A DNA stretch of 64,000 nucleotides from Rhizobium leguminosarum bv. trifolii WSM1325 (GTDB lineage: Bacteria; Pseudomonadota; Alphaproteobacteria; Rhizobiales; Rhizobiaceae), in assembly GCA_000023185.1 (NCBI GenBank), contig CP001622.1, positions 2,418,001 through 2,482,000 on the forward strand, written 5' to 3'. The translations under genes were made by a program, and so were the position numbers. The stretch's first letter is position 1. Each line of letters begins with the position of its first letter. Below the pieces are notes generated by a model. It ran no database searches and had not been told where the DNA came from. It saw only the letters and a program-made list of their open reading frames with translations. Below, in pieces: positions 1 through 64,000 of this stretch.

Positions 1-165
1 GACAAAGGCCGCGCTTTCGCGCAGGCCGCCCGCTTCCTCAAGAACCGGATCAGCGCCTTTTTGAGCCTGCCTCTTTCCTCGATCGACAAGCTCGCCCTGG
101 AATCGCACCTGCGCCAGATCGGCACCATGGAAGGCGCCAGCATTAAACAGCCCAAGGCGAGCTGA
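1..165 (+). CDS. arsC: Arsenate reductase ArsC, LMW-phosphatase type (C-terminal end)
   Basis: Only the last 54 codons are in the window; the start lies upstream. The frame opens at base 1 and ends in a TGA at 163-165. The tail (AARFLKNRISAFLSLPL, then LESHLRQIG) resembles the C-terminus of thioredoxin-coupled ArsC of the low-molecular-weight tyrosine phosphatase fold, which reduces arsenate to arsenite in the cytoplasm. The catalytic Cys loop would be N-terminal and is not visible, so the call rests on the tail plus context. Its stop overlaps the start of the next gene (TGATG), so it is the first visible cistron of an arsenic operon. A second, unrelated-fold arsenate reductase follows at 1309. 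Confidence 0.7.
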   Translation, partial: DKGRAFAQAARFLKNRISAFLSLPLSSIDKLALESHLRQIGTMEGASIKQPKAS

Positions 166-608
166 TGGGTTTCGATTTGAACCAGCAGGCCTTGGAAGGG
201 CACGACGACAGACTTCGCGGCGCGCTCGCAGGCGCCGGGCTTCCGGTCGATGACCTCACAGACGCCGGCCGAAGCTTCTATCGGTTTTCACGTGGCGGCG
301 AGACGGTCGGCTTCGGCGGGCTGGAACTCTATGGCGAGACTGTACTCCTGCGTTCCATTGTCGTGCTGTCCGATCAGCAAGGCTTTGGCTTCGGCCATGC
401 GATCACCCTTAGCCTGCTCGATCAGGCACAAAGGAAAGGCGCCACTGCCGCCTATCTGTTGACAGAAACAGCCGCCTCCTTCTTTCAATCGCTCGGCTTT
501 CGTCCGATCGCCCGCGATGAAGCGCCGGCCGAGATCCTGACGACGCGGCAGGCCGCAAGCCTGTGCCCGGCATCGGCCGCCCTGATGGTCCGGAGCCTGC
601 CGGCATGA
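165..608 (+). CDS. arsN2: Arsenic-resistance GNAT N-acetyltransferase, ArsN2 type
   Basis: This 147-residue protein has a single GNAT fold. A core strand (TVLLRSIVVLSDQQGFGFGH, about residues 63-82) replaces the classic Q/RxxGxG/A acetyl-CoA loop with QGFGFGH, and ALLMVRSLPA-like sequence closes the fold. Proteins of this size and pattern embedded in ars operons are named ArsN2. The related ArsN1 acetylates the amino group of organoarsenicals such as arsinothricin; a substrate for ArsN2 is less well defined, so acetyl-CoA-dependent detoxification is inferred from family and context. The start overlaps the arsC stop by one base and the stop overlaps the aquaporin start (ATGA), so translation is probably coupled. 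Confidence 0.8.
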   Translation: MGFDLNQQALEGHDDRLRGALAGAGLPVDDLTDAGRSFYRFSRGGETVGFGGLELYGETVLLRSIVVLSDQQGFGFGHAITLSLLDQAQRKGATAAYLLTETAASFFQSLGFRPIARDEAPAEILTTRQAASLCPASAALMVRSLPA

Positions 609-1312
609 GCGCGCCGATGTTTCCCCCGTCTCGACGACTGGTCGCCGAAGCGCTCGGCACGCTGCTGCTCGTAGCAACCGTCGTCGGCTCGGGCATCATG
701 GCGGATAGCCTGACGGACGATACGGCGCTTGCGCTGCTCGGCAATACGCTGGCAACGGGGGCAATCCTCGTCGTCCTGATTACGATCTTAGGCCCGATTT
801 CCGGGGCTCATTTCAATCCGGTCGTGTCGCTGGTGTTTGCGCTCCGGCGCGAACTGCCTGCCTCCTCCGTTCCCCCCTATATCGCCGCGCAGATCGTCGG
901 CGGCATTGCCGGAACGATGCTCGCTCATGCGATGTTCGCCCTTCCCGTGCTGCAGGCCTCGGAAACCGTGCGCACCGGCGGCGCGCAATGGCTCTCTGAA
1001 GTGACGGCAACCTTCGGCCTCGTCTTCGTCATCTTAGCCGGTGTGCGCTTTCGCGCCGATGCCGTGGCATGGCTGGTCGGCCTTTATATCACCGCCGCCT
1101 ACTGGTTCACCGCCTCCACGTCCTTTGCCAATCCCGCCGTCGCGATTGCTCGATCGCTGACGCACACCTTTTCCGGCATCCGCCCGATCGATCTACCGGG
1201 GTTTATCGCCGCTGAAGTCCTCGGCGCCTTGCTGGCGCTGATGCTTGCGGGATGGCTGCTGATGGAAGCCCGCGATCCTGAAACTCTCACCAAGACGGAA
1301 TCCGCCTCATGA
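605..1312 (+). CDS. aqpS: Aquaglyceroporin of the arsenic operon, AqpS type
   Basis: A 235-residue membrane protein of the MIP channel family with about six hydrophobic segments. The two half-helix motifs are visible as HFNPVVS (around residue 70) and FANPAVA (around residue 185); the first has NPV instead of NPA. In Sinorhizobium meliloti the aquaglyceroporin AqpS replaces the ArsB pump and lets arsenite made by ArsC leave down its gradient, and the same position here supports that role. An upstream in-frame ATG at 563 lies inside arsN2; the ATG at 605 overlapping the arsN2 stop is preferred because it begins right before the first hydrophobic segment. The stop overlaps the next start (ATGA). 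Confidence 0.88.
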   Translation: MSAPMFPPSRRLVAEALGTLLLVATVVGSGIMADSLTDDTALALLGNTLATGAILVVLITILGPISGAHFNPVVSLVFALRRELPASSVPPYIAAQIVGGIAGTMLAHAMFALPVLQASETVRTGGAQWLSEVTATFGLVFVILAGVRFRADAVAWLVGLYITAAYWFTASTSFANPAVAIARSLTHTFSGIRPIDLPGFIAAEVLGALLALMLAGWLLMEARDPETLTKTESAS

Positions 1313-1737
1313 CCATAGATGTTACGATCTATCACAACCCCGAATGCGGCACCTCGCGCAACACGCTTGCGATGATCCAGAACGCCGGCATTGAGCCCAA
1401 CGTTATCGAATATCTGAAAAACTCGCCGTCGCGCGACCAGCTAATCAAGGTGATTGCGGATGCCGGTTTGAGCGTTCGCGAGGCGATCCGCGAAAAGGGC
1501 ACGCCCTATGCGGAGCTCGGCCTCGACAACCCTGATCTTACCGACGAGCAATTGCTGGACGCGATGCTGAAAAACCCGATCCTGATCAACCGGCCCTTCG
1601 TCATCACGCCGCTCGGCACGCGTCTGTCGCGGCCCTCGGAACTTGTTCTCGAAATCCTGCCGGAAACGCATCAGGGCGCCTTCACCAAGGAAGACGGCGA
1701 GAAGGTGCTCGATGCCGGAGGCAAGCGCATTGTCTGA
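1309..1737 (+). CDS. arsC: Arsenate reductase ArsC, glutaredoxin-dependent type
   Basis: A 142-residue ArsC/Spx-fold protein. The catalytic cysteine is C13 in [12 protein letters not shown], and the arginines that bind arsenate in this family fall in the central and C-terminal part ([17 protein letters not shown]). It reduces arsenate to arsenite in the cytoplasm with glutathione and glutaredoxin. The length is normal for the family. It overlaps aqpS by four bases and arsH by 26 bases. With the LMW-type enzyme at the left edge, the operon carries two arsenate reductases of unrelated folds drawing on different thiol pools. Confidence 0.93.
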
Positions 1738-2437
1738 TTTGCCTGCCATATCACCGATGCATCTGCGTCAACCGGATATGGACGCGCTCAGGCCGGCGTT
1801 CTCGACGCACAAGCCGCGCATCCTGATCCTTTATGGCTCGTTGCGAGCAGTGTCCTACAGCCGCTTCCTCGCACAGGAGGCCGCGCGGCTGCTCGAATAT
1901 TTCGGCTGCGAAGTGCGCATCTTCAATCCGGAAGGTCTGCCGCTGCCTGATGCGGCGCCGGCGAGCCACCCGAAAGTTCAGGAGTTGCGCGAATGGTCGG
2001 CATGGTCTGAAGGCCAGGTGTGGGTCAGCCCCGAACGTCATGGCGCGATGACCGGCATCATGAAAGCGCAGATCGACTGGATTCCATTGTCGGTCGGCTC
2101 TGTTCGGCCGACGCAAGGCAAGACGCTGGCGGTGATGCAGGTCTCTGGCGGCTCCCAGTCCTTCAATGCGGTAAGCCAGCTCCGCATCCTTGGACGATGG
2201 ATGCGGATGATCGCAATTCCCAATCAGTCCTCGGTTGCAAAAGCTTTCCAAGAATTCGACGCGGACGGCCGTATGAAACCCTCGTCCTATTACGACCGCG
2301 TCGTCGACGTCTGCGAGGAACTGGTGAAGTTCACGCTGCTGACCCGTGATGCCTCGAACTATCTGACCGACCGCTACAGCGAGAGGAAGGAAGAAGCCGA
2401 AAAGCTCGAACAGCGCGTGAGCCTCAGATCCCTATGA
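1712..2437 (+). CDS. arsH: NADPH-dependent FMN reductase ArsH (organoarsenical oxidase)
   Basis: A 241-residue flavodoxin-like flavoprotein. The FMN phosphate loop is seen in [13 protein letters not shown] and the family signature in [20 protein letters not shown]. ArsH of S. meliloti oxidises trivalent organoarsenicals and reduces quinones with NADPH; here the same activity is inferred. The ATG at 1712 lies inside the end of arsC; an in-frame TTG at 1730 would shorten it by six residues and is also possible. The stop overlaps the start of the next transporter (ATGA). The order aqpS-arsC-arsH matches the known rhizobial ars arrangement. Confidence 0.93.
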
Positions 2438-3669
2438 CAATCAGCACCGAACGACCACCGGTAGCGGCCATTGCCGCGCTCGGGCTGACGCAGATCATCG
2501 GTTATGGATCGCTCTATTACAGCTTCAGCATCCTCGCCCCCGACATGGCCCGTGATTTGGGCTGGTCATCTGAATGGATCTTCGGCGCGCTCTCTGTGGC
2601 CCTTCTGATCGGCGGTCTGGCCGCACCTCTCATGGGCACGTGGATTGATCGCTTCGGCGCAGGCAGGATCATGACGTCGGGCTCGGCGATTGCCGCCGCC
2701 GCCCTCGTCGCCTGCGCCTTCGCGCCGGGAAAGATCGCTTTCGTCGCGGCATTGATCGGCATCGAGATCGCCTCGAACCTGGTGCAATATGGCGCAGCCT
2801 TCGCCCTGCTCGTGCAGATCAGGCCGCAGGTCGCCCAGCGCAGCATCACCTATCTGACCCTAATCGCCGGCTTCGCCTCAACCATTTTCTGGCCGATCAC
2901 CACGGCGCTGCATGCGCATCTCTCATGGCAGAACGTCTATCTGATTTTCGCCGCGCTCAATCTCGTTGTCTGCCTTCCCATTCATGCCTGGCTCTCCCGT
3001 GGCATCAGCCAAACCAGGGGACGGACCGGAGAGGAGGCCGCAAAACGCGCCGAGCCGAGCCTTCCGCCGTCGGTGCGCAGGCTGGCCTTTATCCTGATGG
3101 TGACAGGCTTTGCTTTGGAAAGCTTCGTGAACTCGGCGCTTCTGGTTCACATGGTGCCTGTGATGTCGGCCCTCGGCCTCGGCGCCATGGCAGTGGTGGT
3201 CGGAACGCTCTTCGGCCCGTCACAGGTGCTGAGCCGCCTCATCAACATGGTCTTTGGCGAGAGCTTGTCGCAAGTGATGCTCGCGATCATCTGCGCCATC
3301 TTGCTGCCGACAGCCCTTGTCATCCTCATCGCCACCGCACCCTCGGTGCCTGGTGCGCTGGTCTTCGCCGTCGTCTTCGGCCTCGGCTCGGGGCTTAACA
3401 GCATCGTCTACGGAACCTTGCCGCTCGCGCTCTTCGGAAGCGATGGCTACGGCCGGCGGCAAGGACAAATCATGTCGGTTCGTCTCGTCGTCTCCTCGAT
3501 GGCGCCGTTCGCGCTTGCCTTCCTGATGGGCTATCTCGGCGTATCATGGTCACTATCGATCGCTGCATTGCTCAGCACCGTCGCCGTTGCCGCATTCTTC
3601 GCCATCACGCGGCTGACGCGCCCGGTTGTTGCCCGGCCGGAACCTGTTCCCAATCCCGGAGAAGCTTGA
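2434..3669 (+). CDS. arsK: MFS efflux transporter, ArsK-like
   Basis: A 411-residue major facilitator protein with about twelve hydrophobic segments. The N-terminal half has [17 protein letters not shown] and the loop [11 protein letters not shown] between helices 2 and 3. MFS proteins of this kind at the end of alphaproteobacterial ars operons are called ArsK and export arsenite, antimonite and trivalent organoarsenicals. The substrate is inferred from position, because general MFS motifs do not set specificity. It starts inside the arsH stop codon (ATGA), so it belongs to the operon. With AqpS it gives the operon two exit routes and no ArsB or Acr3 pump in view. Confidence 0.72.
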
Positions 3670-3690
3670 GCGCATTAGTCGGGACAGGCG

Positions 3691-3957
3691 CTACTTGACG
3701 ACGGCCGAGCCCTTGACGATGTCGATCGTCTCGCCGCCGTCGAGCCCGATGCGGTCGCCGTCGGGCGTCGTCATGAAGCAGCCGGAAGCACAGAGGTTTT
3801 CCGAAGCGCCGGCATCGACCACAACCTCGACGCGCTGGCCGCTCTCGGTGATGACGAGCACGACGGCGGCTGGATCGGTGTTGGTGATGGATGCCGCTTC
3901 AGCCGCGGGTGTGGCAAGCAGCGGGACAAGCAGAACGGCGGCAAATCTTGCCATCAT
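3691..3957 (-). CDS. Small secreted protein of unknown function
   Basis: An 88-residue protein with a clear signal peptide (MMARFAAVLLVPLLATPAAEA) and a mature part of about 65 residues rich in small and acidic residues. Two cysteines (CASGC) could form a disulfide in the periplasm. No family is recognised. It converges with the arsenic operon and is separated by only 21 bases, so it is probably not part of it. A start three bases later (second ATG) is equally possible. Confidence 0.7.
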   Translation of the reverse strand: MMARFAAVLLVPLLATPAAEAASITNTDPAAVVLVITESGQRVEVVVDAGASENLCASGCFMTTPDGDRIGLDGGETIDIVKGSAVVK

Positions 3958-4069
3958 GTGCGGCGGCGCTGGCGCGCCCTCCCCTCGAACGATCGGTGCT
4001 GCCCCCGGCAGCGATCCCGATAGTGGAGATCATGCACATATAGCTGTGAATGATGGCTGAATGACCCGT

Positions 4070-6604
4070 TCAGCCTTTCCGATTGCCGTCTGCCGTCTTG
4101 CTGCGCAATTGCCGCACCGGCTGCTCTTCCTCCTCCATGGGCGTGTCGGCCGAGTTTTCCTGCTCGTTGGGTTGATCCCTGCCCGCATCGGCAAGCGCGG
4201 GACGAGCCTCTCGATGGATGGTAAGATCGGACTGTGGCAGCGGGATCTCGATGCCCTCGGCCTTGAAGCGCTTAAGGATCTCGATCCTGAGATTGTTGCG
4301 CACCGCCATGCCGTCACCCATATCGGCGAGGAAGAAACGCAGCTCGAAATCCAGCGAATAGGGCCCAAAGCGCAGGAATTCGACATGCGGCTCCGGATTG
4401 CGCATGACGAGCGGTATCTTGGCCGTCAGTTCCAGCAGGATGTCCATCACCTGCTGCGGATCGGCGTTGTAGGCGACGGAAACCGGAATTTCCGAGCGAC
4501 CGATCTTGTTGCGGTGTGTCCAGTTACCGACGAGGCCGTTGATCAACTCCGAATTCGGCACGATGATCGACTGCTTGCGGAAGGTCTCGATCTCCGTGGC
4601 GCGCACCGAAATGCGTTTGACGATGCCTTCGGCCGTGCCGGAAACGACATGGTCGCCGACCTTGAACGGCCGTTCGACGAGCAGGATCAGGCCGGAGACG
4701 AAGTTGGAGACGATGTTCTGCAGGCCGAAACCGATACCGACCGAAAGTGCGGAGGCGACGAGCGCGAAGCTCGACAGATCGATGCCGGCCGCCGAAACGC
4801 CGATGATCGCCGCGATGCCGACGCCGAGATAGCCGATGCCCGTCTTGACCGAATTGCGCACGCCGAGATCGACATGGCTTCTCGCCATCACATTACCGTC
4901 GAGCCAGCGCTGCAGCCAGCGCGTCAGCAGGTAGACGCCGGCAAACAAGAGAATGCCGGTGCAGATGCCGAGCAGCGAGATGCTGATACCGCCGAGCCTG
5001 ACCTCGGTGAATAGCCTATAGGCAAGAATCTGCAGGTCCTGCACATGGAAGCCCCACATCAGCAGGATCAGCGGGATGCCGACGAGAAGCGCCACCGCAT
5101 AGATGGCAAGGCCGACAAGCAGGCCGGCCTGGTCGATCGCCACCGGCCCGAGCTTGAAGCGGCGCGTCAGGAAGCTTGCGAAGAAGGTGTCGCCGAAGCT
5201 TTCCTGCCTTGATATCGCCTTGCCGGAAAGCAGGCCGACATACATAGTGACGACGACCGCGCCGGTGATGATGAGCTGCGTGGCGACGAAGCGCGCGAGC
5301 CCGACATAACCGGTCAGCGCGGTGAGGATGAGGCCGGCGCCGACTACCCGCAGGATGATCGCCATGCCGCGCGGCCAATGCCTTCCCGGCGCATCGGGAT
5401 CGCCGTTCCTGGCCAGCATCGGCTTGCCGAAGGAGACCGCGATCAGGATCAGACCGATGATCAGCGCGGCGATCAGGCTTCTGACCACGGTCAGCACCAG
5501 CGGCGAGCCCATCGCCTCGCCGATCGTGCCAAACAGATAATCAAGCGCGTTGACGATCGCCATCGCCAGCAGGCAGTAGCCGATCGAGCGCGCGCCGAGA
5601 TTGGAAAGCCGAACGAGGCGCCAGCGCGGTTCGTGCGGTGCGAAGATGGCATTGACGAAGCGGCCGACGAAATAGACGAGCCCGATCGCCCCGAACAGCG
5701 CGCCGATGACAGGTGCGATGTCGGGCCTCAGCACATTGAACCCGTTAAGGAAAAAGAACGAGGTGACGAGCAGCACCGAGAGCGCCAGGGTGCGGATCAA
5801 CGTCGACCAGAAGGCGATCGACAGCCGGCCGATATAGGACGGGTTCTCGACAGCCTCGTCGCGCTGCAGGTAGGAGCCGAACAGCCGGTAGCTGCCGGAG
5901 AGCAGGATCAGCGCCGCGGCAAGCGACAGGAAGATCGCGGCAAACATCGGGAAACGCTTGAATTTCCAGACGAAGGTGGCCCAGCTCGACAGCGCCTGCG
6001 AGAATTCGCTGGCCTCGTGCACAAAGGCGCTGCCGGCATCGTCGAGCACCGAGACCGAAATCTCGGTGCGCCTGAGCAGCGTATCGGCAAACAGCCGCCG
6101 CCGCATCTCGGTGATCTCGTTGACGAGCTTCGTCACCGTGATCGAGAGGTTTTCGGCATCGCCCGTCAGCGCGTTGATCTGCGCGCGTTCGGCGGCGAGC
6201 GCGTTGCGCTCCTGGGTGACGACCTCGGCTTCCGGCGGCTGTCCGTCCTTCGGCGGATCGCCGATCTCGGCAAGCCGGTTCTTGATCTGGTCGAAACGCG
6301 GCCTAAGATTGACCGATATGGTGATGACGGCGCGGCTGAGCTCGTCGGCCTTGGTCGCAAGCCCGACCAGGGCATCGTCGTTGTCGGCATTCTGCTTGAC
6401 GCCGTCCTGAAGCGCCGTCAGTTGGACCTTCGCCTTGTCGATCTCCTTTGTCGCCTGGTCGAACGGCGTATCGGCGAGCGGCGCCTGCACGGCCGCCGGT
6501 GCCTGCGGCTCCTGTGCGAAAGCCGCAACACCCTTGAAATGCGCGCCCGCGACCGCCAGCGTCAGCAGAAGAATGGTGCGAAGCAGGATCGGTCTCAGCC
6601 GCAA
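4070..6604 (-). CDS. Large mechanosensitive channel, MscS family with DUF3772 N-terminus
   Basis: An 844-residue inner-membrane protein: signal peptide, periplasmic coiled DUF3772-like region (about residues 30-190, many charged heptads), roughly ten membrane segments, then the MscS pore and beta domain. The pore signature is GFGLQNIVSNFVSGLILL followed by VERPFKVGDHV. It should open under membrane tension to release solutes on osmotic downshock. The TTG at 6604 is chosen because GGAGG lies five bases upstream and the signal peptide begins there; an ATG at 6733 would add 43 arginine-rich residues and run into the neighbouring gene. Long plus-strand frames inside it are codon-bias shadows. Confidence 0.9.
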   Translation of the reverse strand: MRLRPILLRTILLLTLAVAGAHFKGVAAFAQEPQAPAAVQAPLADTPFDQATKEIDKAKVQLTALQDGVKQNADNDDALVGLATKADELSRAVITISVNLRPRFDQIKNRLAEIGDPPKDGQPPEAEVVTQERNALAAERAQINALTGDAENLSITVTKLVNEITEMRRRLFADTLLRRTEISVSVLDDAGSAFVHEASEFSQALSSWATFVWKFKRFPMFAAIFLSLAAALILLSGSYRLFGSYLQRDEAVENPSYIGRLSIAFWSTLIRTLALSVLLVTSFFFLNGFNVLRPDIAPVIGALFGAIGLVYFVGRFVNAIFAPHEPRWRLVRLSNLGARSIGYCLLAMAIVNALDYLFGTIGEAMGSPLVLTVVRSLIAALIIGLILIAVSFGKPMLARNGDPDAPGRHWPRGMAIILRVVGAGLILTALTGYVGLARFVATQLIITGAVVVTMYVGLLSGKAISRQESFGDTFFASFLTRRFKLGPVAIDQAGLLVGLAIYAVALLVGIPLILLMWGFHVQDLQILAYRLFTEVRLGGISISLLGICTGILLFAGVYLLTRWLQRWLDGNVMARSHVDLGVRNSVKTGIGYLGVGIAAIIGVSAAGIDLSSFALVASALSVGIGFGLQNIVSNFVSGLILLVERPFKVGDHVVSGTAEGIVKRISVRATEIETFRKQSIIVPNSELINGLVGNWTHRNKIGRSEIPVSVAYNADPQQVMDILLELTAKIPLVMRNPEPHVEFLRFGPYSLDFELRFFLADMGDGMAVRNNLRIEILKRFKAEGIEIPLPQSDLTIHREARPALADAGRDQPNEQENSADTPMEEEEQPVRQLRSKTADGNRKG

Positions 6605-6696
6605 AAGCGCCTCCGGGAAAGGTTGTCGTCGGAATAGAATGCCAGCTTGTCTTAGTAAAGAAAGGCGACAGAAAGGCGGAAGCTCCCTGGAAACCC

Positions 6697-7248
6697 TTAG
6701 AAACCGGCATCGGGCCGGGTGAGATAGTCGCATTCCTCAGCCGTGGACTCCCGCCCGAGCATGACATTGCGGTGCGGAAAACGGCCGTAGGTGGCGATCA
6801 CGTCGCGGTGGCGGATCGCATAATCGAGATATTCGGCATCGCCGAGCGCGCCGAACAGTTCCACCGATCGCTCCTGCTCGCCAAGGTCCTCGGCATGTTC
6901 GAACGGCATGTAGAAAAAGGTCCGGCATGCGGGTTCGACCGCCTGATCGGCGCCCGACGCAAGCGCGACTTTGGCTTCCCGAAGCGCCAGCCCATCGGTC
7001 GCAACGGCAAGCGCCGTGCCGCGATAGATGTTGCGGGGAAACTGGTCGAGCACGATGACAGCCGCCAGCCGGCTCTCCGCATCCGCCCGCCATTCGGCGT
7101 CAACACCCGCGGCAAGGGCCTGATGGGTATCGCGAAAAACCGTGCTGATCTCCGCGTCGAGGTCAGGCGTCGCGCGGAACCACAGCTCCCGGCCGCATCT
7201 GACGAACCAGAAATCATAGACTTCCTTCGGTGTGCGAATCGTCGTCAT
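6697..7248 (-). CDS. DUF924 family protein
   Basis: A 183-residue protein of the DUF924 family, recognisable from EVYDFWF near the N-terminus, VIVLDQFPRNIYRGTA in the middle, FFYMPFEHAEDL and the C-terminal YGRFPHRNVMLGRESTAEE. The family is all-helical, TPR-like, widespread in proteobacteria and of unknown biochemical role. The start at 7248 has a strong AGGGGAGGAG ribosome site; the frame extends upstream to 7365 but without one. It is a single gene between the channel gene and the kinase gene, on the same strand, with about 90-120 bases on each side. Confidence 0.9.
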   Translation of the reverse strand: MTTIRTPKEVYDFWFVRCGRELWFRATPDLDAEISTVFRDTHQALAAGVDAEWRADAESRLAAVIVLDQFPRNIYRGTALAVATDGLALREAKVALASGADQAVEPACRTFFYMPFEHAEDLGEQERSVELFGALGDAEYLDYAIRHRDVIATYGRFPHRNVMLGRESTAEECDYLTRPDAGF

Positions 7249-7368
7249 GTCTCCTCCCCTAGCGTCATGTTCCTTGCTGTGATGTCGGTAAACTATTGTA
7301 GAGATGGGACAAACGGCCTGTTGTATAGCGGCGAACGAGAGAAACATCGTCGAGTCCAGCGTCAAACG

Positions 7369-8433
7369 CTACTTCACCTCGTGCAACGAAAACACCAGCG
7401 TCGCCTTGGTTCCGTCGTGGCCGGGGTCATAGGCGAAATCCGATTTCAAGCTGGCGGCCATCGCCGTCAAAATGCGTGTACCAAGGCCGGTTCCCCTGGC
7501 CGGGCTCGATGGGTCGAAACCGGCGCCGTCATCCTCGACGATGACACGCAATGCCTCGTCCGTCTGGTCGACGATGACGCGGATCTCGCCCGGCACGCTG
7601 TCCGGATAGGCATATTTGAAGGCATTGGTGACGAGCTCGCTGACGATCAGCCCGAGCGTGATCACCTTGTCTGTCGCCAGATTGACCGGCTGCGCGGTGA
7701 GCACGATCCGGTGCGGTCGCTTGTCGTCGCGCATCGAGGTTTCGAGTTCGGTGAGCAAGCTGTTCAGATATTCGTCGACCTGCACCGAGCCGACCTGGCG
7801 GTTGGTATAGAGCCGGCGGTGCACGCTGGCGATGGCATTGATGCGCATCTGCGTTTCGTGCAGCGCGTCGATCGCCACTTGATCCGTGGTCATCGAGGAT
7901 TGCATACGGATCAGCGCGCCGACGAGGCCGAGGCTGTTGGCGATGCGGTGATTGACTTCGGTAAGCAGCATTTCGGCAAGGTCGCGCTGCTGGCGGATCA
8001 CCTCCTGCGCCTGCGCCGTCTCGCGGCGAAAACGCGCCCGCTCCAGCGCCTGTTCGAGGGCGGCGGCGAGCAGGTCGAAATAATCGGCTGAGATCCCCTT
8101 CAGCATGTAATCGTCGGCGCCGGCCTTCAGCGCCGCGACCGCGATGCTGGTATCGTCCGAACCCGTCGCATAGATCACCGGCGGATGATCCGGCATCGCC
8201 GTGATGCAGGGCAGAATGTCGAGGCCGGTCTCGCCGGCCAGGATATGATCGAGCAAGACGGCGTCGATACCGCCTTCGCCGAGTCTCGCAAGGCCGGCCG
8301 CGCCGCTCTCGGCCCGCTCGACCGAAAAGCCACGCCCACGCAGGTTTTTCTGCATCAGTAGGGCAAGCCCCTCGTCGTCGTCGATATAGAGGATGTGGAT
8401 CAGGGCATCCGCATCGCCGCTAGAATTGCTCAT
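7369..8433 (-). CDS. Receiver-HisKA_2 sensor kinase
   Basis: A 354-residue cytoplasmic protein with an N-terminal receiver domain (residues about 13-130; acidic patch D18-D20, phospho-acceptor D62, K112), a HisKA_2 dimerisation/phosphotransfer region with H162 in EVNHRIANS, and a C-terminal HATPase domain (N box ELVTNAFKYAYP, G box DDGAGFDP and GTGLGTRIL). There is no membrane or PAS domain, so input most likely comes through phosphorylation of the receiver. HisKA_2 kinases in Alphaproteobacteria often feed the PhyR general stress pathway; that link is inference. The start is chosen at the ATG with GGGAG just upstream. No response regulator is adjacent. Confidence 0.9.
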   Translation of the reverse strand: MSNSSGDADALIHILYIDDDEGLALLMQKNLRGRGFSVERAESGAAGLARLGEGGIDAVLLDHILAGETGLDILPCITAMPDHPPVIYATGSDDTSIAVAALKAGADDYMLKGISADYFDLLAAALEQALERARFRRETAQAQEVIRQQRDLAEMLLTEVNHRIANSLGLVGALIRMQSSMTTDQVAIDALHETQMRINAIASVHRRLYTNRQVGSVQVDEYLNSLLTELETSMRDDKRPHRIVLTAQPVNLATDKVITLGLIVSELVTNAFKYAYPDSVPGEIRVIVDQTDEALRVIVEDDGAGFDPSSPARGTGLGTRILTAMAASLKSDFAYDPGHDGTKATLVFSLHEVK

Positions 8434-8710
8434 TCGGTCTCCCGGCGTTCTCTCGCAGCGACGACCGCCCGCAAGCGTCCGAGTCGTCCGCATGGCAATG
8501 TCGTATTGTATTGGCCGCCCGGGGTAAACAGCGGTTATCCCTCGCTCTTGTTGCAGGCGGCGCGGAAGAAGGATGTTGGGAATCCGGCATTTTCAGAACA
8601 TGACCCTGGCCTGGGGAGGATCCCATGGAAGCCGTTGAAGGAGATGGGGAAACGAAGAACCTGAAATGAGATGCATAAACGCCGAGCGGCCCGATTGGTT
8701 CCGCAGCAAG

Positions 8711-10156
8711 CTAACTTTTCTGGAATTTCCGATGGCCGGATACTTCGGCCCCCGCCTCCGCCGGCAATTGCAGGAAGCGCAGCGACGAGACGACGCCGAT
8801 CGCGCCGACCACGACGAAAGCCCAGCGGAAATCGGCAAGAACCGGATTGTCGGCGCCCCTGAGAGCCGAGCCGATGTTGAGCACGGCCGCCGCCACCGCC
8901 ACGCCGAGCAGCATCGATACCTGCTGCAGCATGCTCGACAGCGTCGAGGCCGAGCTTCGCTGCGCCGGGCCGATATCGGCGAAGGCCAACGTGTTCAAAG
9001 CGGTGAATTCCATCGAGCGCGACAGGCCGGCAAGGAAAAGCAGCGCGTGGATGAAAAATGGCGGCGTCTGCGGCGAGAGGAAACCGCAGCAGACGATCGA
9101 AAGCGCGGCGATCAGCCCGTTGACCCCAAGCACTGTGCGAAAGCCGAAGAAGCGCAGCAGCGGCGTCGTCACCGCCTTCATGCTGAAATTGCCGAGGAAA
9201 TAGACGAGCAGATAGGTGCCGGCGGCAATCGAGCTGAGGCCGAAGCCGAGCTGGAACAGCAGAGGCAGCAGGAACGGCGTCGCATTGATGGCCATCCGGC
9301 AGGCCGTGCCCGCCGACAGCGTCGACATCGAGAAGGTCTGGATGCGGAAGGCAGAAAGGTCGAGCAGCGGATTGTCGACGGCAAGGAAATGCCGCGTCGC
9401 CATGACAGACAGTACGATGCCCGCCGCCAGCATTGATAAGACGGGCAAAAGCCCGCCGTCCCATTTGACCGAGAGTTCGAGCGCGGCGAGCAGAAAGGTC
9501 AGTCCCGCAGCGCTGAGGACGAAGCCCAGGAGATCCAGCCGGCCCGGATTGGTCTCGCGCTGCTCCGGCACGAAACGCAGCACCAGCGTGATGCCGAGAA
9601 TGCCGATCGGGATGTTGATGAGGAAGTTCCAGTGCCAGCTGGCATAGGTGGTGATGAAGCCGCCGAGCACCGGGCCGATCACCGGCGCCGTCAGTGCCGG
9701 CCAGGTGATCAGCGCGATCGCCTGGACGAGTTCCGACTTGCGGGCATTTTTCAGTACGATGATGCGCCCGACCGGCGTCATCAGCGCACTGCCCGCCCCC
9801 TGGACGGCGCGCCACAGCACAAATTCCGCAAGGCTGCCGGACAGCCCGCAAAACAGCGAGGCGCCGGTAAAGACAGCGATCGACATCAGGAAGATGCGGC
9901 GTGCGCCGAACCGATCGCCAAGCCAGCCGGACAGCGGAATGAAAGCCGCCATCGTCAGCATGTAAACGGTGATGCCGATGCTCATCGACACCGGCTGCAC
10001 GCCGAAACTTGCCGCCATCTGCGGCAACGAGGTGGTAACGATCGTGCCGTCGAGGATCTGCATGAAGAAGGAAACGGCAACGACCAGCGCCACGATCTTC
10101 GCCTGGCGGCCGCTCGCCGCCTCTTGCCCATTCTCGCTCGTCTCAGCCGTGGTCAT
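8711..10156 (-). CDS. DHA2-family drug/proton antiporter (MFS)
   Basis: A 481-residue transporter with about fourteen hydrophobic segments, typical of the EmrB/QacA (DHA2) group. Visible motifs are ILDGTIVTTSLPQMA in helix 1, GWLGDRFGARRIF (motif A) and the antiporter motif C in APVIGPVLGGFI. It should export hydrophobic toxic compounds by exchange with protons. No membrane-fusion (EmrA-type) partner is adjacent, so it probably works alone across the inner membrane. The ATG at 10156 is preferred over 10306 because the extra 50 residues are arginine-rich and unlike the family; the ribosome site there is weak. It is divergent from the large sugar/DHA operon, across a 571-base gap. Confidence 0.88.
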   Translation of the reverse strand: MTTAETSENGQEAASGRQAKIVALVVAVSFFMQILDGTIVTTSLPQMAASFGVQPVSMSIGITVYMLTMAAFIPLSGWLGDRFGARRIFLMSIAVFTGASLFCGLSGSLAEFVLWRAVQGAGSALMTPVGRIIVLKNARKSELVQAIALITWPALTAPVIGPVLGGFITTYASWHWNFLINIPIGILGITLVLRFVPEQRETNPGRLDLLGFVLSAAGLTFLLAALELSVKWDGGLLPVLSMLAAGIVLSVMATRHFLAVDNPLLDLSAFRIQTFSMSTLSAGTACRMAINATPFLLPLLFQLGFGLSSIAAGTYLLVYFLGNFSMKAVTTPLLRFFGFRTVLGVNGLIAALSIVCCGFLSPQTPPFFIHALLFLAGLSRSMEFTALNTLAFADIGPAQRSSASTLSSMLQQVSMLLGVAVAAAVLNIGSALRGADNPVLADFRWAFVVVGAIGVVSSLRFLQLPAEAGAEVSGHRKFQKS

Positions 10157-10727
10157 CGATCTGCCAATAAAAATTCCGGATGACGCGGCAGGGAAACGGG
10201 AAGGAAGCCGATCGAAGATCTGACGCGCGGAGGTGCGCGGACTTGGAAAGCTGCGCACTGGCTGAATACGCCCGTTGCATCCGGCCGGAAAGGCTAAATC
10301 TCGCACTACGCAGGAATATTCCCGATGCAGCCGGATAGCTGGCCACTATCAATCCCAAGAAAGGATTCAAGAAAAAGGCCCCGCCGAAGCGAGGCCAAGC
10401 TTGATCCGCTCCGGGGAAAAACAGGAGCGGCGCGCAGTCCATACCGTGTGATCCATGTCGCAGCGAGGCCAGATGTCGCTGCATCGGTACGCTCGCCAAA
10501 GAATTTTTCGCGATCCGCCGGAAAAGATCGGCCCCCAAAACTATCCGCCCAGGTGGCGCGACACCTGTCGCATCGCAGCAACGATTGGCGCTTGCAATGT
10601 TTATAAAAATAGATATCACTAAACATATTGCTAAACATGATGATTGGGGAGTTCATGTGAGCATTCTCTGAAGTGGGTGAACATGCGACGCCGGCGGGGA
10701 GCCGGCCCTTAGTTCTGGGAGGAACTT
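10157..10727. other. 571-base intergenic region between DHA2 exporter and ABC/dha operon
   Basis: No convincing gene is seen; short frames here have no family resemblance or good ribosome sites. The part near 10360-10385 contains short GC-rich inverted repeats, and 10690-10712 holds a small hairpin (GCCGGC...GCCGGC) just before the ribosome site GGGAGGAAC of the binding-protein gene. The AT-rich stretch from about 10590 to 10650 is the likely promoter-operator of the operon and is listed separately. Confidence 0.6.
10592..10638 (+). promoter_or_regulatory. Probable promoter and operator of the ABC/dha operon
   Basis: A sigma-70-like pair, TTGCAA (10592-10597) and TATCAC (10614-10619), is spaced by 16 bases. 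It is followed at once by a direct repeat of CTAAACAT at 10619-10626 and 10631-10638, 12 bases apart, in the most AT-rich part of the gap. A repressor bound to the repeat would cover the transcription start. The assignment is by eye; no regulator gene of a known sugar family is adjacent. Confidence 0.4.
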
Positions 10728-12053
10728 ATGCAGAAAACATCGAAAGCCCTTTTCGGGCTGGCCACGGCATTTGTCATGTCGTCGGCATTGCCCAATCTCG
10801 CCAAAGCCGATGAACTGACCCTGTGCTGGGCCGCATGGGACCCCGCCAATGCGCTGGTCGAGCTCTCGAAGGATTTCACCGCCAAGACCGGCACGCAGAT
10901 GAAGTTCGAATTCGTTCCCTGGACGAGTTATGCCGATCGCTTCCTCAACGAGCTGAATTCGCACGGCAAGCTCTGCGACCTGATCATCGGCGACAGCCAG
11001 TGGATCGGCGGCTCGGCAGAGAACGGCCATTACGTCAAGCTCAACGACTTCTTCGACAAGGAAGGCATCAAGATGGATGACTTCGTGCCGGCGACGGTCG
11101 TCGGCTACTCGGAATGGCCGAAGAACACCCCGAACTACTGGGCGCTGCCCGCCATGGGCGACGTCGTCGGCTGGACCTACCGCAAGGACTGGTTCGAGAA
11201 GCCGGAACTGCAGAAGGAATTCAAGGAGAAATACGGCCACGATCTCGCAGCGCCGAAGACCTACGACGAACTGAAGCAGATCGCCGAGTTCTTCCAGAAG
11301 CGTGAGATCGACGGCAAGACCGTCTACGGCGCCTCGATCTATACCGAGCGCGGCTCCGAAGGCATCACCATGGGCGTCACCAACGTGCTCTACGACTGGG
11401 GCTTCCAGTACGAGAACCCGAAGAAGCCCTATGACATGGAAGGCTTCGTCAACTCGGCCGACGCGGTCAAGGGCCTCGAATTCTACAAGTCGCTCTATGA
11501 TTGCTGCACCCCGCCCGGCAGCTCCAACGTCTACATGGTCGAATCCGCCGACGCCTTCAAATCCGGCCAGGTCGCCATGCAGATGAACTTCGCCTTCACT
11601 TGGCCCGGCCTTTACAAGGACGAGAAGGTCGGCGGCGACAGGATCGGCTTCTTCCCCAATCCGGCTGAAAAGGCGCATTTCGCCCAGCTCGGCGGCCAGG
11701 GCATCTCGGTGGTCTCCTATTCCGACAAACGCGATGCCGCCCTGCAATACATCAAGTGGTTCGCACAGCCCGATGTACAGGCCAAATGGTGGGAACTCGG
11801 CGGTTTTTCCTGCCTGAACTCCGTCGTCAATGCGCCAGGCTTTGCCAAGAGCCAGCCCTATGCCCAGGCCTTCCTGGACTCGATGGCGATCGTCAAGGAT
11901 TTCTGGGCCGAGCCGAGCTACGCCTCGCTGCTGCAGGCCATGCAGAAGCGCGTCCATAATTACGTGGTCGCCGGCAACGGCACTGCCAAGGAAGCGCTCG
12001 ACGGTCTGGTGAAAGACTGGAGCGACGTCTTCAAGGACGACGGCAAGATCTGA
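10728..12053 (+). CDS. ABC transporter substrate-binding protein, carbohydrate type
   Basis: A 441-residue extracellular solute-binding protein (family 1, maltose-binding fold). The signal peptide ends near residue 27 (NLAKA then DELTLCWAAW), so the mature protein is periplasmic. It binds the substrate and delivers it to the two permeases encoded downstream. The ribosome site GGGAGGAAC precedes the ATG. The cargo cannot be read from the sequence. The operon ends in triose-kinase genes and has the gene content of rhizobial polyol importers such as the glycerol system GlpSTPQV, so a polyol, dihydroxyacetone or a tetrulose is likely. A GC-rich hairpin follows the stop codon, as is common when the binding protein must be made in excess. 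Confidence 0.88.
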   Translation: MQKTSKALFGLATAFVMSSALPNLAKADELTLCWAAWDPANALVELSKDFTAKTGTQMKFEFVPWTSYADRFLNELNSHGKLCDLIIGDSQWIGGSAENGHYVKLNDFFDKEGIKMDDFVPATVVGYSEWPKNTPNYWALPAMGDVVGWTYRKDWFEKPELQKEFKEKYGHDLAAPKTYDELKQIAEFFQKREIDGKTVYGASIYTERGSEGITMGVTNVLYDWGFQYENPKKPYDMEGFVNSADAVKGLEFYKSLYDCCTPPGSSNVYMVESADAFKSGQVAMQMNFAFTWPGLYKDEKVGGDRIGFFPNPAEKAHFAQLGGQGISVVSYSDKRDAALQYIKWFAQPDVQAKWWELGGFSCLNSVVNAPGFAKSQPYAQAFLDSMAIVKDFWAEPSYASLLQAMQKRVHNYVVAGNGTAKEALDGLVKDWSDVFKDDGKI

Positions 12054-12091
12054 CGCGTGTCATCCCTGATGCGTGCCATCCTCGACAGGAT

Positions 12092-12124
12092 GGCGGCCCG
12101 GATCGGCAGACGAGCCGGGCCGCC
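12092..12124 (+). promoter_or_regulatory. Intercistronic hairpin after the binding-protein gene
   Basis: A perfect 10-bp stem (GGCGGCCCGG at 12092-12101 with CCGGGCCGCC at 12115-12124) encloses a 13-base loop. It has no T tract. It sits 39 bases after the stop of the binding-protein gene and 52 bases before the permease start, where such stems usually protect the upstream mRNA or reduce read-through, giving more binding protein than permease. Its presence also argues against permease starts upstream of 12177. Confidence 0.6.
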
Positions 12125-12176
12125 AGATCTCTCATATCCTAATAGACCCCGTACCCCAAAAATACCAGGTGAAGAC

Positions 12177-13145
12177 TTGACCATTTCCCATTCCTCCATC
12201 GTCGAGAAGGCAGCCGATGCGACTGCGAGGGCAACGCCCTCCTCGGTCGCCCGGCGCGTCCGCGGCCTCTCCGACAGGGCGATCGCCTGGCTGTTTATTG
12301 CGCCTGCCATCACCCTGCTCTTGGCGATCAATATCTTCCCACTGCTTTGGGCGGTCTATCTCTCCTTTACCAATTACCGCGCCAACCGGCCGAATGCGCC
12401 GGTCCTGGGCGTCGGCCTTGGAAATTACCAGCGCGTTCTGAACGACCCCGATATCTGGCAAGCGATGCAGACTACCGCGCATTTCGTCTTCTGGACGATC
12501 GTATTGCAGACGGTGATCGGCTTCACGCTCGCCTACCTGATCGACCGCAAGTTTCGCGGCCATGCCTTCTGGACGACGATCATCCTGATCCCGATGATGC
12601 TGTCGCCCGCCGTCGTCGGCAATTTCTGGCGCTTCCTCTACGAGCCGCAGATCGGCCTCTTCGCCTATGCCGTGTCGATGGTGTCTGGCATCCCGACGTC
12701 GGATATCCAGATGCTCGGCAATGTCTCGCTGGCGCCCTGGGCGATTATCATCGTCGATACCTGGATGTGGACGCCCTATGTGATGCTGATCTGCCTAGCC
12801 GGGCTGCGCTCGATCCCCGACTATATCTATGAGGCGGCCGAGGTCGACCGCGCCTCGCCATGGCGCCAGTTCTGGTCGATCACCGTGCCGATGGCCCTGC
12901 CCTTCATCATGCTCGCCGTACTCTTCCGCGGCATCGAGAATTTCAAGATGTTCGACATGGTGACGCTGCTCACCGGCGGCGGGCCGGGCTCGGTCACTGA
13001 GGTCGCCTCGATCACGCTGAAACGCGCCGCCTTCGAAAGCTGGGCGACCGGCCGGGCCTCGGCTTTCGCCATCATCCTCTTCGTCGCGGTGTTCGGCCTC
13101 GCTAACATCTACGTCAAGGCATTGAACAAGGTGAAGCAACGATGA
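12177..13145 (+). CDS. ABC transporter permease 1, carbohydrate type
   Basis: A 322-residue inner-membrane permease of the MalF/UgpA class with six main hydrophobic segments. The ATPase-contact (EAA) loop is YEAAEVDRASPWRQFWSITVP near residue 240. It forms the channel with permease 2. The TTG start at 12177 follows GGTGAAG and fits the family's length; the longer frame from 12057 would translate through the intercistronic hairpin. The end overlaps the start of permease 2 by four bases (ATGA). Confidence 0.9.
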   Translation: MTISHSSIVEKAADATARATPSSVARRVRGLSDRAIAWLFIAPAITLLLAINIFPLLWAVYLSFTNYRANRPNAPVLGVGLGNYQRVLNDPDIWQAMQTTAHFVFWTIVLQTVIGFTLAYLIDRKFRGHAFWTTIILIPMMLSPAVVGNFWRFLYEPQIGLFAYAVSMVSGIPTSDIQMLGNVSLAPWAIIIVDTWMWTPYVMLICLAGLRSIPDYIYEAAEVDRASPWRQFWSITVPMALPFIMLAVLFRGIENFKMFDMVTLLTGGGPGSVTEVASITLKRAAFESWATGRASAFAIILFVAVFGLANIYVKALNKVKQR

Positions 13146-14095
13146 GCGCCGCCAACTCAGCCCATTCGGTTGTCGTACCGAGCCTGTCCAGCAAGCGCAT
13201 CGCCGGCACCATCGTCGTCCTCTACGCGCTGATCACCCTCATCCCGCTCGTCTGGATCTTCCTGACCAGCATCAAGTCGCCGCCGGATTCGATCAGCTAT
13301 CCCCCGAAGATCGTCTTTTCGCCATCGCTCGAAGGTTATTGCAATCTGTTCACCACGCGCACGCGGCAGACACCTGATTATATCGCCTCGCTGCCGGCAC
13401 CGGTCGGCACCTGCGATGAGGTGACGCGCAAGCGCAACATGGTGATAGCAGGCCCGTCAAACTTCCTGCCGCGCTTCATCAATTCGCTGGTGATCGCCTT
13501 CGGCTCCACCTTCCTCGCGGTCTTCCTCGGCACGCTCGCCGCCTATGGCTTTTCCCGCTTCAAGATCCCGCTCGCCGACGACCTGATGTTCTTCATCCTG
13601 TCGACGCGCATGATGCCGCCGATCGCCGTCGCCATCCCGATCTACCTGATGTATCGCGAGCTCGGCCTTTCGGACACGGCGCTCGGCATGATCCTGCTCT
13701 ACACCGCCGTCAACGTCTCGCTCGCCGTCTGGCTGCTCAAGGGTTTCATCGACGAAATCCCGCGCGAATATGAGGAAGCGGCGATGATCGACGGCTATAC
13801 CCGCCTGCAGGCTTTCCGCAAGGTCGTGCTGCCGCAGGCGACCACAGGAATTGCCGCCACCGCAATTTTCTGCCTGATCTTCGCCTGGAACGAATATGCC
13901 TTCGCCGCCCTTCTAACCTCGGGCGAGGCGCAGACCGCGCCGCCCTTCATCCCGACGATCATCGGCGAAGGCGGTCAGGACTGGCCGGCGGTTGCCGCCG
14001 GCACGACGATCTTCCTGATTCCGATCCTGGTCTTCACCATTCTCCTGCGCAAACAGCTGCTGCGCGGCATCACCTTCGGAGCCGTCCGCAAATGA
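13142..14095 (+). CDS. ABC transporter permease 2, carbohydrate type
   Basis: A 317-residue permease of the MalG/UgpE class. The EAA loop is EYEEAAMIDGYTRLQAFRKV near residue 215. A periplasmic insertion of about 60 residues after helix 1 carries two cysteines (GYCNLF and GTCDE), which could pair and is longer than in typical MalG proteins. The start overlaps the permease 1 stop, and the stop overlaps the start of the small membrane protein, so all three are translationally coupled. Confidence 0.9.
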   Translation: MSAANSAHSVVVPSLSSKRIAGTIVVLYALITLIPLVWIFLTSIKSPPDSISYPPKIVFSPSLEGYCNLFTTRTRQTPDYIASLPAPVGTCDEVTRKRNMVIAGPSNFLPRFINSLVIAFGSTFLAVFLGTLAAYGFSRFKIPLADDLMFFILSTRMMPPIAVAIPIYLMYRELGLSDTALGMILLYTAVNVSLAVWLLKGFIDEIPREYEEAAMIDGYTRLQAFRKVVLPQATTGIAATAIFCLIFAWNEYAFAALLTSGEAQTAPPFIPTIIGEGGQDWPAVAAGTTIFLIPILVFTILLRKQLLRGITFGAVRK

Positions 14096-14304
14096 GCCAC
14101 CTGATCGAAACACGCACCCCTGCCCGTCCGAAACGGTCGTTCTTCCTGCGCCGCGGCCCGATGGAGACCATCGCCACCGTGTTGATCGGGCTCGGCTTCC
14201 TGATGCTGTTCCAGCCCTTCCTGCTGGTGCTCTACACCTATTCGCTGGTCACCCTGCTTGCAGGCACCGTCATGTTCATCATCGTCTCGAAATTCCCGGA
14301 GTGA
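14092..14304 (+). CDS. Small two-helix membrane protein of the ABC operon
   Basis: A 70-residue protein with a basic N-terminus and two hydrophobic stretches (about residues 23-43 and 45-65). It starts inside the permease 2 stop codon and ends four bases before the first ATPase gene. Comparable small membrane proteins occur in rhizobial polyol ABC operons next to the permease genes, but a function is not established. Its placement between permease and ATPase suggests an accessory subunit of the transporter. It is unlikely to be spurious because coupling and codon use match its neighbours. Confidence 0.72.
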   Translation: MSHLIETRTPARPKRSFFLRRGPMETIATVLIGLGFLMLFQPFLLVLYTYSLVTLLAGTVMFIIVSKFPE

Positions 14305-14307
14305 ACC

Positions 14308-15405
14308 ATGGCGGATATCCGGATCGAAAATCTCCGCAAGGAATTCGGCAGCTTCGTCGCCGTCGAGGATTCGAGCTTCACCGTCCATGACGGCGAGTTC
14401 CTGGCACTGCTCGGTCCATCAGGCTGCGGCAAGACGACGACGCTTCGCATGATTGCCGGCCTCGAGCTGCCGTCGAGCGGCAAGATCTATCTCGACGGCG
14501 AGGATGTCACCTTCAACCGCGCCAGCGCCCGCGACATCGCCTTCGTCTTCCAACTCTTCGCGCTCTACCCGCATATGAACGTGCGTAAGAATATCGGCTT
14601 CCCGCTGCTGTCGCAGGGCATGCCCAAAGCCGAAATCCGTCAACGCGTCGAAGAGACCGCCCGCCTGCTGCAGATCGACCATATTCTCAACCGCTCGGTC
14701 TCGGGCCTTGCCGGCGGCGACCGGCAGCGCGTGGCGCTCGGCCGCGCCATCGTCCGGCGCCCGAAATGCTTCCTGATGGACGAGCCGCTCGGCACGCTCG
14801 ATGCCGAGTTCCGCGAGATCATGGTCCACGAGCTGCGAGAACTGCACAACCGCATCCATGCCACCACCGTCTACGTCACCCACGACCAGCACGAGGCGAT
14901 GGCGATGGCCGACAAGATCGCCGTCATGAACCATGGCGTCATCGAGCAGTTCGGCACGCCGCAGGAGATCTATGCCAAGCCGGCGACCATGTATGTCGCC
15001 GATTTCATCGGCTCGCCGCCGATGAACTTCATGCGCTTCACCTCGGGCCTGAAAAGCGGCGACAAGTCGATCCTGCTCGACGGCGTCGATGTCGCCGTTC
15101 CTGAGATCCACCAAGACATGGCCGAAAGCCAACTGGCGCTCGGCGTCCGGCCGGAGCATATCCGCTTCAGCGACGCCTCGGCGCTGCGCGGTGCCGTCTA
15201 TGGCAGCGAATATCTCGGCACTAACCAGGTCGTGGCTGTGGAAACCCAGGGCGGCCTGATCAAGGCCCGCGTTCCCGCCAATCGCAGCTTCCAGATCGGC
15301 GAAAGGGTCGGCCTCGAATTCAACCCGGCGAAACTCGCGCTCTTCGACTGCACATCGGGCCGTGCCGTACCGTCCTCGCTCTATCAGGAGACCCGGCATG
15401 GCTAA
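14308..15405 (+). CDS. ABC transporter ATPase 1 with altered signature motif
   Basis: A 365-residue MalK/UgpC-class ATPase: nucleotide-binding domain (residues about 1-235) plus a C-terminal TOBE-like domain. Walker A is GPSGCGKTTT, the Q loop FVFQLFALYPHM, Walker B CFLMDEPLGTLD and the H loop YVTHDQHEA. The ABC signature reads LAGGDRQR instead of LSGGQ, losing the serine that contacts the gamma phosphate, and the D loop is LGTLDAE. This hints that one of the two composite ATP sites in the heterodimer with ATPase 2 is weak. A two-ATPase arrangement is known for GlpS/GlpT. The ATG follows the small membrane protein by three bases. Confidence 0.9.
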   Translation: MADIRIENLRKEFGSFVAVEDSSFTVHDGEFLALLGPSGCGKTTTLRMIAGLELPSSGKIYLDGEDVTFNRASARDIAFVFQLFALYPHMNVRKNIGFPLLSQGMPKAEIRQRVEETARLLQIDHILNRSVSGLAGGDRQRVALGRAIVRRPKCFLMDEPLGTLDAEFREIMVHELRELHNRIHATTVYVTHDQHEAMAMADKIAVMNHGVIEQFGTPQEIYAKPATMYVADFIGSPPMNFMRFTSGLKSGDKSILLDGVDVAVPEIHQDMAESQLALGVRPEHIRFSDASALRGAVYGSEYLGTNQVVAVETQGGLIKARVPANRSFQIGERVGLEFNPAKLALFDCTSGRAVPSSLYQETRHG

Positions 15406-16426
15406 TGTCGTCCTCAGGAACCTCGCCAAGCGCTTCGGCGACACCCAGGCTTTGGCCGACCTCGATCTTTCGATCCGCGACGGCGAGTTCGTCGTGCTGC
15501 TCGGTCCCACAGGCGCCGGCAAGACCACGACGCTGCGGCTGATCGCCGGCCTCGAAAAGCCCGACAGCGGTGGCATCGAGATCGGCGGCCGCAATGTCGC
15601 CGCCGAAGCGCCCGCCGAACGCGACGTCGCCTTCGTCTTCCAGCAATATTCGCTCTATCCGCATATGACGGTTTACGAGAACCTCGCCTTCCCGCTGAAG
15701 GCGCCGGTCCGCAAACTCAGCACTGCGGAGATCGACCGGCGCGTGCGCGAAGTCGCGCGCATGGTCCGGATCGACCACAAGCTGGAGAACCGCTCTACCA
15801 GGCTTTCCGGCGGCGAGATGCAGCGTGTCGCGATCGGCCGGGCGCTGGTGCGCCGGCCGGCGATCTACCTGATGGACGAGCCGCTGTCCTCGCTCGACGC
15901 CAAGCTGCGCGCCGAACTGCGCCTGGAGCTCAAGCGTATCCAGAAGGAACTGGGCTCGACTTTACTCTATGTCACCCACGACCAGGTGGAAGCCATGACC
16001 ATGGCCGACCGCATCGGCATCGTCGCCGAGGGACGGCTGATGCAAGTGGGAACGCCGCGCGAAATCTACGGCAATCCCGCCAACCTGCATGTCGCCGCCC
16101 GCCTCGGCCAGCCGCATATCAACCTTCTGCCGGCGGACCTGCTCCCGGGCGGTCAGCCGCCGGCCGGCACGAAAACCGTCGGCGCCCGCACCGAACATCT
16201 TGATATCGTCGTCGGCAAAGATGCCAACGCCGAGATCGACTGGATCGAACATCTGGGCGACCAGAACCATCTGCACATCAGGGTCCGCGATCCCAGGCAG
16301 GCCGCGCGGGAACACAAGCTCGTCACACTTGCGGATCCATATCTGGCGATTGCGCCGGGCGACCGGATCAGCCTGACGCTACGTGATCCGCTTTATTTCG
16401 ATGTGGCTGGACAGCGCCTGTCCTGA
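15398..16426 (+). CDS. ABC transporter ATPase 2, canonical
   Basis: A 342-residue MalK/UgpC-class ATPase. All motifs are standard: Walker A GPTGAGKTTT, Q loop FVFQQYSLYPHM, signature RLSGGEMQR, Walker B IYLMDEPLSSLDAK and H loop YVTHDQVEA. A C-terminal regulatory beta domain follows from about residue 235. The start is the ATG at 15398, behind CAGGAG and overlapping the ATPase 1 stop by eight bases; an earlier in-frame ATG at 15362 lacks a ribosome site. It is predicted to pair with ATPase 1. Confidence 0.92.
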   Translation: MANVVLRNLAKRFGDTQALADLDLSIRDGEFVVLLGPTGAGKTTTLRLIAGLEKPDSGGIEIGGRNVAAEAPAERDVAFVFQQYSLYPHMTVYENLAFPLKAPVRKLSTAEIDRRVREVARMVRIDHKLENRSTRLSGGEMQRVAIGRALVRRPAIYLMDEPLSSLDAKLRAELRLELKRIQKELGSTLLYVTHDQVEAMTMADRIGIVAEGRLMQVGTPREIYGNPANLHVAARLGQPHINLLPADLLPGGQPPAGTKTVGARTEHLDIVVGKDANAEIDWIEHLGDQNHLHIRVRDPRQAAREHKLVTLADPYLAIAPGDRISLTLRDPLYFDVAGQRLS

Positions 16427-16479
16427 CCGGCAAACAGACTTGATGATGGCATGAAAAACAAACAGACGGGTCTCAATCG

Positions 16480-18123
16480 ATGAAACACTTCTTCAACCGC
16501 AGGGAAAACATCGTCACCGAAGCCTTGGACGGTCTGCTTCTGACGAGCAGCAAGGGTCGTCTTGCCCGCCTCGACAGCTTTCCCGACATCAAGGTGATCC
16601 TGCGCGCGGACTGGGACAAGTCGAAGGTGGCGATCATATCCGGCGGCGGCGCCGGCCATGAGCCCTCCCATGCCGGCTTCGTCGGTAAGGGCATGCTGAC
16701 GGCTGCCGTATCCGGCGAGATTTTCGCCTCGCCGAGCGTCGATGCCGTGCTGACGGCGATCCGCGCCGTGACCGGCGAAAAGGGCGCCCTGCTGATCGTC
16801 AAGAACTACACCGGCGACCGGCTGAATTTCGGCCTCGCCGCCGAAAAGGCGCGCGCCGAGGGCTTCGACGTCGAGATGGTCATCGTCGCCGACGACATCG
16901 CCATCCCCGAGATCAACCAGCCCCGCGGTGTCGCCGGCACGCTCTTCGTCCACAAGATCGCTGGCTATCATGCCGAAAGGGGCGAGGACCTGAAGACGGT
17001 CGCAGCCCATGCCGCCGCGGCAGCCGGCGACATCGCCTCGCTCGGTATGTCGCTTTCCACCTGCAGCGTGCCGGGCCAGGCGCATGAGGACCGTCTCGGC
17101 GAGAACGAGGGCGAACTCGGCCTTGGCATCCATGGCGAGCCCGGCGTCGAACGCATCACTTTGCAGCCGGTCGCCGATATCGTCGCCACCATGGTGGCGC
17201 GCCTGTCGCCTGCGCTGCGCGAAGGGGCAAGCCACGCCCTCCTCATCAACAATCTCGGCGCCGTGCCGCCACTCGAAATGACCGTCATTGCCAATGCCGT
17301 GCTGTCCTCGCCGCTTGGCCGCCGCGTCCGGCTGATCATTGGCCCGGCGCCGATGATGACCGCGCTCAACATGAACGGCTTCTCGCTGTCGCTGATCCGG
17401 CTGGACGCCGTGCGTGAGGCCGCGCTAACGGCAGCGGTCGAACCGCATGCCTGGATGCCGGCCGTCGAACGCCACGAGATCCAGATCATCGCCGCACCGA
17501 GAACATCAGCCGGATTGAACGGCGCGAACGGCGCAGCTGGAGATGACGCCCACAACCGGCGCCTGATCACGGCACTCTGCGAACATCTGATCTCGCAGGA
17601 AAGCGAACTCAACCGGCTGGATGGCCGCGTCGGCGACGGTGATACCGGCTCGACGGTGGCGACGGGCGCCCGCAGCGTGCTGGCCCGCCTCGACACACTG
17701 CCGCTCGACCGGCCGGCCGCAACCCTTGCCTCGCTTGGCGATATCCTCGGCACCAGCATGGGCGGATCGAGTGGCGTGCTGCTATCGATCTTCTTCACCG
17801 CCGCAGCAAAGGCGATGGCTGACAAGGCCGATATATCAGCAGCCCTTCTTGCCGGGCTCGACAGGATGACGTTCTATGGCGGAGCCGGAGTCGGCGACCG
17901 GACGATGGTCGATGCGTTGTCGCCTGCCCTGCAGGCGCTCGCATCCGGCGATGTCGCCGCCGCGGCAAAGGCTGCGGCAGCGGGGGCGGAGTCGACGAAG
18001 GCGATGACGAAGGCGAAAGCCGGACGCGCCTCCTATGTCGGCGAAAGGGATCTGGCGGGCGTTGCCGATCCCGGCGCCGTCGCGGTTGCCGGCGCGTTCG
18101 GTGTGGCGGCAAGCCTCGCCTGA
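16480..18123 (+). CDS. Dihydroxyacetone kinase, ATP-type DhaK-DhaL fusion
   Basis: A 547-residue kinase, the usual size of single-chain ATP-dependent dihydroxyacetone kinases. The DhaK domain (about 1-330) keeps the substrate residues H60 in GGGAGHEPSHAGF, D113 in KNYTGDRLNF, and H218 in GIHGEPG, which binds the ketone covalently as a hemiaminal. The DhaL domain (about 355-547) has the Mg-ATP loop DGRVGDGDTGST and GGSSG. It phosphorylates dihydroxyacetone, or a related ketose such as erythrulose or glyceraldehyde, in the cytoplasm. It follows the ABC importer by 53 bases and precedes a complete PEP-type set, which is unusual. Confidence 0.93.
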   Translation: MKHFFNRRENIVTEALDGLLLTSSKGRLARLDSFPDIKVILRADWDKSKVAIISGGGAGHEPSHAGFVGKGMLTAAVSGEIFASPSVDAVLTAIRAVTGEKGALLIVKNYTGDRLNFGLAAEKARAEGFDVEMVIVADDIAIPEINQPRGVAGTLFVHKIAGYHAERGEDLKTVAAHAAAAAGDIASLGMSLSTCSVPGQAHEDRLGENEGELGLGIHGEPGVERITLQPVADIVATMVARLSPALREGASHALLINNLGAVPPLEMTVIANAVLSSPLGRRVRLIIGPAPMMTALNMNGFSLSLIRLDAVREAALTAAVEPHAWMPAVERHEIQIIAAPRTSAGLNGANGAAGDDAHNRRLITALCEHLISQESELNRLDGRVGDGDTGSTVATGARSVLARLDTLPLDRPAATLASLGDILGTSMGGSSGVLLSIFFTAAAKAMADKADISAALLAGLDRMTFYGGAGVGDRTMVDALSPALQALASGDVAAAAKAAAAGAESTKAMTKAKAGRASYVGERDLAGVADPGAVAVAGAFGVAASLA

Positions 18124-18169
18124 CCGATGTGACGTTTGAAAGCCCGCGGGAGGCGCGGCGACTAGGAGG

Positions 18170-18790
18170 ATGGCAGTGCAGGCGGAACCGGTGCTTGTGG
18201 CAGGATTGATCGAGGTGTGCCGCGCGACGATCGCGGCAAACAGCGATCACCTCTGCGCGCTCGATCGCGCCATCGGCGATGGTGATCACGGAACCAACAT
18301 GCGGCGCGGCTGTGAGGCAGTGAGCGCCGAAGGCGAAAGCCTGTCCAGCCTGCCCTTCCCCGACGCCATGGAAAAGATCGGCCTGACGCTGGTGATGAAT
18401 GTCGGCGGTGCCGCCGGGCCACTCTACGGCACGCTGCTGATGGAGATCGGCCGCGAGCTTCGCAAAAGCAACGAGAAAGCCGATTTTTCCCTCGTGCTGA
18501 AACAGGCAATCGACGCCGTCGCAAGGCGCGGGCGGGCGCATGCCGGCGACAAGACGCTGCTCGACGTGCTCTATCCCGTGCATGCCGCGCTGGAGAAGCG
18601 GTCTCCACTCGGTGACGTCGCCCGCAAGGCCGAACGTTCTGCCAGCCGCACGGCTGACATGAAGGCGATGCGCGGGCGCGCGGCCTATCTCGGCGACCGC
18701 TCGATCGGCCATGTCGATCCCGGCGCGTCGAGCTGCGCGCTGCTGACCACGGCGATCTGCCGCTATCTCGGGGAGCATCGTCCGCAATGA
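18170..18790 (+). CDS. dhaL: Dihydroxyacetone kinase subunit DhaL (PEP-type)
   Basis: A 206-residue ADP-binding subunit. The Mg-coordinating aspartates lie in LDRAIGDGDHGTNMRRG (about residues 35-51), which matches stand-alone DhaL of E. coli more closely than the L domain of the fused kinase upstream. In PTS-type kinases DhaL keeps a bound ADP that is rephosphorylated by DhaM, then passes the phosphate to the ketone on DhaK. GGAGG lies just before the ATG. It overlaps dhaM by four bases (ATGA). Its DhaK partner is probably the gene at 21584. Confidence 0.92.
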   Translation: MAVQAEPVLVAGLIEVCRATIAANSDHLCALDRAIGDGDHGTNMRRGCEAVSAEGESLSSLPFPDAMEKIGLTLVMNVGGAAGPLYGTLLMEIGRELRKSNEKADFSLVLKQAIDAVARRGRAHAGDKTLLDVLYPVHAALEKRSPLGDVARKAERSASRTADMKAMRGRAAYLGDRSIGHVDPGASSCALLTTAICRYLGEHRPQ

Positions 18791-19185
18791 ATGGAAAGAC
18801 CGCAAATGTGGGTATCGTGATCGTCTCCCACTCGCCGCTGGTGGCAAGGGGGATCGCCGATATGGTGCGACAGATGGTGGGCGACAGCGTGCCGCTCGCC
18901 TGGTCGGGCGGCAATGTCCATGGCGAACTCGGCACCGATGCCGGCGGTATCCTCAGGGCGATCGAGGCCGCTTGGTCCGATGCCGGCGTCGCCGTCTTCG
19001 TCGATCTCGGCGGTGCTGAAACGAACAGCGAGATGGCGATCGAAATGCTGGGCCTTCCCCGCGCAGCCCTCGTCTCCATCTGCAACGCGCCTTTGGTTGA
19101 AGGCGCCGTCATCGCCGCCGCCGAGGCGTCGGGGGGCGCTTCGCTGGCCAAGGTCGTCGCCACAGCCGAGGAACTGTCCCCCTGA
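18787..19185 (+). CDS. dhaM: Phosphotransferase subunit DhaM (EIIA-Man type)
   Basis: A 132-residue protein of the mannose-type EIIA fold. The phosphorylated histidine is H15 in VIVSHSPLVARG; a second family motif is DLGGAETNSEMA. It takes phosphate from HPr and recharges ADP on DhaL. In E. coli DhaM is a three-domain protein (EIIA, HPr and a truncated EI); here only the EIIA part is present and HPr and EI follow as separate genes. Both ends overlap neighbours (ATGA with dhaL, TGATG with the HPr gene). Confidence 0.92.
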   Translation: MNGKTANVGIVIVSHSPLVARGIADMVRQMVGDSVPLAWSGGNVHGELGTDAGGILRAIEAAWSDAGVAVFVDLGGAETNSEMAIEMLGLPRAALVSICNAPLVEGAVIAAAEASGGASLAKVVATAEELSP

Positions 19186-19529
19186 TGACAACAGGATTGC
19201 GTAGTGAAAAACAGGAGCCCGATCCATTGCATGTGAATTGCCAGACGGAGGTAGAAGTCAAGCACGGCGTCGGGCTGCATGCCCGCCCCTCCGTCACCTT
19301 CACGCGGCTTGCCAAGTCCTTCCCCTGTTCGATCGAGATCGCCGTCAACGGCAGCGATGTCTGGCTGAACGGCAAGAGCATCATCAAGATCATGGGCGCG
19401 CGAATCCGAAAAGGGTCGATCCTTAGAATACGGGCCGACGGCATTCTCGCCGAAGAGGCGATCCGCGCCCTGAAGGAACTCATCGAGCGCAACTTCGATG
19501 AGGAAAAGAAACATGGCCGAACCGCTTAG
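19185..19529 (+). CDS. HPr-family phosphocarrier dedicated to the dha operon
   Basis: A 114-residue frame holding an HPr domain of about 90 residues. The phosphorylated histidine is H32 in GVGLHARPSVTF; the position matching the regulatory Ser46 of HPr is S65 in LNGKSIIKIMG. It should carry phosphate from the Enzyme I encoded next to DhaM. The ATG at 19185 overlaps the dhaM stop; a later TTG or GTG near residues 15-17 would give a more standard HPr length, so the true N-terminus is uncertain. It overlaps the Enzyme I start by 17 bases. Confidence 0.9.
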   Translation: MTTGLRSEKQEPDPLHVNCQTEVEVKHGVGLHARPSVTFTRLAKSFPCSIEIAVNGSDVWLNGKSIIKIMGARIRKGSILRIRADGILAEEAIRALKELIERNFDEEKKHGRTA

Positions 19530-21117
19530 ACTGCAAGCCAAGAGCGCATCCCCGGGCATCGCATCCGGCCCGGCCTTTCTCGCGGAGGAGCCGAAGGCTC
19601 CTTCCGCTGCCGAGCAGCCGGACACCGCCCCTGCGTCCCGAGCCGTCGGGGGATACGGTGCGCTGGAGAAGGCGATCGACATCTCGATCAGCGAACTCGA
19701 GCACCTTGCCGATGGAGCCGACGCCGAAAGCCGGGATATCATCGATTTCCAGATCGAGGTGCTGCGCGATCCCTCGATCGCGGAAGCGACCGGCGCACGC
19801 CTGGAAGCCGACGAGAATGTCGTCTTTGCCTGGGTCGCCACCCTCGACGCCTATATCGGCGAACTCGAAGCGGCCGACGAGGAGCAGATGCGGGCACGCG
19901 CCGTCGATATTCTCGACATCAAGAACCGCGTGCTCGGCGCGCTCGCCGGCACCCCGATTGCCGATTTCCCGCCCGGCTCGGTCTTCGTCGGCAAGGACAT
20001 GGAGCCGAGCCGCTTTCTCGCCCATGACTGGTCGAAAGGCGGCGGCATCGCGCTGTTCGCAGGCAGCACCGCCGGCCATGTCGCCCTGCTCGCCCGGGCG
20101 AAATCGGTGCCGATGGTGATCGGCACAGGCCGCTTTTCAGCCGCAGACGGAGATCCTGTCAGCGTGGATGGCAACGCCGGTGCGGTCATCCTGCAGGCGG
20201 GCAGCATGCTGATCCCGCCGCTCGTGCCTGCACAAGAACCCGCCGGCGACACGCAAACCACCGGCGGCGAGTTGCGCACGGCGGACGGCGTGCCGATCCT
20301 GCTCTCGATCAACATCAACGATCCCGCCGAGATCGATGCGCTCGATCCGGCAACGGCAGGCGTCGGCCTGATGCGCTCGGAATTTTCGATAACCTCAGTG
20401 GCCGATGCCGCCAATGAGGAACAGCAGTTGGCGATCTATCGCCGCGTGCTGGAGCAGGCAGGCGACAGGCCGGTAACGATCCGCATGCTCGATATCGGCG
20501 GCGACAAGCCGCTCCCCGGCCTGGAAGATCTGCCGGCTCTTGCCTCGGGCCTACGCGGCATCCGACTGCTGCTTGCCCGGCCGGAAATCGCCCGCGTCCA
20601 AGCCCGCGCCCTGCTGCGCGCCGCCGTCTTCGGTAGGCTGTCCGTAATGCTGCCGATGGTGACCTTTCCCGACGAAATCGACAGGATGCGCGACATCTTC
20701 CGGGAGGAAGCCGAAAAGCTCGGCCGCCGCGCCCTGCACCACCGAATGCCGCCGATCGGCATGATGGTGGAGGTACCGGCTGCCGCTTTGATGCTCGACA
20801 CCTTCGGATCTGCGGCGTTCTTCTCGTTCGGAACCAACGATCTTACCCAGTATCTCGCCGCCTCCGCCCGCGACGATATCGATGCCGATACCGGCAAGGC
20901 AGCACCCGCCGTGCTCCGGCTGCTTGCCCAGGCGGTGAAGCTGACCGCCGGCAAGCCAGTCAGCATCTGCGGCGACATGGCCGGCAATCCGCACTATCTG
21001 CCCGGCCTGCTCGCCGCCGGTCTTAGGCATTTTTCCGTGGCGCCGGCCCGGCGTCCCGCGATAAGATCGGCGATCATCGGCCTCAACGCCGATGGCACAA
21101 GGGCAGCCGGAGAGTAG
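19513..21117 (+). CDS. PTS Enzyme I (PEP-protein phosphotransferase), dha-specific
   Basis: A 534-residue Enzyme I. The N-terminal part has the swivelling domain with the phosphorylated histidine in GSTAGHVALLAR (usual form GGxTSHxAI). The C-terminal PEP-binding barrel has GVGLMRSEF (usually LLRTEF), MVEVPAAALM, FGTNDLTQY and the catalytic cysteine in SICGDMAGNP. It draws phosphate from PEP and passes it to the HPr encoded just upstream. The ATG at 19513 follows GAGGAAAAG. Rhizobia usually carry a nitrogen-type Enzyme I (PtsP) with a GAF domain; none is present here, so this is a separate, pathway-dedicated copy. The two motif changes are worth noting. Confidence 0.92.
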   Translation: MAEPLRLQAKSASPGIASGPAFLAEEPKAPSAAEQPDTAPASRAVGGYGALEKAIDISISELEHLADGADAESRDIIDFQIEVLRDPSIAEATGARLEADENVVFAWVATLDAYIGELEAADEEQMRARAVDILDIKNRVLGALAGTPIADFPPGSVFVGKDMEPSRFLAHDWSKGGGIALFAGSTAGHVALLARAKSVPMVIGTGRFSAADGDPVSVDGNAGAVILQAGSMLIPPLVPAQEPAGDTQTTGGELRTADGVPILLSININDPAEIDALDPATAGVGLMRSEFSITSVADAANEEQQLAIYRRVLEQAGDRPVTIRMLDIGGDKPLPGLEDLPALASGLRGIRLLLARPEIARVQARALLRAAVFGRLSVMLPMVTFPDEIDRMRDIFREEAEKLGRRALHHRMPPIGMMVEVPAAALMLDTFGSAAFFSFGTNDLTQYLAASARDDIDADTGKAAPAVLRLLAQAVKLTAGKPVSICGDMAGNPHYLPGLLAAGLRHFSVAPARRPAIRSAIIGLNADGTRAAGE

Positions 21118-21118
21118 A

Positions 21119-21532
21119 ATGGCGCGCGAAGACACCGAAGACGCCATTATCGCCTACAAGTCCATTCTGGCGCAGATCATCGACAACAGGCCATCCGGCA
21201 CGCGCCAGCGCCTGGCGACGGCGCTTGGAAAACATCGCAGCTTCGTCACCCAAATCACCAGCCCGACCTATGCGACGCCGCTGCCGGCGCGCCATCTCGC
21301 CACGATCGTCCGCGTCTGCCATTTCAGCGCCGCCGAACAGGAGCGCTTTCTCGAAGCCTATCAGGCCGCCCATCCCGGCAAGCTGCCGGACCTCGGCCAT
21401 TCCGAGAAATTGCGGCACCTTTCGCTGATGGTGCCCGACTTCGGCGATGACAGGAAAAACCGCCTATTGGAAGAGGCGATCTCCGATCTGGTGCAGAAGA
21501 TCGTCGCGATTTCAGGGGCGAGTGAGCAGTGA
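21119..21532 (+). CDS. Small helix-turn-helix-like protein of the dha operon, function unknown
   Basis: A 137-residue protein with a possible Cro/CI-type helix-turn-helix in residues about 20-60 (TRQRLATALGKHRSFVTQIT) and a helical C-terminus. It starts one base after the Enzyme I stop and lies 51 bases before dhaK, so it is inside the operon. It could be a transcription regulator responding to pathway flux, or an adaptor of the kinase. In E. coli the regulator DhaR is controlled by direct contact with DhaK and DhaL, which makes a regulator here plausible, but this protein does not resemble DhaR. Confidence 0.6.
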   Translation: MAREDTEDAIIAYKSILAQIIDNRPSGTRQRLATALGKHRSFVTQITSPTYATPLPARHLATIVRVCHFSAAEQERFLEAYQAAHPGKLPDLGHSEKLRHLSLMVPDFGDDRKNRLLEEAISDLVQKIVAISGASEQ

Positions 21533-21583
21533 GTAGTGAGCGGGTTGACGTGACGTAATGCTTTTGGCCTTGGGAGGGGCTTG

Positions 21584-22576
21584 ATGAAGAAATTCATGAA
21601 CACTGCGGAAACCATGGTCGCCGAAAGCGTCGAAGGCTTCGTGCGCGCCCATGAGGCCTTCGTAGTGTTCGGCCCCGAGCGCAGGTTCATCCGCCGTCGC
21701 CATCTCACGCCTGAAAAGGTGGCGCTTATATCAGGCGGCGGCGCCGGTCATGAGCCGATGCATATCGGCTTCGTCGGCCACGGCATGTTGGATGCCGCCT
21801 GCGTCGGCCATATCTTCACCTCTCCCACACCGAGCCAGATCATCGCCGCCATCGAAGAGGCCGATACCGGCGCCGGCTGCCTGCTCGTGGTCAAGAATTA
21901 CGACGGCGATCTGATGAATTTCGAAATGGCGATCGAGATGGCCGGCGACCGCCACAACATCGACATGGTCGTCGTCAGCGACGATATCGAGACATCAAGG
22001 TCCGGCGAAGGCAATGGCCGGCGCGGCGTTGCCGGAACGCTGATCGTCGAAAAGCTCCTGGGTGCTGCGGCCGAACGCGGCATGTCGCTTGCCGAATTGA
22101 AGCAGCTTGGCGAAGGATTGAACACCCGCATCCGCTCGATGGGTGTCGCGCTGAACGGCGTGACGGTGCCGCAGACCGAGCGCACGACATTTTCGCTTGG
22201 GCCGGGCGACATGGAAATGGGCGTCGGCATCCATGGCGAGCCCGGCCATGCCAGGCAGCCCTTCGCCGCCTCCGACGCCATCATCGGCCATCTCTGCGAA
22301 ACCATCGCCGGCGATATCGCGGTGGCGCCGGGTACCCGCGCACTGCTCTTCGTCAACGGCCTCGGCGGCACGCCGCCGGCTGAACTCTACCTCGCCTATA
22401 ATGGCGCCCGCCGCTTCATCGAGGAAAGAGGCATCCCGATCGAGCGCTCACTTGTGGGAACCTACGTCACCTCGCTCGACATGCAGGGACTGTCGGTCAC
22501 CCTTGCCTTGCTGACCGACGAGGAGATCGCGCTCTGGGACGCGCCGGTTGCGACGGCGGCTTTGCGTTGGCCGTGA
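21584..22576 (+). CDS. dhaK: Dihydroxyacetone kinase subunit DhaK (PEP-type)
   Basis: A 330-residue DhaK. All substrate residues are kept: H56 in GGGAGHEPMH, D109 in KNYDGDLMNFE and H217 in GVGIHGEPG, which binds the ketone covalently. It resembles E. coli DhaK along its length, including the C-terminal LWDAPV. It should work with DhaL at 18170 and DhaM at 18787 to make dihydroxyacetone phosphate from PEP. The ATG at 21584 follows GGGAGGGG; an overlapping TTG at 21581 is less likely. It is probably the last gene of the operon; the next gene is convergent. Confidence 0.92.
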   Translation: MKKFMNTAETMVAESVEGFVRAHEAFVVFGPERRFIRRRHLTPEKVALISGGGAGHEPMHIGFVGHGMLDAACVGHIFTSPTPSQIIAAIEEADTGAGCLLVVKNYDGDLMNFEMAIEMAGDRHNIDMVVVSDDIETSRSGEGNGRRGVAGTLIVEKLLGAAAERGMSLAELKQLGEGLNTRIRSMGVALNGVTVPQTERTTFSLGPGDMEMGVGIHGEPGHARQPFAASDAIIGHLCETIAGDIAVAPGTRALLFVNGLGGTPPAELYLAYNGARRFIEERGIPIERSLVGTYVTSLDMQGLSVTLALLTDEEIALWDAPVATAALRWP

Positions 22577-22592
22577 CGGCATCCCGAGGGTG

Positions 22593-23321
22593 TCAGAGGT
22601 AAAGCGCTGCCATCTTTCGCCAGGCGCCGGCGCGGTGGGCGCGTCCGTCCCAGACATACAGCTGATGGCCGATATTCTTTTCGCCGAGCAGCCGGCTGAG
22701 ATAGCGGTTGTTGCCGAGGAAAGGGTCGGCGTCGCCGATGGTGAGAACGATGTCGCGCTCACGCAGCCTGTCGAGCCGCCAGTCGCTGCCGAGCCCTGGA
22801 AGAAAATGCGCCGGCGTGTGGAAATAGACGCTGTCATCGTAATAGCCGTCGAACAGGTCGCCGAAGGATTCCACCTTCGTCGTCAGGTCGTAACGGCCGG
22901 AAAAGGCGACGAGCTTGCGAAAGAGATGCGGATGGCGAAAGAACAGGCTCGCCGCCTGGAAGGCCCCGAGGCTGCAGCCATGCACGATGGTGCAGTCATG
23001 TGGATTTTTCGTCGCCATCAGCGGCAGCACCTCGTTGAGAATGTAATCCTCAAGGGCACCATGCCGGCGGATGCGCTCGGCGGGGTGACGGTGAAAGCCA
23101 TAGAAGGTCTCTGCCGCCAGGCCCTCGATGCAATAGAGCTGGAGATGGCCAGCTTCCAGCTTGTCGGCGAGACTCGCGACCAGGCCGAGCTGTTCATATT
23201 CGAAGAAACGCCCGTCTCGCGTCGGAAAGACCAGCACCTTGGCGCCGGCATGGCCGAACACCAGCATCTCCATGTCTCGATGCAGCCGCTGACTATACCA
23301 GCGCAGATATTCGCGGTTCAT
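22593..23321 (-). CDS. Esterase-D-family alpha/beta hydrolase
   Basis: A 242-residue cytoplasmic protein of the alpha/beta fold, esterase (antigen 85/esterase D-like) group. The nucleophile elbow is HGCSLGAF (GxSxG with Ser near residue 127), followed by a likely acid in TIGDADPF and the His in DGRAHRAGAW. It lacks a signal peptide. Its start overlaps the stop of the upstream esterase gene (ATGA), so the two are one operon. Substrate is unknown. Confidence 0.82.
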   Translation of the reverse strand: MNREYLRWYSQRLHRDMEMLVFGHAGAKVLVFPTRDGRFFEYEQLGLVASLADKLEAGHLQLYCIEGLAAETFYGFHRHPAERIRRHGALEDYILNEVLPLMATKNPHDCTIVHGCSLGAFQAASLFFRHPHLFRKLVAFSGRYDLTTKVESFGDLFDGYYDDSVYFHTPAHFLPGLGSDWRLDRLRERDIVLTIGDADPFLGNNRYLSRLLGEKNIGHQLYVWDGRAHRAGAWRKMAALYL

Positions 23322-24277
23322 GGCACCCTGAAAAACTGTCTCACCTTGTCGCGGAGAACCGCCTCTTGCTCAGCGCTGCCAGGATAGTCGAAATGCCCCG
23401 CATCCAGGATGAAGATTTCATTAAATTTTGGTATCGCATTCGCGACAGCGAACTGGCAGGGTGGCGCGACGGCAGGATCGAAAAGGGCGACGGCCGTCAA
23501 CATCGGCACCTTGATCCGGCTGGCGGCGGTCGCCGCATCGTAGAAGCGCAGCGTTTCCAGCACGTTTCCATGTTCAGCCTGATATTCCTGCACCGATTCC
23601 GCACTGCCGACGCTCGGCAGCATCAGCCGCAGCGGCTGATGCCCGAAACTCGGCAGCGCCAGATGGCCGCGATCGATGCGCTCGTCGTAGGCGATCGCCA
23701 TTGCTCCGACACCGCCGCCAAAGCTGATGCCGCTATAGCCGATATACCCTGAAAGCCAGGGATAAAGTGCCGTAAGCGTCGAAACAGCGAGCCAGATATC
23801 CTCGACGCAGCCGCCGATGATATAGGCCTCCGGTGTGTCGATGTCGTGCAGCACATGCCAGGACGGGTTCTCGGAGATCGGCGGATGGGCGCTGAGCGAC
23901 AGCCCGCGGCAGCAGGGAAATATGAGCGCCGTTTCCCTGACCGGTAGATCGAAATCAGGACCATCCCGCCCGCCGTAACCGTGCCCGACGACGAGGCCGC
24001 GCCGCACCTGCCCTTCCCGCGGCAGGAGCAGCCAGCCGCCGATCCGGAACTCGCCGGTCGAGAGATAGACGAGGTCGAGCACATGCCAGTCGGGATGGGT
24101 GATCCGGCTGCGGGAAAGCACCGGCTGCGGATCGACCGTCAGCGCCTCGAGATAACGCGCCTTCCAGAACACATCGAAACCCTCAGGGGCTTCGGGCGGC
24201 TCGACCGCAAGAAGCTCGTCAAGCTTCATGCCGTAGGTTGGATCGAAGGCGAAGGGATGTGTCGTCGGAATAGTCAT
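23318..24277 (-). CDS. Acetyl-xylan-esterase-like alpha/beta hydrolase
   Basis: A 319-residue hydrolase resembling the AXE1/cephalosporin-C deacetylase group. The nucleophile lies in GYSGISFGGGVG; the acid and base are probably D in ALFDPAVAP and H in LDAGHFDYPG. It begins MTIPTTHPFAFDPTYGM at 24277; the frame extends to 24448 but the extra part overlaps the next gene and is arginine-rich. No signal peptide is seen, so it would act on small acetylated sugars inside the cell. It is coupled to the downstream esterase by an ATGA overlap. Confidence 0.82.
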   Translation of the reverse strand: MTIPTTHPFAFDPTYGMKLDELLAVEPPEAPEGFDVFWKARYLEALTVDPQPVLSRSRITHPDWHVLDLVYLSTGEFRIGGWLLLPREGQVRRGLVVGHGYGGRDGPDFDLPVRETALIFPCCRGLSLSAHPPISENPSWHVLHDIDTPEAYIIGGCVEDIWLAVSTLTALYPWLSGYIGYSGISFGGGVGAMAIAYDERIDRGHLALPSFGHQPLRLMLPSVGSAESVQEYQAEHGNVLETLRFYDAATAASRIKVPMLTAVALFDPAVAPPCQFAVANAIPKFNEIFILDAGHFDYPGSAEQEAVLRDKVRQFFRVP

Positions 24278-24359
24278 CCAAGGCTTGTCTCGTGAAAAGG
24301 CCGGCGGCGCAAGACTCTGCCTTAGCCAGCCGATAAACCTTACCGACACTCGGACACCT

Positions 24360-24980
24360 TTACGCGGCGTCAGTCGCCTCGTATCGCCCGGATGTGACGA
24401 AGAGCCTGCGGCCAACGGCACGCGCAGCCTCCAGATGAGCGGTCGCATGGTCCGGTCCGGCTTCGAACAGCACCTCTGATGTCACGACCCGGGCGCCGCA
24501 ATAGTCGAAGATCCCATGATCGATTTGCGTCTTCATCGCGCCGAAATAACCGTGCCGCGCATAGGTCCTGACATCAGCGCCGCCGAGGCCGACCAGATGC
24601 ACCGGCAGTCGGCCAAGCCGCTTCACCAGCCTAGCATCCGCGCCGTAGTCGTAAGCCCAGCCATTGGTGAAGACCCGGTCGATCCATCCCTTGAGCAGCC
24701 CCGGCATCGACCACCAATAGACGGGATAGACGAGCACCAGCGCATCGGCGCGATCGATTCTTGCCTGCTCGGCGGCAACATCGGCGGGCAACACCCCTTC
24801 CCTGAGATGCAGGGCGATATCGGCAGCACTGAAGCGAGGATCGAAGGCCTCGGCCGCAAGATCGGCGATCTCGAAGGAATGGCCGGCATCGGAAAGAGTG
24901 ATGCCCTCGGCGAGATGCGCAGCAACGCCATGGGTAAGCGACCGGGGATCGGGATGCGCGACGACGATGAGCGCGTGCAT
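24360..24980 (-). CDS. NAD(P)H quinone oxidoreductase, flavodoxin fold
   Basis: A 206-residue flavoprotein of the DT-diaphorase/MdaB-KefF group. The FMN phosphate loop is AHPDPRSLTHGV at residues 8-19, and YPVYWWSMPGLLKGWIDRVF is the family signature around residue 90. It should reduce quinones by two electrons in the cytoplasm. It is divergent from a TetR regulator across a 93-base gap that carries a repeated operator-like sequence, so repression by that regulator, lifted by quinones, is likely. Confidence 0.87.
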   Translation of the reverse strand: MHALIVVAHPDPRSLTHGVAAHLAEGITLSDAGHSFEIADLAAEAFDPRFSAADIALHLREGVLPADVAAEQARIDRADALVLVYPVYWWSMPGLLKGWIDRVFTNGWAYDYGADARLVKRLGRLPVHLVGLGGADVRTYARHGYFGAMKTQIDHGIFDYCGARVVTSEVLFEAGPDHATAHLEAARAVGRRLFVTSGRYEATDAA

Positions 24981-25023
24981 GCAGAAAACTCCCGTTGAAT
25001 GATTGCGGACGGAAGTCGCGGGC

Positions 25024-25070
25024 TGTATACCTTTGGTAAGCTACTTTCAGTAAGTTACTTTTGGTATATA
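25024..25070. promoter_or_regulatory. Operator-like repeats between quinone reductase and TetR genes
   Basis: Two 14-base direct repeats, GTAAGCTACTTTCA (25036) and GTAAGTTACTTTTG (25050), lie between flanking TATACC and GGTATA arms. Each core (GTAAGYTAC) is itself nearly palindromic. The block covers most of the shared promoter region, and ends only four bases before the regulator's start codon. This is what a TetR dimer pair controlling both genes would need. Confidence 0.6.
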
Positions 25071-25073
25071 GCG

Positions 25074-25745
25074 ATGTCAAGCGCCGAAACAACAGGTCAG
25101 CCGACCAATCCGCAACCGCGCCGCCGCCTGTCGCGGCAGGATCGGCATCGCCAGTTGCTCGACGTCGCTTGGCAGATCGTCCGTGACGAAGGAACGGAAG
25201 CGCTGACCCTCGGCCGGCTTTCAGAGCTGGCGGGCGTAACGAAACCCGTGGTCTATGATCATTTCGAAACCCGCCCCGGCCTGCTCGCAGCGCTCTACCG
25301 CGAATTCGACGCCCGCCAGACGGCTGTGATGGACGCAGCCCTTGCGGCAAGCCAGCCGTCGCTCGCCGACCGGGCCACAGTCATCGCCACCTCCTATGTC
25401 GACTGCGTGCTTCTTCAGGGCCGCGAAATCCCCGGTGTGATCGCAGCACTTGCCGGCTCGCCGGAACTCGAAAGGATCAAGCGCGAATACGAAGCGGCCT
25501 TCATCGAGAAATGCCGCATCGCGCTTTCGCCCTTTACCGGTGCCGGCACGATCGCCGCAGCCGGCCTCTGGGCCATGCTCGGCGCCGCCGAAGCCCTCTC
25601 TTATGCCGCCGCGTCGGGCGACATCACCGCCGTCGAGGCAAAGAACGAACTCTTCGAAACCATCGTCGCGATGGTGGCGAGAAGTATGGGCGGCGGCACG
25701 CATCCCGATCACCTGCGCAATACGGCCGGCCTCGCATCGAGATGA
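25074..25745 (+). CDS. TetR-family transcriptional regulator
   Basis: A 223-residue repressor. The N-terminal helix-turn-helix is clear (LGRLSELAGVTKPVVYDHFETRPGL, described here over residues about 45-70), preceded by RQDRHRQLLDVAWQIVRDEG. The C-terminal domain is the variable ligand pocket. It is divergent from the quinone reductase and probably controls both itself and that gene through the repeats at 25024-25070. The ATG at 25074 is chosen because the upstream part of the frame runs through the operator. Confidence 0.88.
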   Translation: MSSAETTGQPTNPQPRRRLSRQDRHRQLLDVAWQIVRDEGTEALTLGRLSELAGVTKPVVYDHFETRPGLLAALYREFDARQTAVMDAALAASQPSLADRATVIATSYVDCVLLQGREIPGVIAALAGSPELERIKREYEAAFIEKCRIALSPFTGAGTIAAAGLWAMLGAAEALSYAAASGDITAVEAKNELFETIVAMVARSMGGGTHPDHLRNTAGLASR

Positions 25746-25958
25746 TCCGGCGGGGATACCTGTATCGAATCCACCGCCCGCTTCGTCATGGAACTCGGTT
25801 ATTTCGCGACCCTGGCGAGCGACGCGACGGCCGCCTTCTCGCACCTAATGATGCATGCTGCGCACAAGCCGAACGGCCCGACCTACGCCCATGCTATTCT
25901 GACGACGGCCGAACTCATCGAAGTCTTGCCCAAGGCGTCTGCTTCAAAGGACAATGCC

Positions 25959-27299
25959 ATGACCATGCTCTTCAAAATGCTCACAAGTGCCGGCTCGGAA
26001 TCCCCGAACCGCGACCGACGGAGGTTCCTGACCACCGCGGCGATCGGGATCGCCGCCGTGGGCGCGACCAGCCTGTTTCCGTCCTATCCGGCATCGGCTG
26101 CCACGGGAGATGCGATCCGCCCGTTTCGCGTCGACACTCCCGAGGCGGACCTCCTCGACCTTCGCCGGCGCGTGCTGGCAACACGCTGGCCCGAACGCGA
26201 GACGGTCGACGACCAGACGCAGGGCATACAGCTCGAAAAGATCAAGCCGCTCGTCGATTATTGGGGCACCGGCTACGACTGGCGAAAGGCGGAAGCGAAG
26301 CTGAACGCGCTGCCGCAATTCATCACCGAGATCGACGGCCTAGACATCCACTTCATTCACGTCCACTCGAAACATCCGAATGCCCTGCCCGTCATCATCA
26401 CCCATGGCTGGCCGGGATCGGTATTCGAGAACCTCAAGATCATCGGCCCGCTCACCGATCCGACCGCTCATGGCGGACGCGCCGAAGATGCGTTCGACGT
26501 GGTCATTCCGTCGATGCCGGGCTACGGCTTCTCCGGCAAGCCGACCGGCACCGGTTGGGGGCCGGACCGCATCGCGCGGGCCTGGGCAGAACTGATGAAG
26601 CGCCTCGCTTACAGCAGCTACGTCGCCCAGGGCGGCGACTGGGGCTCGCCGGTCTCCGGCGCGATGGCACGGCTCGCGCCACAAGGTCTGCTCGGCATCC
26701 ACATCAACCTGCCGGCTGTCGTGCCGCCCGAAGTTGCCGCGGTGCTCGCCGCTGGCGGGCCAGCGCCGCAGCGACTCTCCACCGAGGAACGCGCGGCGTT
26801 CGATGCCCTCAGCGCCGCAGCCAAGATGGGGAACAGGTCCTATGCCACGATGATGGGCACGAGACCGCAGACGATCGGCTACGCCATATCGGATTCCCCG
26901 GCCGGCCTTGCGGCATGGACGCTCGGTCATCCAGGCTTCACGCACTGGACCTACGACAGCAGCGATCCCGAAAAGTCTCCCGACGAGGTGCTCGACGACA
27001 TCACGCTTTACTGGTTGACCAACAGCGCCGCTTCCTCGGCCCGGATCTACTGGGAATATGGCGGCGGGCGCAGTCCCGTCCTTGCGGCCGGGGAGAAGAC
27101 CTCCAAGATCGCGCTTCCGGTCGCCATCACCGTCTTTCCTGGGGAGAGCTATCAGGCCCCGGAGACATGGGCCCGTCGCGCCTATCGCAACCTTATCTAT
27201 TTCCACAAGGTCGACAAGGGCGGCCACTTCGCCGCCTGGGAGCAGCCCGAGCTCTTCTCCGCCGAGCTTCGAGCAGCGTTCAGGCCGCTGCGCCGGTGA
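25959..27299 (+). CDS. Epoxide hydrolase-like protein with Tat signal
   Basis: A 446-residue protein: Tat signal (RDRRRFLTTAA at residues 18-28, cleavage after PASA), EHN domain (about 55-160) and alpha/beta hydrolase domain. The oxyanion motif is HGWPGS, the nucleophilic Asp lies in QGGDWGSP and the His in KGGHFAAWEQP, as in microsomal-type epoxide hydrolases. Export in a folded state to the periplasm is predicted. The frame extends upstream to 25788, but the ATG at 25959 has AAAGGA and starts the signal peptide. A close paralogue is at 39027. The gene lies 213 bases after the TetR gene. Confidence 0.88.
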   Translation: MTMLFKMLTSAGSESPNRDRRRFLTTAAIGIAAVGATSLFPSYPASAATGDAIRPFRVDTPEADLLDLRRRVLATRWPERETVDDQTQGIQLEKIKPLVDYWGTGYDWRKAEAKLNALPQFITEIDGLDIHFIHVHSKHPNALPVIITHGWPGSVFENLKIIGPLTDPTAHGGRAEDAFDVVIPSMPGYGFSGKPTGTGWGPDRIARAWAELMKRLAYSSYVAQGGDWGSPVSGAMARLAPQGLLGIHINLPAVVPPEVAAVLAAGGPAPQRLSTEERAAFDALSAAAKMGNRSYATMMGTRPQTIGYAISDSPAGLAAWTLGHPGFTHWTYDSSDPEKSPDEVLDDITLYWLTNSAASSARIYWEYGGGRSPVLAAGEKTSKIALPVAITVFPGESYQAPETWARRAYRNLIYFHKVDKGGHFAAWEQPELFSAELRAAFRPLRR

Positions 27300-27338
27300 C
27301 CAGCCGGCGAACGGCCCTGCCGCTTTCCGGCCTCGGCA

Positions 27339-28121
27339 TCAGTCCGTATTCTGCCCCGCCGCCGTGAGGATCAGCTTTGTGATCTCGTCCGGGTGGGAGA
27401 TCAACGACAGATGGCTGGCCTGGATTTCAATGGTCTTCGCCCCCATGCGCTTGGCCATGAAGCGTTCGAGATCGGGATTGATCGTCCGATCCTCGGTCGA
27501 AACGGCATACCAGCTCGGCTTCGAACGCCAGGCAGCCTGTGTCGTCTTGCCGGTCAGCAGCGCCTTTTGAAATGGCTGCTGCACGGCATAAAGCACTTTG
27601 GCCTTCGCCTCCGGCAGGTCGCCGGCAAAATCACGCAGGAATGCTTCCTCGCCCAGCCGACCTTCGTCGGCGTCGAAGACGATGCCGGCGGACGCCGGCG
27701 GCGTCGGGAAGGTTTTGGCGAGAGCGGTATAATCCTCACCTGCATCCGGCGCCCGCGCCGCGACATAGACGAGCGCCGAAACGTCAGGGTGCACGCCGGC
27801 CTCGGTGACCATCATGCCGGAAAACGAATGCCCGACCAGAACCGTCGGGCCATCCTGTCGGTCGAGCACCCGCTTCACGGCAGCGACGGCCTCGGGCAAC
27901 GTCGTCAGCGGGTTCTGCACCGCCGTGGCGTTGAGCCCGGCCGCCTGCAGGCGGGCGATCACCTCGGTCCAGCACGAGCCGTCGGCAAACAGCCCGTGCG
28001 CCAGCACGACGTTGCGCGCCTTAACGGCAGAGGGTGTCGCGGCCATGCCGCGGGTGGCAAGCAGAGAAGCGGCGGCGCCGGCAACAAGGGCAGCCGAGAA
28101 AGTCCGTCTGTTCATCATCAT
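27339..28121 (-). CDS. Secreted alpha/beta hydrolase
   Basis: A 260-residue hydrolase with a twin-arginine-like signal peptide (MMMNRRTFSAALVAG, cleavage after GMAA). The oxyanion region is LAHGLFADGSCW, the nucleophile elbow VGHSFSGMM and the His lies in ASHLSLISHPDE. It resembles the group of small esterases and hydroxynitrile-lyase-like proteins found beside stress regulators. Three consecutive ATG codons make the exact start ambiguous by up to two residues. It converges with the epoxide hydrolase gene with 39 bases between them. Confidence 0.82.
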   Translation of the reverse strand: MMMNRRTFSAALVAGAAASLLATRGMAATPSAVKARNVVLAHGLFADGSCWTEVIARLQAAGLNATAVQNPLTTLPEAVAAVKRVLDRQDGPTVLVGHSFSGMMVTEAGVHPDVSALVYVAARAPDAGEDYTALAKTFPTPPASAGIVFDADEGRLGEEAFLRDFAGDLPEAKAKVLYAVQQPFQKALLTGKTTQAAWRSKPSWYAVSTEDRTINPDLERFMAKRMGAKTIEIQASHLSLISHPDEITKLILTAAGQNTD

Positions 28122-28492
28122 GATCTGGTTCCTTGTGCGTCCAGGAATTGAAGGATCGAAAGCATGTCGGCTCGGGACCGAAGAACCGAAGCCAAGTCAA
28201 AATCGGTTGGTCTGTGATGCCGTGTCGGAACAGTTCGCTTTGCCCGGCGCGATGCGCTGGCCTTCGTCGCGTTGCGGTTCCCGTCGTATTCAAATCGGTA
28301 TTGGAAGCGGCTTCGTGTATGCAGAAGCCTGCTTGCTGGAGATTTATGTATTCCCATCTGATATAAAGTCAATTATTGAATACGTAACACCTTCGTGATG
28401 CTATCAGTGTATACGCCTAGCGGCACGTCAATCGCATTTGCATACACAATCGATCGAGCCGTCGATGCTGAAACAGATCGGAGATAACGGAA
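28122..28492. other. 371-base divergent intergenic region
   Basis: No gene is seen. The part from about 28340 to 28460 is AT-rich and should hold promoters for the hydrolase (minus) and the GntR gene (plus). TGTATAC at 28408-28414 and, in the opposite direction, GCATACACAAT at 28440-28450 form an imperfect inverted pair sharing GTGTATRC, a plausible GntR-family operator. Confidence 0.45.
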
Positions 28493-29185
28493 ATGGCGAG
28501 TGGTTTCGAAACCGAGGATGACGGCGATGATCGCGGGTTGCTCTCCGACCGCATTCGCAACGCCCTGACGGACGAGATCGCCACCGGCACGCTGGCGGCG
28601 GGCGCAGCGTTGGACGAACAGCAGCTTGCCGATCGCTTCGGCGCCTCCCGCACGCCGGTTCGCGAAGCGCTGCGTCAGCTGGCGGCGGGCGGCCTCGTCG
28701 AGCTTCGCGCCCGGCGCGGCGGCGTCGTTGCCCGTATGACACCGGAGCGCATCATGGAGATGTTCGAGACGGTGGCCGAGATCGAGGCCATTTGCGTCAG
28801 GCTCGCCACCTACCGCATGACACCGCTGGAACGCAGCCATCTGATCGAACTGCACGACCTCTCAGAGTCGATCGTCGAGACCGGCGATTTCGATGCCTAT
28901 GACAGCTTCAACCGCCAATTCCATGAAGCCATCTATCACGCCACCCACAATAGCTTCCTTGCCGAACAGGCGATCGCCGTGCGCAACCGCCTGAATGCCT
29001 TTCGGCGCACGCAGCTGCGCCAGGGCGAACGGCTCCGCCGATCCCGGGACGAACACGAGGCAATCATGCAGGCGATCGCCGAAGGCGACGGCGAGATGGC
29101 ATCCCGGCGCATGCGCGCCCACATGCTGAACGCCGCCACCTCGCTCAGCCGTTTCATCGAAACCAACAAGCCGGGGGGAGTTTGA
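28493..29185 (+). CDS. GntR-family regulator, FadR subfamily (FCD domain)
   Basis: A 230-residue regulator with an N-terminal winged helix (EQQLADRFGASRTPVREALR, residues about 43-62) and a C-terminal FCD ligand domain. The metal-binding residues of FCD proteins are suggested by DSFNRQFHEAIYHATHN, DEHEAIMQAI and RMRAHMLN. Ligands of this group are usually small organic acids. It probably regulates itself and perhaps the divergent hydrolase. Another gene on the opposite strand ends six bases after it. Confidence 0.9.
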   Translation: MASGFETEDDGDDRGLLSDRIRNALTDEIATGTLAAGAALDEQQLADRFGASRTPVREALRQLAAGGLVELRARRGGVVARMTPERIMEMFETVAEIEAICVRLATYRMTPLERSHLIELHDLSESIVETGDFDAYDSFNRQFHEAIYHATHNSFLAEQAIAVRNRLNAFRRTQLRQGERLRRSRDEHEAIMQAIAEGDGEMASRRMRAHMLNAATSLSRFIETNKPGGV

Positions 29186-29190
29186 CGTTC

Positions 29191-29586
29191 CTACGGCACG
29201 GGGCAGCGGTATTTATAGGCGATCAACGTCGTCATCAGCTCGTCGCCGGTGGCCTCGCGAATGCCGGGATTCTCTTCCAGGAATGTACACAACGTATTGC
29301 CGATTGCTTCCGCGGTCGTTCCAACCGGCACACAGACGTTTACCCCAACGGAGTTGGCAAAATACGCCGAGTTCACCATTGCTTTCGGCGCAGGAACGAC
29401 TTCAGTGAAAATACGGCGGGCCAAATACTCGTCCCGGTTCCACTTGTCCAACCAACCCGCGACATATCCGACGACAAACTGCCGGGAGCCGCCGCAATCA
29501 GAATAAAGCAGGTCACCGCTGGAAAATCCGGCAGGAATCTTTGCTGAAACCGTTGCCAACAGGGTGGCGATAAGAATGCCCGACAT
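29191..29586 (-). CDS. Rap1a/Tai-family periplasmic immunity-like protein
   Basis: A 131-residue protein with a signal peptide (MSGILIATLLATVSA) and the Rap1a/Tai pattern: a first cysteine near the mature N-terminus in SGDLLYSDC, the GYVAGWLD strand-helix, VCVPVGTTAEAIGNTLCTFL then ENPGIREATGDEL, and a final CPVP. Family members with known function neutralise type VI secretion amidases in the periplasm. No effector or secretion gene is nearby, so this may be an orphan antidote or a domesticated relative. The ATG at 29586 follows TTGGAG; a GTG three bases earlier is possible. Base composition is visibly lower in GC than the neighbours. Confidence 0.72.
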   Translation of the reverse strand: MSGILIATLLATVSAKIPAGFSSGDLLYSDCGGSRQFVVGYVAGWLDKWNRDEYLARRIFTEVVPAPKAMVNSAYFANSVGVNVCVPVGTTAEAIGNTLCTFLEENPGIREATGDELMTTLIAYKYRCPVP

Positions 29587-29706
29587 CACATCTCCAAAGC
29601 TCGCGATGGCGGAGCTTTGATCGGGAAAGTGTCGGAAATTAGCTTCAAACGTGTCATCTTTTTTGCTGCAACTAAAAACAAAATGGCCGCTAATCTCACG
29701 TCAGCC

Positions 29707-30318
29707 TCAATCGAACCGACTGACCTCAAGCCCGCTGCCGACCGGCAGCAGCACGCTTGATATCCCGGGCTTGGCACGGACAGCCTCACCATAGCGTTTG
29801 AGATCATCGCCTCCCGGGCGCAGCATGTTGTCGGCGACAATGATCGCGCCTGGATTGAGCTTGGGGTAGAAGGCTTCGAGGCAGGGAACGTAGAGATCCT
29901 TCCACAGATCCACCAGCACGAAGTCGATGCCGGAGGAAAGCGCGCCGATCATCTGGACGGCATCGCCGACCTTGAATTCCACATGCTCGGCGAGCCCTGC
30001 CTTGACGGCCATGTCTCGTGCGTAGCCAGACTTGTAGTCGTGCATTTCCATGGTGATCAGCCGCCCGCCGGAAGCGCGCGCGGCTTCCGCCAGCCATATC
30101 CCGGAATAACCGAAGGAGGTGCCGAGTTCGAGAATGGTCGGGCTCTTGAGGCTCTTGGCGAGGATATTGATGAACTGCCCGGTCGCGGGCCCGACCGCGC
30201 GCAACCGCTGATCCTGTCCTCCATCGCGGCCGCCCGGAGGCAGCTCGCGCGGGCTGTTATGCTCCGTCTCGATCATCGCGTGATAGATGTCGAGCACGTC
30301 CTGGATTCTGCTGTCCAT
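29707..30318 (-). CDS. O-methyltransferase, caffeoyl-CoA type
   Basis: A 203-residue SAM-dependent methyltransferase of family 3. The SAM loop is ILELGTSFGYSGIWLAEA and the metal-binding/catalytic motif FVLVDLWKDLYVP. These enzymes methylate catechol-like hydroxyls with a divalent metal. ATG codons at 30330 and 30318 are both possible; the second has GGAGAAG in front. It is divergent from the siderophore-interacting reductase across 262 bases, but no functional tie is evident. Confidence 0.82.
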   Translation of the reverse strand: MDSRIQDVLDIYHAMIETEHNSPRELPPGGRDGGQDQRLRAVGPATGQFINILAKSLKSPTILELGTSFGYSGIWLAEAARASGGRLITMEMHDYKSGYARDMAVKAGLAEHVEFKVGDAVQMIGALSSGIDFVLVDLWKDLYVPCLEAFYPKLNPGAIIVADNMLRPGGDDLKRYGEAVRAKPGISSVLLPVGSGLEVSRFD

Positions 30319-30580
30319 TGTCTTCTCCATAACCGCTGATCGGCCGATCATTGCCCAACCGGAACGGCACCGGAAAGTTAAACTTTGGCAATCATCGCCA
30401 TTGCTAGCTCCCTTGCGGTTGCACATGCCGCCGCCGTCGGCTACATCATGCCGTCAATGGTCGGGTCACCCGGCCACGTAAGCGTTAACGTCACTCAACG
30501 CGTATGATCGAACGGCTTTGCGGCTTCGATCTGCGCGACTGTGTCCTGCGGATCGAGCTTCAGAAGCCCCGGAAGGACAC

Positions 30581-31351
30581 ATGGATAGCAATCAATTCAA
30601 AGATCAAGCTTCATCGACCCCTGGCATCGAGCGGATTCGCCACGACACGCGGCGGCGCTTACTGACAGTCGAAAGCGTCGTCGATATCACTCCGAGCATG
30701 CGCCGGGTCGTATTGGCAGGTGACGATCTCGCCGATTTCATCAGTCTCGGTGCTGACGACCACATCAAGATCTTCATTCCCACTGCCGATGGTGGAGAAG
30801 AGCGCCGTGACTACACGCCGCGCCGCTATGACAATGCCGAGCGGAGATTGACTATCGACTTTGCCTTGCATGAGGCAGGTCCGGTGACGAAATGGGCGAT
30901 CGACGCCAACCCGGGCGACAGGCTCGAGATCGGCGGACCAAGAGGCTCCGCCGTAGTCTCGAAGACCGTAAAACGATGGCTGCTGATCGGCGACGAAACA
31001 GCACTGCCGGCGATCGGCCGCCGGATCGAGGAAATCGGCGCCGGAACCGTCGTCACCACAATCGCAGCCGTCACCGGCCCGTTGGAAGAGCAGACCTTCG
31101 AGACATCAGCCGAGCTGCACCTCCACTGGGTGCACCGGCCGCTTTCGCAGGCAACCGATGCCGCAGCACTGCTGAAACTGTTGAGTACGGTCGATGTCCA
31201 GCCGGAGACCTTCATCTGGGTCGCGGCGGAAGCCTCGGTGACACGCGATATCCGCGCCTACCTGCTGGAACGAGGTTGCCCGCTCGGCTGGATCAAGGCT
31301 TCCGGCTACTGGGTCTTCGGCAAGGCCGATACGACCGAGAAATTCGGCTAG
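30581..31351 (+). CDS. Siderophore-interacting FAD reductase (SIP family)
   Basis: A 256-residue ViuB/SIP-family flavoprotein. The FAD-binding motif is RRDYTPRRYD, the NAD(P)H half begins at GDETALPAIGRRIEE, and the C-terminus has the family's IKASGYWVFG. It should reduce ferric siderophores in the cytoplasm to release iron. The ATG at 30581 follows GGAAGGA. No siderophore receptor or ABC genes are adjacent. The leader from 30430 to 30580 was not resolved into an iron-response motif by eye. Confidence 0.87.
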   Translation: MDSNQFKDQASSTPGIERIRHDTRRRLLTVESVVDITPSMRRVVLAGDDLADFISLGADDHIKIFIPTADGGEERRDYTPRRYDNAERRLTIDFALHEAGPVTKWAIDANPGDRLEIGGPRGSAVVSKTVKRWLLIGDETALPAIGRRIEEIGAGTVVTTIAAVTGPLEEQTFETSAELHLHWVHRPLSQATDAAALLKLLSTVDVQPETFIWVAAEASVTRDIRAYLLERGCPLGWIKASGYWVFGKADTTEKFG

Positions 31352-31400
31352 GACCAACCTCGCATTCCGGATTCCATTTGGTGATGAGCTCTGACTCCCT

Positions 31401-31428
31401 TCGTTCCGGATTTTATGATCCGGAACGA
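31401..31428. terminator. Perfect hairpin between convergent genes
   Basis: TCGTTCCGGAT (31401-31411) and ATCCGGAACGA (31418-31428) form an 11-bp stem with a six-base loop, 49 bases after the SIP stop and 113 bases past the oxidoreductase stop on the other strand. It has no T tract on either strand, so it may be a bidirectional stop, an mRNA stabiliser or a small palindromic repeat. Confidence 0.5.
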
Positions 31429-31541
31429 TCAGATGGATGTGAAGAGGTATGAATTGAGCGAAGTCTCGGCAGCCTCTGCCGGAACGCTGCGGCAGGTGGA
31501 AGAGCGTCAGCAACTGTAGGCACCGGGCGCCAGCCACCGAC

Positions 31542-32756
31542 TTATTGAAAGAGGAGATCGACCACGCGGCGGGCAGAGCCCAATGCAAGCGTCCAACCCA
31601 GCATGCCGTGACCGGCATTGATGTAGAGACCTTTGATGTGTCGGGAGGCGGCGATAATGGGTTTGGAGGTCGGCGTCATCGGCCTCTCGCCCGACCATCT
31701 CATCAGTTCGTCCGAACGCTCGAAAAGGTCGGGCAGCACAACAGACGCGGCCAGCCTCAGCGTCTCGAAACGTCCGGCATCAAAACCGGCCCCAGAACGC
31801 TCGATATCTGCCAGTCCGGCGGCACGAAAACGGTCGCCGATGGCTGCAAAGGCAAGCTTTCGCTTGACGTCTGTCAGGCTGATACTTGGTGCAAGGCCAG
31901 TTCTTGGAACGGTGAGCGAGTAGCCTCTGATGGAGCGTATGTCTCGGGCCTCGGGCAAATCGGATATGAGGGAACGGATCTGCGGTCCTGCGGCGACGAT
32001 GGCTGCATCGACGTGAAGCTCATCGCGGTCTTCGAACCTCAGCCCCGTCAGCACGCCTCCCGCTTGGACGAAGCTCGAGACCCTCCTGCCGAAAAGCACC
32101 GACACCTGCCGGCGCTCGATCATCCAGGCGGTCAGCTGGCGGCAAAATCCGGCCGCATCGCCGAGGGCATCACCGGGAGTGTAAACGGCCCCGGCAATCT
32201 CTCCCTGATACGCGGCGAGCGCAGGCTCGATGTTTTCCGCCTCCACTCGCGTCAGCAGGCGCTGTTCGAAGCCGAGGGCATTCTTGCGCGCGACACTGGA
32301 ATCGGCGGCAGAAAAACTTTGCCGATCGGCATAGAGGTGCAGTTTTCCGGCGACACGATAGTCGAATTCGATATCGGTTTCCTTAAGCAGGATTGCGAGC
32401 TCGTGACGGGATTGCTCGGCAAGGCGCAGGATCTCCTCTGTATTGTTCCACCAACGCCTGAACGGTGTATTGGCAAGGAATTTCAGCCCCCAGCAGAGAA
32501 AGTCCCGATCGAGTTGCCAGTGGATCCGGAAGGCTGGATCGCGGCCCATCGCAATGGCTGGCAGATGCTTCAGCAGGGCTGGTGATGCCATTGCGTCACC
32601 GTAGGCCCAGGACAGCTGCGCGGCGTTGCCGGCACTCGCCCCCATGCCGGGCTCGCTTGCCGCATCGATAAGTGTCACATCATGCCCCGCCCGGGCCAGA
32701 AGATAGGCCGACGATACGCCGATGACGCCGGCGCCGATCACCGCAACGCGCGCCAT
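31542..32756 (-). CDS. DadA-like FAD-dependent amino acid/amine oxidoreductase
   Basis: A 404-residue flavoprotein of the DAO fold. The FAD dinucleotide motif is VIGAGVIGVSSAY at the N-terminus, with ASAGNAAQLSW typical of D-amino acid dehydrogenases, and the C-terminal INAGHGMLGWTLALGSAR closes the FAD site. It should oxidise a D-amino acid or a gamma-glutamyl amine to an imine. It is the last gene of the amino-acid ABC operon: the upstream stop is one base away. The preceding gene supplies a Rid domain, which hydrolyses such imines. Confidence 0.85.
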   Translation of the reverse strand: MARVAVIGAGVIGVSSAYLLARAGHDVTLIDAASEPGMGASAGNAAQLSWAYGDAMASPALLKHLPAIAMGRDPAFRIHWQLDRDFLCWGLKFLANTPFRRWWNNTEEILRLAEQSRHELAILLKETDIEFDYRVAGKLHLYADRQSFSAADSSVARKNALGFEQRLLTRVEAENIEPALAAYQGEIAGAVYTPGDALGDAAGFCRQLTAWMIERRQVSVLFGRRVSSFVQAGGVLTGLRFEDRDELHVDAAIVAAGPQIRSLISDLPEARDIRSIRGYSLTVPRTGLAPSISLTDVKRKLAFAAIGDRFRAAGLADIERSGAGFDAGRFETLRLAASVVLPDLFERSDELMRWSGERPMTPTSKPIIAASRHIKGLYINAGHGMLGWTLALGSARRVVDLLFQ

Positions 32757-32757
32757 C

Positions 32758-33987
32758 TCAAGCCTCGTCGCCGACGACGGCCGTCAACTCGACTTCAACA
32801 GGAACCCCGCGCGGCAGGGATGTTACGCCGATTGCGATGCGGGCATGCGCCCATCGATCCGGGAAGAGCTCTCGGAGCAATTCGGAAGCCCCATCGATGA
32901 CGGCGCCGTGGCGCTCGAAAGCAGCATCCGCCGCGACATAGCCCGCGAGCCGGACGAAGCCCAGGATGTTGTCAAAGCCGCCCGCAGCCCCTTCCAGCTG
33001 CGCAAGCGCATTGAGAAGCGCCCAGCGCGCGCATTCTCGCCCCTCTTCGATGGAGACGGATGCTCCGAGATGTCCCGTCCGCAGCACCACACCATCCTTC
33101 AGCGGCACCTGACCGGAAACGGTGATGATGCTGCCGGTCCGCACAGCCCCGGAAAATGCGCCTGGCGGCGAGGATGCTTCCGGCAGAGCAAGCTCGAGCT
33201 GTGCCAGCCGTTCGCGTACGCGATTGCTTCCAGCCGATGAAGCATCGTGTGCCTTGCGGACTGCTGCTTCTGCGCTGCGGTCGACGAAGGCCCTCATGAT
33301 ATTCCTGTCGAGTTCGCTCAGCCGGTATTCGGGGTGCCACTGGATGCCCAGGCAAAAGCCGTCCGTGTCCCCTTCGAATGCTTCGATGGTTCCGTCCGGC
33401 GCCCGCGCGGCGACACGGAAGCGTCCTCGGCCGGCCAAAGCATGCCGGTGCAGGCTGTTGACGCGTGCCGGCCCCTTCCCCACCCAATCGGTCAGCACGC
33501 TGCCTTCCTCGACGATGATCTCGTGCGCCAAAACGTCGGGGATATCTTGCGGGATGTGGGATACGGCCGCGGCCGGCAGCTCGGTTTGAAATTCGCCTCC
33601 AAGGCATTCGCCGATCAGTTGCATCCCGTGGCATATGCCGAGAAGCGGCTTGCCCGTTTTCAAGGCCTGCTCGACCAGCTGAGTTTCGAACTGTCTGCGC
33701 GCGCCTGTCACCTCAGTCCCCGGCCGCGCACCGGTGAGGACGATGCCATCGGCGAGCGCCAACGCAGATGCCAGGTTCCGGGTGTTATAAGGTAGGATCA
33801 ACGGAATTCCCCCGGCCTCGGCTATGGCGTCCGCATAGTTGGCACGCACCACATACTCCGTTTCGGTCGGCGCATCGGGCGCCTCGCTAACGTCGGGTGT
33901 CATGAGGATCACCGGCCAGCGAGGTTCATGCGATTGCGTTGCATGCCGACGTGCGTTGCCCGTGGCAACGGTCGTTTCAATGGTCAT
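32758..33987 (-). CDS. Fusion of class-I glutamine amidotransferase-like hydrolase (C26) and Rid domain
   Basis: A 409-residue two-domain protein. Residues about 24-240 are a gamma-glutamyl hydrolase of the PuuD type: nucleophile C119 in LLGICHGMQ, H218 and E220 in QWHPE, and GIVLTGARPG earlier. Residues about 275-409 are a Rid/YjgF domain with ITVSGQVPLKDG and ARIAIGVTSLPRG, keeping the arginine needed for imine hydrolysis. Together the domains could release an amine from a gamma-glutamyl compound and clear the imine made by the oxidase next door. The ATG at 33987 follows AAGG; the frame extends to 34371 only by overlapping the permease gene. This domain pairing in one chain is uncommon. Confidence 0.85.
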   Translation of the reverse strand: MTIETTVATGNARRHATQSHEPRWPVILMTPDVSEAPDAPTETEYVVRANYADAIAEAGGIPLILPYNTRNLASALALADGIVLTGARPGTEVTGARRQFETQLVEQALKTGKPLLGICHGMQLIGECLGGEFQTELPAAAVSHIPQDIPDVLAHEIIVEEGSVLTDWVGKGPARVNSLHRHALAGRGRFRVAARAPDGTIEAFEGDTDGFCLGIQWHPEYRLSELDRNIMRAFVDRSAEAAVRKAHDASSAGSNRVRERLAQLELALPEASSPPGAFSGAVRTGSIITVSGQVPLKDGVVLRTGHLGASVSIEEGRECARWALLNALAQLEGAAGGFDNILGFVRLAGYVAADAAFERHGAVIDGASELLRELFPDRWAHARIAIGVTSLPRGVPVEVELTAVVGDEA

Positions 33988-34010
33988 GGTCTTGGCCTTG
34001 TGATGACGAG

Positions 34011-34673
34011 TTAGCGGGCGGCCGAAAGGGCTAGCCGGCGCGAGAGGACCGAGAAAGGCCAGGCTATCGCGAAATAGCAGAGGCCGACGGCAATGTAGAT
34101 TTGCAAGGGCAGGAAATACTCGGTCGCCATGGACCGCCCGGTGAGGACCAGTTCGTTGACGGTAATCAGCGAAGCGAGAGAAGAATCCTTGAGCAGCGAG
34201 ACGAAGGTGATGATCATCGGCGCCAGAATGACACGGGCGACCTGCGGCAGGATTATCAGGACGAAGCTCTGGGCCGGGGTAAAGCCCGCGGCCAACGCGG
34301 CTTCGCTCTGCCCGGCCGGTATAGCCTTCAGGCCGGCGCGGAAAAGCTCTGCGACCTGGGCCGCGAAACACAACGCCAGGCCCGCAATCGCCGCGCCGAA
34401 AGCATCAAGGACAATCCCGACACCCGGCAAGCCGAAATAAATCAGAAACAGAACCGCCAGCAGCGGCACGCCACGCACGATCGTCACATAGAGAGCCGCA
34501 AAATACCGCAGCGCTGCGAAACTGGATTTCTGGCAGAGCGAAAGCAGCAGGCCGAAAACGAATGCCAGGGCAAACGCACAAACGGAAAGCAGGGCCGTAT
34601 TCACCATCGCCCGCAGCAGCAGAGGCAGCCATTCGGCACCATAATCGCCATAGGGCGCCAGGAAAGCACTCAT
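34011..34673 (-). CDS. Polar amino acid ABC transporter permease B
   Basis: A 220-residue permease of the HisM/GlnP class with about five hydrophobic segments. The EAA loop is GQSEAALAAGFTPAQSFVLI near residue 140. It pairs with permease A encoded immediately upstream, whose stop overlaps its start by four bases. The family carries amino acids, opines and related amines. The next gene in the operon, the amidotransferase-Rid fusion, begins 23 bases later. Confidence 0.9.
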   Translation of the reverse strand: MSAFLAPYGDYGAEWLPLLLRAMVNTALLSVCAFALAFVFGLLLSLCQKSSFAALRYFAALYVTIVRGVPLLAVLFLIYFGLPGVGIVLDAFGAAIAGLALCFAAQVAELFRAGLKAIPAGQSEAALAAGFTPAQSFVLIILPQVARVILAPMIITFVSLLKDSSLASLITVNELVLTGRSMATEYFLPLQIYIAVGLCYFAIAWPFSVLSRRLALSAAR

Positions 34674-35329
34674 CCTTTCAATCTCCCGTAACGTCTTTCG
34701 AGGAACTGCGTTGCCTGCATCAATGGCAGGCTCAGCAACAGGTAGAGTGCCGCCGCCGTCGCATAGATCATTGTTGTCTGGAAGGACGACGTCACCATTG
34801 AACGGGCGAAGAACATGATTTCCGGCGCCGCAATGGCCGAGACGACGGATGTATCCTTGAGAAGCTGCACCGCGTAGTTTCCGAGCCCCGGAAGCGCTAT
34901 CCGCATGGCCTGCGGCGTCAGGATCTCAAAGATGGTCTGGAGTGGGGTCAGCCCTGCAGCAAGCGCCGCCTCCGCCTGCCCGCCAGGCAGCGCGGCGAAA
35001 CCGGCGCGAAAGATTGCGCAGGTGATCGCCGCCCCGATGAGCCCGAGGCCCAGGATGGCCGCCGTGATCGACGTCAATTTCACGCCGAGGCTGGCAAGCC
35101 CGAAGTAGAGGATAAACAGATGCGTCAAGGCCGGCACATTGCAGAGAATCTCGCAGCAGGCATCGATCGCCAGATCGATGAATTTGATCCCGGAAAATTG
35201 CCTGAGCAGGGCGAGAAGGAACCCGAAGGCGGCTGCGAGCGCCAGTGAGGCGACCGTGACGAAAACGGTTACGCCAAGCCCGGCGACAAGCCCCTCGACG
35301 ACCGAGAAGAATACGGAAAATCCAATCAT
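34670..35329 (-). CDS. Polar amino acid ABC transporter permease A
   Basis: A 219-residue permease of the HisQ/GlnP class. The EAA loop is GQAEAALAAGLTPLQTIFEI around residue 125. Along with permease B it makes the membrane channel served by the ATPase at 35337. It lies seven bases after the ATPase gene and overlaps permease B by four bases. Confidence 0.9.
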   Translation of the reverse strand: MIGFSVFFSVVEGLVAGLGVTVFVTVASLALAAAFGFLLALLRQFSGIKFIDLAIDACCEILCNVPALTHLFILYFGLASLGVKLTSITAAILGLGLIGAAITCAIFRAGFAALPGGQAEAALAAGLTPLQTIFEILTPQAMRIALPGLGNYAVQLLKDTSVVSAIAAPEIMFFARSMVTSSFQTTMIYATAAALYLLLSLPLMQATQFLERRYGRLKG

Positions 35330-35336
35330 GACACGC

Positions 35337-36089
35337 CTAGTGCCGGATCTTGTTGAGAAACGCTTGCGTGCGCGCTTCCCGAGGAGCGGTTATGACCTGG
35401 CGTGCCGGGCCGGATTCCACGATCGTGCCGCCGTCGAGAAACAGAACGCGGTCGGCAATCTCGCGTGCAAACGCGATCTCGTGCGTGACGATCAGCATCG
35501 TGCGCCCTTCGTCTGCCAGCTCCTCCATCACTTTCAGAACCTCCTGGACCAGTTCGGGATCGAGTGCCGATGTCGGCTCGTCGAACAGCATGAGCTTTGG
35601 CTTCTGGGCAAGCGCCCGCGCAATCGCGACGCGCTGTTGCTGGCCGCCGGACAGCTCGAGTGGTGAGGCTTCGGCGCGGTGCGTCATATGGACTTTGGCC
35701 AGCATCTCCAAAGCCAGTTCGCGTGCCTCGGCGGCAGGCAGACCGCGCACCTTGCGCGCCGCGATCGCCACGTTTTCCGTCACCGACAGATGCGGCCAGA
35801 GATTGAAGAGCTGGAAGACCATGCCCATCTCGGCGCGCTGCGGTGCAAGTTGCCGGTCGCTCATGATACGGCCATTGTGCGTACCGATCCGCTCGCCATC
35901 GAGGCGGATCTCGCCGGCACTGGGCTTTTCCAGAAAATTCATGCAGCGCAGACAGGTGGATTTCCCGGAGCCGGAAGGGCCGATCAGGGCAATCTTCTCA
36001 CCTGGCGCGACGTCGAAATCGATACCTTTGAGAACTTCGATAGGACCATAGCTCTTGCGCAGGCCTGCAACGCTCAGAAGCGCATTCAT
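35337..36089 (-). CDS. Polar amino acid ABC transporter ATPase
   Basis: A 250-residue ATPase of the GlnQ/HisP class. Walker A GPSGSGKST, Q loop MVFQLFNLWPHL, signature ELSGGQQQR, Walker B LMLFDEPTSALD and H loop IVTHE are all standard. It powers the two permeases encoded just downstream. It is separated from the binding-protein gene by 183 bases holding a RIME-like repeat, which may trim expression of the later genes relative to the binding protein. Confidence 0.93.
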   Translation of the reverse strand: MNALLSVAGLRKSYGPIEVLKGIDFDVAPGEKIALIGPSGSGKSTCLRCMNFLEKPSAGEIRLDGERIGTHNGRIMSDRQLAPQRAEMGMVFQLFNLWPHLSVTENVAIAARKVRGLPAAEARELALEMLAKVHMTHRAEASPLELSGGQQQRVAIARALAQKPKLMLFDEPTSALDPELVQEVLKVMEELADEGRTMLIVTHEIAFAREIADRVLFLDGGTIVESGPARQVITAPREARTQAFLNKIRH

Positions 36090-36113
36090 CGCCGTTTCCT
36101 TGTGCGATTATAT

Positions 36114-36217
36114 CTACAGCGCCGCGCGTCTTTTCAGACGCGCCAAGGACGCTGTAGCACTTTGAATTGCTGCATAATTTTCTCCTGAAATCGATTCCGA
36201 TTTAAGGAATTATGCAG
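36114..36217. repeat. RIME-like palindromic intergenic element
   Basis: Two hairpins stand side by side. The first pairs CTACAGCG (36114) with CGCTGTAG (36150) around an inner GCGCGTCT/AGACGCGC stem. The second pairs CTGCATAATT (36170) with AATTATGCAG (36208) around an inner AAATCG/CGATTT stem. This layout is the well-known Rhizobium-specific intergenic mosaic element. It lies inside an operon, between the binding-protein and ATPase genes. Confidence 0.8.
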
Positions 36218-36272
36218 TAGGCGAAGAGGGTGGACGAAAGCTGCCGACTGCTGCTTCCGTCCACACGGCCGT

Positions 36273-37151
36273 TCAGCCGCCAGCTGCGCAGGACGGCAGC
36301 TTGTAATCTGCGGGGCGATCGACACCGGCGCGGAAGTTTTGACCCGCAGGCTTGAACCAGACATCCGACGACAATCCGTAGCGGGCGCCGATTTCCTTCA
36401 TCTCGCAAGTCTTCCACATGTCGGCGATGATGGCGTCCATCTTCTGGCGCAGATCGTCGTTCTTCTGGTTGAGGCCATAAACGACCTGGCCGAGACCGGT
36501 CAGCAGCGGAAAATCCGGACTGTTATCGGTGAAGGCGAGGAAGTGCATATTCCAATCGGGGTTCTGCTTGATGGCGTAGGAGATCACCGGCGGATCGCCG
36601 ATGACAGCGTCGATGCGCCCGGCGATAAGATCGCGCACGGCCGCATCGGAAGTGTCGTAGAGCGAAAGCTGGAGATCTTTGATGCTCTTCAGTTCAGGGA
36701 CGAACGAAAAGCCGGTGATCGTGCCGATCTTCTTGCCTTCCAGATCAGAAAGCTTGTCCCAGCTCGTCTTCGTCGATTGCATGATGCCGTTCTTGAAGTA
36801 GTGGATCGGCTCGGACAGCGTCATGATCTTCGTGCGTTTTTCGGTCCAGCCCATGGTGCCGAGCATGACGTCGACGCGGCCCGACTGAACGGAGGCGATC
36901 GTACCCGACCATTCCATGAGGGCAGGCTGAATCTTGAGGCCGAGCTTCTCGGCAATGCGTTGCATGATTTCACCGTCATAGCCTACCAGCTTCCCGTCCT
37001 GCCAGCCGGAGCCGGGCATGTCGCCGGTGAAGGCAACCGTCAGCTTGCCCTGCTCGGCAAGTTCGAAAGCATTGGCGATAGATGAAAGGGACATGAAGCT
37101 GCCTGCCAGCAGAGCGCACGTCACCATCCTTCTCGAAAGAGAAAGTGCCAT
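36273..37151 (-). CDS. Polar amino acid ABC transporter substrate-binding protein
   Basis: A 292-residue family-3 periplasmic binding protein with a signal peptide ending at SIANA. Family features are GKLVGYDGEIMQRIAEKLGL, SGRVDVMLGTMGWTEKR and AVIGDPPVISYA. The ligand is probably an amino acid, a gamma-glutamyl compound or an amine, judged from the enzymes in the operon. It is the first gene and is divergent from the GlxA-type regulator, with 135 bases between them. Confidence 0.9.
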   Translation of the reverse strand: MALSLSRRMVTCALLAGSFMSLSSIANAFELAEQGKLTVAFTGDMPGSGWQDGKLVGYDGEIMQRIAEKLGLKIQPALMEWSGTIASVQSGRVDVMLGTMGWTEKRTKIMTLSEPIHYFKNGIMQSTKTSWDKLSDLEGKKIGTITGFSFVPELKSIKDLQLSLYDTSDAAVRDLIAGRIDAVIGDPPVISYAIKQNPDWNMHFLAFTDNSPDFPLLTGLGQVVYGLNQKNDDLRQKMDAIIADMWKTCEMKEIGARYGLSSDVWFKPAGQNFRAGVDRPADYKLPSCAAGG

Positions 37152-37286
37152 TGTTCTGATCCTTGATTTGTTGGTTCCCAGGTCCGGTGGTTTCTGTCCC
37201 CGGATGTCGCGTTCGACGAGAGCAAACTTGACACTGAAGACTGCCGCTGAATTTTATAAATCGGACATTTTCTTTGAAAAAAGGAC

Positions 37287-38369
37287 ATGGTTGTTCTATC
37301 ATTGCCATGCGCCATGATCACATCCGAGGAACCTTCCGAAATATCTGCCAACGAGCCGGACTATGTGCGCTGGCTCGACGATCTTTGGGCCGAGCGGCTT
37401 CTGGTCGCACGCGACCGAAAGGCCGATCTCTCGGTCGGCATTCTCCTCTGGCCGACATTCCCGATGATGTCGCTGACGGGTATCGTCGAGCCTCTCAGGC
37501 ATGCGGCGGACTTTGCCGACAATTCCCGTCCACTACATTGTCGCTGGTCGATCATGGGGGCTCCGGGCCATGCAGCGGTCGCCAGCTGCGGCATCCGGGT
37601 CCACGCCGATGCGCCCTACATTAACCCGACCGACTTCGACTACGTCGTGGTTATCGGTGGCCTCCTGCCACATCTGCGCGCCGCACCTAGCAAGCATCGC
37701 GACTATCTCAGGGTGGCGGCATCGGCGGGTGTTCCGGTCATTGGTGTGTGTACGGGCGCCTTCGTAATGGCGCAGGAGGGACTGCTCGCGGGGCGCAAGG
37801 CGTGCGTTCATCCCTTTCACGCGGAGGATTTCCGGATTACCTTCCCCCGTCTTGCCTTCTCCACGCGCGATGACTTCCTGATCGAAAACGGCCGCATTAC
37901 CGTGCCTGGCGGCGTATCGATCCTGTCGCTGATGACGGAGCTCATCCGCACGCATTGCGGACCGGATCGGGCGGCCAAGGCCGTGCACCAGCTTTCGCTC
38001 TCGGAGCAGAAGCACATGAGCGCCTTCGATCACGGCCGCGCCACAACATTTCGCCGCGCAGAAGATTCGCGTATTCAGCGAGCCGTCGTTCTCGTCGAGA
38101 GTCGGAAAGGCCGCGATGTCTCACCGGAACAGGTGGCCTCTCTGGTCGGCCTGTCACCACGCCAGTTCGCGCGTCTGTTCCAGGACAATATCGGCATGAC
38201 CCCGAAGCGTTTTATCGTCGAGACGAGATTGCGCTATGGCCGGTTTCTAGTCGAAAACAGCACACTGCCCATGACGGCGATCGCCTTTGAAATCGGATTC
38301 TCCGACTCCGCCCATTTCGCGACCGCTTTTCGCAAGAAGTATGGGAAGCCTCCCAGGAGTTTCCGCTGA
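37287..38369 (+). CDS. GlxA-type AraC-family regulator (DJ-1/PfpI + HTH)
   Basis: A 360-residue regulator with a DJ-1/PfpI-like N-terminal domain (residues about 45-210; the elbow cysteine in VIGVCTGAFVMAQ is present) and a C-terminal AraC DNA-binding domain (two helix-turn-helices in VASLVGLSPRQFARLFQDN and AIAFEIGFSDSAHFATAF). Relatives activate choline, glycine-betaine, arginine or ornithine catabolism. Its divergent position makes it the likely activator of the amino-acid transporter operon. Starts at 37287 and 37314 are both possible; neither ribosome site is ideal. Confidence 0.88.
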   Translation: MVVLSLPCAMITSEEPSEISANEPDYVRWLDDLWAERLLVARDRKADLSVGILLWPTFPMMSLTGIVEPLRHAADFADNSRPLHCRWSIMGAPGHAAVASCGIRVHADAPYINPTDFDYVVVIGGLLPHLRAAPSKHRDYLRVAASAGVPVIGVCTGAFVMAQEGLLAGRKACVHPFHAEDFRITFPRLAFSTRDDFLIENGRITVPGGVSILSLMTELIRTHCGPDRAAKAVHQLSLSEQKHMSAFDHGRATTFRRAEDSRIQRAVVLVESRKGRDVSPEQVASLVGLSPRQFARLFQDNIGMTPKRFIVETRLRYGRFLVENSTLPMTAIAFEIGFSDSAHFATAFRKKYGKPPRSFR

Positions 38370-38422
38370 TCTTTGTCGAGTCACCACAAACGGCAGGATC
38401 GAAAACCGACTTCGACACTATT

Positions 38423-38444
38423 GCGATTTAATCGGATGCGATAT
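38423..38444. promoter_or_regulatory. OhrR-type operator upstream of ohrR
   Basis: The sequence GCGATTTAATCGGATGCGAT lies about 45 bases before the ohrR start, next to an alternating AT stretch that could be its -10 region. Nearly the same sequence occurs twice in front of ohr (42627 and 42683). The shared core CGATTTAATCGG is close to palindromic. Autoregulation by OhrR is the simplest reading. Confidence 0.7.
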
Positions 38445-38487
38445 ATATATAGATGTCATCGTCAGAAAGCTTGGACAGGATGGACCG

Positions 38488-38994
38488 ATGCCGACATCTA
38501 AAGCAGCTAAGGGGCCGGATATGCCTGCGCCCGCCTCCCCGCCAGCGGGCAAGGAAGGCAGGAAACTTTCGAATTTCCTGTGCTTCGCGGTCTATTCGGC
38601 AAATCTCGCCTTCGGCCGCGCCTATAAGCCGATCCTGGACGAGCTTGGCCTGACCTATACCCAATACATCGCCATGGTGGCTCTCTCCGAAGAGGACGAC
38701 CAGACCGTCGGGGTGTTGGGGGAAAAGATGTTCCTCGAATCCAACACGCTGACGCCCATCCTCAAGAAGCTGGAGTCGAATGGTTTTATCACCCGTCACC
38801 GCGATCCTGCCGACGAACGGCAGGTGCGGGTCAGCCTGACGCCGGCAGGACGCCAACTCGTTGAAACCGATCCCGGCAACGCGCTGCTTGGCGCCATCGG
38901 CCTCGGCGACGACTTTCCCGTCGTGCAGAAATCGGTGACGACGCTGCGCGACAACCTGCTGCGGTCAACTCAGGGCGAACCGGAGAAATCGTGA
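38488..38994 (+). CDS. ohrR: Organic hydroperoxide-sensing repressor OhrR (MarR family)
   Basis: A 168-residue MarR-family regulator. The peroxide-sensing cysteine is in LSNFLCFAVYSANLAF (C32), and the tyrosine that contacts it is in LGLTYTQYIAM, both diagnostic of OhrR. The winged helix lies in residues about 75-125 (FLESNTLTPILKKLESNGFI, then RHRDPADERQV). Oxidation of the cysteine by organic peroxides releases it from DNA. The ATG at 38488 follows ACAGGATGG; upstream starts would translate through the operator. Its target ohr is 3.2 kb away rather than adjacent. Confidence 0.93.
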   Translation: MPTSKAAKGPDMPAPASPPAGKEGRKLSNFLCFAVYSANLAFGRAYKPILDELGLTYTQYIAMVALSEEDDQTVGVLGEKMFLESNTLTPILKKLESNGFITRHRDPADERQVRVSLTPAGRQLVETDPGNALLGAIGLGDDFPVVQKSVTTLRDNLLRSTQGEPEKS

Positions 38995-39026
38995 TCGCGG
39001 CCTCAGTCGCCTGATCCCGCCTGAGT

Positions 39027-40328
39027 CTACTGCCGCAGCGGCCGGAACGCAGTCCTGAGCTCGGCAGTGAAAGCCATCGGCTGTTCCCAGGCGGCGAAGT
39101 GACCGCCCTTCGGCAGCCGGTTGTAGTGGATGAGCTTCGGATAGGCCTTCTCCGCCCAGCTCTGCGGCGCCTGGTAGATCTCATCCGGAAAAGCACTGAC
39201 CGCCACCGGGATCTTGATGCCCCGGGGGTCGAAGAACCCGCCCGACGGATGGTGCGCGTTGTCCCAATAGAGGCGTGCCGAGGAGATTGCGGTGTTCGTC
39301 AGCCAGTAGAGCGTGACGTTGTCGAGGATATCGTCCTTCGTCAACCCGTCGGGCTCTCCGTCGAAAACGCGGGCGATCATCCGGTAACTGCGGATGTCGT
39401 GATCGAGCATCCACGACGCAAGCCCGACCGGCGAGTCGACGATCCCGTAGAGGGTCTGCGGCCGGTTGTTCATCTCGATCGCATAGCCCAGTCCGTTCTT
39501 GTAGAAATCGTCGAGCTGATCGAAGGCGCGCCTTTCGTCCGGCGACAGGTCGGCGGGCGGCATGCCGCCGGCGGCAAGAGCCTTGGCGATGTCAGCCGGA
39601 ACCGTGGCCGCCATGTTCGTATGGATGCCGAGCAATCCCGGCGGCTCCTGCACCGCCATCAATTCGGTGACCGCGTTGCCCCAGTCGCCACCCTGCGCCA
39701 CGAACTTCGTGTAGCCGAGACGTTGCATCAGCGTCACCCAGGCGTGGGCGATGCGCGGCGGGTTCCAGTTCCCCGACCCCGTCGGTTTCCCGGAAAAGCC
39801 GTAGCCCGGCAAAGACGGGATCACCACGTCAAATGCGTCCTCTTCGCTCCCGCCATGCGCTGTCGGATCGGTGAGCGGTTCGATGATCTTCAACTGCTCG
39901 ATGATCGAGCCAGGCCATCCATGTGTGACGATCAACGGCAGCGCATTTTTATGCTGGGAGCGCACGTGAATGAAGTGGATATCCAGCCCGTCGATCTCGG
40001 TGATGAACTGCGGCAGCGCATTGAGCCGCGCCTCCATCTTGCGCCAGTCGTAATCCGTCGCCCAATGCTTCGCGAGTTTCTGGATCGTTGCGAGCTGCAC
40101 GCCCTGGGTATCGTCCGCGACGGTTTCCTTGTCAGGCCAACGGGTGGTCGCGACGCGCCGGCGCAGATCGTCAAGCTGATCCTCGGGGAAATTGACGCTG
40201 AAGGGGCTAACCCCGTCGCCGTTTGCCTGAGCGCTACGCGTCCCGGCAAGCATACTCATGGCTCCGGCGGCGGCCGTGGCCGCAAGCAGTTCGCGCCGCG
40301 TGGGCGTTGATAGGGATGTGGGTGGCAT
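39027..40328 (-). CDS. Epoxide hydrolase-like protein with Tat signal (second copy)
   Basis: A 433-residue paralogue of the protein at 25959, with long matching blocks: LNALPQFITEIDGLDIHFIH, then ITHGWPGS or VTHGWPGS, then SAEDAFDVVIP-like and AWEQP near the end. The Tat signal is STPTRRELLAATAAAGAMS. The nucleophile is in QGGDWGNA and the His in KGGHFAAWEQP. It should hydrolyse epoxides in the periplasm. It sits between ohrR and a Nudix gene, in an oxidative-stress neighbourhood. Confidence 0.88.
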   Translation of the reverse strand: MPPTSLSTPTRRELLAATAAAGAMSMLAGTRSAQANGDGVSPFSVNFPEDQLDDLRRRVATTRWPDKETVADDTQGVQLATIQKLAKHWATDYDWRKMEARLNALPQFITEIDGLDIHFIHVRSQHKNALPLIVTHGWPGSIIEQLKIIEPLTDPTAHGGSEEDAFDVVIPSLPGYGFSGKPTGSGNWNPPRIAHAWVTLMQRLGYTKFVAQGGDWGNAVTELMAVQEPPGLLGIHTNMAATVPADIAKALAAGGMPPADLSPDERRAFDQLDDFYKNGLGYAIEMNNRPQTLYGIVDSPVGLASWMLDHDIRSYRMIARVFDGEPDGLTKDDILDNVTLYWLTNTAISSARLYWDNAHHPSGGFFDPRGIKIPVAVSAFPDEIYQAPQSWAEKAYPKLIHYNRLPKGGHFAAWEQPMAFTAELRTAFRPLRQ

Positions 40329-40559
40329 GACGCCCTCCTCTCCGTTTGATCTGTTCGGAAACGGACGAAGATCGACTGACCGACCTCGTTCGCATCAGCA
40401 GGTCATTCGCGTCTGTCCGGGGACTATGCTCCTGGGCAACGTCGGGGGTCAACCTATACGGTCAGACTATGAGTCGAGGGGCTTGATGGACACCGGTCAT
40501 TGCAAAGAACCGTAGCTCCGGGCAGCATCGGCGCGAGATCGATGAGGAGAGGAGAATGC

Positions 40560-40976
40560 ATGCCCGACATCGCGATGGGCGTCTTGAGCCAGAATGGAAC
40601 CGTTCTTCTGGCCAGGCGCAGTTCCGAGCGCAAAGTGCACCCGGATCGCTGGAGCCTCCCGGGCGGCCATATCGAAGAGGGCGAAGACGCCGAGACGGCA
40701 ATGTGCCGGGAATTGATGGAAGAAATAGGCGTGACGTCGGAGCTCTGGCAGTTTCTAGGACGGTTCGTATCGGAAGACCCGCCCGAAGCATCCGTCACCT
40801 TCCATGTTTATCACGTCGATAAATGGCACGGCCGGCCGCGACTTGTCGGTGATGAACACACCGAGCTCAGATGGTTCACCGCCGCCGAGATAGAAAAAGA
40901 AACCGAATTGGCGTTGCCTCAGCTCACTGAAATGCTGGCAAATCTGGCCATGCGGGAAACAGGCACGCCCGCTTAG
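40560..40976 (+). CDS. Nudix hydrolase, MutT/CTP-pyrophosphohydrolase type
   Basis: A 138-residue Nudix protein. The full box is visible: GGHIEEGEDAETAMCRELME followed by EIG, fitting Gx5Ex7REUXEEXGU. It should hydrolyse a nucleoside diphosphate linked to another group, possibly an oxidised nucleotide, given the neighbouring peroxide-response genes. The ATG at 40560 has a strong GGAGAGGAG site. It is divergent from the epoxide hydrolase gene, across 231 bases in which no clear signals are seen. Confidence 0.88.
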   Translation: MPDIAMGVLSQNGTVLLARRSSERKVHPDRWSLPGGHIEEGEDAETAMCRELMEEIGVTSELWQFLGRFVSEDPPEASVTFHVYHVDKWHGRPRLVGDEHTELRWFTAAEIEKETELALPQLTEMLANLAMRETGTPA

Positions 40977-41017
40977 GTTGATAGGCGGCCACGACGTCTC
41001 TCCGGCTGGACGGGTCT

Positions 41018-42079
41018 TCAGCGAGCATGATGCAGGACGTCGCCAAGCGCACCGGCCTCCATCATCTCGGCCGCCTTGGCATAACCGCCGCCCATTCCGT
41101 CGAGGAAATGCAGATGCGAATCCGGGCTGCCTGATGGCACGAGGCAGGTCATCAGCGCATGCGACTGGCGGTGCAGTCCGAAATTGATCTCGCCGCGCGC
41201 CCTTGCCAGAAGAAGCATGGTTTCGACCCTGTCGATCTGTTCGCGCGTGCAGTCCAGCGTCAGGCGCAAACCGTCATCGAATTTGCGGAAATCCGAATGG
41301 GAGGCGACCTCCGACCAGCGTTTCGCATCGACGCGCTTCCCGCTGCCTTTGGGCATGGCAATATCCCTGGGGATAGCCATATCTACGGGAACCGGATGAG
41401 ACCGGTGCGACGGCGCATCGAAGACGGCAAGTACACGCTTCGCCAGCGCCGCAAAGACCTCCGGGCTCGTATCGTCATCCGGCTCGACCAGCAGCGACAG
41501 GATCTCGCCCTGCTGGCTCGGGAATGGCGTCCAGTCGCAGCTCAGTCCGGTCAGATCGGGCTTCGTCGCGTAGCGGCCCGGCCTGACCAGATACCTGCCG
41601 CTCTTGATCTGCTGCTCCGCCCATTTGAGCCCTCCCCCTGCAAACATCGCATAGGTCGCGTTTTCCGAAGCCGCATAGCGCGCAACTCTTACGTCGCGCC
41701 CACTATTGCGGATTTCGCGCACCGTGAGCAACCCGATACGAAGGGTGAGATCGAGATCGCTTCTTGCAAAGCTCGCGACCTGCCGCAACGCCGAGGTCGC
41801 GGCCATGATGCCGTGCGGCGGCAAGGCGAATGCCGCCCCGTCTCCACGAAACACGAAGGGGAAATCGAACGAACCCCAGGCATTACCGAGAGCGGCGATA
41901 ACAGATGCGCCTGCGAAGTTGACATCTTCATAGCGTCCCGACTTGATCGCCAGCGTCGAGCTGACGACGTCGGTGATGCCGATCAGCCAATCCTCGGGCA
42001 GCGGCTCATAGACGGCTGGGTCGAGTACGAGCGAAAACTCGTCATAGGCCTGGTGTGGCTGGGCGTGGCTATTGATCAT
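41018..42079 (-). CDS. DUF3095 family protein, class III cyclase-like
   Basis: A 353-residue protein of the DUF3095 family. The N-terminal half recalls a class III nucleotidyl cyclase: metal-site-like ITDVVSSTLAIKSGRYEDVN followed by PFVFRGDGAAFALP. Family members are annotated as adenylate cyclase-like but activity is not established. No membrane or receiver domain is seen. It lies between the Nudix gene (convergent, 41 bases) and ohr (same strand, 117 bases upstream of it). Confidence 0.75.
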   Translation of the reverse strand: MINSHAQPHQAYDEFSLVLDPAVYEPLPEDWLIGITDVVSSTLAIKSGRYEDVNFAGASVIAALGNAWGSFDFPFVFRGDGAAFALPPHGIMAATSALRQVASFARSDLDLTLRIGLLTVREIRNSGRDVRVARYAASENATYAMFAGGGLKWAEQQIKSGRYLVRPGRYATKPDLTGLSCDWTPFPSQQGEILSLLVEPDDDTSPEVFAALAKRVLAVFDAPSHRSHPVPVDMAIPRDIAMPKGSGKRVDAKRWSEVASHSDFRKFDDGLRLTLDCTREQIDRVETMLLLARARGEINFGLHRQSHALMTCLVPSGSPDSHLHFLDGMGGGYAKAAEMMEAGALGDVLHHAR

Positions 42080-42196
42080 GGCATGTTCTCCAGATCGGCA
42101 AGGTTCCGGTGCCTGCTACCTCAAGAAGGGGTCTGCCGGCCGATCGGCAGGCCCTCCGCATGAAATCCTCTGGCGGTGAGGTCCGCCCTTCCCCGC

Positions 42197-42592
42197 TCAG
42201 ACAAGCGTAGTCTCGACGTCGATATTGCCGTGTGTCGCCTTGGAATAGGGGCAGATGCCATGGGCTGCGTCGATCAATTCCTGCGCAACGTCGCGATCGA
42301 TGCCGGGCAGGCTGACATTGAGGCGCGCCCTGAGGAAGAAGGAGCCATTATCGACGTTGAGATCGATCTCCGCATCGACCTCTGGACCATCAGGCAGCGT
42401 GATCTTCCGCTGCGAAGCGGCAAACTCGATGGCGCCGATATAGCAGGCAGACCAGGCGATGCCGAACAGGTTTTCGGCAGTCGGATGCGGTTGCGGCAGT
42501 TTGATGTCGATCGTGCCGTCGCTGCTGCGTGCGGAGCCATTGCGACCGCCGGAGATGTGGGTTTTGCCGGTAAAAAGAAGCTTCTCGGTCAT
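42197..42592 (-). CDS. ohr: Organic hydroperoxide resistance protein Ohr
   Basis: A 131-residue Ohr-family thiol peroxidase. Both catalytic cysteines are present, C50 in IAWSACYIGAIEFAA and C114 in AAHGICPYSKATHGN, with the conserved arginine in the N-terminal half (GGRNGSARSSDG). It reduces lipid and other organic hydroperoxides with lipoylated proteins as electron source. Two OhrR-type boxes lie 35-110 bases upstream of the start, so induction by organic peroxides is expected. Confidence 0.95.
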   Translation of the reverse strand: MTEKLLFTGKTHISGGRNGSARSSDGTIDIKLPQPHPTAENLFGIAWSACYIGAIEFAASQRKITLPDGPEVDAEIDLNVDNGSFFLRARLNVSLPGIDRDVAQELIDAAHGICPYSKATHGNIDVETTLV

Positions 42593-42626
42593 GGTGATAT
42601 CCTTTCGGTTTTAGTTTTGTACGTGT

Positions 42627-42704
42627 CCGATTAAATCGTATGCGCTCTAATACGCTTCGCTAAAACTGATGTCAACACCATTCCGATTTAATCGGATACG
42701 ATTT
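42627..42704. promoter_or_regulatory. Two OhrR-type operators upstream of ohr
   Basis: CCGATTAAATCGTATGCGCT at 42627-42646 and CCGATTTAATCGGATACGAT at 42683-42702 share the core seen before ohrR, the first in the opposite direction. The nearer box lies at about -35 to -54 from the ohr start codon. The farther box may also affect the divergent methyltransferase gene at 42855. Confidence 0.7.
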
Positions 42705-42854
42705 ATTTTTCACAGCCAGTCTCGTCGCGCCAAGGCAATCCCTCAACGGCAGCTCGGCTCGCCCCCACAAAGTCAGGTCTTGTCCGGGGGCAGAGCTCTC
42801 TATAGTTTCTGCAAACAAGCTCGCGGCGCCCGTGAAGAAGCCCAGAGAGATGCC

Positions 42855-43652
42855 ATGTCCTCCATAACAGCAGACAATGCGGGACAGTATGGCGACAGCA
42901 GGAAGCTCGCCGCGCGGGCTCGACTGCATAGCCAATACACCATCGCCGAGACGGCCTGGTTTCCATGGGTTGCGGCGCAACTGTCCCTGAAGCCAGGCGA
43001 TCGTGTCCTCGACGTCGGCTGCGGACCGGCCTGGTTCTGGGCAGCCACGGCAGGTCTGCTGCCGGAGAATCTTGACCTGACGCTCGCCGACCTTTCGCAA
43101 GGCATGGTCGACGAGGCGGTGGCGCGTTGCAGCACCCTGCCATTCGGCTCCGTCCGGGGCTGCCAGGCCGACGCAGCCGCGCTCCCCTTCGAAGATGACG
43201 CTTTCGATGCCGTGGTCGCGATGCATATGCTCTATCATCTGCCCGACCCGGCCGCAGGCATCGCGGATATGTCAAGAGTGCTGAGGCCGGGCGGCTTGCT
43301 CGCGGTCACAACCAACGGCGCCGGCAATATGCGCGAGATCTACGCGCTGACGACCGTATTCGGCAGCGCTCCATCCGACCCGGCTGCCGAAGCCTTTGGA
43401 TATGACGCTGCCGAACGATCGATGCGGTCGCAGTTTGGAAACGTGACCATGTCGCAGCATCCGGCGAGCCTGCGGATCACTGAGCCCGAGGATGTCTTCC
43501 TGGCGCTCACCTCCTATCCGCCCGGCGACGGCGCCAGCGAGCTCCAGCTCACCAGGTTCCGTCAAGCCGTTGCCGATGCCTTCAGCCAACGCAACGGCAT
43601 GCTTGAGGTCAGCAAAGAGACTGCGCTGTTCCTGAGCAGAAAGACGGCCTGA
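42855..43652 (+). CDS. Class I SAM-dependent methyltransferase
   Basis: A 265-residue methyltransferase. The SAM motif is VLDVGCGPAWFWAA, the acidic strand end LTLADLSQGMV, and motif IV/V LPFEDDAFDAVVAMHMLYHLPD. It resembles the UbiE/Methyltransf_11 group; the substrate is unknown. The ATG at 42855 is preferred over 42669, because the extra residues would read through an OhrR-type box. The box position raises the possibility of peroxide control. Confidence 0.83.
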   Translation: MSSITADNAGQYGDSRKLAARARLHSQYTIAETAWFPWVAAQLSLKPGDRVLDVGCGPAWFWAATAGLLPENLDLTLADLSQGMVDEAVARCSTLPFGSVRGCQADAAALPFEDDAFDAVVAMHMLYHLPDPAAGIADMSRVLRPGGLLAVTTNGAGNMREIYALTTVFGSAPSDPAAEAFGYDAAERSMRSQFGNVTMSQHPASLRITEPEDVFLALTSYPPGDGASELQLTRFRQAVADAFSQRNGMLEVSKETALFLSRKTA

Positions 43653-43669
43653 TCGGTGTCTTGGGGCGG

Positions 43670-44017
43670 TCAGACCTTCTCTTTCTTCCTGATTTTTTCC
43701 TTCGGTTCGACCGGCGCATCGGGCGTCGGCGCCAACAGCTTGCGCAGTGACGAGATCTTGTCTTTCACCAGCGGCCGGAACCGCGTCGCGCGATAAGGCA
43801 TGTCGGCCGCGCCATAACCTTCCGGCCCGTCATCATTGCCGCGGTTGATCTCCGCGAGCTTCACCCCGATGAAGGTGCCGTCGATATAATGCGTATATTC
43901 GCCCACCCAGCGGATCGTATAGATCTCGCCCTTGCGGATCAGTTGGTCGATGCTGACATGCTTGAAGGTATCGTTGATGCAGACGACCTTCTGGCCGACA
44001 TGGAAATCATAGCTCAT
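43670..44017 (-). CDS. Small conserved protein with SH3-like N-terminus, unknown function
   Basis: A 115-residue cytoplasmic protein. The first 60 residues have a beta pattern like small SH3/KOW barrels (FHVGQKVVCIND, then RKGEIYTIRWVGEY), and the tail is lysine-rich and probably disordered. No catalytic motif is seen. It converges with the methyltransferase gene. Confidence 0.7.
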   Translation of the reverse strand: MSYDFHVGQKVVCINDTFKHVSIDQLIRKGEIYTIRWVGEYTHYIDGTFIGVKLAEINRGNDDGPEGYGAADMPYRATRFRPLVKDKISSLRKLLAPTPDAPVEPKEKIRKKEKV

Positions 44018-44154
44018 GGATCAAACTCTCGAAACGGCAATCCGCTTGGCCGATCTATAGCGTGCCCTGCGGCGGGGATGAACCGTTTTCTGCCAGCCCG
44101 GCCCAATTGCGGCCGCAACATCGGCACCCGCCGCATGGTGTAGGAGGACAGGCA

Positions 44155-45471
44155 TCAGTCGCAATAGGCCTTACCGCTCTTGCGGGAGCGAAGATCGAAG
44201 TGGAAGTGGTTCCAATGCTCCGGGTTGCTGCCGGGGCCGAGCACGGTGTTGAAATAGCGGCAGCTGTCGCTGCGCACCGCCTTCAGCAGCCGCCCCTCAC
44301 GCAGCGAGAACAGGCCCTTCTTGCGCACGTCGATCTCGTGGCCGTTCTTCAGCACGAACTTGCCGACGTCGATGGCGTTGCCGCGGGCGTGTTCCGACAT
44401 CGGATTGTATTTCTGCCGGCTGTTGTTCATGCGCCGGCAGGAATAGCCGCCGAGCGGCTGGATCGTCTTGATGCCGGACCAGTAACGATAGCGGGCGGAC
44501 GGCGCCAGTTCGTTTTTCACCCATTTGGCGAAGGCAAGCGTCACCTGACAGTTCAGCGTTACGGCCGGGCGGACGCCGATATTGCCGGAAAGCCCCTTCA
44601 ACGACACGGGATAGGGCACCTGGCAGGCCGGCCCATTCGAGATCGGTGGCTTGTCGTCGAAGAGCACGCCCATGCGCTTCAGCTCGCGCCGGCAGGCAAG
44701 CTCGGAGGACGGCATGACGCTGGGATCGACGGGTGCTGCCGGCTCGCTCATCATCGGATTATTCGGCCGCAGCATCGCGACCTCTTCGCTCTCGTCCTCT
44801 TCGAGAACACGTGATGGCGCCACCACAGGGCTGCCGTCGTTCCAGGCGGGCGCCCGGCTCATCTGTGCCTCGGCCGCCGGCTGCGGCATCGCCTGCGGTA
44901 CGGGCTGGCGCATCGGCTGGTTGAGTTGCGTTGGATTGTCGGTGCCGATGCCGTCGACAACAGGCTCGGTGGCATTGCCCTCGGCGATCTGCTGCTGTTG
45001 TTCCTGTGCCAGCCCGACGACCGGCTCCGCCCCGAGATCGTCATCCATGTTGACGCCGCCGGACGGGATCGCAAGATCTTGCGTGCCGCCCCAGTTCTGG
45101 TTCTGCTGCGCCAGCGCCTCGTCGCTGTCGATCATCGGCAGCTTACGTCCCGGTGCGGTTTGCGGCGGAGCGGCTCGTGCCGCGTGGCCGGTGCCGGCGA
45201 GGTTTGGCGTGTCGAGGTAATCGACGGAGCCCTGGCTATTGCCGACGGGCGCGCTGGAAACCGGATAGGAGGCCTGGCTTTCCACCGGCGCCATTCGGAC
45301 CGAAGGCGCCATGCGCGCCGCTGGTGCCCGCGCGGGCGAGATCGAACTGGCCCTGGTGCCGTTGTCGACATTGGCGGGCGGCACCAGTCCGTCGCTGATC
45401 GAACAGGTCGTCAGCGCCGCCGAGAGGATAACGGGCAAAAGGGTTCGCCGAGGAAAGGAAACAAACGCCAT
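44155..45471 (-). CDS. Extensin-like C-terminal domain protein, secreted
   Basis: A 438-residue envelope protein with an N-terminal signal (FPRRTLLPVILSAALTTC; the Cys could be lipidated but the lipobox is weak), a long low-complexity region rich in Pro, Ala and Gln (about 30-255), and an extensin-like C-terminal domain (about 260-438). The domain has SEHARGNAIDVGKF and NPEHWNHFHFD, the His/Asp pattern of LAS-type metallopeptidases, and six cysteines. A role in peptidoglycan remodelling is likely but not shown. Confidence 0.85.
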   Translation of the reverse strand: MAFVSFPRRTLLPVILSAALTTCSISDGLVPPANVDNGTRASSISPARAPAARMAPSVRMAPVESQASYPVSSAPVGNSQGSVDYLDTPNLAGTGHAARAAPPQTAPGRKLPMIDSDEALAQQNQNWGGTQDLAIPSGGVNMDDDLGAEPVVGLAQEQQQQIAEGNATEPVVDGIGTDNPTQLNQPMRQPVPQAMPQPAAEAQMSRAPAWNDGSPVVAPSRVLEEDESEEVAMLRPNNPMMSEPAAPVDPSVMPSSELACRRELKRMGVLFDDKPPISNGPACQVPYPVSLKGLSGNIGVRPAVTLNCQVTLAFAKWVKNELAPSARYRYWSGIKTIQPLGGYSCRRMNNSRQKYNPMSEHARGNAIDVGKFVLKNGHEIDVRKKGLFSLREGRLLKAVRSDSCRYFNTVLGPGSNPEHWNHFHFDLRSRKSGKAYCD

Positions 45472-45584
45472 ACTCTTATCGCTTCCGCAGGCTGGCTGGG
45501 CAGTGACCGAAAAAACTCACTCCAATTTTAATTAAAAACGGTGAATGAAAACTTACCGGCACAATCTGAACGCGACGGATTGAA

Positions 45585-45606
45585 AAAGGCCGGTTTCCCG
45601 GCCTTT
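45585..45606 (-). terminator. Rho-independent terminator of the chemoreceptor gene
   Basis: AAAGGCCGG (45585-45593) and CCGGCCTTT (45598-45606) form a 9-bp stem with a four-base loop. On the minus strand the stem is followed by a run of T, 15 bases after the chemoreceptor stop. This is the best intrinsic terminator in the window. Confidence 0.85.
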
Positions 45607-45621
45607 CATCTCTCCGCTTCC

Positions 45622-47439
45622 TCACGCTGCCCGTGTGTATCGGGTCACCGCCGACTGCTCGGCGCGCAGGCGGAAATTCGAAAGCAGCGTCTTCAACTGA
45701 GTGCTCTCGTCGGCGAGCGTGCGGCTTGCCGCCGTCGTCTCCTCGACCATGGCGGCATTCTGCTGCGTCATCTGGTCCATGTGATTGACGGAGCCGTTGA
45801 TCTCGTTCAGCCCGGTCGACTGCTCGCGCGCCGCCGTCGCGATTGATGCGACGTGATCGTTGACCTGGTTGACCAGCGCCTCGATCTCCAGCAGCGCTTC
45901 GCCCGTCGAGCGCACCAGCGCCACCCCACCCTCGACCTCCGTCGCCGACCGGCTGATCAGTTCCTTGATCTCCTTGGCCGCATTGGCGGAACGCTGGGCG
46001 AGTTCGCGCACTTCCTGGGCGACGACGGCAAAGCCGCGGCCCGCCTCGCCCGCCCGCGCAGCCTCGACGCCGGCATTCAGCGCCAGAAGGTTCGTCTGGA
46101 AGGCGATTTCGTCGATGACCGAGATGATCTGACCGATGCGGTTGGAGGAATCCTCGATCCTGCCCATCGCCGTCACCGCATTGCGGACGATCTCGCCGGA
46201 TTTTCCGGCACTCGCCTTGGTCTCGGCCACCATCTCGCGCGCCTCGTTCGCCCGTTCGGATGCCGTCTTGACCGTCGCGGTGATCTCGTCGAGCGCTGCC
46301 GCCGTCTCTTCGAGTGCGGCCGCCTGCTGCTCCGTGCGCTTTGACAGGTTGCCGGTTGCCTCGCTGATGTCGGAAGCGCTTTCGTTGACGACATGGCTCG
46401 ATTCGGCGATCGCATGGATGACGCCGTTCAGCGCATCGACGGCGGCGTTGAAATCGCTCCTCAGCTTGGCGTAATCCTCGCCGATATCGCCGATCGCAAC
46501 CGTGAGGTCGCCGCCCGCCAGCTTCTCAAGGCCGACGCCGAGCGCCTGCATCGCTTGGGTTTGCCGCTCGGATGCTGAACGCAGGCTTGCCTCGTTGCCG
46601 CGGCGCTCTTCCTCGATCTGCTGCTGTCTTTCGTCTTCCCGCCCGCGCAACGCGCTGCGCTCGTCGACGGAATCGCGCAGCACCAGCAGCGCCTTGGCCA
46701 TCTGGCCGATCTCGTCGCGACGGTCGCTGCCTGATATCTCCACCGATGCTTCTTCGGCCGCAATCGCGTTCATCGCCGCCTTCAGCCGGGCGATCGGTGC
46801 AGTCACGCTACGCACGATGGCATAGGCGATGGCAATCGTTGCGGCGGCGCCAAGCAGGCAGAGCAGCGCGGCCCACATCGCGTTCTGGCGATAGAGCGCG
46901 GCAAGGTCATCCGCATAGACACCGGTGCCGACGATCCAGCCCCAGGGCTCGAAACCTGCGACATAGGAATATTTCAGCACTGGCTGGTCGGCGCCCGGCT
47001 TCGGCCAAAGATAATCGACGAAGCCCTTGCCGTCCTTCTTCACCTTGTTGACGAACTCGACGAACAGGAACTTGCCGGTCGGATCCTTCATCTGGGAGAT
47101 ATCGGTGCCGTTCAGCTGCGGCTTGATCGGGTGCATCACCATGGTGGGGTGCATGTCGTTGATCCAGAAATAACCGTCGGCGCCGTAGCGCATCGCGCCG
47201 ATCACGTCCTTGGCGGCCGCCTGCGCCTGTTCGCGGGTCATCGTGCCCGCCTGTTCCATCTTGTAATATTTGTCGAAGATGCCGAGCGCCGTTGCATCCA
47301 TTTGCGCCAGCCCCGCCTTCCGCTCCGCTTCCAGCTCAGAATAGGAATAGTTCAGAAAGAAGACCATCGTCGCAGCGAGCACGGCAAGCGCGAATGCGAC
47401 GAGGCAGTAAAGGCGGGTGGAAATCTTGACGTTGCGCAT
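45622..47439 (-). CDS. Methyl-accepting chemotaxis protein with sCache_2 sensor
   Basis: A 605-residue chemoreceptor: membrane segment (about 10-30), periplasmic sCache_2 domain (about 35-190; [17 protein letters not shown] and [13 protein letters not shown]), second membrane segment (about 195-215), HAMP plus linker, then the signalling domain with the tip motif [20 protein letters not shown]. sCache_2 domains usually bind small organic acids. A start at 47478 adds 13 residues; 47439 is preferred because GGGAA lies upstream. No pentapeptide for CheR/CheB docking is evident. A terminator follows. Confidence 0.93.
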
Positions 47440-47729
47440 GAGGTTCCCGGCGATTCTTGTATTTGAGATCGATCGCATTCTGAATTGCCGGAATTACTGG
47501 AGCGTAAAGCTTAATTAGAAAAATATTAAATAACGTAAGGTCAGGTGAAAGCTGCAAAATTCAACCATTTGAAATCGAATGAAATTTCAATCGGAAACGG
47601 CAGCAACATTTTTCCCGTCGGCCGTCCGTAGCGCTTGGCCTTGCCGTCTTTTACACCCCACAGCCTTTGCACTAGGGTGCTTCCCAGTGAATCGCCGGCC
47701 CGTGGCCCGCACCAGATGGAGAAGACTTG

Positions 47730-48116
47730 ATGACCGATGCCGCCAAGCCGAGAGGCGAACTGACGCTGAGGACGCTTGCCATGCCGGGCGACGCCAATCC
47801 GGCCGGCGATATCTTCGGTGGCTGGGTCATGGCGCAGATGGACCTTGCCTCAGGCATCCGTGCGGCCGAGCGCGCCAAGGGCCGCGTCGTCACCGCCGCC
47901 GTCAAAGAGATGGCCTTCGAGCTGCCGGTCAAGATCGGCGACACGCTTTCCGTCTATACTGATATCGACCGTGTCGGCCGCACCTCGATCACGCTGATCG
48001 TCGAAGCCTGGGCGCATCGTTCGCGCTACAACCAGCAGGAAAAGGTCACCGCCGGCACCTTCATCATGGTGGCACTCGACGAAGAGGGCAAACCGAAGCA
48101 AGTCCCCGAGGAGTGA
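47730..48116 (+). CDS. Acyl-CoA thioesterase, YciA type
   Basis: A 128-residue hotdog-fold protein. The family signature NPAGDIFGGWVMAQMDLA (residues about 18-35) holds the catalytic Asp region, and VVTAAVKEMAFELPVKIGD follows. It should hydrolyse acyl-CoA in the cytoplasm. The ATG at 47730 follows GGAGAAG. It is divergent from the chemoreceptor across a 290-base AT-rich gap, in which no regulatory motif was resolved, and is followed by a membrane protein 19 bases later. Confidence 0.9.
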   Translation: MTDAAKPRGELTLRTLAMPGDANPAGDIFGGWVMAQMDLASGIRAAERAKGRVVTAAVKEMAFELPVKIGDTLSVYTDIDRVGRTSITLIVEAWAHRSRYNQQEKVTAGTFIMVALDEEGKPKQVPEE

Positions 48117-48135
48117 CAGCCTAAGGATCGAAAGC

Positions 48136-48723
48136 ATGGAAACGGTCGGCTCGCCGGAAGTCTTCCTTCACATCAAGGTGGTGATGGGCATGGTCATCAG
48201 CCTTTCACTCGCCAGAGTGCTCACCGGCCTTGCCGGCATCGTCCAGCATCCCGCCAAGGCCAAGGTCTATCCCATCCATCTCGGCTGGGCGCTGTCGATG
48301 TTCCTGTTCATCATCCATATCTGGTGGTGGGAATATCGCCTGCAGGCGGTGCCGGCGATCGGCTTCGGCATCTATCTCTTCCTCATCTGCTTCTGCAGTC
48401 TGTTCTTCCTGCTCTGCGCCCTGCTCTTTCCTGCCTCGCTCGACGAATATGGCGGCTACGAGGAATATTTCATCTCGCGGCGCAAATGGTTCTTCGGCAT
48501 CCTCGGCCTCACCTACGCCGTCGATATTCTCGACACGGCAATCAAGGGCCATGAGCGCATCCTCTCGCTCGGCTGGGAGTACCCAGCCCGCAACATCATC
48601 TACATCCTCCTCTGCGCCATCGCCGCCTGGACCCCCAACCGCCGCTTCCACACCGCCTTCATCATCGCCAACCTGATCTACCAGATCAGCTTCATTTTCA
48701 GGCTTTATGATGTGTTGGGGTGA
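48136..48723 (+). CDS. Multi-spanning membrane protein of unknown function
   Basis: A 195-residue protein with about five hydrophobic segments and aromatic-rich loops (HIWWWEYRLQ). No family is recognised with confidence. Its position 19 bases after the thioesterase gene suggests one operon. The stop codon is the first part of a palindromic repeat (see 48718), so the C-terminus may have been set by insertion of that element. Confidence 0.75.
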   Translation: METVGSPEVFLHIKVVMGMVISLSLARVLTGLAGIVQHPAKAKVYPIHLGWALSMFLFIIHIWWWEYRLQAVPAIGFGIYLFLICFCSLFFLLCALLFPASLDEYGGYEEYFISRRKWFFGILGLTYAVDILDTAIKGHERILSLGWEYPARNIIYILLCAIAAWTPNRRFHTAFIIANLIYQISFIFRLYDVLG

Positions 48724-48812
48724 GGCCCGGTCCCGCTTCGCGGGAGTGATCGATCCAGTGGATCGATCACAGGGCCGAACGCCCTGAGCCGTGCGAAGGG
48801 CCGGGCGGCGGC
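48718..48812 (+). repeat. Three-hairpin palindromic repeat, copy 1, on a stop codon
   Basis: The element begins GGGTGAGGC, containing the TGA stop of the membrane-protein gene. It carries three hairpins in a row: TCCCGC/GCGGGA, TGATCGATCC/GGATCGATCA and AGGGC/GCCCT, then GAAGGGCCGGGCGGC. A second copy lies at 54007-54107 in the opposite orientation with roughly nine of ten bases matching. Confidence 0.85.
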
Positions 48813-48825
48813 GATACACAGCCTC

Positions 48826-48968
48826 TCCTTCATTCCTGTGCCTGTCAAAGGAATCCAGTGCGCCCAAGTCCTTGGGCGCGGGAGAGTCCCTTCGTTCTGG
48901 CAAGTCATTCACGGCGCGGACACGCCGTGGCTGGATTCCTGTGACGAGCACAGGAATGACGGAAGAGA
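48826..48968. repeat. Long imperfect palindrome (intergenic repeat)
   Basis: CATTCCTGTGC (48831-48841) pairs with GCACAGGAATG (48948-48958), AGGAATCCAG with CTGGATTCCT, and two internal stems (GCGCCCAAG/CTTGGGCGC and CACGGCG/CGCCGTG) fold inside. No coding function is visible. It fills the gap between the membrane protein and the DUF4405 gene with the preceding repeat. Confidence 0.8.
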
Positions 48969-48978
48969 GGTTGCCCCC

Positions 48979-49695
48979 TCACCGCCACAGCATCACCGCC
49001 AGCGCGAATATCACACGCGCGGGCACCCTAATCACCCCCCGAAGCCAGACGACCGCATAATGAGCAGCGCACGCACACGTCCCCAGGATCGCGATGTGAT
49101 GCAGGAAGAACCCGATCGTGGACTCCTGGAAGTCCCAGAAATCGATCGATGGCCGGGCAATGAGCCTGTCTCCGATTCCCATGACGAACAGGCTGTGGAT
49201 GCCCCACGCCGCTATTGCGCTCGCGGCTACGCGAAGGGAAGCGGTCCTGATCGGGTTTGGGGCACCGACCCGCAGCAATCTGCCTATGACCGCCATGATC
49301 ATCGACCAGTGGAGGCCGAGATGGGCGGCTGCGAGGATGAACACCCAATAGGCCGCAAGGATGTGAATTTCGCGCGCCGTCGGCCGGCCGCTGACGGGAA
49401 GGAAAGCAAACACGCTGCGCGATATCAGCAGACTGGTCACCAGCAAAGCTGATATCGCCAAGGCGATCGAGATATTCGAAGCAATTGTCAGAAAGCTCCG
49501 CTTGCCGCGCTCCACCTTCGGAAGCCTCGCCCACCACCGCCTGTTGAAGACGTTGTGCGATAGGAGAAGGATGAACATGCTGGTGCCGATCAGCTCATGC
49601 GAGGTGTTGTCGAGCCACCAGTAGGCGAGCGCGGCCAAGAGCAGCCCAGCGGCGGTGAAGTCAAGCACGAGGCGGATCACGAAAAAAGGACTCAC
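48979..49695 (-). CDS. DUF4405-type membrane protein, probable cytochrome b
   Basis: A 238-residue membrane protein with about six hydrophobic segments. Histidines placed in helices (HELIGTSM, LLSHNVF, REIHILAAYW, HLGLHWSM, FFLHHIAIL) could bind two haems, as in DUF4405/cytochrome b561-like proteins. It starts with GTG behind GAGGGCG. It is 33 bases after the cytochrome P460 gene on the same strand, so it may carry electrons between quinones and that periplasmic protein. Confidence 0.78.
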   Translation of the reverse strand: MSPFFVIRLVLDFTAAGLLLAALAYWWLDNTSHELIGTSMFILLLSHNVFNRRWWARLPKVERGKRSFLTIASNISIALAISALLVTSLLISRSVFAFLPVSGRPTAREIHILAAYWVFILAAAHLGLHWSMIMAVIGRLLRVGAPNPIRTASLRVAASAIAAWGIHSLFVMGIGDRLIARPSIDFWDFQESTIGFFLHHIAILGTCACAAHYAVVWLRGVIRVPARVIFALAVMLWR

Positions 49696-49728
49696 GATGC
49701 GACGCCCTCGCCGGAGATTCGATCCGGC

Positions 49729-50211
49729 CTAGTCAATGACGGCTCCGTCAAACTCCTTGAGAGCGTCGAGCGTGTAGAGGAAGTCTTCGTCGGCCCTGGA
49801 CGAATGACAGGATTGGCATCGCGCCGTATTCTCGGCCATGTTGACGCCGCCGTCAGGCTTGAACCATTGGAACTGCCAGTCGCCAGTGCGACGGTCTTCG
49901 TCATAATCGCTGCCCCAGCCGGAACCCTTTTCCATGACGAAGGTGCGATAGATTTCCCCATCACGGTAATCGACCACCACGAAGTGCGTACCGTCTGGAA
50001 CGGGCTGCCCATTCTTCACAGCCTCGATCGCTTCGTTCGTCGTCATGATGTGTTCGGTCACGTTGCCGCGCCTGACGGTCGTGTAATGGACAAGGCCCGC
50101 CAATTCGGGCAGCGTCGTCCGGTTCGGTTCGGCATCGACGTTCCAGCCGACCAGAACTACGGCGCCGGCCATGGCAAAGAGAATGGAAATGCGCTTGATG
50201 AGATGACGCAT
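49729..50211 (-). CDS. Cytochrome P460 family protein
   Basis: A 160-residue secreted protein with a signal peptide (SILFAMAGAVVLVGWNVDA) and a P460 domain. The C-terminal haem c site is ARCQSCHSS (CxxCH), and the domain has FVVVDYRDGEIYRTFVMEKG and NTARCQSCH typical of the group. Characterised members oxidise hydroxylamine or bind nitric oxide in the periplasm; the role here is inferred. The ATG at 50211 follows AGGAAAAG. It lies 71 bases after the CMD-family gene. Confidence 0.85.
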   Translation of the reverse strand: MRHLIKRISILFAMAGAVVLVGWNVDAEPNRTTLPELAGLVHYTTVRRGNVTEHIMTTNEAIEAVKNGQPVPDGTHFVVVDYRDGEIYRTFVMEKGSGWGSDYDEDRRTGDWQFQWFKPDGGVNMAENTARCQSCHSSRADEDFLYTLDALKEFDGAVID

Positions 50212-50282
50212 GGATGTCTTTTCCTGGTTTTGTGCGGAACATTCGGGCGACCGGCTTCGGCAAAAGCGGCAGGCCAATCGCC

Positions 50283-50699
50283 TCATTCACGTCCGAAGAC
50301 GTCCTTAGCGACGGCAACGGCCGAGACCGCATTCGGCCAGCCGGCGTAGAAGGCAAGGTGGGTGATCGTCTCGATCAGCTCGTCCTCGGACACACCGTTC
50401 TGGCGGGCCATGGCTAGATGGGATCTGAGCTGGTCGGGCCGGTTCATTGCGATCAGCGCGGCAACGGTCACCAGGCTGCGATCCCGCTTCGACAACTGCG
50501 GGCGCTCCCATATGTCGCCATAAAGGACGTCGTCGGTCAGTTCAGCCAGCTTCGGCGCGGTCGCACCCATCAGTTGCTGGGCGCGCGAACGCCGGGACTT
50601 GTCGTCGCCTTCGGCCGGTGCCTGAGCGCTGACGACGCCCGGCAGAACAGCCAGCATCATGCTGGCGGACAGCATCAAGTTTCCCAACAGTTGTTTCAT
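50283..50699 (-). CDS. Secreted carboxymuconolactone decarboxylase-family protein
   Basis: A 138-residue protein with a signal peptide ending near VVSA. The CMD signature is ELIETITHLAFYAGWPNA. Most CMD proteins are cytoplasmic decarboxylases or peroxidases, so secretion is notable. The cysteine pair of AhpD-type peroxidases is absent. The ATG at 50699 is used, behind GAGGTGA; a GTG at 50708 is possible. The next upstream gene on the strand, an esterase, ends 25 bases away. Confidence 0.83.
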   Translation of the reverse strand: MKQLLGNLMLSASMMLAVLPGVVSAQAPAEGDDKSRRSRAQQLMGATAPKLAELTDDVLYGDIWERPQLSKRDRSLVTVAALIAMNRPDQLRSHLAMARQNGVSEDELIETITHLAFYAGWPNAVSAVAVAKDVFGRE

Positions 50700-50724
50700 G
50701 GTCTTCACCTCATAATTTCCGAGA

Positions 50725-51813
50725 TCAGTCGAGCTTCTTCTCGCTAAGGAAAGCCGAGACCAGGTCGGCGATCTCTACGTTGTTCAGGTCGGAGAACGCG
50801 AAGTGGGTGTTGCCGCGGATGCCGATCTCGGGAAGGTGCACGACGGTGACATCACCGCCATGCTTGTTCACCGTATCGCGCCACAGGCGGGCCATTGCCA
50901 GGCGTACCCGCCAGCTGTCCTGCGCCGGCATCGTCGTCGGCTGGTCTGGGATGTTGTCGCCGTAATAGATGACGATCGGGATCTTCGTCAGTTTGATAAA
51001 GTCATCCATCGGTACCGGCACGCCCTTCAGCGTGTCGAAGGCGCTCGGCATATCGGCGGGAACCTCGCCTGCCGGGAACACGAAGCTGCTGCCGGGTTCG
51101 AAGGCGACGACGGCTTTGACCTTGTCGCTCTTGATGGCCGTCAGCCAGCCCGGTCCGCCGCCCTGCGAATGGGTGAAAAGAATGCCGGGACCGATTTTCT
51201 CGAACAGCTTTGCCACCGCATTCGACACAACGTCCATATCGAACGGCCCGATGTTCGGCGTCATCGCACGGAAGTACTGGTTCAGCGCTTCCGGATCGCG
51301 GGAGAATTGCACGCCGTCGAAATAGGTCGGCCAGGTGCCGACGCGAAACTGGTTGAACCAGAGCTGCTCGTCCGCTGTCGGCTTCACCACCGTCTCGGCC
51401 ATGCTCCGCCCGGCGCCGCCCCGGCGCGGCTGGTCGACGAGATAGGTGGAGAAACCTCGACGCAGGAAGATGTTCTGGAAGCCCTCGCGGCCGTCGGGCG
51501 TCGTCTCCCAGGTCTTGGAGAATTGTCCGGCACCGTGCCACATCACGATCGGATACTGACGCGGGTTTGCCGGCACCTGATAGAAGGCAAAGGCATGATC
51601 GCCGTGATAGGTCTGCCCTGAGGGATCGAGAGGTTTCAGCGGATCGAAGGTTCCGGGCGCCGTCGTACTGGTTCCCCCGACGGCAAAGCTGCCCTGCTCC
51701 TGGATGACCAATGGCTCGGGCTTTGCCGCATCGGCAGCCGTCGCCAATGGCGCGGCAAGCTGCGCTGAGGCAAGCAGCAATGCGGCCAGGGTGTTGGACA
51801 ATCCATATCGCAT
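50725..51813 (-). CDS. Secreted esterase, esterase-713-like alpha/beta hydrolase
   Basis: A 362-residue protein with a signal peptide ending at PLATA. It has IVMWHGAGQFSKTWETTPDG and STYLVDQPRRGGAGRS, patterns typical of the esterase 713 group, the nucleophile in LFTHSQGGGPGW and a His near NTHFAFSD. It should act in the periplasm on an unknown ester. It is the first gene of the cluster with CMD, P460 and DUF4405, downstream of a LysR gene on the same strand. Confidence 0.85.
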   Translation of the reverse strand: MRYGLSNTLAALLLASAQLAAPLATAADAAKPEPLVIQEQGSFAVGGTSTTAPGTFDPLKPLDPSGQTYHGDHAFAFYQVPANPRQYPIVMWHGAGQFSKTWETTPDGREGFQNIFLRRGFSTYLVDQPRRGGAGRSMAETVVKPTADEQLWFNQFRVGTWPTYFDGVQFSRDPEALNQYFRAMTPNIGPFDMDVVSNAVAKLFEKIGPGILFTHSQGGGPGWLTAIKSDKVKAVVAFEPGSSFVFPAGEVPADMPSAFDTLKGVPVPMDDFIKLTKIPIVIYYGDNIPDQPTTMPAQDSWRVRLAMARLWRDTVNKHGGDVTVVHLPEIGIRGNTHFAFSDLNNVEIADLVSAFLSEKKLD

Positions 51814-51954
51814 GTCGGCTTCTCGCTTCGTTTCAGATGGCGAGAAGGTAACGGCATCGGACCGAAAGGATTAGACGCCTCGGACAGCTAGGGTCTATTA
51901 GGTAGACTAATTAATCACAAGCTGTTGATAAGCCGTGATGGAATAAAATCGGCA

Positions 51955-53999
<2,045 letters not shown>

Positions 54000-54006
54000 C
54001 GCCTGT

Positions 54007-54107
54007 CGCCGATGCCGCCCGGCCCTTCGCTTGGGCTCAGGGCGTTCGGCCCTGCGATCGATTCACTGGATCGATCGCTCCCGCTTTGCGGGACCGTGCC
54101 TCACCCA
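54007..54107 (-). repeat. Three-hairpin palindromic repeat, copy 2, on a stop codon
   Basis: Read on the minus strand it begins GGGTGAGGCACGGTCCCGC and supplies the TGA (54101-54103) of the DUF1501 gene, then has the same three hairpins as the copy at 48718, including GATCGATCC and AGGGCCGAACGCCCT. The two copies are about 5.2 kb apart in opposite orientation. Confidence 0.85.
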
Positions 54108-55285
54108 CGCAGAAACTGCGACCCTTTGTCGAACCCCAGCCCCGGAAAGATCTTCCCGGTCAAATCATCGGCGCTTACATCGAACTGCCGGTAGAGCATT
54201 GCCGCGGCGAGCTCGCGCACGTCGGCGGTCGGCATCAGGTCGCGGTCGTCGAGCAGTTGGCCGTCGCCGATGCCCGGCCAACGGCCGAGGATGCGGCCGC
54301 CGTTGATGGTGCCGCCTGATAGCAGCGCGCAGCCGCCGGTGCCGTGGTCGGTGCCGGCTGAGCCGTTCTGACGCACAGTGCGGCCGAACTCGGTCATGGC
54401 AAGCACCACCGTCTTTGCCCAGATCTCAGGCCCGAGCGTGGTCTTCAACGTATTGATCGCCTGCGAAAGGTCCTGCACCGGCCGCTTGAACTGGCCGGCC
54501 TGGCCGATATGCGTGTCCCAGCCTGATATCGAGAAGCTGGCGATGCGGTAATCGCCCTTCAGCATGTTGGCCGCGAGCGCCGCCACATCGGCGATCTTTG
54601 CGCCGCGCTGGCCCTCCGGCTCGATGATCATCGAGGCGCTATTGGCCCGCGTCGCCTCGGCAAGCGCCTCGGCGAACGGCGGATCGCCGGCATAGAGCCG
54701 CGCCAGGAACTGCATCTCGTCACGCGCCGGCGCCAGATTGGAATCCGACGCCCAGACATCGACATTGTTGGGTCCGGAGAGGATCAGCTCCGTCGAAGTG
54801 TTGATGTCGATCGCCTTGCGCGCATCCGAGCGCGGAATGACGGCGAGCGCCCGGTTCAGCCAGCCGGTCTTTTCCTCGGCGACATGCTCGCCGCCGGATT
54901 CCAGCATGTCCTGCCCGTCGAAATGGCTGCGCTGGTCGCGGTAGGGCGTCGACACCGCGTGCACGAAGGCAAGCTCGCGGCTCTTCCACAGCGGCATCAG
55001 CTCTGCGGCAGCCGGATTGAGGCCGAAATGGCCATCTAGATCGAGAAGTCCGGTATCGGGCGTCAGCGCCAGTGTCGGCCTAAGCGCCGCAAAGCCGGCA
55101 TCGCCATAGGGCTGCACCAGATCCAGCCCGTCCATCGCGCCGCGCAGCACGATGGTGACGAAACGCTTGTCACCCGGCATCGCCGCGAAAGTGACCGGCG
55201 TGAAGGCGGGGGCAGCGGCAAGACAGCAGGCAGAGGTCAGAAAGCCGCGGCGGGACAGCGAAATCCGGTTCATGGGCAGCGTCAT
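54101..55285 (-). CDS. DUF1501 secreted protein (Tat)
   Basis: A 394-residue protein with a twin-arginine signal (ISLSRRGFLTSACCLAAAP). The DUF1501 domain resembles the alkaline phosphatase/sulfatase fold; it has IVLRGAMDGLDLVQPYGD, HAVSTPYRDQRSHFDGQDML, and MTEFGRTVRQNGSAGTDHG with likely metal-binding His and Asp. No substrate is known for the family. AGGAGG lies before the ATG. DUF1501 and DUF1800 genes usually occur as a pair, as here. Confidence 0.88.
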   Translation of the reverse strand: MTLPMNRISLSRRGFLTSACCLAAAPAFTPVTFAAMPGDKRFVTIVLRGAMDGLDLVQPYGDAGFAALRPTLALTPDTGLLDLDGHFGLNPAAAELMPLWKSRELAFVHAVSTPYRDQRSHFDGQDMLESGGEHVAEEKTGWLNRALAVIPRSDARKAIDINTSTELILSGPNNVDVWASDSNLAPARDEMQFLARLYAGDPPFAEALAEATRANSASMIIEPEGQRGAKIADVAALAANMLKGDYRIASFSISGWDTHIGQAGQFKRPVQDLSQAINTLKTTLGPEIWAKTVVLAMTEFGRTVRQNGSAGTDHGTGGCALLSGGTINGGRILGRWPGIGDGQLLDDRDLMPTADVRELAAAMLYRQFDVSADDLTGKIFPGLGFDKGSQFLRG

Positions 55286-55300
55286 TGGCGGGCCTCCTAA

Positions 55301-55367
55301 GCAGGTTCCGGAAAAGTGTCCGACGGTTTTCCAGCCAGAACCTGCGACAAAACAAAGGAGCTAAGCA
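55301..55367 (+). repeat. Palindromic intergenic repeat between DUF1501 and DUF1800 genes
   Basis: GCAGGTTC (55301) pairs with GAACCTGC (55338-55345) around GGAAAA/TTTTCC, followed by ACAAAACAAAGGAGC. It matches the element at 56945 in layout and orientation. It sits next to the ribosome site of the DUF1501 gene. Confidence 0.75.
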
Positions 55368-55399
55368 GACGAAGCGTTGGCTTGCCAACGAAAGTCTGC

Positions 55400-56911
55400 T
55401 CAGCGGCGATTGAATTCGGGCGATGCCAGCACCAGCGTCAACCCGCTGATCTTGTTCGGCGCCTGCGACACCACGCGGATCGTCTCGTCTCGGGCGGCAT
55501 CGGCAAGCGTCGACTTCAGGAATTCGCGCGGATCCTCATCCCGGCCGAACTGGGCTGCGGCCCGCCTTGCCCAGGCCAGCCGCTCGGCGAGCTGGCTGCC
55601 GGTGATCCAGGCGGAGAAGCCTTCCTCGAAACCGGCCGGACTCGGCGGCAGCCAGGTCGGCTGGCCCATGCGCCTGAGTGCCCCCTGCCCCAGCGCCCGC
55701 GCCGTCTGGAAGGCTTTGAGGCGCTTCTCCCTTGCCTCGCCGGCGGGATCGGTCGTCACCGGCGATCCAGCCATGCCAGGCGTATTCGCCGCCATGTCGC
55801 CCTCGTCCGTGCCCTGCTGGTTGGCCGCCAGGAAACTGCCGACAACGCCGTTGACCGGTCCCGCATTCAACGCCCTCAGGCCGGTGACGACATAGTCGAA
55901 AGGCTGGCGCGCCTTGGCGCCCTCGTCGCGCCAGGCGGCGGGATGGTCGAGCATGGCGGTGTAGACGGCGGTCAGGTCGCCATCCGTTTTCTTCCAGGCT
56001 TCGGCCATGTCGGACACCATCCCCTCATCGGGCTGGTCGGCGATGAAATGCACCGCCAGCTTGCGGCTGATATGCGCCGCCGTCTTCGGATGGAGGGCGA
56101 GATCGTCGAGCATGTCGAGATAATCGTCGCGCGAGCGCCTGCGCCCGCCATAACTGACGCCGAGCACCTCATGTGTCCCGGGCTCCGAAATATTCGGCCG
56201 GAACGCGATGTCCATCTCCTTGCGGTCGATGGTGAGCCCCGTCAGCACCATGGCTGCCGCCGTGACGTCCGCTTGACTATAGCCGCTGCCGGCGCCGAGC
56301 GTGTGCAGTTCCAGCAGTTCGCGGCCGAGATTTTCATTGAGCCCCTTGTTGCGCTTGATGCCGCCGGCCGAATCCGGCCCGAGCGAATCCGCCTGATCGA
56401 GATAGATCAGCATGGCCGGATGGGCGGTGGCATTGCGCAAGAGATCGCCGAACGTGCCTGATATGAACGGCCGGATCGCCTCGGCCTCGTAGAGCGGCAC
56501 GATGAGGCGCATCGGCAGGCTCTTGTTGGCGCTGGTGGAGAAATGATTGGTCCAGAAGGTCGAAAGCCTCTCGTAGAAGCCGTACGGCGACAACACGGCC
56601 TGCATCAGCCGCAGGTTCGCATCGTGCTGGAATTGCTGCTGCGCCTGACGCTGCACCCCTTTGCGCATCTCGCGCTGCGTCGTATCGTCGGTCACCGTCT
56701 TGGCGTCTTGTCGGATCTGCTGCAACTGCTCCTGCAGGCTGAGGATCGCCTGGTGGCGCATGTTGGGGCCGCCGAGGGGAAAGTCCGGCGTCGCCGCCGC
56801 CCCCTTGCGCAGCTGGTCGATGAGCTCGTCCTTGCTGCTCGGCGGCGCCTCGCCCGGCCGGAAACCATAGCCGAACCGGATCGCCGCCATGGTCGGGAAA
56901 GACAGGCTCAT
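55400..56911 (-). CDS. DUF1800 family protein
   Basis: A 503-residue mostly helical protein of the DUF1800 family: AAIRFGYGFRPGE at the start, FYERLSTFWTNHFSTSANK, ELLELHTLGAGSGYSQADV and ISRKLAVHFIADQPDE are typical. No signal peptide is seen, although many relatives have one. The family has no proven activity; it always goes with DUF1501. GAGGTGA precedes the ATG. Palindromic repeats of one family flank it on both sides. Confidence 0.9.
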   Translation of the reverse strand: MSLSFPTMAAIRFGYGFRPGEAPPSSKDELIDQLRKGAAATPDFPLGGPNMRHQAILSLQEQLQQIRQDAKTVTDDTTQREMRKGVQRQAQQQFQHDANLRLMQAVLSPYGFYERLSTFWTNHFSTSANKSLPMRLIVPLYEAEAIRPFISGTFGDLLRNATAHPAMLIYLDQADSLGPDSAGGIKRNKGLNENLGRELLELHTLGAGSGYSQADVTAAAMVLTGLTIDRKEMDIAFRPNISEPGTHEVLGVSYGGRRRSRDDYLDMLDDLALHPKTAAHISRKLAVHFIADQPDEGMVSDMAEAWKKTDGDLTAVYTAMLDHPAAWRDEGAKARQPFDYVVTGLRALNAGPVNGVVGSFLAANQQGTDEGDMAANTPGMAGSPVTTDPAGEAREKRLKAFQTARALGQGALRRMGQPTWLPPSPAGFEEGFSAWITGSQLAERLAWARRAAAQFGRDEDPREFLKSTLADAARDETIRVVSQAPNKISGLTLVLASPEFNRR

Positions 56912-56939
56912 GGCCGTTCACCTCATGATCACCGCTAAA

Positions 56940-57033
56940 GCAATTCCAGCAAAAGCGCGTCGCGGTTTTGCGTCCGGAATTGCGTCAAACAAACGTCAGA
57001 GCATTTCCGCGACCCGGAAATGCTTGAACTGAC
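56940..57033 (+). repeat. Palindromic intergenic repeat upstream of DUF1800
   Basis: GCAATTCC (56941) pairs with GGAATTGC (56978) around GCAAAAG/GTTTTGC, followed by GTCAAACAAACGTCAGAGC. A second hairpin, GCATTTCCG/CGGAAATGC with a short loop near 57001-57025, follows. The first part aligns with the element at 55301; the layout is common in rhizobial intergenic mosaics. Confidence 0.75.
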
Positions 57034-57122
57034 AGGCTGCCAGCCGATTGCGACGCCAATCTGTAGGAAATGTGGCGATATCTAGACATGGACAATTTGT
57101 AATCTATTGAAAAGGCTAAAGT

Positions 57123-57470
57123 TTATGCACGAAAGATGAAAGATGCCCCGATTGCGATCAGGGCGAAGCCGATCGCATGGTTCCAGGTCAGGTTCTCGCC
57201 GAGCCAGAAGATCGAGAAGCCGGCAAAGACGATCAGCGTGATCACCTCCTGCATCGTCTTCAGCTGTGCTGTCGTATAGACCGCCGAACCGATACGGTTG
57301 GCCGGCACCGCCAGGCAATATTCGAAAAAGGCGATGCCCCAGCTGACGATGATGGCGAGGAAGATGGCGCTGTTCTTGTGCTTGAGATGCCCGTACCAGG
57401 CAAATGTCATGAAGATGTTGGAGGCAAACAGCATGACGACGGGCCAGAGGGCGGCGGGAGAAAATGACAT
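57123..57470 (-). CDS. DUF486 family small membrane protein
   Basis: A 115-residue protein with four hydrophobic helices, matching the DUF486 family (NIFMTFAWYGHLKHK, EYCLAVPANRIG, LKTMQEVITLIVFAGFS). It resembles half of a drug/metabolite transporter and may act as a dimer. Its substrate is unknown. It stands alone on the minus strand. Confidence 0.87.
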   Translation of the reverse strand: MSFSPAALWPVVMLFASNIFMTFAWYGHLKHKNSAIFLAIIVSWGIAFFEYCLAVPANRIGSAVYTTAQLKTMQEVITLIVFAGFSIFWLGENLTWNHAIGFALIAIGASFIFRA

Positions 57471-57783
57471 GGAAAAACTCGGGGCTGCGGAGGGGAAGGA
57501 TTCATCCGGCAGCAGGAGATCGATGCCGGCAGCCCTTACCTAGCATGGCGGCGTTCGGCGACAAGCCCCACAACGCTCGAGGACGGTCGGCATATCGTCA
57601 CGCCATCGAGGCGATGCGGATGGCCGGCAGGTCGCGCGGCGGCTCGCCTTCCAGGCCCAGAAATCGCCCCAGAACTGGACTCGCAAGAGCATGATACCTC
57701 TGTGATAAGATCATGCATTTTTGCTACTTCATGTTGAAACGAATCAACGTGTTGGATCAGGTAGCGTGGACATTGGGGGCGAC
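57471..57783. other. 313-base divergent intergenic region
   Basis: No gene is seen. GCATGAT (57689-57695) and ATCATGC (57710-57716), followed by ATTTTT, form a small terminator-like or operator-like inverted repeat about 68 bases before the RDD gene. The region from 57540 to 57660 is GC-rich, without recognisable signals. Confidence 0.4.
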
Positions 57784-58611
57784 ATGGACACTACACCGCA
57801 GATGCCGCCTCTGCCTTCCCGCCACTTCTGGCGACGCTTCGCTGCCTATACCGTCGACATCATCATCTTTCAGGCTGCCATCCTCATAGCCGTCTACTAC
57901 TTTTCAACGATTTCTCCCTTGGACTTCCTTTTGCACGGCCGGACTTCCATGGAATGCAGCGAGGCGGTGCCCGATCAACTTGCACAGCGAATTGACGCGG
58001 GATGGCCGTTGAGAGCCACGGAAATTCGCACCAGTGAGATTTGCGAGGTAAGTCAAATCGATTGGCGAAAACAGAAATATTTGCAAATAAATGTTGCAAT
58101 CGAGCCTTGGGACTACGTGACACCGGCGCAGGTGCTAACCATCCCTATCGACGCAAACAACTATCCACTGACCAAAACCATACCTGCATATTCCAGCTTG
58201 ATGTCAGGCATAGCCAACACCGCACTGATAGCCTTGGCTTTCGCCTGTTTTTCTGCCAATAGCCGCCGCACATTCGGAAAGGCGGTTTTCTTCCTGAGAG
58301 TCCAATCCGTCGATGGAAAAAATCCCGACTTCGGCACCGCGTTTAAACGCGAGATCCTGAAATTCAGCCCGAATCTTCTTTTCAGCGCCGCCGTTTTCGC
58401 AATCTCGCTGCTCCCGGTCTATCCCACGGAAGACTTCGACGCGTTGCTTGGAATGTTCCGCAGCGGATACACGCCTGAGGACCATGGCACCGCCAAATCG
58501 TACTTTATCTGGACTATAGCGGTCGTGGCTTGGTGGGTATGGCCGTTCATCGTCTGGAAGGGACAGACATTTTACGATCGCATCTGCGCCTGCAAGGTGG
58601 TGAGTGCCTGA
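57784..58611 (+). CDS. RDD-family membrane protein
   Basis: A 275-residue protein with an RDD domain split by a long insertion: RRFAAYTVDIIIFQAAIL begins it, and FLRVQSVDGKNPDFGTAFKRE continues it after about 110 residues of mostly polar sequence with two cysteines (MECSEAV and EICEVS) that are likely periplasmic. Function of RDD proteins is not settled; sodium/proton exchange was proposed for some. The middle of the gene is visibly lower in GC than the neighbours, suggesting acquired or relaxed sequence. Confidence 0.8.
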   Translation: MDTTPQMPPLPSRHFWRRFAAYTVDIIIFQAAILIAVYYFSTISPLDFLLHGRTSMECSEAVPDQLAQRIDAGWPLRATEIRTSEICEVSQIDWRKQKYLQINVAIEPWDYVTPAQVLTIPIDANNYPLTKTIPAYSSLMSGIANTALIALAFACFSANSRRTFGKAVFFLRVQSVDGKNPDFGTAFKREILKFSPNLLFSAAVFAISLLPVYPTEDFDALLGMFRSGYTPEDHGTAKSYFIWTIAVVAWWVWPFIVWKGQTFYDRICACKVVSA

Positions 58612-58645
58612 AAGGCATCCGGGATCGGGCAACAGGGCACAAAGA

Positions 58646-58673
58646 AAGGCCGGCGACAACTGCCGCCGGCCTT
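58646..58673 (-). terminator. Terminator between RDD and MFS genes
   Basis: AAGGCCGGCG (58646-58655) and CGCCGGCCTT (58664-58673) form a 10-bp stem with an eight-base loop. On the minus strand it is followed by TTTCTTTG, so it ends the MFS transcript, 18 bases after its stop. It may also stop read-through from the RDD gene. Confidence 0.8.
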
Positions 58674-58690
58674 CGTAACCGCAGGCAGCG

Positions 58691-59941
58691 CTAGATTCGC
58701 ATCGCGCCATGCGGTTCCTCGGCCTCCTCCGTGCCGAAGCGGACATCCTTCTTCTCGTAGCCGAAGCCGGCAAGGGCCGCGACGATGAGCGCCACCACGG
58801 CCGCAACGATCAGGAGCGCATAGGCATAGTCGCCGTCCCAGCGGGCGGCCAGCCCCGCCTGCAGCGTAGCATTGCCAGAGGCCAGCAGGTTGCCGAGCTG
58901 GTAGGCGAAGCCAGGAAAGGTGCCGCGCACCTCGTCGGGTGACAGTTCGTTCAGATGCACCGGCACGATGCCCCAAGCGCCCTGGACGAAGAACTGCATC
59001 AGGAAAGCGCCGATGGCGAGCAGCACCGGCCCCGGCGCATAGGCCCAGAGCGGCGCGACGGGCACGGCGATCAGTGCGGCGATGACGATGGCCTTCTTCC
59101 GGCCGATCCGCTGCGACAGTGCCCCGAAAAACAGCCCGCCGCAGATCGCCCCGATATTGTAGACGATGGCGATCGCGCCGACCGTATAGCTCGAATAGTT
59201 GCGCTGGGTCTCGAGGAAGGTCGGGTAGATATCCTGCGTGCCGTGGCTGAAGAAGTTGAAGGCCGTCATCAGGAGCACCGCCCAGATGAACAGCGGAATG
59301 TTTTCGCGCAAGACCGTCAGGAACGGCCGGCGCCCCTCGGCCTTCCGCTTCAGGAAGGCTGGGCTCTCCTCGACATTGCGTCTGATGTAGAGCACCAGCA
59401 GCGCCGGCACCGCGCCAACAAAAAACATGCCACGCCAGCCGATGACCGGGAAGAGCAGGAAGAACGCGATCGAGGCGATCAGATAGCCCGAGGGATAGCC
59501 GGCCTGCAGGATGCCGGAAACGATACCGCGGCTTTCCTCCGGCACCGTCTCCATAACAAGCGAGGCGCCGACGCCCCATTCACCACCCATGGCGATGCCG
59601 TAGAGCGCTCGGAGCACGAGAAACATCGTGAGCCCCGTGGAGAAGCCGGTCAGGAATTCGAACAGCGAATAAAGCAGCACGTCGGCCATCAGCGTGATGC
59701 GCCGCCCGTAACGGTCGGCCGCCAGCCCGAAGATCAGCGCGCCGAGCGCCCGCATGGCTAGCGTCAGGAAGATCGCAACCGAGACGGCAGGAACGTCGGT
59801 GTGGAATTCCTCGGCGATATATTTGAGAACGAAGACGAGAATGAAGAAATCGAAGGCATCGAGCGTCCAGCCGAGATAGCTGGCGATGACGGTGTTGCGC
59901 TGCTGCGGCGTCAGCCGGCGCAGGCTTTCCAAAGCGGACAT
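58691..59941 (-). CDS. MFS transporter, sialate/lactate (SHS) type
   Basis: A 416-residue twelve-helix transporter. Features are YLGWTLDAFDFFILVFVL in helix 1, motif A in GLAADRYGRRITLM, and MGGEWGVGASLVMETVPEESRG, which are typical of the carboxylate/sialate proton symporters (SHS family). It probably imports a monocarboxylate. The C-terminal tail is acidic. It stands alone; the upstream gap is rich in repeats. Confidence 0.88.
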   Translation of the reverse strand: MSALESLRRLTPQQRNTVIASYLGWTLDAFDFFILVFVLKYIAEEFHTDVPAVSVAIFLTLAMRALGALIFGLAADRYGRRITLMADVLLYSLFEFLTGFSTGLTMFLVLRALYGIAMGGEWGVGASLVMETVPEESRGIVSGILQAGYPSGYLIASIAFFLLFPVIGWRGMFFVGAVPALLVLYIRRNVEESPAFLKRKAEGRRPFLTVLRENIPLFIWAVLLMTAFNFFSHGTQDIYPTFLETQRNYSSYTVGAIAIVYNIGAICGGLFFGALSQRIGRKKAIVIAALIAVPVAPLWAYAPGPVLLAIGAFLMQFFVQGAWGIVPVHLNELSPDEVRGTFPGFAYQLGNLLASGNATLQAGLAARWDGDYAYALLIVAAVVALIVAALAGFGYEKKDVRFGTEEAEEPHGAMRI

Positions 59942-60379
59942 CTGATATTCCTCCGTCCGAAAGCGGCGGCGAGGCGGGCAATTCCGGATGCCGTCGGAAG
60001 GGGTGCCCGAAACGGGCGGGTGATGCTGTTGCGGCTGCGTTTGCAGTCGGCGACAGCGGGCAATAACGTCAGCAATGCTGCCCGTGTTCCATCACGATTG
60101 CCGTGATCGGGTGACGTCCCACGCGGCTCCTTGTCGCAGGCATACGACCGTGCTGCGCCCTGCCCTTGGGCGCGGCATCCTCCAACATCCCTCATCCTGA
60201 GACGCGGAGCCCGTAGGGCGGAGCCTCGAAGGACACGCCGCAACGCTGCTCCGTGTGTCCATTTGACGCCGGCGCGCCCGCGCCGCCCTTCGAGGCCCCT
60301 TCGGGGCGCCTCAGGATGAGGCTCTCTTGGACGTGGCGCAAACTCTCTGTCTATCAACCGTCGCCGGCATCACACACCG
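59942..60379. other. 438-base intergenic region dominated by a palindromic repeat
   Basis: The half near the MFS gene (59942-60180) should hold its promoter; no gene is seen. The rest is occupied by the palindrome at 60190-60321, described separately. Confidence 0.55.
60190..60321. repeat. Palindromic intergenic repeat (CCTCATCCTGAG type)
   Basis: The outer arms CCTCATCCTGAG (60190-60201) and CTCAGGATGAGG (60310-60321) are exact reverse complements. An inner pair GCCTCGAAGG (60223-60232)/CCTTCGAGGC (60287-60296) and a GC-rich centre follow. This family is common between genes in Rhizobiales. No protein is encoded. Confidence 0.85.
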
Positions 60380-61189
60380 CTATCCACCGCCCGGCACCCT
60401 GCCCCGGCACGCCCACGCCACCGACGCGAACGACCGCGGCCCATTCGGCTCCCCAGCCTCATAAGCGGCCCTGACGGCGGCATCGACGGCCTTTCGCTTC
60501 GCCGGGTCCAGACCGGCAACATATTTGCCGAGCGGTCCCTCGCCGGAGGCGATCGGATCCCAGTAATCCTCGAAGGAAAGATATTCCATCCGGATCAACA
60601 GCGAGGTCTCCTCGACATCGGCTAGGCCCTGCGCGATGAAGCTCTCCTTCATTTCCCCCCGCCGCATCATCGGCTGGAAACAATATCTGCGGCGCATCGC
60701 CAGCGCGTTCTCGTCGAGCATCGCCACCGTATCCCACATCATCCGCATGCCGGACATGCCGCCATAATGGTCCCAGACGGCGGCGGAAACCACGCCGCCC
60801 GGGCGCACCACACGGCGCATCTCGGATACCGCCTTTCCCGCCTCCGGCACGAAATGCAGTACAAGCAGCGACATCGCCCTGTCGAAGCGGCCGTCCTCGA
60901 ACGGCAGCGCGCAGGCATCGGCCTGCTGGATGGATATGCGCGGGTCGGTATTGCGCCGCCTGGCCGCTTCGACGAAGACGGGCGAATAGTCGATAGCGAC
61001 GATCTCCTCCAGGCCGGGCGTTTCCGCCAAAGTGAACGCCAGGCTGCCGGTGCCGCAGCCGACATCGAGCACGCGATCGCCATCCGCGAGACCGGCGAAA
61101 TCGACCAGCATCGGCGCCAGCCTCCTGCTCCAGCGCCCCATCAGCCGCTCATAACCATCCGCACTTTCGACATTGAAACTCGACGGCAT
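60380..61189 (-). CDS. Class I SAM-dependent methyltransferase
   Basis: A 269-residue methyltransferase. SAM motif RVLDVGCGTGSLAFTLAE, motif II EIVAIDYSPVFVEAA, and LPFEDGRFDRAMSLLVLHFV place it in the UbiE/Methyltransf_11 group. The substrate is unknown. AAGGGGGAG precedes the ATG at 61189. It is 82 bases downstream of the AraC gene on the same strand. Confidence 0.85.
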   Translation of the reverse strand: MPSSFNVESADGYERLMGRWSRRLAPMLVDFAGLADGDRVLDVGCGTGSLAFTLAETPGLEEIVAIDYSPVFVEAARRRNTDPRISIQQADACALPFEDGRFDRAMSLLVLHFVPEAGKAVSEMRRVVRPGGVVSAAVWDHYGGMSGMRMMWDTVAMLDENALAMRRRYCFQPMMRRGEMKESFIAQGLADVEETSLLIRMEYLSFEDYWDPIASGEGPLGKYVAGLDPAKRKAVDAAVRAAYEAGEPNGPRSFASVAWACRGRVPGGG

Positions 61190-61271
61190 TGAAGTCTCCC
61201 CCTTCAAGGACGATGGTCCGCCGCCGGACAATAGGATTCCCCAGCAACCCTAGCAAGCGGAACAGCCGTTC

Positions 61272-62183
61272 TCACCCGATCTTCGCGTCCGACCAGTAGC
61301 GCTTCGGTGCGCGCCCGAAGACACGCTTGAACGCGTTTCCGAAGGCGCTTTCGGAGGAATATCCGAGTGCCGCGGCAAGGCCGGCGACCGAGACATCCTC
61401 TCGGCGCAGGGCTTCGCGGGCGCGATGCATGCGCCAGCGCGTGACATAGTCGAGCGGCGCAACGCCGACCAGTTCCTTGAAGCGTTGCGCAAAGGCGGAG
61501 CGCGACATGCCGATCCGGGTCGCCAGCGCCTCGACCGTCCAGCGATGGCCGGGGCTGTTGTGGATCAGGCTGATCGCCGCGCCGATCTGCGGATTTGTCA
61601 GCGCGCCGATCCATCCCGTTTCGGCAGCACCCTTCCGGCCGACATAGGCCCGCAGCGCCTGCACGAGCAGGATGTCGCCCATGCGCCGCGTCATCAGCGT
61701 CGAGCCCATCTGCCCGGCCTCGAGTTCGTCGTCGAGGGTTGCGAGCGTAGTGCTGAGCAGCGCGGCGGCGCGGTCGCTGGCCGGGATATGAATGAACGGC
61801 GGCAGCGCGTCGAGCAGCAGCCGGGCGTTGCCGCCTCCGATGACGAAGGTGCCGCCGATCAGCGCGGTCTCGTCACTGCCGTGCCGGGCGATGTCGGAAT
61901 GCTCCCAGTCGAAGAAGGCGATCCCGTCCTCCGGCTCCCGATCGAGATCGTTGGCGATCACATAGGCGGGCGCATTGGCAAGCAGGAAGGTGTCGCCCGC
62001 GACAAGCGAAAATGGCGGCTCACCCGGCAGAACGATCGAACACGCGCCGCGGAGGACAGCAACGAATTTGAGCGCGGGCTTGGCTGGAAAACGAAACGCC
62101 CATTGCCCGCCGACCTCGAAACGTGTGCAGCGCGCACTCTCTATGTCGAGCAGCGAAAAGACATCGGACAAGGGATCGATCAT
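61272..62183 (-). CDS. AraC-family regulator with cupin domain
   Basis: A 303-residue regulator: cupin-type sensor (about 15-175; FVAVLRGACSIVLPGEPPFS) and a C-terminal AraC DNA-binding domain with two helix-turn-helices (EALATRIGMSRSAFAQRFKE and VAGLAAALGYSSESAFGNAF). Relatives often regulate a neighbouring short-chain dehydrogenase, and one lies divergent at 62277, 93 bases away, which is its likely target. Confidence 0.9.
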   Translation of the reverse strand: MIDPLSDVFSLLDIESARCTRFEVGGQWAFRFPAKPALKFVAVLRGACSIVLPGEPPFSLVAGDTFLLANAPAYVIANDLDREPEDGIAFFDWEHSDIARHGSDETALIGGTFVIGGGNARLLLDALPPFIHIPASDRAAALLSTTLATLDDELEAGQMGSTLMTRRMGDILLVQALRAYVGRKGAAETGWIGALTNPQIGAAISLIHNSPGHRWTVEALATRIGMSRSAFAQRFKELVGVAPLDYVTRWRMHRAREALRREDVSVAGLAAALGYSSESAFGNAFKRVFGRAPKRYWSDAKIG

Positions 62184-62276
62184 GGGTTCTGGACGATCTA
62201 GACGAAATCATGGAGCAACTAGCATAGATTCTCCAGGCAGCACCTGCAATCCTCAAAGGCACAAAGGAGAACGAAG

Positions 62277-63014
62277 ATGTCTGATATCAAGGACAAGGTT
62301 ATTGCAATCACGGGCGCCAGCAGCGGCATCGGCGAAGCCACGGCGCTGCTGCTGGCCGAGCGCGGCGCAAAGCTCGTGCTTGGAGCCCGCCGCGCCGACC
62401 GACTGCAGGCCCTGGCACGACGCATCGCCGAAAAAGGCGGCGAGGCCATCTGCCTCGCCATGGACGTGAAAAAGCGCGAGGACCTCACAGCTCTCGTGGC
62501 GCTTGCCTGCAACAGCTATGGCAGGATCGACGTAATGATCAACAATGCCGGCATCGGGCCCATCTCCCTTCTTGATGAACTGCGGGTCGAGGATTGGGAG
62601 GAGATGATCGACGTCAACATCAAGGGCCCGCTCTATGGCATCGCCGCAGCCTTGCCGGTGTTCCGCCGGCAGGGTTCCGGCCACTTCGTCAACACGCTCT
62701 CGACCGCCGGCCTCATCATCAAGCCGACCATGGCCGTCTATGCCGGCACGAAAAACGCCATGCGCACCATCGCCGAGGGCCTGCGGCTGGAGGCCGGCCC
62801 GCATCTGCGCGTCACCAACATCTCGCCGGGGTTTATAAGAACCGATTTCGCCGGCTCCATGACCAGCCCAGAGATCAAGGCCGAGATGGCAAAGCGCATG
62901 GACGAGATGGCGATTTCACCCGATGCCATCGCCCGCGCCATCGCCTTCGCCATCGAGCAACCCGCCGATGTCGATATCAGCGACATCGTTGTTAGGCCCA
63001 CCGCTCAGGCGTGA
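62277..63014 (+). CDS. Short-chain dehydrogenase/reductase
   Basis: A 245-residue classical SDR. The cofactor motif is ITGASSGIGEAT, NNAG is present in VMINNAGIG, and the catalytic residues are S in TLSTAGLI and Y-x3-K in YAGTKNA. An arginine pair after the second strand (GARRADRL) suggests NADP(H). It should oxidise or reduce an alcohol/carbonyl of unknown identity. AAAGGAG precedes the ATG. It is probably controlled by the divergent AraC regulator. Confidence 0.93.
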   Translation: MSDIKDKVIAITGASSGIGEATALLLAERGAKLVLGARRADRLQALARRIAEKGGEAICLAMDVKKREDLTALVALACNSYGRIDVMINNAGIGPISLLDELRVEDWEEMIDVNIKGPLYGIAAALPVFRRQGSGHFVNTLSTAGLIIKPTMAVYAGTKNAMRTIAEGLRLEAGPHLRVTNISPGFIRTDFAGSMTSPEIKAEMAKRMDEMAISPDAIARAIAFAIEQPADVDISDIVVRPTAQA

Positions 63015-63145
63015 GGTATCGTTGGCAGCGGCGGCTCCTGTCTATCTTGAACAGCAGGACAATCGCCATGCGGCGTGGAAGCGATCGATCTGCCGGTCCA
63101 GCGCTCTTCAATTCTGCGATGTAGAGTTCGGACATGCCCCCTGCT

Positions 63146-63244
63146 CTCCGTCATGCCCGGGCTTGACCCGAGCATCCACGCGGCACCCGTAAGCGGCCGT
63201 GGCATGGATCCTCGGCTCAAATGTAGAGCCCGAGGATGACGGAG
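63146..63244. repeat. Palindromic intergenic repeat (CTCCGTCAT type)
   Basis: CTCCGTCATGCCCGGGCT at 63146-63163 pairs with AGCCCGAGGATGACGGAG at 63227-63244 with few mismatches; a GCATCCA/TGGAT inner stem lies between. Such elements are common between rhizobial genes. The 299 bases between the SDR and NmrA-like genes hold this element, a second hairpin and no gene. Confidence 0.8.
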
Positions 63245-63278
63245 AGTGTGGCGAAGGCCATCAAGGCATCACCTGTCG

Positions 63279-63306
63279 GTGACACCGGTCAGATCACCGG
63301 TGTCAC
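63279..63306 (-). terminator. Perfect hairpin after the NmrA-like gene
   Basis: GTGACACCGGT (63279-63289) and ACCGGTGTCAC (63296-63306) form an 11-bp stem with a six-base loop, 7 bases past the NmrA-like stop on the minus strand. There is no T tract, so termination is likely but not certain. Confidence 0.55.
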
Positions 63307-63313
63307 AGCGAAT

Positions 63314-64000
63314 TCACCAAGCCGCCACACTCCAATCGAACCCCTTCGCCCAGTCGGCGTAGCTGTGCCAGCCGACCTCAGGAAAATCGCGGCGCAGGGC
63401 GGCAAGATCGACGTCGTAACCGGTACGGTCGAACCATTCGAACATCAGCGCCGTATCCTCGCTCTGCTGCCGTATCGCCGCGATCGGCAATTCCCGGTAA
63501 GTGATTGGGCGGCCGAACACCTCGGACAAGATCTTCGCCTGCTGCTCGCCCGACAATTCGTCGCCCGCGATGTCGAAACGTTTGCCGAACACTTGCTCGC
63601 GCCTCTCGGCCAACGTCGCGACGAAAGCGCCGATGTCATCGATGGTGACCTGTTGCAGCACACGGGCGGGCGGCAGCGCTGCGGCATAGACGCCCTGGCG
63701 CAGCCCGTCGATCGCCCAGGGCGCCACGGTGTTCTCCATGAAGGCGACGGGTGCGCTGATCGTGTAAGGGATGCCGAGGCCTGCAATGTGCTTCTCGACG
63801 AGATACTTGCTGTCGAAATGCGGAATGCCGGTCGTCTTGTGGGCATCGGCGACGGAGGAATAGATCAGGTGGCCGATGCCGGCGGCCTTTGCCGCATCGG
63901 CGGCGGCAATGCCCTGACGGGTTTCCGCCTCCGTTCCGGCTTCGTAGCTGTTGCCCATCAGGAACACCGCGTCGACGCCCTCTGCTGCTGCCGCCACGGA
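63314..64000 (-). CDS. NmrA-like NAD(P)-binding protein (N-terminus beyond window)
   Basis: At least 228 residues of an atypical SDR of the NmrA/QOR2 group; the N-terminus with the GxxGxxG loop lies beyond base 64000. Visible parts are AVFLMGNSYEAGTEAETRQG, GIGHLIYSSVADAHK, IPHFDSKYLVEKHI and the C-terminal DFPEVGWHSYADWAKGF. Members bind NADP as redox sensors or reduce quinones. The apparent GTG at 63997 is internal, not a start. Confidence 0.82.
   Translation of the reverse strand, partial: SVAAAAEGVDAVFLMGNSYEAGTEAETRQGIAAADAAKAAGIGHLIYSSVADAHKTTGIPHFDSKYLVEKHIAGLGIPYTISAPVAFMENTVAPWAIDGLRQGVYAAALPPARVLQQVTIDDIGAFVATLAERREQVFGKRFDIAGDELSGEQQAKILSEVFGRPITYRELPIAAIRQQSEDTALMFEWFDRTGYDVDLAALRRDFPEVGWHSYADWAKGFDWSVAAW

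Follow-up and report, generated by a model that had tools for sequence, protein, structure and literature searches.

The operon at positions 10728 to 22576 of the window (the whole 64,000-nucleotide stretch that was analysed, C1:2418001-2482000 of a 7.4 Mb genome in 6 contigs) probably serves the uptake of a ketotriose, most likely dihydroxyacetone, with two kinases acting on the imported substrate and a local lambda-repressor-like protein acting as repressor. Its 13 co-directional genes on the plus strand combine an ABC importer with an ATP-type DhaK-DhaL fusion and with a PEP relay that is complete and split into separate genes (Table 1). What is new here is that the same importer is found in different bacteria next to the ATP fusion, next to the PEP module or next to the two together; the other new piece is a predicted repressor-operator pair and its apparent alternation with LacI.

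Table 1. Features of the operon and of its upstream region (positions in the window)
Feature	Position	Strand	Remarks
Conserved GCAGCAACGA box and CTTG of the probable -35	10575..10594	+	box 10575-10584; CTTG 10591-10594
Predicted operator	10598..10637	+	TGTTTATAAA-N8-TCACTAAACA-N2-TTGCTAAACA; half-sites 10598-10607, 10616-10625, 10628-10637
Solute-binding protein, MalE-type	10728..12053	+	441 aa; SBP_bac_8
Permease 1	12057..13145	+	BPD_transp_1; open frame from 12057; probable start TTG 12177
Permease 2	13142..14095	+	BPD_transp_1
Small membrane protein	14092..14304	+	70 aa; no Pfam match
ABC ATPase 1	14308..15405	+	ABC_tran
ABC ATPase 2	15398..16426	+	ABC_tran; open frame from 15362; probable start 15398
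DhaK-DhaL fusion	16480..18123	+	547 aa; Dak1 and Dak2; ATP-type motif GDGDTG
DhaL	18170..18790	+	Dak2; PTS-type motif GDGDHG
DhaM	18787..19185	+	IIA domain only; EIIA-man; His in VSHS
HPr	19185..19529	+	PTS-HPr; His in GLHARP
Enzyme I	19498..21117	+	full length; probable start 19513
Lambda-repressor-like-fold protein, predicted repressor	21119..21532	+	137 aa; HTH core 21203-21256
DhaK	21584..22576	+	Dak1; open frame from TTG 21581

The gene list, strand and coordinates proposed in an earlier sequence-only reading were borne out, all genes lying on the plus strand and matching the expected families. Short gaps and overlaps had also been described; the genes indeed overlap or lie a few bases apart, except for gaps of 123 nt between the binding protein gene and permease 1 (taking TTG 12177 as the start of the latter, in line with its 322-aa ortholog), 53 nt upstream of the fusion, 46 nt upstream of dhaL and about 50 nt upstream of dhaK. 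Judging from its relatives of 136 aa, the small lambda-repressor-like protein most likely starts at 21119. The identical 13-gene order is annotated in Rhizobium sp. T1470, Sinorhizobium sp. B11 and Phyllobacterium zundukense and is therefore not due to chance. On either side the operon is flanked by genes of the opposite strand: the upstream neighbour, a frame of 531 aa, is by our reading a possible MFS transporter, and the downstream neighbours are esterase-like and acetyl xylan esterase-like genes.

Comparison with the E. coli K-12 proteins revealed all the residues that we take to be catalytic, namely the His and Asp of DhaK (in GIHGEPG and KNYxGD), three Asp in DhaL, one His each in DhaM and HPr, and the EI sites with His, Arg and Cys. 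DhaL, which carries the PTS-type GD(G/A)DHG, and the DhaM IIA domain with its active His score above the NCBIfam cut-offs (199.4 vs. 138.3 and 130.5 vs. 98.25, respectively), while DhaK is slightly under (405.4 vs. 406.25) and EI is below (281.5 vs. 341.7), yet with its active sites in place. The fusion also falls below its cut-off (544.6 vs. 574.95 for dak_ATP); we class it as ATP-type by its motif and its closest structure, the Citrobacter ATP kinase 1un9, with which it aligns over residues 3-543 (E 1.4e-153). To take GDGDTG as a sign of ATP use and GD(A/G)DHG as a sign of PTS use is our own reading of these motifs. We followed the motifs through the 23 loci that carry both kinases, the window being one of them, and through 17 loci that have the PEP module without the fusion. 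VSHS of DhaM, GLHARP of HPr and GDGDHG of DhaL are each kept in 40/40 of these loci and GIHGEPG of DhaK in 39/39, the contig of L120 stopping before dhaK; the listed EI motifs end in the active His in 18/23 loci with both kinases and in 17/17 PEP-only loci. The GDGDTG of the fusion is kept in all 23 loci with both kinases.

The relay had been called private, and no other sugar-PTS chain was found in the window genome when its matches to PEP-utilizers_C, HPr and EIIA-man were surveyed. There are three PEP-utilizers_C matches (the operon EI and frames of 757 and 909 aa), two HPr matches (one in the operon, the other at a distance of some 80 bases from the second EIIA-man match) and two EIIA-man matches, the operon DhaM included. 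By size and place the remaining genes look like a nitrogen PTS (EINtr, 757 aa) and a pyruvate phosphate dikinase (909 aa), so the operon holds the sole DhaM and the sole sugar-type EI-HPr pair found. Three more DhaK-type genes are located elsewhere in this genome. The HPr gene close to an EIIA-man gene and the further EI-like frame of 757 aa could mean that EINtr and NPr charge DhaM, or that the operon EI-HPr feeds the nitrogen PTS. We consider such an exchange quite unlikely, since the module brings its own EI and HPr: all 30 EI loci compared on this point (window included) have the full set of dhaL, dhaM, HPr, EI, small protein and dhaK.

The chemistry of the PEP branch corresponds to that of the E. 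coli DhaKLM system, with DhaK, DhaL-ADP, DhaM and identical catalytic motifs. In E. coli, however, DhaM unites IIA, HPr and EI-like parts in a single protein, while the relay in the window is split; moreover, the E. coli dha genes have no adjoining importer, and their dhaR is a 1,920-base gene. The fusion resembles the ATP-dependent dihydroxyacetone kinase of Citrobacter freundii (1un9) in its DhaK-DhaL architecture and GDGDTG motif; to our knowledge, the Citrobacter kinase has no adjoining PEP kinase relay. Both chemistries are found in one organism in Klebsiella pneumoniae, with dihydroxyacetone kinases I (ATP) and II (PEP), of which the ATP kinase is reported to contribute little; unlike in the window, they belong to a dha regulon with glycerol enzymes, and an ABC importer is not mentioned in the relevant part of that paper (PMC4777399).

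Closer counterparts come from rhizobia. Comas et al. (2008) described the EI and HPr genes of M. loti in an operon with dihydroxyacetone kinase genes, and an identical HPr/EI-dihydroxyacetone kinase cluster in B. japonicum (PMC2405797). In B. diazoefficiens, blr3566-blr3577 comprise, in the same order as in the window, genes for a binding protein, two permeases, a small protein, two ATPases, DhaL, IIA, HPr, EI, a 'hypothetical protein' and DhaK, with the fusion absent; they are co-regulated, with fold changes from 4.2 to 24.3 in a TetR mutant and lower values in bacteroids (PMC5017801, 2016). According to a table in PMC8632152, blr3566 has orthologs under two Mesorhizobium columns, and the S. 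meliloti column lists none. As far as the relevant sections of these sources describe them, the M. loti, B. japonicum and B. diazoefficiens clusters differ from the window in being without the ATP-type fusion, and no regulator or operator is named there. By gene position, blr3576 is a candidate counterpart of the small regulator. No operator name or function of the small protein was found in the open-access literature that was searched, including the pertinent parts of PMC2405797, PMC4777399, PMC5017801, PMC10628242, PMC8632152 and PMC3333776. The earlier view of both chemistries behind one importer, with a PEP relay that is complete and split into separate genes, is thus upheld; the relay is not novel, because the HPr/EI-dihydroxyacetone kinase half of the cluster was already published in 2008. 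Operons with both kinases recur as a variant of this known kind of cluster.

We analyzed the distribution of these modules in 247 genomes of the family, of which 43 have an EI match at 1e-60 and 72 a fusion match at 1e-100. In total 80 stretches were fetched, covering 40 of the 43 EI places (all but those of the window, G089 and G126) and another 40 places with a fusion; the set leaves out the fusion places of G026, G052, G089, G128 and G213 and of 8 genomes in which EI had no match. Together with 6 plasmid loci they make 86 loci, a sample chosen by kinase matches, in which the importer is accompanied by both kinases in 22 cases (one of them, L120, cut by the contig end), by the PEP module in 17 and by the fusion in 33. 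The remainder are importer-less PEP modules (3), a contig-split locus (1), importer-less fusions (7) and loci with none of these (3). Because this first set had been selected on kinase matches, we redid the survey from the binding protein. Among 397 genomes of the order, 93 have a match to it at 1e-120, and 79 of these lie outside the window's family; 40 of the 79 were fetched, picked for genus spread, and one of these ends at a contig edge. The 39 judged importers are accompanied by the fusion only (12), the PEP module only (22) or both (5), and none of the 39 is without either kinase. Two of the PEP-only loci (L334, L335) have an extra weak DhaK-like match 5' of dhaL, and in L343 and L344 the fusion is located 3' of dhaK, not 5' of dhaL.

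The kinases are thus interchangeable behind the importer, while the importer itself looks alike in all classes. Among 112 binding proteins of the three kinase classes, conservation reaches 97% or more at 183 of the 441 positions, and the ATP-only proteins are set apart from the others by a single position. The 70-aa membrane protein likewise stays with the importer in relatives (39-94% identity). Either kinase alone behind what looks like the same importer seems to be a case of natural complementation, and it is the best support for the earlier suggestion that the cell can use either energy source.

In the importer tree (73 rows, 1745 columns) the ATP-only class forms one side of a branch (99*), while the 'both' and 'PEP only' classes interleave; the 'both' state takes three changes, for which gain and loss are not separable in this tree. 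It should be mentioned that all trees were quick ones without an outgroup, with L120, L343 and L344 as long branches. In the fusion tree, one branch (99*) splits the 28 rows adjacent to a PEP module from the 30 ATP-only rows, and the importer-less fusions of L123 and L124 fall with the former. Independent recruitment of the fusion from ATP-only operons was considered and rejected, as the PEP-adjacent fusions, those of L343 and L344 included, lie on one side of the branch. Given this grouping, they look like a single lineage that was gained or lost repeatedly.

The 137-aa protein, previously noted as a small HTH-like protein, corresponds to a lambda-repressor-like helical fold. It has no match over the cut-off to any Pfam HTH family, and searches with PHROGs and low-threshold Pfam gave chance-level matches at best. 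For its family, which is without a Pfam model, one search gave 968 significant matches and another 1,615, with the best 120 listed in each case. The gene goes with the PEP module and is present in all 27 PEP-module operons outside the window's family. A LacI homolog (E 1e-20) was found in the fetched stretch of 31 of the 33 ATP-only loci and, at the same threshold, in none of the 39 fetched stretches with importer and PEP module. Thus, the kinase module and the regulator change together, while the importer stays; neither this exchange nor the operator described next had been noticed in the earlier reading.

An operator-like site tracks the regulator gene. The word ACTAAACA, on either strand within 300 bases 5' of the binding protein, is found in 38/40 PEP-module vs. 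0/33 ATP-only operons, and the ATP-only promoters share different words, GTACCTCA and GTGCGCAC. With 35 spacings allowed, the layout TGTTTAGTAA-N8-TTACTAAACA-N2-TTACTAAACA scores 24-29 of 30 in 38 of the 40 PEP-module operons; in the same scan none of the ATP-only operons reaches 22, and 400 single-base shuffles, scanned with 9 spacings only, gave a maximum of 19. The exceptions are L119 with a score of 18, where the small protein is 38% identical, and L120 with a score of 17, where the contig stops before the small-protein gene. Outside the window's family, scores of at least 20 were obtained in 20/27 PEP-module vs. 0/12 ATP-only operons, the site being missing at this threshold in the other seven. 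Six importer-less fusions score 13-16, and a Microvirga locus (L010) with a transposase gene directly upstream scores 15.

As bare DNA, the operator pattern was found at 113 places in genome_contigs (84,980 species), of which 80 were listed, most of them from Mesorhizobium and hence non-independent. At 108 of the 113 a binding-protein gene of this family starts at most 400 bases downstream (82-177 bases in the 76 measured places), at one (L177) the pattern abuts dhaL of a module without an importer, and four leave no room to judge. All 109 judged places therefore lie just 5' of this operon type, and none away from it. The pattern was derived from relatives and is too strict for the variant in the window itself; with up to three mismatches to two half-sites, the window genome contains one site, and a reversed control pattern gives none at the same limit. 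In L119, L314 and L324, PSF replaces RSF in the protein and AGTTTAG replaces TGTTTAG in the DNA. Covariation of the operator with the recognition helix was rejected, since L330 has RSF with AGTTTAG, against the pattern.

Directly 5' of the first half-site there is a conserved CTTG: among 110 aligned operator contexts its TTG never varies, and its C is kept in 96%. A generic promoter scan gave nothing above chance (3 found vs. 2.2 expected), and the -35 was placed by this conservation. The usual -35/-10 spacing then puts the -10 on the second half-site, so that a bound protein should block RNA polymerase; the operator thus probably overlies the promoter. The upstream GCAGCAACGA box may be the site of another factor. 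It could be argued that the TGTTTAGTAA sites are themselves bound by a different factor, or that the 137-aa protein is an activator: its DNA binding is suggested by association, the protein is present in 27/27 outside-family PEP-module operons of which 7 are without the site at threshold, and the B. diazoefficiens cluster responds to mutation of an unrelated TetR gene (PMC5017801). We regard this as quite improbable, given that the site occurs in 0/33 and 0/12 ATP-only operons, that the importer-less PEP modules of L116 and L118 keep it 5' of dhaL (scores 24 and 25), and that the half-sites overlie the presumed promoter core, which fits repression.

As to the substrate, sequence searches among solved structures gave distant relatives of the binding protein and nothing closer, and its AF2 model is poor (mean pLDDT 59.7). 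The two kinases might differ in substrate, the PEP kinase acting on dihydroxyacetone and the fusion on erythrulose, glyceraldehyde or the like, with a broad importer. Dak-family kinases acting on erythrulose exist, and the PEP-adjacent fusions, besides branching apart (99*), differ from the ATP-only ones at 14 class-diagnostic positions; nevertheless, each kinase also occurs by itself behind the importer, with binding proteins that show no difference between the classes, and the window operon is without an isomerase or epimerase for a tetrulose phosphate, which makes this division rather doubtful. It is about equally unlikely that a larger compound, such as a glycoside or ketohexose, is imported and that dihydroxyacetone or another small ketose is a product of its breakdown by enzymes encoded elsewhere. 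Sugars are frequent ligands of MalE-type binding proteins, and some loci carry suggestive genes: in L131 and L136, LacI, 2-hydroxy-3-keto-glucal hydratase-like and Gfo/Idh genes run into the importer (the L131 hydratase-like gene matches 8ro4 at E 7e-189), L106 and L109 have a hydratase-like and Gfo/Idh pair 3' of dhaK, and in L100 a D-tagatose/psicose-3-epimerase-like gene separates ATPase 2 from dhaL. However, few of the 86 loci were found to have such glycoside or ketose genes, the window operon has none, and the hydratase copy of the window genome is 1.3 Mb away from it.

We therefore favour the reading as a ketotriose operon, in which the importer would bring the substrate, most likely dihydroxyacetone, into the cell. 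The DhaK-DhaL fusion would convert it to DHAP with ATP, and DhaK would do so with DhaL-ADP, recharged from PEP through EI, HPr and DhaM; the two kinases might also work simultaneously. The 137-aa protein would bind the three TGTTTAGTAA-type half-sites that overlie the promoter, and the operon would stay repressed until a signal, which may come from the substrate or from the state of DhaK, DhaL or HPr, lifts the block. A further, speculative possibility, which we hold to be unlikely, is that the PEP module is enzyme and sensor at once: the repressor would read the occupancy or phosphorylation of DhaK, DhaL or HPr, the operon would need both substrate and PEP, and the ATP fusion would cover PEP shortage. 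If true, this would be a new PTS-coupled control exerted by a lambda-repressor-like protein and not by DhaR or a PRD/BglG-type factor.

That one importer is accompanied by an ATP kinase in some bacteria, by a PEP kinase in others and by the two together in still others offers a natural experiment on the choice of energy donor for a triose, and the predicted operator makes a 'hypothetical protein' a testable local repressor.

Outside the operon, the genome of WSM1325 has three additional genes of the DhaK type, together with three DhaL-like frames whose motif reads GDGDHG or GDADHG; the only DhaM that we found in this genome is that of the operon itself. Two comparison loci with PEP-module operons, L334 and L335, each show an additional, weak DhaK-like match (38% and 34%, respectively) near 6.2 kb, between the importer and dhaL.

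In a few relatives (comparison loci L131, L136, L106 and L109) two genes adjoin the importer operon, one resembling a 2-hydroxy-3-keto-glucal hydratase and the other of the Gfo/Idh type; the same pair was identified by reading beside the importer operon of L130. The window genome has a hydratase copy with an identity level of 84%, located far from the operon. A D-tagatose/psicose 3-epimerase-like gene lies between the second ATPase gene and dhaL in L100, and an open stretch related to it occupies the same place in L101 and L105.

Positions of the described features (positions in L100 and L131 count within the locus)
Feature	Sequence	Position
Inverted repeat, window copy	window	10575-10584
Enzyme I	window	19498-21117
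Small protein	window	21119-21532
Hydratase copy	window genome	C1:3753530
Extra DhaK-type genes/DhaL-like frames (L019)	window genome	C1:1391000-1406000
Extra DhaK-type genes/DhaL-like frames (L020)	window genome	C2:114000-130000
Hydratase-like and Gfo/Idh genes	L131	12627-15952
Epimerase-like gene	L100	8399-9244

The residues ahead of the active His of Enzyme I vary in the window protein and its relatives (TAGH, TASH, AASH, VSSH, SASH), whereas E. coli Enzyme I has TSH at this position. In the small protein, the predicted repressor of the operon, Cys67-His68 and His85-Pro86 are invariant and could form a metal or redox site.

Upstream of the probable -35 element, most of the 110 aligned operator contexts share a conserved inverted repeat, TGCTGC-N3-GCAGCA, with ACGA after it; in the window copy only the right half is clear. 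This repeat is possibly the site of a second regulator. The promoters of the ATP-only operons (33 loci), which lack the PEP module, have in common the words GTACCTCA, CGCACCTC and GTGCGCAC, which are candidates for the operator of the LacI regulator.
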